Source: a virus. Taken from it: a stretch of DNA of 35,345 bases. Made by a program: the position numbers and the translations under genes. The notes beneath the pieces were generated by a model that was given only the letters and a program-made list of their open reading frames with translations, searched no databases and was not told the origin of the DNA. The DNA is taken from the IMG/VR virus record IMGVR_UViG_3300022752_000205, positions 1 to 35,345 of that record; one strand, given 5' to 3'. Of the stretch, positions 1-35,345 are shown one piece after another. Position 1 is the first letter of the stretch; every line of letters starts with the position of its first letter.

Positions 1-15
1 TTGCAGAAACCTTAA
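1..15 (+). CDS. 3' end (variant allele) of the small gene upstream of the scaffold
   Basis: These bases read Leu-Gln-Lys-Pro-stop in the frame of the 85-aa gene that ends at 35240, where the equivalent codons read Ser-Gln-Lys-Ile-stop. The stop codons coincide (13-15 and 35238-35240) although 5 of the 15 bases differ. This is therefore the tail of a second allele of that gene, brought in by the assembly at the left end, and not a separate gene. Confidence 0.7.
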   Translation: MQKP

Positions 16-120
16 TTTAAGAAAATACTATGGCAGAAATACAATCAATGAATATGGCCGATGCGGCCAGTGCTATCTCGGCAATGTTAGCCCCCGAACA
101 GGGACAAGCAGAACTTGACG
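1..120. repeat. Left copy of the terminal overlap that closes the genome
   Basis: Bases 22-120 are identical to 35247-35345 (99 bases). Bases 1-21 align to 35226-35246 with six mismatches (positions 2, 3, 10, 11, 12, 21). Sharing up to the last base of the window is what an assembler produces from a circular or circularly permuted genome. The diverged first 21 bases mean the two ends come from slightly different strains. Confidence 0.9.
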
Positions 121-1010
121 AGACGCAGCCAGCCGAAGAGTCTGAAGAGGACTTAGAGGCAGCGGCTTCTGAGGAGGATGAGTCTGGTGTGGAAGACGCG
201 CCAGACGAAGAGACCCCAGAGGAACAGTCAGGAGAAGAGGAAGAGACCGAAGAGGGCGAACAGCCACAGACTTTCACTGTCAAAGTTGACGGCAAGGAAG
301 TTTCTGTCACGCTAGACGAACTCCAGAAGGGATACTCCAGAACTCAGGACTACACTCGGAAAACGCAGCAGATTGCCGAAGTGCGAAAGCAAGTCGAGCA
401 AGAGACTTATGCAGTCCGAGCCGAGCGTGAGCAATACGCTCAATTGTTGGGAGCATTGCAAGCCCAACTTCAGTCTTCAGAGCCTCAAGTCGATTTGGAA
501 CGTCTTTATCATGAAGACCCTATCGAGTGGGTGAGGCAAAAGGAAGTCATGCGGGAGAGACAAGAGAAACTAGGTGCTATTCAGTCCGAACAGCAACGAC
601 TTTCTCAAGTGTCCCAGTATGAACAGCAGCGCGCCATGGAAGCCCAACTTGCAAGCCAGCAAGAAGCTCTCTTGGCAGCCTTACCTGATTGGAAAGACCC
701 CAAGAAGGCAAAGGCCGAAAAGGCGCTGGTGATTGAGTCTGCGAAGGCAGCAGGCTTTACCGATGAAGACTTGAAGAGCGTTTACGACCACCGACTGGTT
801 TTACTGCTGCGCAAAGCGGCACTGTTTGACCAGATGGTAAGTAAGCGCCAAGGCATTAAGCCTGTGGTGAACAATGGCCCACGAACAGCCAAGCCTGGTG
901 CAGCTGGTCGGGTTTCGACAACAACTGAGAGTGTGCGAGCAAAGCAGCGTCTTGCAAAAACTGGTCGCATCGATGATGCGGCTTCTGCAATTGAACATTT
1001 ATTGAAATGA
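30..1010 (+). CDS. Capsid scaffolding protein
   Basis: This 326-aa protein probably guides procapsid assembly between portal and coat and is then lost. It sits in the usual order portal, small gene, scaffold, major capsid. Residues about 28-80 are extremely acidic (runs of Glu/Asp). About 82-110 is a short conserved beta/turn segment. About 110-220 is Gln/Glu/Arg-rich and predicted coiled coil. The C-terminus (about 300-326) is a basic helix, as in P22-type scaffolds where that end binds coat. The motif DAASAI appears near both termini (about 11-16 and again about 10 residues from the end). The start has no strong Shine-Dalgarno. The gene crosses the window junction: its first 91 bases recur at 35255-35345. 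Function is assigned from position and composition, not from a catalytic motif. Confidence 0.8.
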   Translation: MAEIQSMNMADAASAISAMLAPEQGQAELDETQPAEESEEDLEAAASEEDESGVEDAPDEETPEEQSGEEEETEEGEQPQTFTVKVDGKEVSVTLDELQKGYSRTQDYTRKTQQIAEVRKQVEQETYAVRAEREQYAQLLGALQAQLQSSEPQVDLERLYHEDPIEWVRQKEVMRERQEKLGAIQSEQQRLSQVSQYEQQRAMEAQLASQQEALLAALPDWKDPKKAKAEKALVIESAKAAGFTDEDLKSVYDHRLVLLLRKAALFDQMVSKRQGIKPVVNNGPRTAKPGAAGRVSTTTESVRAKQRLAKTGRIDDAASAIEHLLK

Positions 1011-1017
1011 GGAAATT

Positions 1018-2240
1018 ATGGCTATCGTAAGTAACACATTCTTGACTTACTCTGCAAAGGGTATTCGGGAAGATTTGAGCAATATCATTACAAATATTGC
1101 GCCTTAACTTGAGGGCCGTTGCAGAGTAATTTGCAATTGATACTAGGAGAATTGCTGGGAACCCCTAACGGATAGGCAGCCGAGGGCAATCAGCAGCCGA
1201 GCCTCGAAAGAGGAAGGTTCAACGACTAGATCGAAAGATCGTAGGACCAAGTGGTCCGAAGCACCTAGCCCCACGAAAGTGGGTGAAGATATAGTCTGAT
1301 CTGCATAGAAATATGCAGTCCCTAACGGGAGGTAAGGTCTAACGAGCCTTGCTCAACATAGATGGAAGAAACGCCTTATATGTCAAACATTGGCCGTGAA
1401 AACGTGTCCAACGCATTGTTTGAATATCAGACCGATACATTGGCCGCAGCTGCTGCCAATGCCCAGTTAGAGGGTGACGATGTCGCATCATTTGACTCTG
1501 TGACTGCTACTGTGCGTATGCAAAACTATGCGCAGATTTCACGCAAGACAATCATCTTGTCAGCCACTGAAGAAGTGGTCAACAAGGCAGGGCGTCGCAG
1601 TGAACTGGCCTACCAAATCGCGAAGCGTGGCGCGGAATTACGTCGCGACCAAGAATTCGTGATGTTGAATGGCGGTGTTGCTGTTGCTGGTGATTCGACC
1701 ACAGCTCGCGTGACTGCTTCTTTGGGCGCGTTTATTAAGACAAACACCGACAAAGGTTCTAGCGGTGCTGATCCATCTTACACAACGCTGCCAAACAGCG
1801 CCCGTACAGATGGCACAGTGCGCACATTCACTGAAACCATTCTCAAGAATGTGATTCAAAAAGTGTGGACACAAGGTGGTACACCTAAGATTTTGATGTG
1901 CGGTCCTGTTAACAAGCAGCGCGTGTCAGGTTTCTCTGGTATTGCCTCAAGCCGTTTCAACATTGATGGTGGTGCAAAACCTGCCACATTGGTCGGGGCC
2001 GTTGACATTTATGTCAGCGATTTCGGAAACGTGCAAGTTATTGCGAACAGATTCCAACGTGAGCGTGATGCATGGGTGATCGATCCTGATTACGCCAAAA
2101 TGACTGTGCTGCGCCCTTACCAGCAAGTCGAATTGGCCAAGACTGGCGATGCTGAAAAGCGTATGCTGATCGTGGAATGGGGTCACAAAGTATTGGCTGA
2201 AAATGCCCATGGTTTGGCCGCTGACTTGATCACTTCTTAA
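1018..2240 (+). CDS. Major capsid protein, interrupted by a group I intron: join(1018..1104,1365..2240)
   Basis: Exon 1 (1018-1104) encodes 29 residues starting MAIVSNTFLTYSAKGIRED, the N-terminal signature of SU10-type coat proteins. It meets an in-frame TAA at 1105. Exon 2 (1365-2240) resumes with EETPYMSNIGRENV and runs to the stop. Joining after CCT (1104) and before GAA (1365) gives ...NIAPEETPYMSNIG..., which matches the family pattern N-I-S-P-x-E-T-P-F-M-S-N in sequence and length. The spliced product is 320 aa and forms the icosahedral shell. A conventional gene call would start at the ATG at 1362, which lies inside the intron, and would lose the N-arm. The start at 1018 has GGAAATT just upstream, following the scaffold stop by 7 bases. 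A strong terminator follows at 2254. Confidence 0.9.
1105..1364 (+). ncRNA. Self-splicing group I intron (ORF-less, about 260 nt) in the capsid gene
   Basis: The catalytic core is recognisable by eye. P7 is GACTA (1224-1228) with TAGTC (1292-1296), in the typical contexts TTCAACGACTAGA and AAGATATAGTCT. P3 is CTAGG (1143-1147) with CCTAG (1264-1268). P4 is GCTG (1154-1157) with CAGC (1191-1194). Hairpins: P2 1119-1136, P6 1202-1213 (GAAA loop), two between P7 and P3' at 1229-1240 and 1244-1257, P8 1270-1283 (GAAA loop), P9-like 1301-1318, 1319-1330 and 1334-1350. P1 pairs exon GCCT (1101-1104) with GGGC (1113-1116), giving the required U-G at the 5' splice site. The last base G1364 serves as omega-G. 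CTT (1108-1110) can pair with AAG (1366-1368) as P10. The two extra hairpins between P7 and P3' suggest subgroup IA. No homing endonuclease is present. G1361 is an alternative omega-G but would add one Met. Confidence 0.93.
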
Positions 2241-2253
2241 TCGAAGCAAACTG

Positions 2254-2283
2254 AAAGGGCCAGGGAAACTTGGCCCTTTTTTT
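2254..2283 (+). terminator. Rho-independent terminator after the capsid gene
   Basis: A perfect 9-bp stem, AAAGGGCCA (2254-2262) with TGGCCCTTT (2271-2279), has an 8-base loop and seven T (2277-2283). It lies 14 bases after the capsid stop and only 3 bases before the next start codon. It probably caps or attenuates coat transcription and lowers expression of the downstream head genes. Confidence 0.9.
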
Positions 2284-2286
2284 AAC

Positions 2287-2604
2287 ATGATTCATAAAAG
2301 ACTATTTAGCGAAAACAAAGATCAAGGCATCAAACGCATTTGGCATGAGAATGCTGAAACTGGCGATGTGACCATTGAGACCCAACAAGATGTCACAGCG
2401 GTGATTGAGGCCAACAAGGCCATCTATAACGCTGTGGATGAGAAAGCCAACTGGACTGGTGAATGGCACTTGGTGGCATCCATCCCCGAATCCCTTTATT
2501 ACAAGATGAAGGCCGAGGGCAAGATCGATGACCAGGAATATATGAAGCGCTGGCTCAACGACTCCGACAACCAATTTTTTAGAACTAGACCTGGGAAAGT
2601 ATGA
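2287..2604 (+). CDS. Conserved small head-module protein, function unknown
   Basis: This is a 105-aa soluble protein rich in charged and aromatic residues. The C-terminal half carries a patterned segment (EWHLVASIP, then YYKMKAEGKI and KRWLNDSDNQFFRTRPGKV) that I recall from proteins directly downstream of coat genes in other short-tailed phages. No catalytic motif or membrane segment is visible. The start lies 3 bases after the terminator T-run and has no Shine-Dalgarno, so translation is likely weak or depends on read-through RNA. The gene overlaps the next by ATGA (2601-2604). A head-completion or capsid-associated role is inferred from position only. Confidence 0.6.
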   Translation: MIHKRLFSENKDQGIKRIWHENAETGDVTIETQQDVTAVIEANKAIYNAVDEKANWTGEWHLVASIPESLYYKMKAEGKIDDQEYMKRWLNDSDNQFFRTRPGKV

Positions 2605-3260
2605 ACTACATTGCAGTCTGCACCCCTGCCCGTGATCAGGTCCACACAAATTACACATATTGCATGGTCAATATGGTGGCTTATCACACACTCAACACCG
2701 AAGACGCTATCAGCCTGAAATTGATGCAAGGCACGATTATCCAAAACCAAAGGGCTGACCTTTGCTTGGATGCCATGGCCGAAGGCTGCACCCATATCCT
2801 TTTCATTGACTCGGACATGACATTTCCACAAGACATGGTCCAGCGGCTGCTGAAGCACGACAAAGAGATTGTGGCTGCCAACTGTGCCAGGCGCAGAATG
2901 CCAACTGGTCCAACTGCCCAGAACTATGACGCTGAAGGAAAGCGCCAGGCGGTCTACACCATGCCAGAATCCACTGGATTGGAAGAGGTGGGAAGCATTG
3001 GAACGGGCATAATGCTGATCAAGCGCGAGGTGTTTGAGGGCATGAGCGAGCCATGGTTTGATATGCCATGGCAGACCACACGGGGCTACATGGGTGAGGA
3101 TGTGTTCTTTTGTAAGAAAGCTCAAGAGCTTGGCTACAAAGTCTACATCGACCATGACGTTTCAAAAGAAATTGGCCACATTGGCACATTTGAATTTCGC
3201 CACGAACACACTTGGATTGTGAAAGAAGAGATGGAAAAAGAGGCGAAAAATGGCACTTAG
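2601..3260 (+). CDS. GT-A fold (GT2-like) glycosyltransferase
   Basis: This 219-aa protein probably transfers a sugar from a nucleotide-sugar donor. The N-terminal strand MNYIAVCTPARD is a typical GT-A opening. ILFIDSDMTFP (about 67-76) contains the DxD-type metal-binding motif (D70, D72). GSIGTGIMLIKREVF (131-145) is the acceptor-side motif, GED (165-167) matches the catalytic acidic residue, and a late HIG (193-195) gives a possible metal-binding His. It starts by ATGA overlap with the preceding gene and sits between capsid and adaptor genes, so a virion protein is a possible acceptor. The acceptor cannot be read from sequence; DNA or host surface glycans are alternatives. Confidence 0.8.
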   Translation: MNYIAVCTPARDQVHTNYTYCMVNMVAYHTLNTEDAISLKLMQGTIIQNQRADLCLDAMAEGCTHILFIDSDMTFPQDMVQRLLKHDKEIVAANCARRRMPTGPTAQNYDAEGKRQAVYTMPESTGLEEVGSIGTGIMLIKREVFEGMSEPWFDMPWQTTRGYMGEDVFFCKKAQELGYKVYIDHDVSKEIGHIGTFEFRHEHTWIVKEEMEKEAKNGT

Positions 3261-3873
3261 CACTTACGCAGAATTAAAGACATCCATTGGTGACTGGCTT
3301 AATCGGTCGGACCTTACTTCTGTCATTCCTGACTTTATCTCTCTGGCCGAGGCTCAAATTGAGAGAACACTGCGCACCAGGCAGATGCTGACCAGGTCAA
3401 ATTTGACAGTGGATGGAGAATTTGAGTCAACGCCTAACGACTTTTTGGAAGTCAAAGCATTTAAATTAACCAGCACAAATCCAGACACGCCTTTGTCTTT
3501 TATGACAATGGATGCCTTGGATCAGGAATCGACAAAATTTACGGCCAGTGGAAGGCCAAAGTTTTTTGGTGTGGTTGGTACTCAATTCAGATTTGTGCCA
3601 ACGCCAGATGCCAGCTACACGGCAGAAATTGTGTACTTTGCAAACCTTAACAAACTGTCTGTAAGTGTTGCAACCAATTTTATTTTGACATCGAGTCCTG
3701 ACATTTATCTGTATGGATCACTTCTCCAGGCTGCGCCATATCTGCAAGATGATGCGAGAATTCAAGTGTGGGCGACTCTTTATGAACGCGCATTAAATGA
3801 CTTGCAAGTGGCCGATGACCGAGGCTCGACCTCCGGAGGCAATTTGTTGACTCGCGCAAAAACTTTTGGTTAA
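3250..3873 (+). CDS. Head-tail adaptor (connector) protein, SU10-adaptor type
   Basis: This 207-aa protein is expected to form a ring below the portal. The N-terminus (TYAELKTSIGDWLNRSDL...IPDFISLAEAQIERTLR) is the helical segment typical of adaptor proteins in SU10-like and other short-tailed phages. A beta-rich middle (F-x-STPNDFLEVKAF, about 55-68) and a C-terminal helical part with YLYGSLLQAAPYL follow. It overlaps the glycosyltransferase by 11 bases. The start is supported by GAGG 6 bases upstream. The stop TAA runs directly into the next gene's Shine-Dalgarno with a 9-base spacer. Confidence 0.75.
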   Translation: MALSTYAELKTSIGDWLNRSDLTSVIPDFISLAEAQIERTLRTRQMLTRSNLTVDGEFESTPNDFLEVKAFKLTSTNPDTPLSFMTMDALDQESTKFTASGRPKFFGVVGTQFRFVPTPDASYTAEIVYFANLNKLSVSVATNFILTSSPDIYLYGSLLQAAPYLQDDARIQVWATLYERALNDLQVADDRGSTSGGNLLTRAKTFG

Positions 3874-3882
3874 GGACTAAAA

Positions 3883-4938
3883 ATGGCAGATACCACAACC
3901 ACAAACCTATTGCTGACCAAGCCAGAGGTTGGGGCTTCAACTGACACATGGGGCAGCAAAGTCAATGCTGACCTCGATTTAATTGATGCATTGTTTGATG
4001 CTGGCCCACTGTTAAAAGTGACAAAAGGCGGCACTGGTGTCGGCACAAGCACAGGCTCTGGCAACAATGTGTTGTCCACTAGCCCCACACTTGTCACGCC
4101 AGTTTTAGGCACTCCAACATCAGTAACACTGACCAATGCCACAGGCTTGCCAATTTCAACTGGCGTGAGTGGTTTGGGTGCTGGCATAGCCACTTTCTTG
4201 GCCACTCCATCATCTGCCAATTTGGCTTCTGCTGTAACAGATGAAACAGGCACTGGTAATTTGGTATTTACAAATTCACCCACTTTGGTGACTCCAGCCC
4301 TTGGAACACCATCTGCTGCTGTACTGACCAATGCCACCGGACTGCCTTTAACCACTGGGGTGACTGGTATTTTGCCGATAGCGAATGGCGGCACGGGAGC
4401 GTCAACGGGTCTGCCTTTAGCTACTGGCGTGACTGGGACATTGGCAGTGGCCAATGGCGGCACTGGCCAGACAAGCTACACCAATGGCCAGCTGCTGATT
4501 GGTAACAGCACTGGTAACACTTTGACTAAGGCATCTTTGACAGCTGGGTCTGGCGTGACCATTACACCAGGCGCTGGGTCTATTGAAATTGCATTCACTG
4601 GACCAGGCTCTGGCTCAGTGACAAGTGTGGGTGTATCAGGCGGCACAACTGGACTGACTACAAGCGGTGGCCCGATCACCTCCTCTGGCACAATTACCCT
4701 GGCAGGCACACTAGCCCCAACCAATGGCGGTACTGGCATAACCACAACAACCCCGTACAGCGTTGTGTTCTCAGGCACTACAGCCACTGGAAACTTTCAA
4801 GCCGCGGCTGGACCTGGCACGGCAACACACGTTTTAACAAGTAATGGTGCTGGTGCATTACCAACTTTTCAAGCACTACCAGCAAGTGGTGTCACAACAG
4901 GTAAAGCTATTGCCTTGGCAATGCTCTTTGGTTTTTAA
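3883..4938 (+). CDS. Repeat-rich tail fibre / appendage protein
   Basis: This 351-aa protein is low in charge and made almost entirely of Gly, Thr, Ser, Ala and Val. The N-terminal segment ([20 protein letters not shown]...[13 protein letters not shown], to about residue 40) is a widespread virion-attachment module of phage fibres. The body has imperfect repeats built on [19 protein letters not shown] and ANGGTG, likely a beta-helical or collagen-like rod. The last residues ([12 protein letters not shown]) match the usual end of such fibres. It starts 9 bases after the previous stop with TAAGGA as Shine-Dalgarno. Role: trimeric fibre or spike-like appendage; no enzymatic domain is seen. Confidence 0.8.
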
Positions 4939-4947
4939 GGAAATATT

Positions 4948-5319
4948 ATGGCAAATCCTAATATCGTAAACGTCACAAGTATTATCGGTAATACCTTATC
5001 GGTTGCTGTGGGTACAAGTGCAACTCAACTTGCATCAAACGCTGCATCAAGCAATAAAGTATTCAAGATTAATTCAATCTTGATTGCCAACATTGATGGC
5101 ACAGTAGCGACTGACATCACAGTCAATATTTATTCTGCTGCTTCTTTAGGTGGAACGGCAACAGCAATTGCGTCAACCATCTCTGTTCCAGCAGATGCTT
5201 CATTGATTATTAGTGATAAAACTACTGCATTTTATTTGCTAGAGAATCAATCAATTGGTGCGATTGCTAGTGCGTCTGGCGACTTGGTTGCCACGATTAG
5301 CTTTGAAGAAATCACATAA
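4948..5319 (+). CDS. Small beta-rich virion-associated protein, function unknown
   Basis: This 123-aa protein is rich in Ala, Ser, Ile, Val and Thr with alternating hydrophobic residues, suggesting a single beta-sandwich. No Cys, membrane segment or motif is present. It lies between the fibre and the propeller protein, with exact 9-base stop-to-start spacers on both sides (TAAGGAAATATT-ATG before, TAAGGATTCACA-ATG after). That makes it part of the receptor-contact module. A fibre tip, adaptor or capsid decoration role is possible. The DNA from here through about 7050 looks more A/T-rich than neighbouring virion genes. Confidence 0.6.
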   Translation: MANPNIVNVTSIIGNTLSVAVGTSATQLASNAASSNKVFKINSILIANIDGTVATDITVNIYSAASLGGTATAIASTISVPADASLIISDKTTAFYLLENQSIGAIASASGDLVATISFEEIT

Positions 5320-5328
5320 GGATTCACA

Positions 5329-6666
5329 ATGTCCATTCGTTATATAGGCGGTGTAATTTCCGCTACTGCACCTACAGTTTCTTCTAGTGCAGCTAGTGGA
5401 GTGTGGACACTTGACCAAGCCGTACAGTATATAAAAGCAGGCACATGGCCTATATTCAATCCCAATTGGATTGGCTTTCTTAATGATGCTTCTGACACAG
5501 ACAATGCAAACTCAGTAGCAGTAGATTCTGCTAAAAATTTCTATATATGCGGAGTCTCAAGAATAAGCTCTGTAGCTGCTTTCCAGATTGCTAAATACAA
5601 TATTGCTGGCGTAATCCAATGGCAAAGAACTTTGAGTAGTGGTTCTGGTGATACTGGTAATGGAGTATCTGTAGATTCTGCTGGTAATGTTTATGTTTGT
5701 GGTGTTTCAAATGGTAATTATCAAGTAGCTAAATACAACACAAGTGGAACAATTCAATGGCAAAAGAATTTTACAGGGACTGCAAACTCAGTTGCTGTAG
5801 ATTCTTCTGGCAATGTTCATGTTTTGGGAGTACCTAATGTTAGTGACTTTCAAATAATTAAATACGACACAGATGGTACAGTTTTATGGCAAAGAAAGTT
5901 AGCTGGTAATGCTGATGTTGGAAATGGAATAGCAGTAGATTCGTCTGGCAATGTCTTTGTTTGCGGATATTCAAATAACTCTGGCACATACGATATGCAA
6001 TTAGCAAAGTATGACAGTAGTGGAACAATCCAATGGCAAAGGTATTTGGGTGGTAGTGGTAGTAACTATGCGTTTGGAGTAGCAACAGATTCATCTGGCA
6101 ATGTTTTTATGTGCGGACAGCTTGATAGTTACCCAAACGATGACTTTAATATTGCCAAGTATGACTCTAGTGGAACAATTCAATGGCAAAGAAGATTGGG
6201 TGGCGGTGCGGCATCTGATGTTGGTTATTCAGTAGCAGTAGATTCTTCTGGTAATCCTTATTTCTTTGGTGTTTCAAGTAAGTCTGGAACATCCGATTTC
6301 CAAATTGCAAAGTACAACACCAGCGGGACAATCCAATGGCAAAGAAGGTTGGGTAGTAGCGGCACTGACATTGGCAGGTCAATAGCAACAGATACGTCTA
6401 ATAATATCTATATTGGTGGATATTCGGGTATTAGTGGAACAAACGCTTTTATGTTTGCCAAATTGCCTAACGATGGTTCTTTGACAGGAACTTATACAGT
6501 TGGTGGAAATTCATTAACTTACGCTGCTTCTTCATTGGCAGATGCTTCTTCTTCAATGACAGATGCGGCATCTTCATTGACATCATCAACGTCTACAGTA
6601 TCACCCGCAACTTCTGGATTAACTTCTGCAACGTCTTCATTAACTTCATCGGTAACAACAATATGA
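5329..6666 (+). CDS. Seven-repeat beta-propeller (SBBP-type) tail/receptor-binding protein
   Basis: In this 445-aa protein the N-terminal 45 residues (MSIRYIGGVISA..., WTLDQAVQYIKAGTWP) resemble a virion anchor. Seven repeats of about 40-50 residues follow (about 61-390). Each has the form (N/Y)(S/G)(V/I)A(V/T)DSSGN-(V/I)(Y/F)(V/I)CG, then F-Q-(I/L)AKY(N/D), then GTIQWQR-L, the pattern of bacterial SBBP/beta-propeller repeats. The preceding NPNWIGFL could complete the last blade. A Ser/Ala/Thr tail (about 395-445) with SSLTSS-like repeats ends the protein. Near-identical DNA segments encoding GTIQWQ recur at about 5743, 6018, 6168 and 6321, suggesting blade duplication. Its place between fibre and tail-assembly genes suggests receptor binding. 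Confidence 0.75.
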   Translation: MSIRYIGGVISATAPTVSSSAASGVWTLDQAVQYIKAGTWPIFNPNWIGFLNDASDTDNANSVAVDSAKNFYICGVSRISSVAAFQIAKYNIAGVIQWQRTLSSGSGDTGNGVSVDSAGNVYVCGVSNGNYQVAKYNTSGTIQWQKNFTGTANSVAVDSSGNVHVLGVPNVSDFQIIKYDTDGTVLWQRKLAGNADVGNGIAVDSSGNVFVCGYSNNSGTYDMQLAKYDSSGTIQWQRYLGGSGSNYAFGVATDSSGNVFMCGQLDSYPNDDFNIAKYDSSGTIQWQRRLGGGAASDVGYSVAVDSSGNPYFFGVSSKSGTSDFQIAKYNTSGTIQWQRRLGSSGTDIGRSIATDTSNNIYIGGYSGISGTNAFMFAKLPNDGSLTGTYTVGGNSLTYAASSLADASSSMTDAASSLTSSTSTVSPATSGLTSATSSLTSSVTTI

Positions 6667-7052
6667 CCACATACATCAAACTTTCAACTTCTGAATATCC
6701 AAGACACATTGGTGATATACAGCTTGACTCTGCTGGTATGGCTGATTACGCAGAAGTGCAATGGGTTGACAAACCTACAATCAATGCCCAACGTGAACGT
6801 GCCTATGTTGGTGCGCCAGTTCAATCCAATGGTCAATGGTTAACAAATTGGGTTATCACTCAAATACCAGACTCTGAGGAAGCCGTAAAAGTTCGTGAGC
6901 AACGCAATCAAAAGTTGAAAGACTCTGATTGGACACAACTAGCTGATTCGCCAATGGATAAAACTGCTTGGGCAACATATCGTCAATCATTGCGTGATGT
7001 AACTGCACAATCTGGATTCCCTTGGACAATCACATGGCCTGATGCACCATGA
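6663..7052 (+). CDS. Tail-assembly-chaperone-like protein (Phage_tail_APC type)
   Basis: In this 129-aa protein the C-terminal half carries the recognisable pattern REQRNQKLKDSDWTQLADSP, then W-x-x-YRQSLRDVTAQ and GFPWTITWPDAP. That pattern is shared with small proteins found after tail-fibre genes and annotated as tail assembly chaperones. The N-terminal half is beta-rich and could bind the fibre. The start overlaps the propeller gene's stop (ATGA, 6663-6666), so it is probably the partner or assembly factor of that protein. Confidence 0.65.
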   Translation: MTTYIKLSTSEYPRHIGDIQLDSAGMADYAEVQWVDKPTINAQRERAYVGAPVQSNGQWLTNWVITQIPDSEEAVKVREQRNQKLKDSDWTQLADSPMDKTAWATYRQSLRDVTAQSGFPWTITWPDAP

Positions 7053-7276
7053 CGCAAGAAGTCACCCACGAACAAATCTACGAAAGACTGCTTGCAGTTG
7101 AAACTAAGGTAGATACCATCGACAAGAACACACGAGGTCTTGTAGAGGCTATAAACGCTTTAGATGGGGCTTTTAAAGTGCTTGGATGGATAGCCTCTGC
7201 TGCCAAGCCTATTCTGTGGGTGGGTGGGTTGGTCATGGCTGCTGGCGCTGTCTGGCAGACTTGGATTAAAAAATGA
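7049..7276 (+). CDS. XhlA-like small membrane protein with a coiled-coil head
   Basis: In this 75-aa protein residues 1-40 (THEQIYERLLAVETKVDTIDKNTRGLVEAI) form an amphipathic, probably coiled-coil helix. Residues about 52-70 (PILWVGGLVMAAGAVW) are a single membrane helix ending in Lys-Lys. This matches the layout of XhlA-type phage lysis accessory proteins. It starts in an ATGA overlap with the preceding gene and opens a chain of seven coupled reading frames leading to the endolysin. Candidate role: holin accessory or a second holin. Confidence 0.6.
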   Translation: MTQEVTHEQIYERLLAVETKVDTIDKNTRGLVEAINALDGAFKVLGWIASAAKPILWVGGLVMAAGAVWQTWIKK

Positions 7277-7365
7277 AAGACTGGGCCGTGGCAATCATTG
7301 CTGCGGTTTGCATCACTGCATTTGTAATTTGGTGCAGTTTTGTCATTGTTTTGATGTGGCCATGA
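7273..7365 (+). CDS. 30-aa single-span membrane microprotein
   Basis: The reading frame starts at ATG 7273 inside the stop of the previous gene (ATGA) and encodes MKDWAVAIIAAVCITAF followed by a further hydrophobic stretch ending MWP. It is nearly all one membrane helix. Its stop again overlaps the next start (ATGA, 7362-7365). Overlaps at both ends make it a credible gene despite its size. A lysis-regulatory (holin or antiholin) peptide is inferred from location. Confidence 0.55.
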   Translation: MKDWAVAIIAAVCITAFVIWCSFVIVLMWP

Positions 7366-7481
7366 TCTATGCTCTGGTCCTATTAGCAGCAACCACAGAA
7401 TATCGATGCACCAGGTGGACATGGACTGGTGATGTCTACAATCGGAAGGTTGTTTGTCTCAAGTGGGAGAAGAGAAAATGA
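7362..7481 (+). CDS. 39-aa conserved small protein, function unknown
   Basis: This encodes MIYALVLLAATTEYRCTRWTWT-style residues followed by a basic C-terminus ending WEKRK. Two Cys and several Trp/Tyr suggest a compact fold. The start overlaps the preceding stop (ATGA) and the stop (7479-7481) overlaps the next start (7478). I recall similar short peptides from other aquatic phage genomes, but no function is known to me. Confidence 0.55.
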   Translation: MIYALVLLAATTEYRCTRWTWTGDVYNRKVVCLKWEKRK

Positions 7482-7975
7482 TCGATCCAATCACGGCCCT
7501 AGCAGGGATACAAAGCGCCATTAGCATGGTCAAGAAGGCAGCAAATGTTGCCAATGACTTAGGCTCACTTGCGCCCATGATTGGCAAACTTTTCGATGCC
7601 AAGTCAACTGCCACCAAAGCCATGCTCCAAGCCAAGCAGTCTGGCAAAGGCAGCAACATGGGGACAGCCCTCCAGATCGAGATGGCACTTGAGCAGGCCA
7701 GAGCATTTGAGGAAGAGCTGAAAATGCTTTTCATGCAGACAGGCAAGATCGATGTCTGGAACAAGATCAAAGCCAGGCAGGCCGAGATGGACCTTGCTGA
7801 TGCCAAAGAAATAAGCGCATTAAAGAAGGCAGAGAAAGCAGCCAAAGAGAAAGAGCAAGAACAACTAGAGATTGGCCTGGCAATTGGTGGAGTCTGCTTT
7901 GTTTTGTTTCTGGTGTTTGTCGGTGTGAATGAATTGATGGAATTTTGCGCAGCTACTAGAAGGTGTGGTCGGTGA
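7478..7975 (+). CDS. Membrane-anchored coiled-coil protein of the lysis region
   Basis: This 165-aa protein starts at MIDPITALAGIQ (ATG 7478, overlapping the previous stop). An upstream TTG at 7454 is in frame but less likely. Residues about 1-60 are Ala/Lys-rich amphipathic helix. About 65-125 is highly charged and predicted coiled coil (Lys/Glu/Ala). About 128-152 is a strongly hydrophobic membrane segment (CFVLFLVFVG), followed by a short Cys-containing tail. The layout resembles uncharacterised proteins next to phage lysis genes. It could anchor or scaffold the lysis complex; an internal virion role is an alternative. Confidence 0.55.
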   Translation: MIDPITALAGIQSAISMVKKAANVANDLGSLAPMIGKLFDAKSTATKAMLQAKQSGKGSNMGTALQIEMALEQARAFEEELKMLFMQTGKIDVWNKIKARQAEMDLADAKEISALKKAEKAAKEKEQEQLEIGLAIGGVCFVLFLVFVGVNELMEFCAATRRCGR

Positions 7976-8127
7976 ATGAGTATCAAAAGACCTTTGACCT
8001 ATGCCTCAAGATATTCGTTTACGGGTGTGTGGCGCTTTATTTTTTGGGGTTTATGAAATTCTTACCTGATGATCTGTCTGACAGAATTGTCAATTTAATG
8101 CTTGGCAAAATAGGATTGGGCAAATGA
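7972..8127 (+). CDS. 51-aa single-span membrane protein (GTG start)
   Basis: The frame starts at GTG 7972 inside the previous stop (GTGA) and ends at TGA 8125-8127 overlapping the next ATG (8124). It encodes MNEYQKTFDLCLKIFVYGCV followed by ALYFLGFMKFLP, a membrane helix (about 12-32), then a soluble amphipathic tail rich in Leu, Asp and Lys. No family is recognised. Coupled overlaps on both sides support it as a real gene of the lysis chain. Confidence 0.55.
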   Translation: MNEYQKTFDLCLKIFVYGCVALYFLGFMKFLPDDLSDRIVNLMLGKIGLGK

Positions 8128-8315
8128 GATATTTATTGCTTTTGTTACTTCTGACTGGTTGCGAAGAGAAATATCGCTACAAGTGCCAGAATCCTGACCA
8201 ATTCCACGCACCAGAGTGCCAAAAGCCTAGATGTCTGTTTACCCAGACTTGTCCAGAATACTTGGTAGCACCAATCTTGGAGAAAAAAGTTGACGAAGTT
8301 AAGCCTAACAACTGA
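8124..8315 (+). CDS. Small Cys-rich lipoprotein
   Basis: This 63-aa protein has an N-terminus (MRYLLLLLLLTGC) that is a signal peptide with a lipobox (LLTG-Cys). The mature part would begin at Cys12 and be lipid-anchored. It contains four further Cys (KC, EC, RC, TC), so disulfides in the periplasm are likely. The start is coupled (ATGA) to the preceding gene. Since a separate Rz/Rz1 pair follows, this is probably not the outer-membrane spanin. Superinfection exclusion or a lysis accessory are possible roles, neither shown by sequence. Confidence 0.65.
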   Translation: MRYLLLLLLLTGCEEKYRYKCQNPDQFHAPECQKPRCLFTQTCPEYLVAPILEKKVDEVKPNN

Positions 8316-8793
8316 AGAAATTGAGGTCAGAGTCTGGAGCATTGTGGTGCTTGCTGTCACTCTGATTCTTTTCTTTATCGTGATTGCTCTTTTGTACTCT
8401 GTGACTTTTGTCACCCAGCCAATCAAGAGCATGGCCCCGATTGACCAGGCATATACCAAGATGCTGAACGATATCGTTCTATTGATTGTGGGCGGCATTG
8501 GCGGTGTTATCGGTAAACGGGCAATGACTTCTAGGCAGCAGCCACCCATGGGCCAGCCAATGTGCCAACCCATGCAAGGTGGTTACGGCCAATATGGATA
8601 CAGCAACAATCACGGGTTTAATGCCACCACCAATGGCATCCCCAATCAACCATTTGGCGCTATGCCCAAGTGGACCAATCCACAATTAGACGAGTCTTGG
8701 ACACCTGGTCCACCACCCACAACGCCACCGGATCATCTTGAAGATGACCATGAGCGCGAACAGCTGGCGCAGGCCAGACAGGAGTCAGAATAA
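8290..8793 (+). CDS. Two-span membrane protein, holin candidate (TTG start)
   Basis: This 167-aa protein has helix 1 at about 15-42 (VWSIVVLAVTLILFFIVIAL) and helix 2 at about 60-77 (DIVLLIVGGIGGVIG), joined by a short loop. A long Gly/Pro/Gln/Asn-rich, then acidic, C-terminal tail follows. Two close spans just before Rz and endolysin suggest a class II-like holin, though the tail is longer than usual. The TTG at 8290 has GGAG about 7 bases upstream. The gene overlaps the lipoprotein gene by 26 bases and meets Rz as TAATG (8791-8795). Confidence 0.6.
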   Translation: MTKLSLTTEEIEVRVWSIVVLAVTLILFFIVIALLYSVTFVTQPIKSMAPIDQAYTKMLNDIVLLIVGGIGGVIGKRAMTSRQQPPMGQPMCQPMQGGYGQYGYSNNHGFNATTNGIPNQPFGAMPKWTNPQLDESWTPGPPPTTPPDHLEDDHEREQLAQARQESE

Positions 8794-9269
8794 TGTTTGG
8801 CATCCCACTACCCTATATCGCCCTGGCAATCGGCATTGCCTTGTTTGGCTCTTACCGAGGTGGCTATCACTTTGGCTGGGAAGACAGGGACAATGACATG
8901 AAGATTGCCATTGCCCAAAAGAATGATGAAGCCAGAGCCAAAGAGAAAGAGCTTGGCGAGAAACTACAAGATCAGGAAACGAAACTCAGAAAGGCCCAAG
9001 ATGATGTCAAGAAAAAACAGTCTGCTATGCATGAGCTTGCTCGCACTGGTCGGTTGCGCCTCCCAACCGCAAGTTGTCCACAAAACAGTGCAAGTGCCAC
9101 CATTGCCACTGGAAATACACAACCCAGCCAGTCCGATGCAAGCGAATCTGAGCGACAGACTATTGCAGCTCTTATCGATATCGCAGCCGATGGAGACAAA
9201 GCCATTGCCAAACTCAACGCCTGCGCCAGCGCCTATGAAGAAGTAAGGAGACTTGTCAATGGTCAATAG
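8793..9269 (+). CDS. Rz: Rz-like inner-membrane spanin
   Basis: This 158-aa protein has one N-terminal membrane anchor (about 5-22, LPYIALAIGIALFGSY). A long charged coiled coil follows (about 35-85, rich in Lys, Glu, Gln), then a periplasmic C-terminal domain with two Cys (SCPQ and NACAS). This is the layout of i-spanins, which bridge to the lipoprotein Rz1 and fuse the inner and outer membranes at the end of lysis. Rz1 is nested in the +1 frame within it. The start overlaps the holin candidate's stop. The end overlaps the endolysin start by 11 bases. Confidence 0.8.
   Translation: MFGIPLPYIALAIGIALFGSYRGGYHFGWEDRDNDMKIAIAQKNDEARAKEKELGEKLQDQETKLRKAQDDVKKKQSAMHELARTGRLRLPTASCPQNSASATIATGNTQPSQSDASESERQTIAALIDIAADGDKAIAKLNACASAYEEVRRLVNGQ
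9001..9246 (+). CDS. Rz1: Rz1-like outer-membrane lipoprotein spanin, nested in Rz
   Basis: This 81-aa protein (start 9001, or 9004 one codon later) lies wholly inside Rz in another frame. MMSRKNSLLCMSLLALVGC is a signal peptide with lipobox LVGC, lipidated at Cys19. The mature part has a Pro-rich stretch (VPPLPLEIHNPASP) typical of Rz1. The longer in-frame extension back to 8905 would put a charged segment before the signal and is rejected. The nested arrangement is the classical one for spanin pairs. Confidence 0.82.
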   Translation: MMSRKNSLLCMSLLALVGCASQPQVVHKTVQVPPLPLEIHNPASPMQANLSDRLLQLLSISQPMETKPLPNSTPAPAPMKK

Positions 9270-9852
9270 TCAGCAGCTCCAGCAACTGCACATTGGCCCA
9301 GAGTGGGTCGATGCGCTTAATGAGACTTTCCAGCGCTTTGACATTTCAACGCCATTGCGCCAGGCTGCATTCATTGGCCAGTGCAGCCATGAGTGTGGCA
9401 ATTTCAGAATCCTAGAAGAGAACTTAAATTACAGGGCAGAGGCTTTGCAAAAGCTCTGGCCCAAGCGCTTTGACGCGGCCAAGGCCCAAGCCTGCGCCAG
9501 AAACCCAAAACTCATTGCAAATACTGTTTACAGCAACCGAATGGGCAATCGAGATGAGGCCAGTGGTGATGGATATCGTTTCCGAGGCCGTGGTTGCATT
9601 CAATTGACAGGCTCTGCCAACTACCACCACGCTGGCCAAGCGCTTGGCGTGGACCTGATCATGCAGCCGGAGCTGGTGGCCACGCCCCAGTATGCAGCGC
9701 TCACTGCCGGATGGTTTTGGAACACCCACAAGCTCAATCAGTATGCGGATAGTCAAGACTATCGGACCTTGACCAAAAAGATCAATGGCGGATTTATTGG
9801 ATTAGATGATAGGATTAAGCATATAAATGAAGCACTTGCAGTGCTTACTTAA
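9259..9852 (+). CDS. Endolysin, glycoside hydrolase family 19 (chitinase-like muramidase)
   Basis: This 197-aa protein cleaves the glycan strand of host peptidoglycan at lysis. GH19 hallmarks: RQAAFIGQCSHECGNFR with the catalytic acid Glu45, then LEENLNYRAEAL (52-63), FRGRGCIQLTG (the substrate-groove segment), and a C-terminal TAGWFWNTHKLN plus KKINGG. There is no signal peptide or added wall-binding domain, so it depends on the holin. ATG 9259 lies 8 bases after AAGGAG. The in-frame TTG at 9253 is too close to that Shine-Dalgarno. It is the last gene of the lysis cassette. Confidence 0.9.
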   Translation: MVNSQQLQQLHIGPEWVDALNETFQRFDISTPLRQAAFIGQCSHECGNFRILEENLNYRAEALQKLWPKRFDAAKAQACARNPKLIANTVYSNRMGNRDEASGDGYRFRGRGCIQLTGSANYHHAGQALGVDLIMQPELVATPQYAALTAGWFWNTHKLNQYADSQDYRTLTKKINGGFIGLDDRIKHINEALAVLT

Positions 9853-9887
9853 ATTAAATTGACATATAAGTCATATAAGGTGCTGAT

Positions 9888-10262
9888 ATGTCAAACATTC
9901 CCACACCAGAAGACGCTGCACACTTTGCACAAAGTGTCAGGAAATGGCAAGCAATTCTTAATCTTGGCGACTGGCGCATAGAGAAGGGATTAAAGCCTGC
10001 AAAGAATGCCATGGCCTCAGTGGAATTCAATGAGGGCGCGAGGCTGGCCACATATCGTTTGGGTGACTTTGGCGCGGAAAAAATTACGAAGGAATCTTTG
10101 GACCAGACGGCCCTGCATGAACTGCTTCATGTCTTTTTGCATGACCTTATGACAGTGGCCCAAGACCCCAAGTCATCTCAAGATGAGATTGAGACGCAAG
10201 AGCATAGGGTGGTCAATCTGCTAGAAAAGTTGTTGATTAAGGATTCCCATGAGTGGACATAA
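9888..10262 (+). CDS. HExxH zinc metallopeptidase-like protein
   Basis: In this 124-aa protein the motif TALHELLHVFLHD (about 75-87) gives HELLH (H77, E78, H81). A downstream IETQEHRVVNLLEKLL supplies a candidate third zinc ligand (Glu105) on a following helix, the gluzincin arrangement. The N-terminal half (VRKWQAILNLGDWRI, then beta strands) resembles small phage proteins of this type. There is no signal peptide, so it acts in the cytoplasm. The start has AAGGTG 7 bases upstream. It overlaps the metallophosphoesterase gene by 14 bases. Substrate unknown; a processing protease or a host-takeover factor are both possible. Confidence 0.65.
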   Translation: MSNIPTPEDAAHFAQSVRKWQAILNLGDWRIEKGLKPAKNAMASVEFNEGARLATYRLGDFGAEKITKESLDQTALHELLHVFLHDLMTVAQDPKSSQDEIETQEHRVVNLLEKLLIKDSHEWT

Positions 10263-11235
10263 TGAAACTTGCACAGACACTGAATTTATCCAGTTGTGGG
10301 GTCAACTTCAGTCTGCCACAAGAGTGGCCGAGCATCTTGCAATAAGTGTCAGAGCCACTCATTTACGCAGAAGGTGGATTGAAAAACAATACAACATGGC
10401 ACTTCCCGCAATTGACCATCGTGGTGTTAAATACGATAAAAACAAACCCAAGTCATTTTCACCACTCAAGCAAGTTGAGCTTGGAATGCTGGATGGCACT
10501 GTGATTGTGTTCTCTGATGCGCACTTCATACCTGGTCAAAGAACAACGGCCTTTAAGGGTCTTTTGTGGGCCATCCAAGAATTCAAGCCCAAGGCCATCA
10601 TCTGCAATGGGGATGCGTTTGATGGTGCATCTATCAGCCGCCATGACATTACTGACCAGCCTCAGACTTCAGTTGTCCAAGAATTGAAAGCCTGCCAAGG
10701 TGCATTGGGGGAGATCGAGGAAGTGGCCAAGGCAGCGAGGCACAATGTAAAGCTACTGTTTACATGGGGCAATCACGATATTCGATTTGGCAATAGATTA
10801 GCGCAACACGCACCACAATACAAAGAAGTATTGGGATTTAAGTTGACAGACCATATCCCAGATTGGGACTTCTGTTGGGCAGTATGGCCTACTGAGAATG
10901 TCATTATCAAGCACCGATATAAGGGTGGAGTCCATGCCACACACAACAATACTGTCAATGCGGGTGTTTCGGTGGTCACGGGGCATCTGCATAGCCTCAA
11001 AGTGACCCCTTTTAGCGACTATAACGGGGTTCGATACGGGGTGGATACAGGGACATTGGCTGAGACTGATGGGCCACAATTTACTTATGCCGAGATAAAC
11101 CCCAATAACCACAGATCGGGCTTTGCGGTGCTGAACTTCTTCAATGGTCGATTGTTATGGCCAGAACTGGTCCATAAATTTGATGAGGACATGATCCAGT
11201 TTAGGGGTGAGGTCATTGATGTGGGGGAATTTTGA
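10249..11235 (+). CDS. Metallophosphoesterase with N-terminal HTH-like segment
   Basis: This 328-aa protein has a helix-turn-helix-like DNA-binding region at about 11-45 (EFIQLWGQLQSATRVAEHL, RATHLRRRW). From 84 on it is a calcineurin-like phosphoesterase: VFSDAH (88-92), CNGDAFDG (119-126), WGNHD (173-177), KHRYKGGVHATHNN and GHLH (245-248) supply the two-metal site. Many phages carry such HTH-phosphoesterase fusions; a nucleic-acid substrate is plausible but unproven. ATG 10249 has AAGGA 5 bases upstream. The gene ends in a TTGA overlap with the next small gene. Confidence 0.8.
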   Translation: MSGHNETCTDTEFIQLWGQLQSATRVAEHLAISVRATHLRRRWIEKQYNMALPAIDHRGVKYDKNKPKSFSPLKQVELGMLDGTVIVFSDAHFIPGQRTTAFKGLLWAIQEFKPKAIICNGDAFDGASISRHDITDQPQTSVVQELKACQGALGEIEEVAKAARHNVKLLFTWGNHDIRFGNRLAQHAPQYKEVLGFKLTDHIPDWDFCWAVWPTENVIIKHRYKGGVHATHNNTVNAGVSVVTGHLHSLKVTPFSDYNGVRYGVDTGTLAETDGPQFTYAEINPNNHRSGFAVLNFFNGRLLWPELVHKFDEDMIQFRGEVIDVGEF

Positions 11236-11375
11236 GCGCCTGGCTGATCATTCTGACTGGGGCGATCTATGCCTACATTGCTGGGGAGCAGCTGCTTAAA
11301 GGCAATGCGTCTATGGCGGTGGTCTATGCAGGCTACGCATTTTCAAATGTGGGGCTGTATTTGATGGCCAAGTAA
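11232..11375 (+). CDS. 47-aa two-span membrane protein (TTG start)
   Basis: The frame begins at TTG 11232 overlapping the phosphoesterase stop. It encodes two hydrophobic helices: WLIILTGAIYAYIAGEQ, then a short Lys/Gly/Asn turn and VVYAGYAFSNVGLYLMAK. I recall small proteins of this shape in other aquatic phages, often near lysis or tail genes. Function is unknown; a holin-like or membrane-association role is possible. Confidence 0.55.
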   Translation: MSAWLIILTGAIYAYIAGEQLLKGNASMAVVYAGYAFSNVGLYLMAK

Positions 11376-11400
11376 GCTCCATTTAGGGCAAAATTGAGCC

Positions 11401-12051
11401 ATGGCCACCAAACAGCAACAACTTGAAGCCCCATCCATACCGAGTCTGGGTTATCCCCCAGAGGTGTATGAGCGCAGGAATTTCAACGAGAACAATAGCG
11501 CCTTAAACATTTTCTTTAGAAAACTGACCACAAACCTTGGTTCTTTGTTTGGACCAAGGGGTGGCAAGTTTATGAATAACCCTCATGGGGCATTTCAAGA
11601 CTCGACCGATCAAGTGGCTGCCAACACCACCACGGCCTATCCGGTCACATTCAACACCACAGACTTTGCCAATGGCGTGACTATTGCCAGTGGATCAAGG
11701 ATCACTGTGGCCGATGCCGGAATCTGGAACTTGCAGTTTTCTATTCAGTTTACAAATACGACAAATTCTTCTCAGGATGTGGATGTCTGGTTTCGGGTCA
11801 ATGGTACAAATGTAGCTAACTCAAACAGCAGATTTGGCTTTGCACCCAGAAAAAGTCCTGGAGACCCGTATCACACCATTGCTGCCATGAATTACTTTGT
11901 CAGCTTAAATGCGACCAACTATGTTGAGATAATGTGGAGGCCAACCGACACGGGTGTGTCCATTGAGCAATACGCTGCTGGAACAAGCCCAACACGGCCA
12001 GCAGTCCCATCAGCCATTGTCACAATGAGCTTTGTGTCTAACATTACCTAA
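11401..12051 (+). CDS. Virion protein with C-terminal C1q/TNF-like beta domain
   Basis: In this 216-aa protein residues 1-60 are extended (SIPSLGYPPEVYERRNFNEN then a helix) and probably attach to the tail. Residues about 62-216 are beta-rich with Thr/Asn/Ser-rich strands (the segment around ITVADAGIWNLQFSIQF and VDVWFRVNGTNV, the end AIVTMSFVS), the pattern of C1q-like jelly-roll domains in phage tail tips and needles. It directly precedes the gp10-like nozzle gene, so a tail knob, needle or fibre tip is likely. Upstream Shine-Dalgarno is weak. Confidence 0.6.
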   Translation: MATKQQQLEAPSIPSLGYPPEVYERRNFNENNSALNIFFRKLTTNLGSLFGPRGGKFMNNPHGAFQDSTDQVAANTTTAYPVTFNTTDFANGVTIASGSRITVADAGIWNLQFSIQFTNTTNSSQDVDVWFRVNGTNVANSNSRFGFAPRKSPGDPYHTIAAMNYFVSLNATNYVEIMWRPTDTGVSIEQYAAGTSPTRPAVPSAIVTMSFVSNIT

Positions 12052-12059
12052 ATACTGCC

Positions 12060-13538
12060 ATGTACATACCACTCAAATTACCGCCAGGCATTTATAGAAA
12101 CGGCACTGAATACCAGGCAGCAGGCCGATGGTATGACGCAAACCTAGTTCGCTGGTATGAGAACACTTTACGGCCCATGGGTGGCTGGAGAAAACGTGCA
12201 TCTGGCCAAATGTCTGGTTCATGCCGAGGGTTCATCACTTGGCGCGATAACAGTGCTAATCGATTTATTGCAGCTGGTACGCATACCAAACTGTATGCGA
12301 TGAATGAGGCTGGAACACTTAAAGAAATTACGCCAACCGGATTCACAGCTGGATCGGCCAGTGCATTGTCCACGACAGGCTATGGGTACAGCACTTATGG
12401 CTCACTGGCCTATGGTACGCCACGGCCAGACACTGGAACAATTACCCCGGCCACCACATGGTCCATGGACACATGGGGTGAGTATTTGATTGCCTGCTCC
12501 AATGCCGATGGCAAGCTCTATGAATGGCAGTTGGGGTTTACAACACCGACACTGGCAGCGGCAATTACCAATGCGCCAGTCAACAATAAAGCTGTTTTGG
12601 TCACTTCAGAGCGCATTATGTTTGCCCTTGGCGCTGGTGGAAACCCGAGAAAAATACAGTGGTGCGACCAAGAAAATAACACTCTATGGACACCAGCTGG
12701 TGACAATCAGGCAGGCGATTATGAGCTGGCAACGCCTGGCACATTGCTCGCTGGCAAGCGCGTCAAGGGTGTAAACCTACTCTTTACAGATGTGGATGTC
12801 CACACGGCCCAGTATGTTGGCGCACCATTTGTCTATGGCTTTGAGAAGGCTGGATCAGGTTGTGGTCTTATTTCGGCCCAGGCAGTGGCGGCTATTGATA
12901 CGGCAGCCATTTGGATGTCACGCGCAGGCTTTTGGATTTATGACGGCTATGTCAAGCCACTGCCAAGTGATGTCTCGGATTATGTCTTTGGCAATATGAA
13001 CTTTAACCAGGCATCCAAAGTCTATGCTGTCCACAATAGTAAATTTGGTGAAATCTGGTGGTATTACCCAAGCAGCTCAAGTAATGAAAATGACTCTTAT
13101 GTCACTTTCAATTACAGAGAAAATCACTGGAACATAGGCGCATTGGCCCGTACTGCTGGCACTGACTCTGGGGTTTTTGTTAACCCATTGATGGTTTCAA
13201 CCGATGGCTTTATCTATGAGCATGAGGTCGGTTTTGCCTATGACAGCGCCAGCCTTTATGCCGAGTCTGGACCAGTCCAGTTGGGCAATGGCGACAATAT
13301 CATGTCTGTGCGTCAAGTTATTCCAGATGAGCAGACACTGGGTGAGGCGGTGGTTTCATTTAAAACCCGCAATTACCCGACAGGCACACAATCCACATTT
13401 GGACCATATACGGCAGCCAACCCGACTTCAGTCCGGTTTTCTGGCCGTCAGGTCAATGTGAAGGTGACTGGCAACACTTTGGCCGACTGGCGTGTTGGCG
13501 TGATGAGATTAGAGGCTGTGCCGTCTGGTAAGCGATGA
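12060..13538 (+). CDS. Tail hub/nozzle protein, P22 gp10-like (DNA stabilisation)
   Basis: This 492-aa protein has a length close to P22 gp10 (472 aa). The opening (PLKLPPGIYRNGTEYQAAGRWYDANLVRWY, about 4-33) is the conserved N-terminus of this family. The rest is mostly beta strands with repeated (W/Y)-D/N-G motifs, expected for the propeller-like nozzle that plugs the tail channel and holds packaged DNA. Short-tailed phages use it below the adaptor. The stop overlaps the next start (ATGA). There is no Shine-Dalgarno before ATG 12060, only an 8-base gap after the preceding stop, so coupling is likely. Confidence 0.75.
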   Translation: MYIPLKLPPGIYRNGTEYQAAGRWYDANLVRWYENTLRPMGGWRKRASGQMSGSCRGFITWRDNSANRFIAAGTHTKLYAMNEAGTLKEITPTGFTAGSASALSTTGYGYSTYGSLAYGTPRPDTGTITPATTWSMDTWGEYLIACSNADGKLYEWQLGFTTPTLAAAITNAPVNNKAVLVTSERIMFALGAGGNPRKIQWCDQENNTLWTPAGDNQAGDYELATPGTLLAGKRVKGVNLLFTDVDVHTAQYVGAPFVYGFEKAGSGCGLISAQAVAAIDTAAIWMSRAGFWIYDGYVKPLPSDVSDYVFGNMNFNQASKVYAVHNSKFGEIWWYYPSSSSNENDSYVTFNYRENHWNIGALARTAGTDSGVFVNPLMVSTDGFIYEHEVGFAYDSASLYAESGPVQLGNGDNIMSVRQVIPDEQTLGEAVVSFKTRNYPTGTQSTFGPYTAANPTSVRFSGRQVNVKVTGNTLADWRVGVMRLEAVPSGKR

Positions 13539-13903
13539 GTGATCAAGAGCATTTGGAAAGGTTGCGCCACCATGTGGAGGCGGCATTAGAATACTCTGGA
13601 GGCACACATAATTTTGACGATGTCGCTGAGATGGTTGAGGATCACAGATTACAGCTGTGGCCAGCCAAGGACTCGGTGGTGTTGACAGAGATCATTGTCT
13701 ATCCCAGGCTAAAGAATTTGCATTATTTTCTGGCTGGTGGCGACCTAGATGAACTCTCAAGGATGAGACCATTGATCGAATCCTGGGGCAAATCAGTTGG
13801 TTGCACCAGGGTGACTTTGGCAGGCCGAAGAGGCTGGGCAAAGACATTTTTGAAAGACGAAGGTTACAGTCCACAATGGTCTGTAATGGCAAAGGAACTT
13901 TAG
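13535..13903 (+). CDS. GNAT-like small phage protein, possibly virion-associated
   Basis: This 122-aa protein has the pattern FDDVAEMVEDHRLQLWPAKD, VVLTEIIVYPRLKNLHYFLAG, then RPLIESWGKSVGC and LAGRRGWAKTFLKDEGY. I recall it from proteins between nozzle and internal virion genes of podoviruses; their fold resembles an acetyltransferase. The usual acetyl-CoA loop (Q/RxxGxG/A) is not obvious, so catalysis is doubtful. It starts in an ATGA overlap with the nozzle gene and is followed, after an exact 9-base spacer, by the first internal virion gene. Confidence 0.55.
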   Translation: MSDQEHLERLRHHVEAALEYSGGTHNFDDVAEMVEDHRLQLWPAKDSVVLTEIIVYPRLKNLHYFLAGGDLDELSRMRPLIESWGKSVGCTRVTLAGRRGWAKTFLKDEGYSPQWSVMAKEL

Positions 13904-13912
13904 GGGATAAAT

Positions 13913-15103
13913 ATGGCATCAGAAGCACTCAATTGGGCATTGGCCAACGGCATGACGCAGGCCGAATTTGATCGGAACATTTTCAACGCTGTGCTTGACG
14001 CACAGAAAAACAATACCAGCAATGCGCTTTTACGCATTGAGATGGACCGACTTGGCATTAGTCCAGAAGATGTGGCCCGTGCTACTGGTGTTACGACTCA
14101 GAGTGTTGCGTCTCAATACACGGCAGCAGTGCCAAAGACTGAGGCTGAATTAATTGCCAATGCCGCGGCTGATGCAGAACTTGCAGCCCGTACAGCCAGA
14201 GACAGAACAGCCAGCCAAGCATTAATTGATGCCAGAAATTTAGAGGCTAGAACTTCTGCTGGAACTTTGACTGCGGCCCAGAAGGCTGCGGCTGATGCGG
14301 CCCAGTTGGCTTTGGTGACTAGCCAAAACGAAGCGGCTTTACGTTTGCAACAACGCAATGCAGCAGCGGCTGCGGCTGCTGCTGAAGCAGCCCGTTTGGC
14401 TGGATTAAGAACTAGCACTGGCGTAACTGGCACTGGCATGACTGGTGGCGCTGGTGGCGTGACTGGTGGCACTGGTGGCACTGGTGGCGCGGCTGGTGGC
14501 ACTGGCGGCTTACTTGGTCCAACTGGCAGCATGAGCATTACTGGCACAACGCCATTCGCAAATGCCACTCAAGGCTTTGCCCAAAACTTTGGAAATTACA
14601 CATCAATCCCAATTGGCGCTCAGTACAACCCCAACGTGGTTGGCGGCACTGGCTCACCTTATGCCCAAGTCATGGGCCAGATGCGACCAGTTGGCAATCC
14701 ATACGCGAATGTGGTGGCAGGCCAAGCAATGGGTGGCTACAACCCTGCTTTATATGACCAGATTGCCGCGGCTAATTTGGCGCAAGATATTGCTGCCAAA
14801 GGTGGCACAACATTGGCTGATTATTATGGCGGTGGCGACAGTGGCGGTGATGGTGGTGGAACTGGCGGTGGCGGTGGTGCTACCGGTGGCGGTGGTGGTG
14901 GTGCAATGGCCAAAGGTGGCTATGTCCATGGCGGCCTGATGTTTGGGGCAAACCCTCCTGGTCCAGATGATGGCGCTGTCAATCTTGACATGGGCGAGTA
15001 TGTGATCAAGAAGTCTTCAGTCGATAAGTATGGCCGTGGACTTTTGGACATGATCAATGAGGGCAAAGTGCCTGCCAAGAAAATGAAATCTTTACTCGGA
15101 TAA
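13913..15103 (+). CDS. Internal virion / ejection-type protein with Gly-rich linkers
   Basis: In this 396-aa protein residues 1-70 are helical with a small HTH-like repeat (MTQAEFDRNIF; LGISPEDVARATGV). About 78-165 is an Ala-rich helix. About 165-205 is Gly/Thr repeats (VTGGTGGTGG type). About 300-330 is nearly pure Gly with Asp/Thr. The last 60 residues are a conserved module (GYVHGGLMFG, PGPDDGAVNLDMGEYVIKKS) that recurs in structural proteins of many phages. It is the first of five genes in the ejection-protein position of short-tailed phages. TAGGGGATAAAT precedes the start (9-base spacer). Confidence 0.65.
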   Translation: MASEALNWALANGMTQAEFDRNIFNAVLDAQKNNTSNALLRIEMDRLGISPEDVARATGVTTQSVASQYTAAVPKTEAELIANAAADAELAARTARDRTASQALIDARNLEARTSAGTLTAAQKAAADAAQLALVTSQNEAALRLQQRNAAAAAAAAEAARLAGLRTSTGVTGTGMTGGAGGVTGGTGGTGGAAGGTGGLLGPTGSMSITGTTPFANATQGFAQNFGNYTSIPIGAQYNPNVVGGTGSPYAQVMGQMRPVGNPYANVVAGQAMGGYNPALYDQIAAANLAQDIAAKGGTTLADYYGGGDSGGDGGGTGGGGGATGGGGGGAMAKGGYVHGGLMFGANPPGPDDGAVNLDMGEYVIKKSSVDKYGRGLLDMINEGKVPAKKMKSLLG

Positions 15104-15112
15104 GGTGGCAAT

Positions 15113-16066
15113 ATGTCAAAAGGCGGAACAACAACCTCAACAAGCTCCATTGATCCACAGATCAAAGAAGCATTTTTGGCCAACTTTCAGCAGGCCCAAG
15201 GGGTCGCTGGCGCTTTGCCGACTCAGCAGTTTGCTGGCTACAACCCAATGTACCAGGCAGGCGAGGAAGCTCTGGTCAATGCTGGCCTTGCTGGCCCAGG
15301 CATTACTGGCACAGACTTGGCAGCCCAAATGGCGGCTTATGGCGGTGTCTACCAGCCTGGTCAGATCACAGCGCAGCAGACTAATTTGAGCATGGGACAA
15401 GGTCCAGGCTCTATTGGCTCTTACATGAACCCATACACAAGCATGGTGCGTGAAAACGCATTGGCTGATCTGGAATCAGCAAGACGCGCTGCCATCCAGC
15501 AAACTGGTGAACGTGCCACACAAGCCCGTGCATTTGGTGGATCACGCCAAGGTGTGGCAGAGGCTTTGACCAATGCAGGCTTTGCCAAGCAGGCCGGAAC
15601 ACTTGGAACAACTTTAAACGAGCAGGCATTTAACCAGGCAATGGCCATGCAGCAGGCAGACATTGGCCGCAGATCAGCAGCCGACATTGCCAATCAGCAA
15701 GCAGGCTTGCAAGGTGCGCAATTAAGGCTAGGCGGTGCAAGCCAGCTGGGTAATTTGGCTGCACAGCAACAAGCATTGCGTCTTGGTGGCGCTCAAGCGG
15801 TCATGGCCGCTGGTGGTGCGCGTCAGGCTCTGGACCAGCAACAAATGGATGCGATCCGCAACATTGGACTTCAGCGTCTTGGCGTGGTCCAGTCTTCACT
15901 GGGTGCGCAGCCTGCCAATCTTGGCATGGTGGCAACAACTCCATACAGTCAGAATGTCGGTGCTGGCCTATTAGGCGGTGCATTGGCTGGCTCTCAATTG
16001 GCTGGCACTCTTGGTCTGACAGCAGGCACTGGCGCTGGCCTTGGTGCATTGGCTGCCTTGATCTAA
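15113..16066 (+). CDS. Internal virion protein (Ala/Gln-rich, ejection-type)
   Basis: This 317-aa protein begins with a short disordered N-terminus (SKGGTTTSTSS). Long Gln/Ala-rich helices follow (ESARRAAIQQTGERATQARA, QQADIGRRSAADIANQQAG) with the motif AFGGSRQGVAEA. It ends in a hydrophobic Gly/Ala/Leu segment (about 285-317) that could insert into a membrane. This composition is typical of proteins ejected with the DNA. The start is preceded by TAAGGTGGCAAT, whose TAA is the previous stop. It is followed after one base by the next start. Confidence 0.65.
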   Translation: MSKGGTTTSTSSIDPQIKEAFLANFQQAQGVAGALPTQQFAGYNPMYQAGEEALVNAGLAGPGITGTDLAAQMAAYGGVYQPGQITAQQTNLSMGQGPGSIGSYMNPYTSMVRENALADLESARRAAIQQTGERATQARAFGGSRQGVAEALTNAGFAKQAGTLGTTLNEQAFNQAMAMQQADIGRRSAADIANQQAGLQGAQLRLGGASQLGNLAAQQQALRLGGAQAVMAAGGARQALDQQQMDAIRNIGLQRLGVVQSSLGAQPANLGMVATTPYSQNVGAGLLGGALAGSQLAGTLGLTAGTGAGLGALAALI

Positions 16067-16067
16067 C

Positions 16068-16517
16068 ATGAGACAAAACCCAACCCCAGAGCCACAACGC
16101 TACGCTGACGCGCAGCTCATGGCTTTGCTTGATCCATCAAGCAAGCGTGACACCATCCTGATCACGCCTGGATCACCGATGCCCTCACGCATCCCTGACG
16201 GGTTGACAGTGGCTCAGACAAGCCGCGGCATTGTGATCACCAGTGATCCGGCAAAAGTCAGGATCATTGATCAAGGGTCTGAGAAAGATGTGGGCATGGC
16301 ACTGTTTGGCTATGCGCACGATCAGGCCAAGGGCTTTGACAATGTGGCAGTGGCCATGGATAGAAGCGGCATTCCAGTGGCAGAGCTGGCCATCAAGCCT
16401 GGTCAGGAAAGACGGGCCATGAGGGCCGCGTCTTTGCTTGCACCAGATACGGGGTCAACTAACATGATGAGCAGAGGCGATGTGGTCAATACACGCCTCA
16501 GAGGTTTATTGGATTAA
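16068..16517 (+). CDS. Conserved protein between internal virion genes, function unknown
   Basis: This 149-aa protein is a mixed alpha/beta soluble protein without membrane segments or Cys. Features: PQRYADAQLMALLDPSSKR at the start, a DTILITPGSPMP strand-loop, and KPGQERRAMRAASL near the end. The start lies one base after the preceding stop and lacks a Shine-Dalgarno, so it is translated by coupling. Because the flanking genes encode internal virion proteins, a virion or assembly role is inferred. Confidence 0.5.
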   Translation: MRQNPTPEPQRYADAQLMALLDPSSKRDTILITPGSPMPSRIPDGLTVAQTSRGIVITSDPAKVRIIDQGSEKDVGMALFGYAHDQAKGFDNVAVAMDRSGIPVAELAIKPGQERRAMRAASLLAPDTGSTNMMSRGDVVNTRLRGLLD

Positions 16518-16526
16518 GGTGGAAAT

Positions 16527-17987
16527 ATGGCTAACGAATTTGATTTTGCAAGTTTAGGCAATATGTTTGGCGGTGGTGGAATACCATCAGGACTTGAGGC
16601 TTTGCTGACAGAAGACCAGCGCAAACTGCTTGGTCGCAATGCTGCACTGTCAGCAGCTGGCGCACTATTGCAGGCCAGTGGCCGAAGTGCAGTCCCAATC
16701 AGCATGGGCCAGGCACTTGGATCAGCCTTGCAGGCTGGTCAGCAAGGTTATCAGCAGGCTAGGACCAGCTCTTTCCAAGATTTGCTTTTGGGTCAGAAAC
16801 TGCAAGAGGCTAAATCAGCCCAAGATTTGCAAAAGCAAGTCGCTGGCGTATTGACTGGCCCTGCACCAACTGCATTGAGTCCAGAGATGCAAGCCTTGGC
16901 TGTGCCTGGTATGCAAGCTGGCCCAACGATGGCCCGCGCTGAACTGGCTGCAAATATTCCACAGCCAAGTGCCAATGAGATTAAAGCTGGCCAGTATTTA
17001 AGGATCGCAGACATTTATGCAGCAGCTGGCAAAGGTGAAGACGCAAAGCGCTATCAAGACATTGCCAGAGATTTAAACCCAAGGGCTGAAGTTGTTGGCC
17101 AACCATTTGAGGTGACTGACCCTAAAGGCAATCCCATCTTGGTCCAGCAATACAAGTCTGGCGACATCAAGACCATGCAGGGATTTGGTCCAAAGCGTGA
17201 TGTCGTCTTGCAAAACCTTGGTGGCACGACTGTGGCTGTTAACAAGTCATCATTAAAAGGTGGCGAAACATTTGCCCAAACAATGACACCAAGCGAGATT
17301 GCCAACTTGAAAGTGGCTCAAGGCAATTTGGCCGTGGCCCAAGGTGGTCTTGGTTTGCGTCAGCAAGAATTTTTGCGTGGTGCGACAGAGATCAGAGAAA
17401 CCCCAGAAGGCTTTGCCTATGTGCCAAAAGCACCAGGCGGTCAAGCCATGCCAGTCATGGGCGCTGGTGGCCAACAACTCAAAGGTGTCTCTGGCGGTAA
17501 GCCGACAGAGGGTGAAACAAATGCTGCTGGCTTTGCCCAGCGCATGGAATTGGCTCAAAGCATCATTGGCAGTTTGCCTGCTGGCTCACAACCAGGCGCT
17601 GGGACTCGAACTCTTGAGGCCATCCCGCTTGTGGGTGGTGCATTGGCTCGAAGTGGCCAAAGTGTGCAGACGCAACAATTTGACCAAGCGGCACAAGACT
17701 GGATTCGCGCCAAGCTGCGCAAAGAATCTGGTGCTGCCATTGGCGTGGATGAGGCGCGACAAGAATATGCGACTTATTTCCCAATGGTGGGCGATACACC
17801 AGAGAAGATTGCGCAAAAAGCAGAAGCTAGGCGCGTGGTTACAGAGGGAATGAAAAAATCTGCTGGCAAGGCTTATGAGCCTTACACCCCATTAGCGCCT
17901 GCACCGACTGCTGTCCCTGCTGCACAGCCAATGATGTCTGGTGTCCCAACATGGGACCCAGTCAAAAAACAATATGTTTACCAGTAA
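16527..17987 (+). CDS. Large internal virion protein (ejection-type)
   Basis: In this 486-aa protein the N-terminal 130 residues are Gly/Ala/Gln-rich helices (GLEALLTEDQRKLLGRNAAL, QALGSALQAGQQGYQQA). A beta-rich middle (about 185-260, EVTDPKGNPILVQQYKSGD) and a C-terminal helical part follow (about 330-460, ending in a Pro/Ala-rich tail). There are no enzymatic motifs; a lytic transglycosylase motif was looked for and not seen. The start follows TAAGGTGGAAAT (exact 9-base spacer) and the stop leads into TAAGGTGAAGTT of the next gene. Confidence 0.6.
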   Translation: MANEFDFASLGNMFGGGGIPSGLEALLTEDQRKLLGRNAALSAAGALLQASGRSAVPISMGQALGSALQAGQQGYQQARTSSFQDLLLGQKLQEAKSAQDLQKQVAGVLTGPAPTALSPEMQALAVPGMQAGPTMARAELAANIPQPSANEIKAGQYLRIADIYAAAGKGEDAKRYQDIARDLNPRAEVVGQPFEVTDPKGNPILVQQYKSGDIKTMQGFGPKRDVVLQNLGGTTVAVNKSSLKGGETFAQTMTPSEIANLKVAQGNLAVAQGGLGLRQQEFLRGATEIRETPEGFAYVPKAPGGQAMPVMGAGGQQLKGVSGGKPTEGETNAAGFAQRMELAQSIIGSLPAGSQPGAGTRTLEAIPLVGGALARSGQSVQTQQFDQAAQDWIRAKLRKESGAAIGVDEARQEYATYFPMVGDTPEKIAQKAEARRVVTEGMKKSAGKAYEPYTPLAPAPTAVPAAQPMMSGVPTWDPVKKQYVYQ

Positions 17988-17996
17988 GGTGAAGTT

Positions 17997-19853
17997 ATGA
18001 CCCAATATGTGAATGTCATTGGTGTTGGTCCAGTCGGGTTTCCTGACGACATGACCAAAGAGCAGATCACCGAAATATTAAAGACAATGCCGCCTCCAGT
18101 GGCTGCACCAGCTCAAGCGCCAGACACACTGGGCCGTCAAGTTGGAATGGCTGCTCGACCCATGGCTCAAGCGGCATTGACTGCTGGTGGCCTGCTGCCT
18201 ATGGTGGTCGATCCTATGGTCAACTTTTTTAACTTGGCTGCTGGGACAAGAATCCCAACGCAAAGCCAAGCCGTTGAAAGAACATTGACAGGCATTGGAT
18301 TCCCAGAGGCTAGAACACCCCAAGAGCGAATCATGCAAGATGTGGCCACTGCGGGTTATGGCACTGGTGGTGTTGCGCGTATTGCGGGTGAAGTCGCGCC
18401 AAGATTGCCTGGCGTGGCTAGAGACTTGGCTAAATTCTTTGCGCAAAGTCCACAGGCCCAGACAGCGGCTGCATTGACAGCATCAGGCGCTGGTGGAATG
18501 TTGCGCGAAGGTGGTGCGCCTCCAGCTCTCCAAGTTGGCGGTGCAATGTTGGCAGGCATGGTCGCCCCAGGTGGTCCAAAGCTCTCACCTACACAAAGAA
18601 TCTTAGAAGCGCCTGGTGCAATGGTTAAGCCATTTACACAAACAGGCCGTGAGGTCATTGTTGGCAATGTCTTGAATCGACTGGCCACAAACCCAGAGCA
18701 AGCAGCACTCAATTTGCAACAGGCCCAGCCTCTTGTGCCAGGTGTGAGAGTCACGACAGCGGCTGGTGCGCGTGATCCTGGCTTGGCTGCGGCTGAGACT
18801 GCCATTCGCGCATTGGACCAGTCTGGTGCATTCCCAAGCGTATTGTCTGCAAATCAGCAGGCTTTGCTTGAATCATTCAGAAGGCTTGGTGGCCGTGGTG
18901 GCGATGTAACTCAGCCTGGCTCTATTCCATACGCTGAAGCCAAACGCACCAGCATCACAGCCCCAATGCGTGAGTCTGCATTTGCCAACAAACAGCCCGT
19001 AAGTGTCGAGCCAATCACAAGCGCCATCAGCGGCATCATGGCCAACCCTGCAACCCAGCGCAAATCAGTCGATGAGGCGATGGGCTATGTCAACAACCTA
19101 TTGGCCAAGCGTATTGATCCAGATACTGGGACTATTGACCCAATGGCTTTGTACAGTGTCAGAAAAGACATCACAGATGCCATGGCTGGCAAGTTGGCAG
19201 GCGAACAAGCCAATTTGCGTTTGGCAAAGGGCCAGCTGGCTGATCTATTGCCAGTCATTGACAACGCCATTGAATCTGGCGCTCCAGGCTTTAAGAACTA
19301 CATGGAAAAATATGGCAAGTCATCGAGTGCCATTGACCAGATGCGATTGTTGCAGGGCATCGAGGCCAAAGTCACAACTGGTCAGCCCAACCTGATGACG
19401 GGTGAGCCAGTCTTGGCAGCGTCAGCATTGCGCAGACAACTGGCTTCTAAAGCAGAAGAAATTGGCACTCAATTGTCGCCAGCGGCTCAGACCCGTTTGG
19501 ACAACATCATCAACGAGATCAATCGTGGTCAGGCTGCAACTGCACCAGGCGTGAAAGCCCCTGGTTCAAACACATTCCAAAACATGAGCATGGGCAACCT
19601 GATTGGCCGTGTGTTTAGTGAGTCAATGGCTGACAACACCACGCTGCGCACCATGACAAGGCCACTAGACTTTCTTTATAAATTGCCTGATCAGCAGATT
19701 CAGCAATTGCTTGTTGAGGCTATGCTTGATCCCAAGTTGGCAGCAACAATGATGGGCAAGGCCAACATTATGAAAGTCGAGCCATTGGCCCAGTCATTGC
19801 GCAAAAAGGCTGAACAAATGGGATTTGGCGCGGCCATTGGTGCGCAAGAATAA
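17997..19853 (+). CDS. Largest internal virion protein (ejection-type), last gene of the virion module
   Basis: This 618-aa protein starts with a conserved short segment (QYVNVIGVGPVGFPDDMTKEQ). Residues about 45-200 are Ala/Gly/Pro-rich with hydrophobic patches (MAQAALTAGGLLPMVVDPMV; GGAMLAGMVAPG) that could contact a membrane. The remaining two-thirds are helical and charged (RRLGG, SVRKDITDAMAGKLAGEQA, EKYGKSSSAIDQM). By size and place it corresponds to the large ejected protein of short-tailed phages. The stop (19851-19853) abuts the stop of the convergent leftward operon with no gap. Confidence 0.6.
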   Translation: MTQYVNVIGVGPVGFPDDMTKEQITEILKTMPPPVAAPAQAPDTLGRQVGMAARPMAQAALTAGGLLPMVVDPMVNFFNLAAGTRIPTQSQAVERTLTGIGFPEARTPQERIMQDVATAGYGTGGVARIAGEVAPRLPGVARDLAKFFAQSPQAQTAAALTASGAGGMLREGGAPPALQVGGAMLAGMVAPGGPKLSPTQRILEAPGAMVKPFTQTGREVIVGNVLNRLATNPEQAALNLQQAQPLVPGVRVTTAAGARDPGLAAAETAIRALDQSGAFPSVLSANQQALLESFRRLGGRGGDVTQPGSIPYAEAKRTSITAPMRESAFANKQPVSVEPITSAISGIMANPATQRKSVDEAMGYVNNLLAKRIDPDTGTIDPMALYSVRKDITDAMAGKLAGEQANLRLAKGQLADLLPVIDNAIESGAPGFKNYMEKYGKSSSAIDQMRLLQGIEAKVTTGQPNLMTGEPVLAASALRRQLASKAEEIGTQLSPAAQTRLDNIINEINRGQAATAPGVKAPGSNTFQNMSMGNLIGRVFSESMADNTTLRTMTRPLDFLYKLPDQQIQQLLVEAMLDPKLAATMMGKANIMKVEPLAQSLRKKAEQMGFGAAIGAQE

Positions 19854-20240
19854 CTAAGACCCAAAAAACGCGGCCACCAGAGGGTCGCGTTTCACAACCC
19901 GTCTTTTCTGCCTGCGTCTGGCAGCGTCAAAGTCTTTGTCGTCTGCACTCATTTTGTCGCGGTATTTCCTGATTCGGTCTGAGCCTGGCACTGGCCCAGG
20001 CGCTATGGCATCTTCACCATCCCCCCAAGACCACAGAGGCCGCCACTGGCCATTGGCACTGACTCTGGTATATCCGCTGATATATACCAATTCATGGCGG
20101 TGCAGATCAAACAGAATTCGCGCTGCACTGCGCCTGGCACAAAAGCACAGCTTGGCCAGATCAAGGTCTGACAGATTGCCTTTCTTTTGCAGTGCTGCCT
20201 CGATGGCAGGCTCTACACGGGGTTTTAAGCCTCTGGCCAT
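19854..20240 (-). CDS. Small basic HTH-like protein of the leftward operon
   Basis: In this 128-aa protein residues about 10-50 (EAALQKKGNLSDLDLAKLC, CARRSAARILFDLHRHELVY) look like a winged-helix DNA-binding fold: a helix pair, a recognition-like helix, then beta strands (ISGYTRV, WRPLWSW). The C-terminus is very basic (RRRQKRRVVKRDP). It is the last gene of the leftward operon and overlaps its upstream neighbour by 16 bases. A transcriptional regulator, perhaps of host or late phage genes, is plausible but not proven. Confidence 0.6.
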   Translation of the reverse strand: MARGLKPRVEPAIEAALQKKGNLSDLDLAKLCFCARRSAARILFDLHRHELVYISGYTRVSANGQWRPLWSWGDGEDAIAPGPVPGSDRIRKYRDKMSADDKDFDAARRRQKRRVVKRDPLVAAFFGS

Positions 20241-20407
20241 GTGCTGGTCTCCATTCGGGCTTTCAAGCGCTCCAGCATCGTTTTGACAACGAATGCACGG
20301 GCTTTGACTTCAGTGGGGATGGCGTGGCCATAAACTTCTGGGTGAAGTAGGTCATTGACCAGGTCAAGGCAGGCATCGATGGCTGGTGGCAATTCTTTAT
20401 CGGTCAT
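20225..20407 (-). CDS. 60-aa hypothetical protein of the leftward operon
   Basis: The start at ATG 20407 (MTDKELPPAIDACLDLV) is preferred over an upstream in-frame TTG at 20434. It is a small acidic-to-neutral helical protein with no recognised motif. The start lies within the end of the upstream gene (11-base overlap) and the stop lies within the start of the downstream gene (16-base overlap), so it is translated by coupling. Confidence 0.6.
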   Translation of the reverse strand: MTDKELPPAIDACLDLVNDLLHPEVYGHAIPTEVKARAFVVKTMLERLKARMETSTWPEA

Positions 20408-20666
20408 TGTATTTTTCAAGCGCAGCCACTTCAATGTGGTCCACCAACCCCTGCAAGATCATGTGAGCAATGTCCACCACAGTGCCGGCAATGTATGCGT
20501 TATTGAGCATCATTCCCTCTTCTAAATCAGGCTCATAAGGTGCGCCATAAGAATCGGTCGATCCTTTCTCTTCTGGGCTGTATTCCAGAAAGCATATAAG
20601 GTCAACACCCTCAATGGTGCAGTCAAAACGATAGAGGCCATCTGGGTAGATAGGTGTAGTGGTCAT
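20397..20666 (-). CDS. 89-aa acidic hypothetical protein
   Basis: The start at ATG 20666 is fixed by a strong Shine-Dalgarno (GGAGGGG on the minus strand) about 8 bases upstream. The in-frame extension to 20729 is rejected. The protein is acidic, with FDCTIEGVDLICFLEYSPEEKG then GMMLNNAYIAGTVVDIAHMI. It probably folds as a small alpha/beta domain. I do not recognise the family. It sits just after a 30-aa membrane microprotein and overlaps the next gene. Confidence 0.6.
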   Translation of the reverse strand: MTTTPIYPDGLYRFDCTIEGVDLICFLEYSPEEKGSTDSYGAPYEPDLEEGMMLNNAYIAGTVVDIAHMILQGLVDHIEVAALEKYNDR

Positions 20667-20668
20667 GA

Positions 20669-20761
20669 TTAACCCCTCCAAGCCAGCATCACGCCAATGC
20701 CACCAAAAATGATGATGGCCAAGGTCCATTCGATCAGGGCGGTAATGATTTTCTGTTTCAT
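20669..20761 (-). CDS. 30-aa membrane microprotein
   Basis: The minus-strand frame from ATG 20761 encodes MKQKIITALIEWTLAIIIFG followed by GIGVMLAWRG. It is one membrane helix with a positively charged N-terminus. Its last codons contain the Shine-Dalgarno of the downstream 89-aa gene, and the two genes are 2 bases apart. The bases upstream (AACGAAAGAAAACC) resemble those before the 127-aa gene at 21186, suggesting a shared weak initiation signal. Function unknown. Confidence 0.5.
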   Translation of the reverse strand: MKQKIITALIEWTLAIIIFGGIGVMLAWRG

Positions 20762-20802
20762 GGTTTTCTTTCGTTAAATAGGGCCGAAGCCCCGTGGGTT
20801 AA

Positions 20803-21186
20803 TTAGGCTGCGGCTTTCTCAGCAAATAAGCGCTTGGCTTCTGTGCCTTGATCGACATACTCATCAGAGCCATAAGCTGGATCGACTTCATCCCAAAATG
20901 TAGGAGAAATAAACTTGCCAGCTTCAAGCGCTGCATTAACACGGGCGGCTAAACGATCTGCTTTGGCTGAAGCCTCTGCGCGTAAATCGGGGAAGCAAGC
21001 GTCGCCAGTCTCTTCACAAATAACTTGCTGAGTGCCATTAAAAGTGGCTTGATGACGAAAACGCTTACCAGCTGCATTCTCAATAACCACATAAAACTGC
21101 TCTGCAATGAATGGATGACCATCACAAGAGTAACCAGCGTTGAATAGATCAGAAGCTACTGAGGCGGTAAAAGTTGTGTTTTTCAT
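20803..21186 (-). CDS. 127-aa hypothetical protein, first gene of the leftward operon
   Basis: The start MKNTTFTASVASDLFNAGYS at ATG 21186 is preferred. The upstream extension (to 21252) runs through the likely promoter. The middle is beta-rich (FYVVIENAAGKRFRHQATF) and the end is acidic/helical with FWDEVDPAYGSDEYVDQGTEA. The three Cys could be structural. No family function is known to me. It is the promoter-proximal early gene facing away from the Cro/CI-like gene, so its expression is probably controlled by that regulator. Confidence 0.6.
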   Translation of the reverse strand: MKNTTFTASVASDLFNAGYSCDGHPFIAEQFYVVIENAAGKRFRHQATFNGTQQVICEETGDACFPDLRAEASAKADRLAARVNAALEAGKFISPTFWDEVDPAYGSDEYVDQGTEAKRLFAEKAAA

Positions 21187-21221
21187 TTCGTTTCTTTCGT
21201 TTACTTGTTTAGGAGTAACGA

Positions 21222-21249
21222 ATTCTGACAGAAAACAAATATCTTGCAA
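21222..21249 (-). promoter_or_regulatory. Candidate leftward promoter
   Basis: On the minus strand, -35 TTGCAA (21249-21244), a 16-base spacer and -10 CAGAAT (21227-21222) preceded by TG one base upstream (extended -10). It would start transcription about 30 bases before the ATG at 21186. The match is moderate (4/6 in each box). Confidence 0.4.
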
Positions 21250-21268
21250 CAATTATTTTTATGTGTTG
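21247..21268. promoter_or_regulatory. Candidate operator (inverted repeat)
   Basis: CAACA (21247-21251) and TGTTG (21264-21268) form an inverted repeat with a 12-base A/T-rich centre. It overlaps the -35 of both the leftward and rightward promoter candidates, as an operator of a divergent switch would. The adjacent 66-aa HTH protein is the obvious binder. Inference from position and symmetry. Confidence 0.4.
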
Positions 21269-21295
21269 TTTTTATACATAAAGCGCAATTAGAAT
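21266..21295 (+). promoter_or_regulatory. Candidate rightward promoter giving a leaderless mRNA
   Basis: -35 TTGTTT (21266-21271), an 18-base spacer and -10 TAGAAT (21290-21295, 5/6). The -10 ends 6 bases before the ATG at 21302, so transcription would begin at or next to the start codon. No Shine-Dalgarno precedes that ATG, consistent with a leaderless message as known for lambda cI. Confidence 0.4.
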
Positions 21296-21301
21296 GCGGT
21301 C

Positions 21302-21502
21302 ATGCAATCAATTCACGATATCAAGGCAAGGGCGAAGGCCAACAAGATCACCATGGCCGCGGTATGCAATGAGGCTGGCATCCAACAGTCCCAGGTAAGC
21401 CGATGGCTGTCTGGGACTGTTGAGCCACTGTGGACATCAGTCAATCAATTGCACTTGGCCCTTGAAAAACTGATCGACAGATCACCAGTCGTTATCGACT
21501 GA
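21302..21502 (+). CDS. Cro/CI-type helix-turn-helix regulator, 66 aa
   Basis: This is a small DNA-binding protein. The HTH spans about 17-40: ITMAAVCNEAGIQQSQVSRW, then LSGTVEPLWTSVNQLHLAL, the standard Cro/CI helix arrangement. It has no dimerisation or cleavage domain, so it is Cro-like rather than a full repressor. It faces away from the leftward operon across a 115-base region with an inverted repeat. Its 3' end overlaps the 3' end of the convergent ssDNA-binding protein gene by 21 bases. With no integrase in the genome it is probably an early/late timing switch rather than a lysogeny repressor. Confidence 0.8.
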   Translation: MQSIHDIKARAKANKITMAAVCNEAGIQQSQVSRWLSGTVEPLWTSVNQLHLALEKLIDRSPVVID

Positions 21503-22051
21503 CTCGGCAGCAGTTGGCGCACTCTTGCCAGCCACCACGCCAAAGTCACTGGCCGCTGATGGCTTTGCACCACCGAGCGAGTCACCTTTACTTAAAAGCA
21601 TGATGTTGTTGAGACCATACGACACGCCCTTATTGCCTGCTTGGTCATAAGCATAGGCATTCAGACTGACTCGGCCATAGTCGCCAGAGACAATGTCTTG
21701 TGATCCAAGAATGTCATGGCCATGGGCATCCACTGCACCAGGCTTATTGGTTGACTTGGTGTTGAAGAAATAATGGCCTGCATACTCTGGACCCAGTGGG
21801 CCGCCATCGGATTTGACTTCTGTGTCGCCATCACGCAAGGGATTTTTGACAGTCTTTGGGATTTTGTCCCCAAACTTGGCAGTCAATGCGGCCTTGGCTG
21901 CCGCTTTCAATTGGTTCACAGTGTCAAGGTCTGTCTTTGGGACAAGCACTTGCGTTGAAAACTCTTCTTTCCCGTTCATTTCATTCTTACGCGCAGTCAA
22001 AGCGCTGAAATATGAGAAACGAACTTTTCCGGTTACGACTCTGGTAGACAT
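21482..22051 (-). CDS. ssDNA-binding protein, DUF2815 (Enc34-type)
   Basis: This 189-aa protein is an OB-fold protein expected to coat single-stranded DNA during replication and recombination. The N-terminus VVTGKVRFSYFSALTARKNE with FSTQVLVPKTD, the middle (GPEYAGHYFFNTKST) and the segment around YGRVSLNAYAYDQAGNKGVS are characteristic of this family. It ends in the acidic tip DNDW, as many SSBs do for partner binding. It is transcribed leftward, opposite to the helicase, from the 119-base region 22052-22170. AAAAGGA lies upstream of the ATG. Confidence 0.85.
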   Translation of the reverse strand: MSTRVVTGKVRFSYFSALTARKNEMNGKEEFSTQVLVPKTDLDTVNQLKAAAKAALTAKFGDKIPKTVKNPLRDGDTEVKSDGGPLGPEYAGHYFFNTKSTNKPGAVDAHGHDILGSQDIVSGDYGRVSLNAYAYDQAGNKGVSYGLNNIMLLSKGDSLGGAKPSAASDFGVVAGKSAPTAAESVDNDW

Positions 22052-22082
22052 GGTTTTTTCCTTTTAAGGGTTTACGAGGTTT

Positions 22083-22112
22083 AACGATTTATCGTTTTCT
22101 GCGTTTGCAGAA
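22083..22112. repeat. Two abutting palindromes between SSB and helicase genes
   Basis: AACGAT-TT-ATCGTT (22083-22096) is directly followed by TTCTGC-GTTT-GCAGAA (22097-22112). Both are perfect. They lie in the 119-base divergent region, just upstream of the rightward promoter candidate, so they are likely regulator binding sites or an RNA structure in the SSB leader. Confidence 0.5.
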
Positions 22113-22113
22113 A

Positions 22114-22142
22114 TTGCACTTTAGCACAAATGCAGATATGAT
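22114..22142 (+). promoter_or_regulatory. Candidate rightward early promoter for the replication operon
   Basis: -35 TTGCAC (22114-22119), a 17-base spacer and -10 TATGAT (22137-22142, 5/6). Transcription would start near 22149, about 20 bases before the helicase ATG, which has GAGG 10 bases upstream. The -35 match is only partial. Confidence 0.5.
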
Positions 22143-22170
22143 CGCAACAACTTAAAACGAGGAAACCGAA

Positions 22171-23397
22171 ATGCAACTATTCCCCCATCAGCAAGAGGCC
22201 AAGCTCTTCTTGCTGTCTAGGCGCAGGGCCATACTGGCCGACCAGCCACGGGTTGGCAAGACGCTACCCACAGCAGCTGCTGCACTTGAAAACCTACCCG
22301 CACTGATCGTTTGCCCAGCCATTGCCAAAACAGTCTGGGAGTCTGCGTTTGCCAAGCTCGCGCCCAACGTCTCGGTCCATGTGGTCAATGGAAAACGAGG
22401 CGCTTCAGAGGTAAACAGTGCCGATGTGACCATCATTAACTATGATGTCTTGCAATATGCACAAACAGATTTGGACAGATATAGCACTCTAGTTTTGGAT
22501 GAGTGCCACAGGATTAAGAATCCAAAAGCCCAAAGGACTAAGGCGGCCATGCTGGCTATGAAGAAGATTTCCTTTGTTTATGCATTGTCTGGCACACCCA
22601 TCCCAAACAGGCCCATCGAGCTGTGGCCCATTCTGCACGGCCTTGGCATTTACAGAGGTGGCTGGTATGACTTTGCAGGCCGTTACGCAAAGATGTGGGT
22701 CGCGCCATGGGGCTTGGATACCAGTGGCGCATCCAACCTGGTCGAACTCAAAGACATGATGAAACCCCATGTCATGCGCAGAAAGAAAGAAGCCATTTTC
22801 AAAGACTACAAAGAGCCACAAGTCAGCCTGATCACCTTTGACCTACCCAATGACAAACGTGAGCAAAGTTTTGATGCCGATGCCTTGATGGCAAACCCCA
22901 ATGCCTTGCTGGCCTTTGAGGGTCTGGCCGAGATCATGCGGGAAGCCGGAATGCGCAAGGTCAAGGCCGCCAGTGAATTCATTGATGACTTGCTCCAAGC
23001 CAACGATCCAGTGGTGGTATTTGCGCACCACAAGGATGTAGTGGCCGAGCTGGAGAAACTGCTATTTGTTCACAAGCCAGTGACAGTGGTGGGTGATACC
23101 GCACGGGCCAAGCGCGACAAAGCTATTGCCGATTTCCAGTCTGGCCAGACCAAATGCATCATTGGCAACATTGCCGCCATGTCTGAAGGTGTGGACCTAT
23201 CCGCTGCCGACACGATTGTCTTTGTTGAATGCACTTGGTCCACATCAGCACTGGAGCAGGCCAGCAGCAGGGTCGAGAACATCAACAAGTCAGGCATTCC
23301 ACCCGTCATCTACATTCTGACCATCAAGGCCAGCTTGGACCATACAGTCTTGGCCAAGGTCTTAAAGAAGCTCAATATCGTCAACCAAATCATTTAA
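22171..23397 (+). CDS. SNF2/SF2-type DNA helicase
   Basis: This 408-aa ATP-dependent DNA translocase has the Walker A segment ILADQPRVGKTLPT (about 21-34), motif II LVLDECHRIKN (about 107-117, DECH in place of DEAH) and motif III ALSGTPIPN. In the C-terminal lobe are VVVFAHHKD, motif V MSEGVDLSAAD and a motif VI region EQASSRVENINKSG. Canonical SNF2 motif VI is QAxDRxxRxGQ; here the second Arg position holds Asn. Length is typical for phage members without extra domains. It is the first gene of the rightward replication operon, and likely remodels DNA for replication or recombination together with the next-door nuclease and SSB. Confidence 0.85.
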   Translation: MQLFPHQQEAKLFLLSRRRAILADQPRVGKTLPTAAAALENLPALIVCPAIAKTVWESAFAKLAPNVSVHVVNGKRGASEVNSADVTIINYDVLQYAQTDLDRYSTLVLDECHRIKNPKAQRTKAAMLAMKKISFVYALSGTPIPNRPIELWPILHGLGIYRGGWYDFAGRYAKMWVAPWGLDTSGASNLVELKDMMKPHVMRRKKEAIFKDYKEPQVSLITFDLPNDKREQSFDADALMANPNALLAFEGLAEIMREAGMRKVKAASEFIDDLLQANDPVVVFAHHKDVVAELEKLLFVHKPVTVVGDTARAKRDKAIADFQSGQTKCIIGNIAAMSEGVDLSAADTIVFVECTWSTSALEQASSRVENINKSGIPPVIYILTIKASLDHTVLAKVLKKLNIVNQII

Positions 23398-23411
23398 CCC
23401 TTGGAGAAACC

Positions 23412-24419
23412 ATGCAACATGAAACCCGTAAACACGCCCGACTCTCAGCATCCAGAACAGACCGCTTCATGTCTTGCCCTGGCTCATACAGGCTTGAATC
23501 CCTCATGCCTTATGAGCCAGCAGGCGAAGCCGCTGCCATTGGTACAGCGATCCATGAACTCTCTGAGATCATTCTGCGCAATGGTGAGATACCAACCGGA
23601 ACTGATCCGGACCATCTTTCAATGGCCCAAGGCTATGCCAACTTTGTCAACACTCTGGTCGAGAATCCGCGCAAAAAGCTGATCGAAGTCAATCTCGATG
23701 AGGGTCTGAAGTCTCTGCACCCAGCGCTTGGTGGGACTGCCGATGCAGTCCTGGTCGATGGCAACCATCTTCATGTCATTGATCTGAAGACTGGCCGAGT
23801 CGCTGTGGATGCCCAAGACAACAAGCAGCTCTTAACCTATGCCCTTGGAGCAATGCGCCAGCTCAAAGCGCCAAGCACCATCGAATGCACCATGCACATA
23901 TTCCAGCCGCGGGTTGGCCACAGCAAGTGGACAGTGTCGGGCAACCGCTTGAACTTGCATGGTGAGCGCTTGAAGTCGGCAGCCGAGCTGGCGCTCACAG
24001 GCGATGCACCCACAAACCCAAGCCCCGATGCCTGCCGATACTGCAAGGCCAAGACCATTTGCCCATCCATGCGCGAGAAGGTCCAAGAGGTCGCTAGAAG
24101 CGATTTCAAGCCTGACACCACTGTTACCCCAGAGATGCTAGATAACGCGGCTCTGGTGGCTGCATGGGCCGATGCAGTGCAGTCTGCTGCCAAAGATCAA
24201 TTGACCAATGGCCAAGCAATCACTGGCTGGACCATGCGCGCAGGCCGCAAGACTAAATTTTGGAAAGATGAGGCGCTGGTCATGGAAGCATTCAAAGACA
24301 ACTTGAAAGTGTGGGAGCTGAAGTCGCCCAGTGCTGTCTTGAAACTTGGTGTCGAAGTCAGCGAAGACCTAGTCGGTGAGAAGACTGCTGCGCCAAGTCT
24401 TGTCAAGGCCAAGGAATAG
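23412..24419 (+). CDS. RecB/Cas4-like PD-(D/E)XK nuclease with Fe-S cluster (DUF2800 type)
   Basis: In this 335-aa protein the PD-(D/E)XK core is clear: GTAIHEL (44-50), GGTADAVLVDGNHLHVIDLK with D111, D124 and K126, and the QxxxY motif QLLTY (139-143). Cys22 near the N-terminus and C208, C211 and C217 (CRYCKAKTIC) form the split four-Cys pattern of AddB/Cas4 nucleases that hold a 4Fe-4S cluster. It probably resects DNA ends. The start at ATG 23412 has GGAG 5 bases upstream. It is separated from the helicase stop by 14 bases. The C-terminal 100 residues (about 235-335) are a family-specific tail. Confidence 0.85.
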   Translation: MQHETRKHARLSASRTDRFMSCPGSYRLESLMPYEPAGEAAAIGTAIHELSEIILRNGEIPTGTDPDHLSMAQGYANFVNTLVENPRKKLIEVNLDEGLKSLHPALGGTADAVLVDGNHLHVIDLKTGRVAVDAQDNKQLLTYALGAMRQLKAPSTIECTMHIFQPRVGHSKWTVSGNRLNLHGERLKSAAELALTGDAPTNPSPDACRYCKAKTICPSMREKVQEVARSDFKPDTTVTPEMLDNAALVAAWADAVQSAAKDQLTNGQAITGWTMRAGRKTKFWKDEALVMEAFKDNLKVWELKSPSAVLKLGVEVSEDLVGEKTAAPSLVKAKE

Positions 24420-24444
24420 AATCACATCCCCTGCCAAAAGAAAA

Positions 24445-24474
24445 GACCTGACAGCGCGTTAACACTGCCAGGTC
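24445..24474 (+). other. Hairpin in the leader before the primase gene
   Basis: GACCTG (24445-24450) pairs with CAGGTC (24469-24474), with CAG/CTG adding three inner pairs. There is no T-tract, so it is not a standard terminator. It lies in the 82-base gap between nuclease and primase, just before a five-codon reading frame, and may protect RNA or control translation. Confidence 0.5.
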
Positions 24475-24487
24475 AAAGGTCAATCTC

Positions 24488-24505
24488 ATGGCAACTTACA
24501 AATGA
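24488..24505 (+). CDS. Five-codon leader ORF (MATYK) coupled to the primase start
   Basis: ATG 24488 with AAAGGT about 7 bases upstream encodes Met-Ala-Thr-Tyr-Lys. Its stop (24503-24505) overlaps the primase ATG at 24502 (ATGA), the same overlap used by true neighbouring genes here. Translating it would bring ribosomes to the primase start. It may be chance. Confidence 0.3.
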   Translation: MATYK

Positions 24506-26673
24506 AACCCCAACTTAAAGGAATTTCAGTGCCAACTATAACTGAAACACCCCTGCCAGACACATTCAGTCAGTCCCAGTCTGTCGCCTGCAAAATAGGT
24601 GCAGTCGCGCCTGATGCTGTCTTTTGTACGTTTGCCCTGCAAGGCAACAAAAAGATTCCTTACAAGCGAAGCGGCCAAGGCGTGGCACGGGATACAGACC
24701 CGTCAGACCTTTACAACTCAGAAGATATCTGGGCCATGGAGTCATGCCCTCATGGCCAATATCTTGGCTTGGTCCAGCAGCGCCCCATCATCAGCGCATC
24801 AGGCAACTTTCTGGTTTGCCTCGATGTGGACATGAAACACGCATCAGGCCCGACCAATGTGGCCATTCAGCGCATGGCCAAGTATGTCAAGCAGCACAAG
24901 ATGCTGACCGAGGTTTCTGTCTCAGGCCGTGGCCGTCATGTCTTCTTATGGGTCTCACCACCCAAAGAATCTGACCAAGTCTTACCCAAATACAAACTGG
25001 GCGGTGGCCAAGAGCTAGAAGTCTTTGGCCTGCCAAACAGTGCGGGCAAGTCAGTGCTACTTTCTGGCAATTCGGTGGTCGGTGAATTCCAAGAGGCCGT
25101 GGATTTGCATGAACTTTTAATGGACTGGGGCATCATCGAGCAGCACCAGCTGCAAGAGCCAAAGCCTGCACCACCGAGCCAATCATTTGACTTCACCCAA
25201 TTAGGTTCAAGACTGGATGACAGCGATCTTGATCGTGCCATCAAGGCTTTGCACCATATCAGCCCAGACTGCGACTATGACCAGTGGATTGAACTTGGCC
25301 AAGCGCTGCACACTGAATTTGGCGAGGCTGGTCTCGGCCCATGGATGACATGGTCCATGGCAGGCAACAAGTTTGCAGGCACAAAAGACATTGAAGTCCA
25401 CTGGAAGAGCTTTCACCAAGGCAAAGGTGTGGGGCTTGGAACTTTGTACAAACACGCCAAAGACGCTGGCTGGGAAGCCCCAACCAAGCAGTCCGAGCGC
25501 AAGTCAGCGGTGGAAGACTTTGCAGCAGTGATTGGCCAAGCTGAAGCGCAAATTGAAGCGCAAAAAGAGACCAAAGGCTGGCCAGAGCGAACACTGACCA
25601 TTGGCCAGATCAAGCCCATTCGCTACATGGTCAAAGGCTTTTGGGCGCACAGTTTCATGGTGCTGGCTGGTCAGCCTGGCATTGGCAAGACCACAGCAGT
25701 GATCAGTCTGTGCATGGTCATGGCAGGCTTACAGGCCAAAGACTGTGAACTCACGGCCACCAAGAAACGCAAAACAATCATAGTGACTGAAGACTCGGAC
25801 CAAGTCGAGAGAACTCTTACAGGCTATGCCAGGCATTACGGGATCAGTGCGGCTTCATTATCAGACTGGTTTGTCATCATCGATGCCAAAAGGTCCAATG
25901 TGAAAGATTTACTCATGCTTGCACATAATGTAATAAATCACACGATTGATAATGTACGGCCATTATTAGTTTTGGACACGGCTAATGCCACAATGGATAT
26001 TGATAATGAGAATGACAACTCAGAAGTTGGTGCATATATTGCCGCACTAAAGCAGACCATTTATATCCAACTGGACACGCCAGTCTGCATCATTACCCAC
26101 ACAAACAAGACCATCAGCAAGTCAGACTCAGATGCCACAGCCCGTGGTGCATCAGCATTCACAGGCGATGCAACCCTGACCGGAGTGCTGTTTGAAGATG
26201 AGACCAAGACCCGCTATATGCGCCTGGTCAAGACCCGTTATCAGCCCAACTTCAGAGAAATCAAATTCAATAGCGATGTCTTTGCCGACACTGTGCTGGA
26301 TGAAGACGGGGATGTCCAAGAGCAAATGGTGCTGCTGGTCGTGCCAGCCATGTCATCGGAAGAAGACCGAAGGCAAGCAGCCAACGACCGGCAGAACGAT
26401 AAGAAGCAGCAGCAAGTCCAAGATGCGTGTGATGCTGCCTGCAACTTTGTCCAATCCATCATCAATGCCAAAGGCGCGGTGATCATGCGCAGAGGGTCTG
26501 GCAGGCCATCAGTGCCAAAAGAACTCATAACAATGCACCAGCTGGAGTGGGCTGACATCTATCAGGCCGTGCCAATGGCCGACCAAAGCTACGCAAGAAA
26601 GGCCGTCAGCGCGGCCATATTTCAGCGCTTTGCAATGGACCAAGCAAGCAGCGGATGGGTTCAAATAAAGTAA
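24502..26673 (+). CDS. Primase-polymerase / replicative helicase fusion
   Basis: This 723-aa protein has three parts. About 40-205 is an archaeo-eukaryotic-type prim-pol: FLVCLDVDMK (D108, D110), the SGRGRHVFLW nucleotide motif (141-150) and GGGQELEVFG. About 240-325 is a PriCT-2-like domain (ISPDCDYDQWIELGQALH... WKSFHQGKGVGLGTLYKHAKDAGW). About 365-620 is a RecA-fold helicase with Walker A VLAGQPGIGKTT (387-398) and Walker B RPLLVLDTANAT (D492), as in RepA/AAA_25 helicases. It would prime and unwind at the phage origin. An alternative start is GTG 24529, which has the better Shine-Dalgarno (AAAGGA, 6 bases). The repeat cluster and DnaA boxes follow at once. Confidence 0.85.
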   Translation: MKPQLKGISVPTITETPLPDTFSQSQSVACKIGAVAPDAVFCTFALQGNKKIPYKRSGQGVARDTDPSDLYNSEDIWAMESCPHGQYLGLVQQRPIISASGNFLVCLDVDMKHASGPTNVAIQRMAKYVKQHKMLTEVSVSGRGRHVFLWVSPPKESDQVLPKYKLGGGQELEVFGLPNSAGKSVLLSGNSVVGEFQEAVDLHELLMDWGIIEQHQLQEPKPAPPSQSFDFTQLGSRLDDSDLDRAIKALHHISPDCDYDQWIELGQALHTEFGEAGLGPWMTWSMAGNKFAGTKDIEVHWKSFHQGKGVGLGTLYKHAKDAGWEAPTKQSERKSAVEDFAAVIGQAEAQIEAQKETKGWPERTLTIGQIKPIRYMVKGFWAHSFMVLAGQPGIGKTTAVISLCMVMAGLQAKDCELTATKKRKTIIVTEDSDQVERTLTGYARHYGISAASLSDWFVIIDAKRSNVKDLLMLAHNVINHTIDNVRPLLVLDTANATMDIDNENDNSEVGAYIAALKQTIYIQLDTPVCIITHTNKTISKSDSDATARGASAFTGDATLTGVLFEDETKTRYMRLVKTRYQPNFREIKFNSDVFADTVLDEDGDVQEQMVLLVVPAMSSEEDRRQAANDRQNDKKQQQVQDACDAACNFVQSIINAKGAVIMRRGSGRPSVPKELITMHQLEWADIYQAVPMADQSYARKAVSAAIFQRFAMDQASSGWVQIK

Positions 26674-26854
26674 ACCGGTAAACCGGTAGTAAACCGGTAG
26701 TAAAGCGGTATACCGGTTTAGATAATGGCAGGTCTGTTGGTATAAGTGGGGGTCGTAGACCCACTTATCCACAGGCCAATCTGGTCAGTTTTGGGATAGT
26801 GAAAAGTAAACAGGTAAACCGGTAGATTTCCTTTGTCCATACCGGTTTACTTTT
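26671..26854. repeat. ACCGGT repeat (iteron-like) cluster after the primase gene
   Basis: Units of the form TAAACCGGTAG occur with ACCGGT at 26674, 26682, 26693, (AGCGGT variant) 26704, 26712, 26818 and 26841. Spacings in the first block are 8 or 11 bases. The 26712 unit is inverted. The last two form a perfect 11-bp inverted repeat, GTAAACCGGTA (26814-26824) with TACCGGTTTAC (26840-26850), and a flanking AAAAGTAAAC (26802-26811) can also pair with GTTTACTTTT (26845-26854). Another TAAAGCGGTAG lies at 26965-26975 in the next gene. Such repeats beside a primase-helicase gene suggest initiator binding sites. Confidence 0.75.
26742..26768. repeat. Perfect inverted repeat overlapping a DnaA box
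   Basis: ATAAGTGGG (26742-26750) and CCCACTTAT (26760-26768) form a 9-bp stem with a 9-base loop and no T-tract. The right arm overlaps the DnaA box TTATCCACA (26765-26773). An origin or regulatory structure fits better than a terminator. Confidence 0.6.
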
Positions 26855-26916
26855 GACCCTTTCGGGAGGTTTTGCATGGGACAAGAAGTTAGACAGTTAT
26901 CCACAGGTTATCCACA
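26765..26916 (+). promoter_or_regulatory. Three consensus DnaA boxes
   Basis: Perfect TTATCCACA copies occur at 26765-26773, 26897-26905 and 26908-26916. The last two are in tandem, 11 bases apart, inside the first codons of the gene starting at 26876. With the iteron-like repeats they mark 26671-26916 as a possible replication origin or DnaA-responsive control region. Confidence 0.65.
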
Positions 26917-27220
26917 ATCTGACAAATGGGTTGAAGATGAGCGCGTTTTCTGCCACCAGTGCAGTAAAGCGGTAGAAGTGGACATGAAGCAGTCCATGCC
27001 AGCCGAGCAGATGGAAAGGCACAGAAAGGTCAACTCAAAGCCATTGCAGTGGATGTTTGACGAAGCAAAGATTCGGAATGGATGGGCAACCATCACATGG
27101 TCCGAACATCAATGCAGCCAAACCGGACTGGCTGCATTCCCGACCGATGTCAAACACCGATGCCACTTGTTTCAAGCCAAAGCCACGGCAGTAGAATCCG
27201 AGTCATGGTGGTTGACATAA
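26876..27220 (+). CDS. Small Cys/His-containing protein, function unknown
   Basis: This 114-aa protein contains a CHQC pair (about 26-29) and later HQC and RCH, so it may bind zinc. The C-terminal half is mixed alpha/beta with Trp. The start has GGGAGG 7 bases upstream. The first codons contain two DnaA boxes, so the N-terminal residues may reflect DNA function more than protein function. It overlaps the VRR-NUC gene by 16 bases. Confidence 0.55.
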   Translation: MGQEVRQLSTGYPQSDKWVEDERVFCHQCSKAVEVDMKQSMPAEQMERHRKVNSKPLQWMFDEAKIRNGWATITWSEHQCSQTGLAAFPTDVKHRCHLFQAKATAVESESWWLT

Positions 27221-27603
27221 AGCGCAAGCGCAAAAGCATTGAACACATTGACCAGGTCAAGGTGGTGCAACACATTCGTGCGTTTTATCCGGACTGCATC
27301 ATTGCAGCAATACCCAATGGAGGCGATAGAAGCGCTTCAGAGCGCGTCAGATTGCATTCTGAAGGGGTTTTAGCAGGGATGCCTGACCTTTGCGTCTTAG
27401 AGCCTAAAAATGGGTTTCATGGGCTTTTCATTGAGATGAAGACCAAGGCCGGAGTGGTGTCAAGCAAACAAAGCGCTGTGGGTTTGCAGTTAAACGCAAA
27501 AGGATATCTGTGCCTGGTCTCAAGATCAGCGCCAGATGCAATCAAAATCATTGAAGGGTATTTGAATGGCCAAGCCAAAAAAGAGTGCAGCAACATTGAG
27601 TGA
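27205..27603 (+). CDS. VRR-NUC domain nuclease
   Basis: In this 132-aa protein the VRR-NUC motifs are AAIPNGGDRSASERVRLHSEG (N38 to G54), GMPDLCVLEPKNGFHGLFIEMK (D61, E77, K79) and SSKQSAV (Q89). Together they form the PD-(D/E)XK active site of a small Holliday-junction or flap type nuclease. The start at ATG 27205 is chosen because earlier in-frame residues lie within the previous gene. It is followed by terS with a 38-base overlap, placing it between replication and packaging, where junction resolution would be needed. Confidence 0.85.
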   Translation: MVVDIKRKRKSIEHIDQVKVVQHIRAFYPDCIIAAIPNGGDRSASERVRLHSEGVLAGMPDLCVLEPKNGFHGLFIEMKTKAGVVSSKQSAVGLQLNAKGYLCLVSRSAPDAIKIIEGYLNGQAKKECSNIE

Positions 27604-28084
27604 GCTTGCTGACAACATTGTCGAGCGTCAGCTCACATTGCGTGACCAGGCTGCAATCGAGCGCAAAGAAATGAGCAGCATCAATAAGAAAATTCATGCC
27701 TTTGGTGGTGAAGCCATGGTCTTTGACCACATCTCACAGGGGAAGACCATCGATTCAGTGATTAAGTCTTTGGAGATAAGCATTGGCGGTTTCTACAAAT
27801 GGGTCGAAAGAGATGCCAAGCGGGGAGAACTCCTCGCACGCGCACGCACGCGAGGTGGGAGAAGTTTAGCAGAGCAGACGCTGGAAATTGCAGACTCTGC
27901 CACGCCTCAAGAAGCACAAGTGGCCAAGCTGAGAGTGGACACAAGGCGCTGGCTGGCCTCTAAGCAAGCGCCAGACGAGTATGGTGACAAGCAGCAGCCA
28001 CTGGTCAACATCGACCTTGGAAGCATGGCCCTTGATGCATTGCGCAAGCGCAGCATGACAATTGAAGATATGAATACCAAATGA
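27566..28084 (+). CDS. terS: Terminase small subunit
   Basis: This 172-aa protein recognises phage DNA for packaging. It has an N-terminal basic segment, and a helix-turn-helix region at about 50-90 (VFDHISQGKTIDSVIKSLEI, GGFYKWVERD). A helix with LLARARTRGGRSLAEQTLEIAD follows, then the typical motif KLRVDTRRWLASKQAPDEYGD near the C-terminus, which many small terminases share. It is 827 bases ahead of terL; the interval holds an origin-like noncoding segment and three tiny genes, an unusual separation. Confidence 0.8.
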   Translation: MAKPKKSAATLSELADNIVERQLTLRDQAAIERKEMSSINKKIHAFGGEAMVFDHISQGKTIDSVIKSLEISIGGFYKWVERDAKRGELLARARTRGGRSLAEQTLEIADSATPQEAQVAKLRVDTRRWLASKQAPDEYGDKQQPLVNIDLGSMALDALRKRSMTIEDMNTK

Positions 28085-28394
28085 TTCAGTCACTTTATAC
28101 AACGACCATTATGTTAAGTGGATAAGTCGTTATCCACAGAATTAAGTGCATTAAAGTATTACAAGCCTAGTTATGCACAGGAATCTGTGGATAAAGTTGG
28201 CCAAAATCTGGGGACAAGTCGGTGGTGGCCAGCTGGCGGTCGGTGGCCGAGACCCCCCCCGTGGCCGCTTTGGCGGGGGCGACTGTGGCGGCACTAAACA
28301 CCTACAAAAAAAATTTTTAAAAAAATAAAAAATAATTTAACAAACAAATCAAATTGTGCAAAAATGTCAACTCCACAAACAACGGAGTAAACGA
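28085..28394. other. 310-base intergenic segment, candidate replication origin
   Basis: No gene is seen here. DnaA boxes: AGTGGATAA (28117-28125, minus strand, one mismatch), TTATCCACA (28130-28138), TTATGCACA (28171-28179) and TGTGGATAA (28186-28194, minus strand). The first two form a perfect 8-bp inverted repeat around GTCG. A GC-rich block (28203-28294) includes a C8 run at 28253-28260 that can pair with GGGGG about 20 bases later. An A/T tract follows (28306-28352), almost pure A/T, like a duplex-unwinding element. This box cluster plus A/T tract is the layout of DnaA-dependent origins. It could also contain a packaging (pac/cos) site, being next to terS. Confidence 0.6.
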
Positions 28395-28559
28395 ATGAAA
28401 TCTAAGTTAGCGACAGTGATCTTCAAAGGTCAGGAGTGGGTCGTCATCGACACTGCCGAGGAAAAAGACGGGAAGGTCTTCTGCACCTTAATGAGTCCAG
28501 ACGGGACAACTGTCTTACACGCATGGGTGGACATTAACCAGATCGTGGGAATAATATGA
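28395..28559 (+). CDS. 54-aa small beta protein, function unknown
   Basis: ATG 28395 with GGAG 7 bases upstream is preferred to the in-frame GTG at 28356. The peptide (MKSKLATVIFKGQEWVVIDT, then KDGKVFCTLMSPDGTTVLHA) reads as a small SH3-like beta barrel. It overlaps the next start (ATGA, 28556-28559) and lies directly after the origin-like segment. Confidence 0.55.
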   Translation: MKSKLATVIFKGQEWVVIDTAEEKDGKVFCTLMSPDGTTVLHAWVDINQIVGII

Positions 28560-28720
28560 ATACACAAATGCTTATTAAAGTGCGCCAGTTATTCAATGTG
28601 GATTATGTGCCGAGAAGCACAAACAGACATAATCAATTGCAATATATCAAGGCGATTAGATTATTAGGTGATAAATGGTTAATCCATAAAAATAATGAAG
28701 TGCAGAAAATACCCCAATGA
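28556..28720 (+). CDS. 54-aa basic hypothetical protein
   Basis: The frame from ATG 28556 overlaps the preceding stop, and its own stop (28718-28720) overlaps the next ATG. It encodes MNTQMLIKVRQLFNVDYVPR and then a basic helical part ending KNNEVQKIPQ. It could bind nucleic acid. It is not recognised but is supported by overlaps at both ends. Confidence 0.5.
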   Translation: MNTQMLIKVRQLFNVDYVPRSTNRHNQLQYIKAIRLLGDKWLIHKNNEVQKIPQ

Positions 28721-28914
28721 AGAGTAACTTTGTAAATAACCCAGTCAGATTGAATGGAAACGTGCATGGCCACAAATTACAGATTTGCAATAAGTGCGCC
28801 CAAAAAAAGCCACCAGAGGGTGGGGTTGAGATGAGTGCGACCAGGTGGTTATGTGCATCATGCTGGACCAATCGGATCACGGGTCGGAACTTAAAGCAAG
28901 CGAGGGGTCTGTGA
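28717..28914 (+). CDS. 65-aa zinc-ribbon protein
   Basis: CNKC (about 24-27) and CASC (about 46-49) make a four-Cys zinc ribbon with a KKPPEGG turn, and the tail is basic (RITGRNLKQARG). It starts by ATGA overlap and ends in a GTGA overlap with terL, so it is translated together with the large terminase. A packaging or transcription accessory role is possible. Confidence 0.6.
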   Translation: MKSNFVNNPVRLNGNVHGHKLQICNKCAQKKPPEGGVEMSATRWLCASCWTNRITGRNLKQARGL

Positions 28915-30317
28915 AAGAGAACGTCTTTGCCCAGTGGGTAGACCGATATCAGCCTGATCCAGTCTTGTTTGTGCAAGAGGTGTTGGGGGTTGACCCTGAC
29001 CCGTGGCAGATTGAGTTTTTGAAGGCCATTGCACGGGGTGATCGGAAGATAAGTGTCAGAAGTGGCCACGGGGTGGGGAAAAGTACGGCAAGCAGCTGGG
29101 CCATGCTCTGGTACTTTATGACGCGGTCTCCGGTCAAGGTGGTGGTCACTGCACCGACAAGCAGCCAGCTTTATGACGCGATGTTTGCGGAGCTGAAGCG
29201 CTGGATCAATGCGATGCCTTTGCCTTTGCAGCAGTTACTGACTGTCAAGCAAGAGAGGATTGAGTTTAATGCTGCACCGACTGAGATGTTTATTTCGGCC
29301 AGGACAAGTCGGGCCGAGCAGCCGGAAGCCTTGCAGGGAATTCACTCAGAGAATGTGATGCTGGTGGCTGATGAGGCTTCTGGTGTGCCAGAGCAAGTGT
29401 TCGAGGCCGCGGCTGGCTCGATGTCGGGGCATAACGCGGTGACGCTGCTTTTGGGCAATCCAGTGAGAAATAGTGGGTTTTTCTACGACACTCACACGCG
29501 CCTGGCTGATGAGTGGACTACGTTTCAAGTGGCCTGCACTGATTCGCCAAGGGTGTCGGATGAGTACGTCAAAGAGATGGCCATGCGCTATGGCGAGGAA
29601 AGCAACGTCTACCGGATCAGGGTGATTGGTGAGTTTCCGAAGGGGGATGACGACACTGTCATTGCCATGGATTTGCTGGAAAGTGCTTTGAATCGGGATG
29701 TCGCGCCAAGTGACTATGCGCCCATGATCTGGGGCTTGGATGTGGCGCGGTTTGGTAGTGACAGATCAGCTCTGTGCAAGCGCCAGGGCAATGCTGTGAC
29801 TGAGGCTATTCGGACATGGAAAAATCTGGACCTGATGCAATTGACTGGTGCGGTGGTGGCCGAGTATCAGGCATTGCCACCCAGCCAGCAGCCAAAGGAA
29901 ATACTGGTCGATTCGATTGGCCTTGGAGCTGGCGTGGTGGACAGGCTGCGGGAGCTGGGCCTGCCAGCGCGTGGGATCAATGTGAGTGAATCACCCGCGA
30001 TGGGTGGAACTTACAGGAATCTGAAAGCAGAGCTGTGGTATCGGGCCAGAGCCTGGCTTGAGGCTAGAGACTGCAAGATGCCAAAGGATGATGTCTTGAT
30101 TGCCGAGCTGGCCACAGTGCGGTACTCATTCACCAGCAACGGCAAGATCGCCATCGAGGGGAAAGACGAGATCAAGAGACGCGGCCTGCCAAGCCCAGAC
30201 AAGGCCGATGCCTTTGTCCTGACATTTGCGTCTGATGCGATTGCAGGGATGTACGGGTCAAGTGGATCAGGAAAGTGGTCGCAACCCCTGCGCAGAAACC
30301 TTGTGCGGGTTGCATAA
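28911..30317 (+). CDS. terL: Terminase large subunit
   Basis: This 468-aa packaging motor and headful nuclease has Walker A SGHGVGKST (51-59), Walker B VMLVADEA (149-156) with catalytic Glu155, and the coupling segment LLLGNP (about 179-184). The RNase H-like nuclease core has D277 (IWGLDVARFG), D334 (ILVDSIGLG) and D430/D433 (SPDKADAF). The start GTG 28911 overlaps the zinc-ribbon gene stop (GTGA) with GAGGGG upstream. The in-frame extension to 28845 is rejected because it lies inside that gene. The nuclease acidic residues are intact. Confidence 0.92.
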   Translation: MKENVFAQWVDRYQPDPVLFVQEVLGVDPDPWQIEFLKAIARGDRKISVRSGHGVGKSTASSWAMLWYFMTRSPVKVVVTAPTSSQLYDAMFAELKRWINAMPLPLQQLLTVKQERIEFNAAPTEMFISARTSRAEQPEALQGIHSENVMLVADEASGVPEQVFEAAAGSMSGHNAVTLLLGNPVRNSGFFYDTHTRLADEWTTFQVACTDSPRVSDEYVKEMAMRYGEESNVYRIRVIGEFPKGDDDTVIAMDLLESALNRDVAPSDYAPMIWGLDVARFGSDRSALCKRQGNAVTEAIRTWKNLDLMQLTGAVVAEYQALPPSQQPKEILVDSIGLGAGVVDRLRELGLPARGINVSESPAMGGTYRNLKAELWYRARAWLEARDCKMPKDDVLIAELATVRYSFTSNGKIAIEGKDEIKRRGLPSPDKADAFVLTFASDAIAGMYGSSGSGKWSQPLRRNLVRVA

Positions 30318-30325
30318 TTCGGGTA

Positions 30326-30354
30326 TTGACAAACCAATGGGGGAATCCTATGAA
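30326..30354 (+). promoter_or_regulatory. Possible promoter after terL
   Basis: Perfect -35 TTGACA (30326-30331), a 17-base spacer and -10-like TATGAA (30349-30354, 4/6). The -10 overlaps the ATG of the 62-aa gene, so such a promoter would serve the genes from 30538 on rather than that gene. Low confidence. Confidence 0.25.
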
Positions 30355-30538
30355 GGCGATGACGAAAGCGCAAAAGAAGGTCGGCAAGGTAATGGGTGAG
30401 TACAAAGCTGGCAAGCTCCACAGCGGTGGAACTGGCAAAATTGTTAAGAATCCTAAACAGGCCATTGCCATTGCAATGTCTGAAGCAAAGATGCCAATGC
30501 GCGGTCAGCGCACGGCCACAAACAAGGCGAAAAAATAA
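30350..30538 (+). CDS. 62-aa basic protein, DUF6496-like
   Basis: ATG 30350 with GGGGGA upstream encodes a Lys-rich peptide with the recognisable segments KKVGKVMGEYKAGKLHSGGT and GKIVKNPKQAIAIAMSEA. I associate this pattern with DUF6496-type small phage and bacterial proteins. It is probably nucleic-acid binding. The stop meets the next start as TAATG. Confidence 0.65.
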   Translation: MKAMTKAQKKVGKVMGEYKAGKLHSGGTGKIVKNPKQAIAIAMSEAKMPMRGQRTATNKAKK

Positions 30539-31017
30539 TGGCTACTATGCAGCGCACCATGAGCCAGGTCATGGACCGAGAAGAGGGCGAGGACATGAGC
30601 GCAGGCGAGAACTGCCCTATGCCCACGCAAGACATTACCCTCAATCTGAAAAACCGCGCCAAGGCAATCACCAGCGCGGCCTATGGTCCTGAGAATCCCA
30701 AACTGCCTAATGAGGCTTTTTGGCGCAAGAAGGCTGACCAGTGGGATGTGAGCATGGATGACGCAAAGCAGAGCCTATGCGGTAACTGCGCAGCGTTTAA
30801 CGTGTCTGACAACATCAAAGAGTGCATTGCCCAAGGCATTGGCATGGAAGCTGACCCATGGGGAACAATCAAGTTGGCCGATCTCGGTTATTGCGAAATC
30901 TTTGATTTCAAGTGCGCAGCAAGCAGAACTTGTGATGCATGGGTGGTCGGTGGTCCGAACACGGGTGAGCAAGAGGGTGAAGAATCTGAAGACTATGAAG
31001 AGGGAGAAGAGGAATGA
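30538..31017 (+). CDS. Conserved Cys-rich phage protein, probable metal or Fe-S binder
   Basis: In this 159-aa protein a central Cys-rich part (LCGNCAAFNVSDNIKECI, GYCEIFDFKCAASRTCDAW) holds six Cys in a conserved arrangement that I recall from proteins between terminase and portal in other phages. The tail is highly acidic (EGEESEDYEEGEEE). The pattern could bind zinc or an iron-sulfur centre; no function is established. It starts in a TAATG overlap and ends in an ATGA overlap. Confidence 0.65.
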   Translation: MATMQRTMSQVMDREEGEDMSAGENCPMPTQDITLNLKNRAKAITSAAYGPENPKLPNEAFWRKKADQWDVSMDDAKQSLCGNCAAFNVSDNIKECIAQGIGMEADPWGTIKLADLGYCEIFDFKCAASRTCDAWVVGGPNTGEQEGEESEDYEEGEEE

Positions 31018-31166
31018 AACAAGGTTTGTATTCCAATATTGCAGCCAAGAGAGAGCGTATCAAGTCCGGCTCTGGTGAAAAGATGCGCAAGCCTGGTGCT
31101 AAAGGCGCGCCATCAGCTGCCGACTTCAAAGCCGCGGCCAAGACTGCAAAGAAGCCAAAGAAATGA
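31014..31166 (+). CDS. 50-aa basic small phage protein
   Basis: This encodes MKQGLYSNIAAKRERIKSGS followed by GEKMRKPGAKGAPSAADFKA and a Lys/Ala-rich end. I recall closely similar short proteins near portal and terminase genes in many phages. It is strongly basic, so DNA or capsid association is plausible. It overlaps both neighbours by ATGA. Confidence 0.65.
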   Translation: MKQGLYSNIAAKRERIKSGSGEKMRKPGAKGAPSAADFKAAAKTAKKPKK

Positions 31167-31459
31167 AGACCCCAGCCTGGCAGCGCAAAGAGGGCAAAAG
31201 CCCGTCTGGCGGCTTAAATGCCAAAGGTCGGGCCAGCGCCAAGGCCGAGGGCATGAACTTGAAAGCGCCAGTCAAGTCTGGCGACAATCCAAGACGCGCA
31301 TCATTCTTGGCGCGGATGGGCAATATGCCTGGGCCTGAAATGAAGGGTAGTGAGCCGACCAGGCTGCTGCTGAGTCTGAAGGCATGGGGTGCAAGCAGCA
31401 AAGAAGATGCACGGGCCAAAGCCAAAGCGATATCTGCAAGAAATAAGGCAAAGAAATGA
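31163..31459 (+). CDS. 98-aa basic protein, DUF6321-like
   Basis: It opens with KTPAWQRKEGKSPSGGLNAK and continues with APVKSGDNPRRASFLARMGN, PGPEMKGSEPTRLLLSLKAW and a Lys/Ala-rich end. These segments match my memory of the DUF6321 family. It is a small, very basic and probably extended protein. It starts and ends in 4-base overlaps. An RNA/DNA-binding or head-internal protein are the likely options. Confidence 0.6.
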   Translation: MKTPAWQRKEGKSPSGGLNAKGRASAKAEGMNLKAPVKSGDNPRRASFLARMGNMPGPEMKGSEPTRLLLSLKAWGASSKEDARAKAKAISARNKAKK

Positions 31460-32148
31460 TTTGTCCGATTGTCATTGCCACTGTCAAAGGCCATGGTCTG
31501 GCCGTATTGCTCGAATCCATCAGGCAATACGCGCCAGAGTGTCCGGTTTACTTGCGCGGCCCAGAGTCTGTCATCGAGCATTTTGATGCCGATTACAAAA
31601 TCTATGGCCTGCCAAGGAGCTTTGGCGAGGACTATAACGAGGTGATCGAGGCGGCCATGAAAGACTGGTCGTCTTGCATTGTGGCCAATGACGATGTAGT
31701 GCTGACACCTACCAGTGTGAAGGTGCTGATGGAAGATGTGTCCATTGTCAGGACCATGAACAGCTACAAAGCTGGGTGGGTCGCATCAAGAACTGATGCA
31801 GCTCCACCTTGTCAAAATGTGCGGGTTAGTGAGCCAGATGAGAAGCTCTACTTTTACAAATTTCCGTCTGAGTCACACATCAAACTGGCCCAAATAATTA
31901 GCCCAATCTTTGCATGGATATCAAGTGATGCATTTGAAGAGGCAAAGTTTCCCCCTCTGAATTGGTACTCAGATGATGTGCATTGTATGGACTTAATCAA
32001 AAAAGGCTATGGCCACTATGTGAGTGCCAGTTATGTCCACCACATTGGCTCAAACACCATTGGCTTTAATGCGCAAAAACTGCATGAAGATTCGCTGCCA
32101 TGGCTTAGAAAGAATCGACCCGAATATGCGAGTGCCTGGTTTGATTGA
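31456..32148 (+). CDS. Glycosyltransferase-like protein (GT-A)
   Basis: This 230-aa protein opens CPIVIATVKGHGLAVLLESI, then SCIVANDDVVLTPTSVKVLM (about 73-92), which contains the Asp-Asp metal motif of GT-A enzymes. A late WYSDDVHCMDLIKKGY and a VHHIG segment correspond to the catalytic-acid helix and the metal-binding His. This supports a nucleotide-sugar transferase, though the motif is NDD rather than DxD. It overlaps the preceding gene by ATGA and the next, also glycosyltransferase-like, by about 23 bases. The pair may act on the same acceptor. Confidence 0.65.
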   Translation: MICPIVIATVKGHGLAVLLESIRQYAPECPVYLRGPESVIEHFDADYKIYGLPRSFGEDYNEVIEAAMKDWSSCIVANDDVVLTPTSVKVLMEDVSIVRTMNSYKAGWVASRTDAAPPCQNVRVSEPDEKLYFYKFPSESHIKLAQIISPIFAWISSDAFEEAKFPPLNWYSDDVHCMDLIKKGYGHYVSASYVHHIGSNTIGFNAQKLHEDSLPWLRKNRPEYASAWFD

Positions 32149-32734
32149 TGTATTCGCGGTGGCTTATGAGCGCACCAATGAAATGCGGGTATTTGTGCAG
32201 TCTTGGATAAATCAGAGTGCAGACAACTGGCGACTTACAGTCATTCACGATGGGCCAAGCACCGAGTTTGAGCAGGCAATGCGGCCACTGGCCAAGCAGA
32301 TGCCAGAGAAAATCAAGTATTTTTGCACAGAGTCTAGATTCAACGACTACGGGCATTCTTTGAGGCAGATTGGGATTGAGCAGGCCACGGGCGATTATTT
32401 GCTGCTGACCAATGCGGATAATTACTTTATCCCAAGAGCAGTAGAAATTTTGAACGTGGCCACTGGGCAACCTGATGTCATTTTGTTTGACATGGTGCAT
32501 TCCCACAACCGGCCTGGCGGTAGAGATTTGCCGCCTTATTCTTACTTTGAAACAAGTTATAGGCGCAATTCAATTGATATAAGTGCAGCAATTGTGAAGA
32601 CAGACAGAGCTAAAAAAGTTGGATTTCGAGACAAAGGCTATGCTGGAGATGCAAGCTATTTTGAAGATATCTTGTTAAATGACCAAAATATTTTGGTGGT
32701 AAAACTGCCGCATATTCTGTTTGTTCACAATTAG
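32126..32734 (+). CDS. GT2-family glycosyltransferase-like protein
   Basis: This protein has about 202 aa. The opening LIDVFAVAYERTNEMRVFVQ, then WRLTVIHDGPS (strand with the nucleotide-binding Asp), ATGDYLLLTNADNYFIP (DxD-like NAD motif) and a C-terminal DASYFEDILL match the GT2 layout. The start is uncertain: ATG 32126, GTG 32132 and TTG 32141 are all in frame and all overlap the preceding gene; none has a strong Shine-Dalgarno. It is one of three glycosyltransferase-like genes in the genome. Confidence 0.7.
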   Translation: MRVPGLIDVFAVAYERTNEMRVFVQSWINQSADNWRLTVIHDGPSTEFEQAMRPLAKQMPEKIKYFCTESRFNDYGHSLRQIGIEQATGDYLLLTNADNYFIPRAVEILNVATGQPDVILFDMVHSHNRPGGRDLPPYSYFETSYRRNSIDISAAIVKTDRAKKVGFRDKGYAGDASYFEDILLNDQNILVVKLPHILFVHN

Positions 32735-32765
32735 AATTGATTTGAGCCATACAAAAGGATTCCCC

Positions 32766-34982
32766 ATGAACGAGCAAGACATCACCAGCGCCATCAATAC
32801 CGACATTGCAGCCACCGAGCCAATGGATGATGCAGAGCTGCAAGCGATCATCACGCAAGACCTGACCGATGCAGTGAGTTATGTGGACAGTGATCTGTCA
32901 CCTACACGCGCCAAGGGGACTGAATACTATCGCGGTGATTTATTTGGTAATGAGGTCGAAGGCAATAGTAAAGTGGTGGCCATGGAAGTGCGGGACACTG
33001 TCTCGGCCATGCTGCCAAGCCTGATGCGCGTTTTCTTTAATTCTGAGAATGTGGTGGAATTTGCACCCCGTGGACCAGAAGATGTGAAGATGGCCCAGCA
33101 GGCGACCGACTATGCAAACTATGTTTTCCAGAATGACAACAACGGGTTTTTGACCAGTTATGCCATTTTCAAAGATGCATTGGTGCGTAAATGCGGCATT
33201 GCCAAATTCTGGTGGGAAGACGAAGAGAAAGTCCGAATCGAAGAGTACACCGGCCTAGACGACCAGACGCTAGAGATGCTGATGCAAGAGCCTGGTGCAA
33301 AGGTCAAGATTGTGGTGTCTTATCCTGACCCACAAATTGACGAAATGCAGATTAGCACTGTAGACCCAATGACTGGCCAGCCAGTTATGAATCCACCCGC
33401 CATGGTGCATGATGTGCAGATCAAGCGCATCACAAAGGATGGCCGGATCAGGATCATGGCCGTGCCACCCGAAGAGCTACTATTGGACAGACGCGCCAGA
33501 TCGTTTGACGATTCGACCATCATTGCCCACCGGCAAATGGCCACCATGGCTGATTTGTTGGCTATGGGTTATGACCAGGATGAGATTGAAGAGAATATGT
33601 CTTCAACCGACTTGGACAGCAATGACGAATATTTAGCGCGTCAGCCACTGTCCACGACATTTGGCACAAATGACGCTGCCAATCCCATGATGCGCAGAGT
33701 GCTTTACATCGAGGCTTATTCCCGTGTGGACTTTGATGGTGACGGCATTGCAGAGCTGCGCAAGGTCTGTTGCATGGGTGGTGGCTATAAGGTGGTGCGT
33801 AATTTGCCAGCCAGCTACATTCCATTTGCTGACTTTCCCTGCGACCCAGAGCCACACACAAGCCCACTTGAGGCGATGTCGATTTTTGACATCACCCGCG
33901 ACTTGCAAGAAATCAAGTCTGAAATACTCAGGAACACATTGGACAGTCTGGCCCAGTCCATTCACCCGCGCACGGCAGTGGTGGAAGGTCAAGTCAATAT
34001 CGATGATGTCTTGAACAACGAGACTGGCGCGATCATTCGCATGAGAGCGCCTGGCATGGTCCAGCCTTTAACGACTCCATTTGTGGGTCAGGCTGCATTC
34101 CCAATGATGGAATACATGGACCAGATCAAAGAAGATCGCACGGGCATGAGCAAGGCGGCCATGGGTCTGAATGCTGATGCATTGCAGTCAAGCACCAAGG
34201 CAGCTGTGAATGCAACGATCAATGCCAGCCAAGGTCGTATTGAGCTGACAGCTCGAATCTTGGCTGAAGGCATGAAAAAGCTATTCAAGGGCATTTTGTT
34301 CTTGGCCACAACGCACCAGGACAAAGCGCGAATGGTGCGTATGCGCAATGAGTGGGTGCAGATCGATCCAAGATTCTGGGACACCAGCATGGATGCCAAC
34401 ATCAATATTGCCCTGGGCAATGGCGACACCAACGAGAAACTGCAAGCGCTGATGATGATCATGTCCAAGCAAGAGCAAATCTTGCAACAACTTGGCCCAA
34501 CCAATCCCTTGGTCACGCCCCAGCAGTTTAGTAATACCCTGCGAAAAATCGTAGAGTTATCTGGCTTTAAAGACTCAACCAGCTTTTTTCAGAATATCCC
34601 TGCTGACTATGTGCCACCCACGCCACCACAAAAGCCAAGCCCCGAAGAGGTGCTGGCCCAAGTGCAGGCCGAGTCGATCAAGGCAGATATCCAGAAGAAA
34701 GCGGCAGAGCTGGAGCTAAAGCGCCAGCAGATGATCATGGATGACGATCTGACCCGCGACAAAATGGCTCAAGATTTGTATCTCAAAAAGTATGAAATTG
34801 AGTTAAAGTACAAATCACAGATCAGCACAGCGGAAATTGACGCTGCGCAGAATATTGATCGTGAAGCAATGCGTCAGCAGGCATTGTTGGCCCAGCAGCA
34901 GGCGGCACAGTTTGTGTCCCAGCCGCAGCCACCAGCGCCTGAGATGATGCCCCCATCAACCTTTCAAGGAATGGCACAGTAA
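32766..34982 (+). CDS. Portal protein (SU10/P22-like)
   Basis: This 738-aa protein forms the dodecameric portal at one capsid vertex, through which DNA enters. Recognisable parts: SPTRAKGTEYYRGDLFGNE and MEVRDTVSAMLPSLMRVFF in the N-terminal third, FKDALVRKCGIAKFWWEDEE, RVDFDGDGIAELRKVCCMGG in the middle, and EILRNTLDSLAQSIHPRTAV. The C-terminal 120 residues form a long charged coiled-coil (barrel) segment followed by a Pro/Gln-rich end. The length is in the range of P22 gp1 (725 aa). ATG 32766 with AAAGGA upstream is preferred over an in-frame start at 32721. Confidence 0.9.
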   Translation: MNEQDITSAINTDIAATEPMDDAELQAIITQDLTDAVSYVDSDLSPTRAKGTEYYRGDLFGNEVEGNSKVVAMEVRDTVSAMLPSLMRVFFNSENVVEFAPRGPEDVKMAQQATDYANYVFQNDNNGFLTSYAIFKDALVRKCGIAKFWWEDEEKVRIEEYTGLDDQTLEMLMQEPGAKVKIVVSYPDPQIDEMQISTVDPMTGQPVMNPPAMVHDVQIKRITKDGRIRIMAVPPEELLLDRRARSFDDSTIIAHRQMATMADLLAMGYDQDEIEENMSSTDLDSNDEYLARQPLSTTFGTNDAANPMMRRVLYIEAYSRVDFDGDGIAELRKVCCMGGGYKVVRNLPASYIPFADFPCDPEPHTSPLEAMSIFDITRDLQEIKSEILRNTLDSLAQSIHPRTAVVEGQVNIDDVLNNETGAIIRMRAPGMVQPLTTPFVGQAAFPMMEYMDQIKEDRTGMSKAAMGLNADALQSSTKAAVNATINASQGRIELTARILAEGMKKLFKGILFLATTHQDKARMVRMRNEWVQIDPRFWDTSMDANINIALGNGDTNEKLQALMMIMSKQEQILQQLGPTNPLVTPQQFSNTLRKIVELSGFKDSTSFFQNIPADYVPPTPPQKPSPEEVLAQVQAESIKADIQKKAAELELKRQQMIMDDDLTRDKMAQDLYLKKYEIELKYKSQISTAEIDAAQNIDREAMRQQALLAQQQAAQFVSQPQPPAPEMMPPSTFQGMAQ

Positions 34983-35240
34983 GTGACAAACGAAGACCTG
35001 GTAAGTAAAGGCCGAAAGGCCAAGCAATTGCTGGAGGATGAAACCCTCAATGCAGCAATTACAAAATTGGAAAACGACCAACTTTGGGCATTTAAATCAT
35101 CTAAACCCGAAGAGTCTGCGAGGCGCGAAACCGCATGGTGTATGTTGCAGGCCATTGATGGCCTAAGACAAGAGTTGGTCAAAGTAATGGACAACGGAAA
35201 AATTGCACAGAATGCGATAAGCAAATCACAGAAAATCTAA
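34983..35240 (+). CDS. 85-aa conserved helical protein between portal and scaffold
   Basis: The GTG 34983 follows the portal stop with no gap. The protein (TNEDLVSKGRKAKQLLEDET, WAFKSSKPEESARRETAWCM) is helical and charged. Small proteins of this pattern lie between portal and scaffold or coat in other phages. A portal-assembly or head role is inferred. A second allele of its last four codons is seen at 1-15. Confidence 0.65.
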   Translation: MTNEDLVSKGRKAKQLLEDETLNAAITKLENDQLWAFKSSKPEESARRETAWCMLQAIDGLRQELVKVMDNGKIAQNAISKSQKI

Positions 35241-35246
35241 TTTAAA

Positions 35247-35345
35247 AAAATACTATGGCAGAAATACAATCAATGAATATGGCCGATGCGGCCAGTGCTA
35301 TCTCGGCAATGTTAGCCCCCGAACAGGGACAAGCAGAACTTGACG
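35247..35345. repeat. Right copy of the terminal overlap
   Basis: Identical to 22-120 over 99 bases. The preceding 21 bases (35226-35246) match 1-21 with six differences. When closing the circle, one copy should be removed, giving a unique length of about 35225 bases. Confidence 0.9.
35255..35345 (+). CDS. Scaffolding protein, 5' end (duplicate of 30-120)
   Basis: The first 30 codons of the scaffold gene, cut by the window end. Same DNA as bases 30-120; the full gene is at 30-1010. Confidence 0.9.
   Translation, partial: MAEIQSMNMADAASAISAMLAPEQGQAELD

What the first reader, a model, noticed from the sequence alone, without database searches (positions are those of the whole stretch)
26671..26975. 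ACCGGT iteron-like cluster with DnaA boxes behind the primase-helicase gene
Six ACCGGT palindromes plus AGCGGT variants, mostly inside TAAACCGGTAG units, start within the primase stop codon. They include an inverted pair forming an 11-bp stem, and share the region with a 9-bp inverted repeat and three perfect TTATCCACA boxes. Iterons beside an initiator-like gene are typical of plasmid and phage origins, so this is a second origin candidate or an autoregulatory site for the primase-helicase.
Basis: partly seen in the sequence, partly recalled or inferred. Interest (0 to 1): 0.65.

Follow-up and report, generated by a model that had tools for sequence, protein, structure and literature searches.

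The report
Phage replication origin with swappable address
Just behind its primase-helicase gene this freshwater phage carries nine copies of a short DNA word that is very probably the address where that protein docks to start copying the genome; in over a hundred relatives the word and the protein's tail change together as an exchangeable pair, so the matching between them can be tested directly.

Summary
All nine TAAANNGGTA sites of the 35-kb window lie in 26671-26974 (about 1 expected in the whole window), with a hairpin and three TTATCCACA boxes. Relatives show the same layout: sites spaced 8, 11, 11, then 10 inverted; hairpin/DnaA box; a second iteron cluster; DnaA boxes; and usually one site inside the next gene. 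The layout holds while the word changes: TAAAsCGGTA (A), TAATsCGGTA (C), TAATrCGGAA (B), and an unrelated TCGrrGATACC in primases about 50% identical. The word follows one part of the primase-helicase, its C-terminal ~80 residues: iteron type needs 2 changes (the minimum) on the C-terminal tree, 6 on the helicase tree and 21 on the primase-domain tree (as many as shuffled labels). The linked block is 26271-26910, the C-terminal domain plus iterons. In all 108 distinct alleles residue 666 (GxGRP motif) matches iteron base 4 (S with A, P with T). Best reading: this is the iteron half of the phage's replication origin, bound by the primase-helicase's C-terminal DNA-binding domain. Autoregulation of the primase is not supported. 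SaPI/PICI, P4 and PLE replicons are close precedents. Binding and origin activity are inferred, not shown.

The parts
24502..26673 (+). 723-aa primase-helicase: AEP-type primase domain (LDVD ... GRGRH ... ELEVF motifs), PriCT-2, RecA-fold helicase domain, C-terminal domain
   Evidence: Pfam PriCT_2 E 1.2e-17 and AAA_25 E 8e-18; PHROGs primase / primase-helicase; AEP motifs read from the alignment
26419..26670 (+). C-terminal domain (residues about 640-723), proposed iteron-binding domain; winged-helix-like order of elements
   Evidence: model pLDDT 86.9, pTM 0.77; iteron type needs only 2 changes on its tree
26497..26499 (+). codon of Ser666 in the GxGRP motif, matched to iteron base 4 (S with A, P with T)
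   Evidence: 108 of 108 distinct alleles agree; 157 of 157 rows before removing duplicates
26671..26680 (+). iteron 1 TAAACCGGTA (overlaps the primase stop codon)
26679..26688 (+). iteron 2 TAAACCGGTA
26690..26699 (+). iteron 3 TAAACCGGTA
26701..26710 (+). iteron 4 TAAAGCGGTA
26711..26720 (-). iteron 5 TAAACCGGTA, inverted
26742..26768 (.). hairpin, 9-bp stem ATAAGTGGG/CCCACTTAT; its 3' arm runs into DnaA box 1
   Evidence: 97% of cells paired, 4 of 9 pairs with double changes, 0 of 500 shuffles as high; fold z -4.1
26765..26773 (+). DnaA box TTATCCACA
   Evidence: present in 104 of 106 relatives
26807..26816 (+). iteron 6 TAAACAGGTA
26815..26824 (+). iteron 7 TAAACCGGTA
26840..26849 (-). iteron 8 TAAACCGGTA, inverted
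26897..26905 (+). DnaA box TTATCCACA (in the next gene)
   Evidence: both boxes of this pair kept in 102 of 106 relatives
26908..26916 (+). DnaA box TTATCCACA, 11 bp after the previous one
26965..26974 (+). iteron 9 TAAAGCGGTA inside the coding sequence of the next gene
   Evidence: where a site is present it carries the array's word in 30/30 A, 43/43 B and 14/17 C-like alleles; absent in some relatives
26876..27220 (+). next gene, 114 aa, weak zinc-ribbon match; not the likely iteron binder
   Evidence: iteron type needs 6 changes on its tree against 2 for the primase C-terminus on the same rows
28130..28194 (.). second DnaA-box group (28130 +, 28171 + TTATGCACA, 28186 -)
   Evidence: kept at the same offset in nearly all relatives that reach it
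28304..28356 (.). AT-rich stretch, candidate unwinding element
   Evidence: AT-rich minimum at the same offset in all relatives that reach it

Best explanation
26671-26975 is the initiator-binding half of the phage's replication origin. The primase-helicase encoded just upstream binds the nine iterons with its C-terminal ~80-residue domain (winged-helix-like helix 696-710 plus a GxGRP arm at 665-669). Bound at two clusters that face each other across a hairpin and a DnaA box, it would assemble and load its own RecA-type helicase, helped by host DnaA at the boxes here and at the DnaA/AT-rich module 1.2 kb downstream; it would then prime with its AEP domain and hand over to the host polymerase. 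Shown here: iteron array, fixed geometry, hairpin by compensatory changes, conserved DnaA boxes, and inheritance of iteron word and C-terminal domain as one exchangeable cassette. Inferred: binding, helicase loading, DnaA help, origin firing.
For: Layout (offsets +1,+9,+20,+31,-41 / box / +137,+145,-170 / boxes / +295) kept in relatives with words A, B and C, and the 8-11-11-10-inverted spacing kept in L233 and in MW202879, which has an unrelated word. Changes of iteron type on trees: C-terminal 2, linker 2, helicase 6, primase and PriCT 21; shuffled labels mean about 21.5. Sliding windows: minimum only at 26271-26910. Type C iterons occur with both helicase alleles but always with the type C C-terminus. 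Residue 666 against base 4: 108/108. Recognition-helix start SY or GH against GY goes with GGTA against GGAA without exception. Scanning IMG/VR with the array alone gave 97 arrays with enough upstream sequence, each directly behind a gene of this primase family. Word absent elsewhere in near-complete genomes apart from two isolated chance matches with a different core. Hairpin covariation. DnaA boxes. No DNA polymerase recognised among the proteins searched.
Against: No binding or replication data. The C-terminal domain is adjacent to the iterons, so part of the correlation is linkage. On the C-terminal tree itself base 4 changes only twice, so few independent events support the residue-to-base match. 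Fold searches gave no significant winged-helix hit. No strongly AT-rich element lies inside the iteron region itself. L024 keeps one mismatched site and L048 a B-type coding site. GC skew (circular minimum 26292) is only weak support.
Confidence: 0.8

Rival explanations
1. The repeats are an operator: a transcription regulator (the primase-helicase itself or another phage protein) binds them to control the genes downstream (ORF 26876, VRR-NUC, terminase).
For: The arrays fill the gap upstream of the next gene's start and overlap the primase stop; one site lies inside the next gene.
Against: No sigma-70-like promoter was found between the arrays and the gene start; nine sites in two mirrored clusters around a conserved hairpin and DnaA boxes is more than an operator needs; no copies at other promoters; the word follows the primase-helicase C-terminus.
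Confidence: 0.1
2. The binder is the product of the next gene (114 aa, zinc-ribbon-like), with the C-terminal domain of the primase only hitch-hiking by linkage.
For: The gene is adjacent and carries one iteron; it is partly linked to the type (6 changes against about 21 in shuffles).
Against: C-terminal domain gives 2 changes on the same rows; L024 and L048 combine C iterons with A- or B-like parts of this gene; the next windows downstream already lose the signal (7, then 17 changes).
Confidence: 0.05
3. The real origin is the DnaA-box/AT-rich region 28130-28356, opened by host DnaA; the iterons only recruit the primase-helicase or serve copy control.
For: That region has DnaA boxes in both orientations and the most AT-rich DNA nearby, conserved in relatives.
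Against: It has no iterons, so does not explain why the primase-helicase has its own address; three DnaA boxes also sit among the iterons. The two may be parts of one origin.
Confidence: 0.15
4. Chance or composition artefact.
For: ACCGGT alone is only mildly over-represented in the window (7 against 3.2).
Against: The 10-mer occurs 9 times, all within 304 bp, and the geometry is conserved over a hundred alleles and several words.
Confidence: 0.005

Closest known systems
SaPI Rep/ori and PICI pri-rep/ori (PMC7581432, PMC6092414)
   Same: Initiator helicase, fused to or paired with an AEP primase, whose C-terminal domain binds short iterons directly downstream of its own gene; two iteron sets face each other; initiator exists as allelic variants.
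   Different: SaPI helicases are of the DUF927 or D5 kinds, here RecA-type (AAA_25/RepA/DnaB-like); PICI iterons flank an AT-rich stretch, here they flank a hairpin with a DnaA box; here a free phage, not a satellite.
Satellite phage P4 alpha protein with its origin (as described in PMC4234260)
   Same: One protein with primase, helicase and a winged-helix domain that binds repeats at the origin.
   Different: P4 alpha has a Toprim (bacterial-type) primase; DnaA boxes are not part of that description.
pRN1 ORF904 replicon (PMC4234260)
   Same: AEP primase, helicase and C-terminal winged helix; origin lies directly 3' of the gene and contains a stem-loop kept by structure rather than sequence.
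   Different: pRN1 has no iterons; its helicase is SF3; archaeal plasmid.
V. cholerae PLE RepA/ori modules (PMC8263062)
   Same: DNA-binding domain of the initiator covaries with the origin and is swapped as a module; only cognate pairs replicate (shown experimentally there).
   Different: PLE uses an N-terminal RepA_N domain, about 30-bp semi-palindromic iterons, no primase-helicase; there an origin-directed nuclease is a likely driver, here no driver is known.
PrimQH-type AEP proteins (PMC5862659)
   Different: No origin was identified for them in the passages read; membership of the window's AEP in that family was not tested.

Membership tests
Iteron-type replication origin | Several short direct repeats next to the initiator gene | tested here: met
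   9 sites in 26671-26974, first one on the stop codon of the primase-helicase gene
Iteron-type replication origin | Repeats are bound by the adjacent initiator | not testable with these tools
   Only covariation: 2 changes on the C-terminal tree, residue 666/base 4 concordance 108/108
Iteron-type replication origin | DnaA boxes and an AT-rich unwinding element | tested here: met
   3 DnaA boxes among the iterons; DnaA/AT-rich module 1.2 kb downstream, both conserved. The AT-rich part is not inside the iteron region.
Iteron-type replication origin | Supports autonomous replication | not testable with these tools
   needs an experiment
SaPI/PICI-type initiator with downstream origin | C-terminal domain of the initiator helicase recognises iterons directly downstream of its gene | tested here: inconclusive
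   Position met; recognition inferred from covariation
SaPI/PICI-type initiator with downstream origin | DUF927 or D5/Primase_Cterm helicase | tested here: not met
   Pfam gives AAA_25 and a weak DnaB_C match
P4 alpha family | Toprim/DnaG-type primase domain | tested here: not met
   PriCT_2 and AEP motifs LDVD/GRGRH/ELEVF
C-terminal winged-helix domain | Winged-helix fold | tested here: inconclusive
   Confident model with fitting order of elements, but no significant fold match; top VIA row is a cullin C-terminal domain at Z 4.0, rmsd 3.7, 83 aligned
AEP primase with PriCT-2 and RepA/DnaB-like helicase | Domain order AEP - PriCT-2 - RecA-fold ATPase - C-terminal domain | tested here: met
   PriCT_2 247-319, AAA_25 368-537, AEP motifs at 107-175, C-terminal domain model

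The most novel reading that the evidence does not exclude
The phages carry a readable two-point code between initiator and origin: residue 666 of a GxGRP arm reads base 4 of the iteron (S with A, P with T) and the start of helix 696-710 reads base 9 (SY with T, GY with A). C-terminal domain plus iterons circulate in the population as a specificity cassette, free of the rest of the initiator, possibly kept diverse by selection against cross-recognition by co-infecting relatives or parasites.
Probability: 0.35. Interest if true: 0.7.

Novelty: new variant of a known kind. Interest (0 to 1): 0.58.

Why it matters
How an initiator and its origin can change address together without a dead intermediate is an old question. 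Here nature supplies an allelic series: several words on one fixed scaffold, recombinants that separate helicase and primase alleles from the C-terminal domain, an intermediate word (C) between A and B, and a one-residue/one-base prediction. It also gives a likely replication origin for a common but uncultured group of freshwater phages, and array patterns that find more members in metagenomes.

Tried and rejected
ACCGGT palindrome as the functional unit: rejected, centre varies and many relatives lack it. Hairpin as transcription terminator: no T-run and not in the terminator list. Search for satellites carrying the array without the primase: none; only three of 100 arrays lacked the gene, all with the array near a contig or stretch end. 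Sequence search of the C-terminal domain in Pfam and PDB: only weak, meaningless matches. Foldseek/VIA for the C-terminal model: nothing significant; glutaredoxin-like rows at Z about 3 and a cullin C-terminal region at Z 4.0. Full-length model poor (pLDDT 63.6) apart from the C-terminus. GC3 skew by gene: no clear switch, so only weak support from skew. D-type arrays are too mixed within one array for the same residue-to-base analysis. Host: the single hit in 84,980 genomes is one contig in a metagenome-assembled genome binned as Acidimicrobium, not trusted as a host link.

Full report
Observation. The better description of the unit is the 10-mer TAAANNGGTA, nine copies, seven direct and two inverted, all at 26671-26974 and nowhere else in 35,345 bases; about 1.1 would be expected in the whole window at random. 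DnaA boxes: five perfect TTATCCACA in the window, all between 26765 and 28194, against 0.26 expected.

Neighbours. Upstream is a 723-aa protein with AEP primase motifs, a PriCT-2 domain and a RecA-type helicase domain. Downstream are a 114-aa ORF with a weak zinc-ribbon match, a VRR-NUC protein and the terminase small subunit; elsewhere the window has a Gp2.5-like ssDNA-binding protein, an exonuclease, a SNF2-type helicase, an SU10-type portal and head/tail genes. No DNA polymerase was recognised among the proteins searched.

Conservation of layout. In IMG/VR relatives the sites sit at offsets +1, +9, +20, +31, -41, then DnaA box +95, sites +137, +145, -170, DnaA boxes +227 and +238, and a coding site at +295. 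Within A the two central bases vary (CC, GC, CA). Other relatives have TAATGCGGTA (C) or CTAATrCGGAA (B) in the same frame. More distant ones keep the spacing: L233 with TAATACGGTA/TAATCCGGTT, and MW202879 and its relatives with TCGrrGATACC-like words at 8, 11, 11, 10-inverted, DnaA boxes and a coding copy. The word turned over while the scaffold stayed.

Which protein part follows the word. Identity by segment shows that the primase domain is shared freely among types, the helicase has two alleles, and the last ~80 residues have one allele group per iteron type; C iterons occur with both helicase alleles. On trees of 78 loci the type needs 21 changes for the primase and PriCT parts, 6 for the helicase, 2 for the linker and 2 for the C-terminal domain, 2 being the minimum for three types; label shuffles need about 21.5. 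DNA windows of 240 bp give 18-23 changes in the primase half, 6-8 in the helicase half, 2 across 26271-26910, 7 at the next gene's start and 13-18 after that. So C-terminal domain and iterons travel as a cassette in a population whose flanks recombine freely. Part of this is physical linkage; what linkage does not explain is that nine scattered sites on both strands, one in a coding sequence, all take the same word. The coding site is the sharpest case: AGTAAaGCGGTA against AGTAAtGCGGTA in otherwise equal context; where present it fits the array in 30/30 A, 43/43 B and 14/17 C-like alleles, though several A relatives lack it.

Residue to base. Scanning IMG/VR for the arrays alone brought in primases down to about 52-60% identity; all 97 arrays with enough upstream sequence follow a gene of this family. 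Over 108 distinct alleles the x of GxGRP (residue 666) is S when iteron base 4 is A (45) and P when it is T (63); L233 has A with T. L288, whose primase is only about 61% identical to the window's, has S and an A array. The start of the predicted recognition helix (696-710) is SY or GH with GGTA words and GY with GGAA words, without exception. Caution: on the C-terminal tree base 4 changes only twice, so independent events are few; the 8 of 8 independent pairs on the primase-domain tree (p 0.008) reflect cassette exchange. Many of the 157 rows are the same contig fetched twice, hence the 108 distinct alleles.

Structure. The C-terminal domain alone is modelled with pLDDT 86.9 and pTM 0.77: long helix, strand, strand, helix, helix 79-93 (696-710), strand, an order that fits a winged helix. 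Searches against solved structures gave nothing significant, so the fold name stays inference. The GRP core recalls AT-hook motifs, which fits TAA-starting words and its absence in the D group; that is my own reading, not a test.

Hairpin. Between the two clusters lies ATAAGTGGG...CCCACTTAT, whose 3' arm runs into a DnaA box. Across 16 distinct versions 97% of cells pair, four of nine pairs have changes on both sides, and no shuffle does as well. The D group has different but again self-complementary arms at the same place. No terminator-like T-run or promoter was found there. It may be a priming or helicase entry structure, as ssi sites in RSF1010 or the pRN1 stem-loop (PMC4234260); inference.

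Mechanism. Most likely the primase-helicase binds its iterons through the C-terminal domain, loads itself at the mirrored clusters with DnaA help, opens DNA at the hairpin or at the conserved AT-rich stretch 1.2 kb downstream, primes, and passes to the host polymerase. GC skew has its circular minimum at 26292, weak support. Binding, loading and firing are not shown.

Known systems. [quoted passage not shown] Gram-negative PICIs have two iteron sets flanking an AT-rich region and several Pri-Rep alleles (PMC6092414); P4 alpha and pRN1 ORF904 have winged-helix DNA-binding domains (PMC4234260); PLE RepA DNA-binding domains covary and swap with their origins, and only cognate pairs replicate (PMC8263062); AEP-PriCT-RepA/DnaB-winged-helix proteins were predicted to recognise origins (PMC5862659). 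The window's system works like these, is not a member of the SaPI or P4 families by helicase and primase type, and adds a large natural allelic series with a defined specificity cassette. I found no earlier description of it in the library searched; that library lacks most subscription journals.

Noticed in passing
28130-28356: Second DnaA-box group (two on +, one on -, forming a 22-nt inverted repeat) followed by a G/C-rich stretch and then a 50-bp AT-rich run; offset kept in nearly all relatives that reach it.
   Followed up: partly
L158-L192, downstream of the primase (e.g. L172, L180, L178): D-group arrays mix several words in one array (GATACC, GGGACC, GCGACC, GGTGGYC) and some carry a GGGAC form in the coding site; may be origins caught in the middle of changing their word.
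   Followed up: partly
L020, L022, L030, L035, L036, L040, L041, L043-L046 (next gene, about +270 to +310): Relatives that lack the coding iteron carry a different local DNA and protein segment there, so the ninth site is dispensable.
   Followed up: partly
23271-25500 and 27071-28310 (alignment of relatives on window coordinates): Recombination among these freshwater phages is so strong that iteron type is almost fully shuffled relative to sequence about a kilobase away.
   Followed up: partly
26897-26916: Two DnaA boxes 11 bp apart are written into the first codons of the next gene (Q-L-S-T-G-Y-P-Q) and kept in 102 of 106 relatives, a coding constraint imposed by DNA sites.
   Followed up: no
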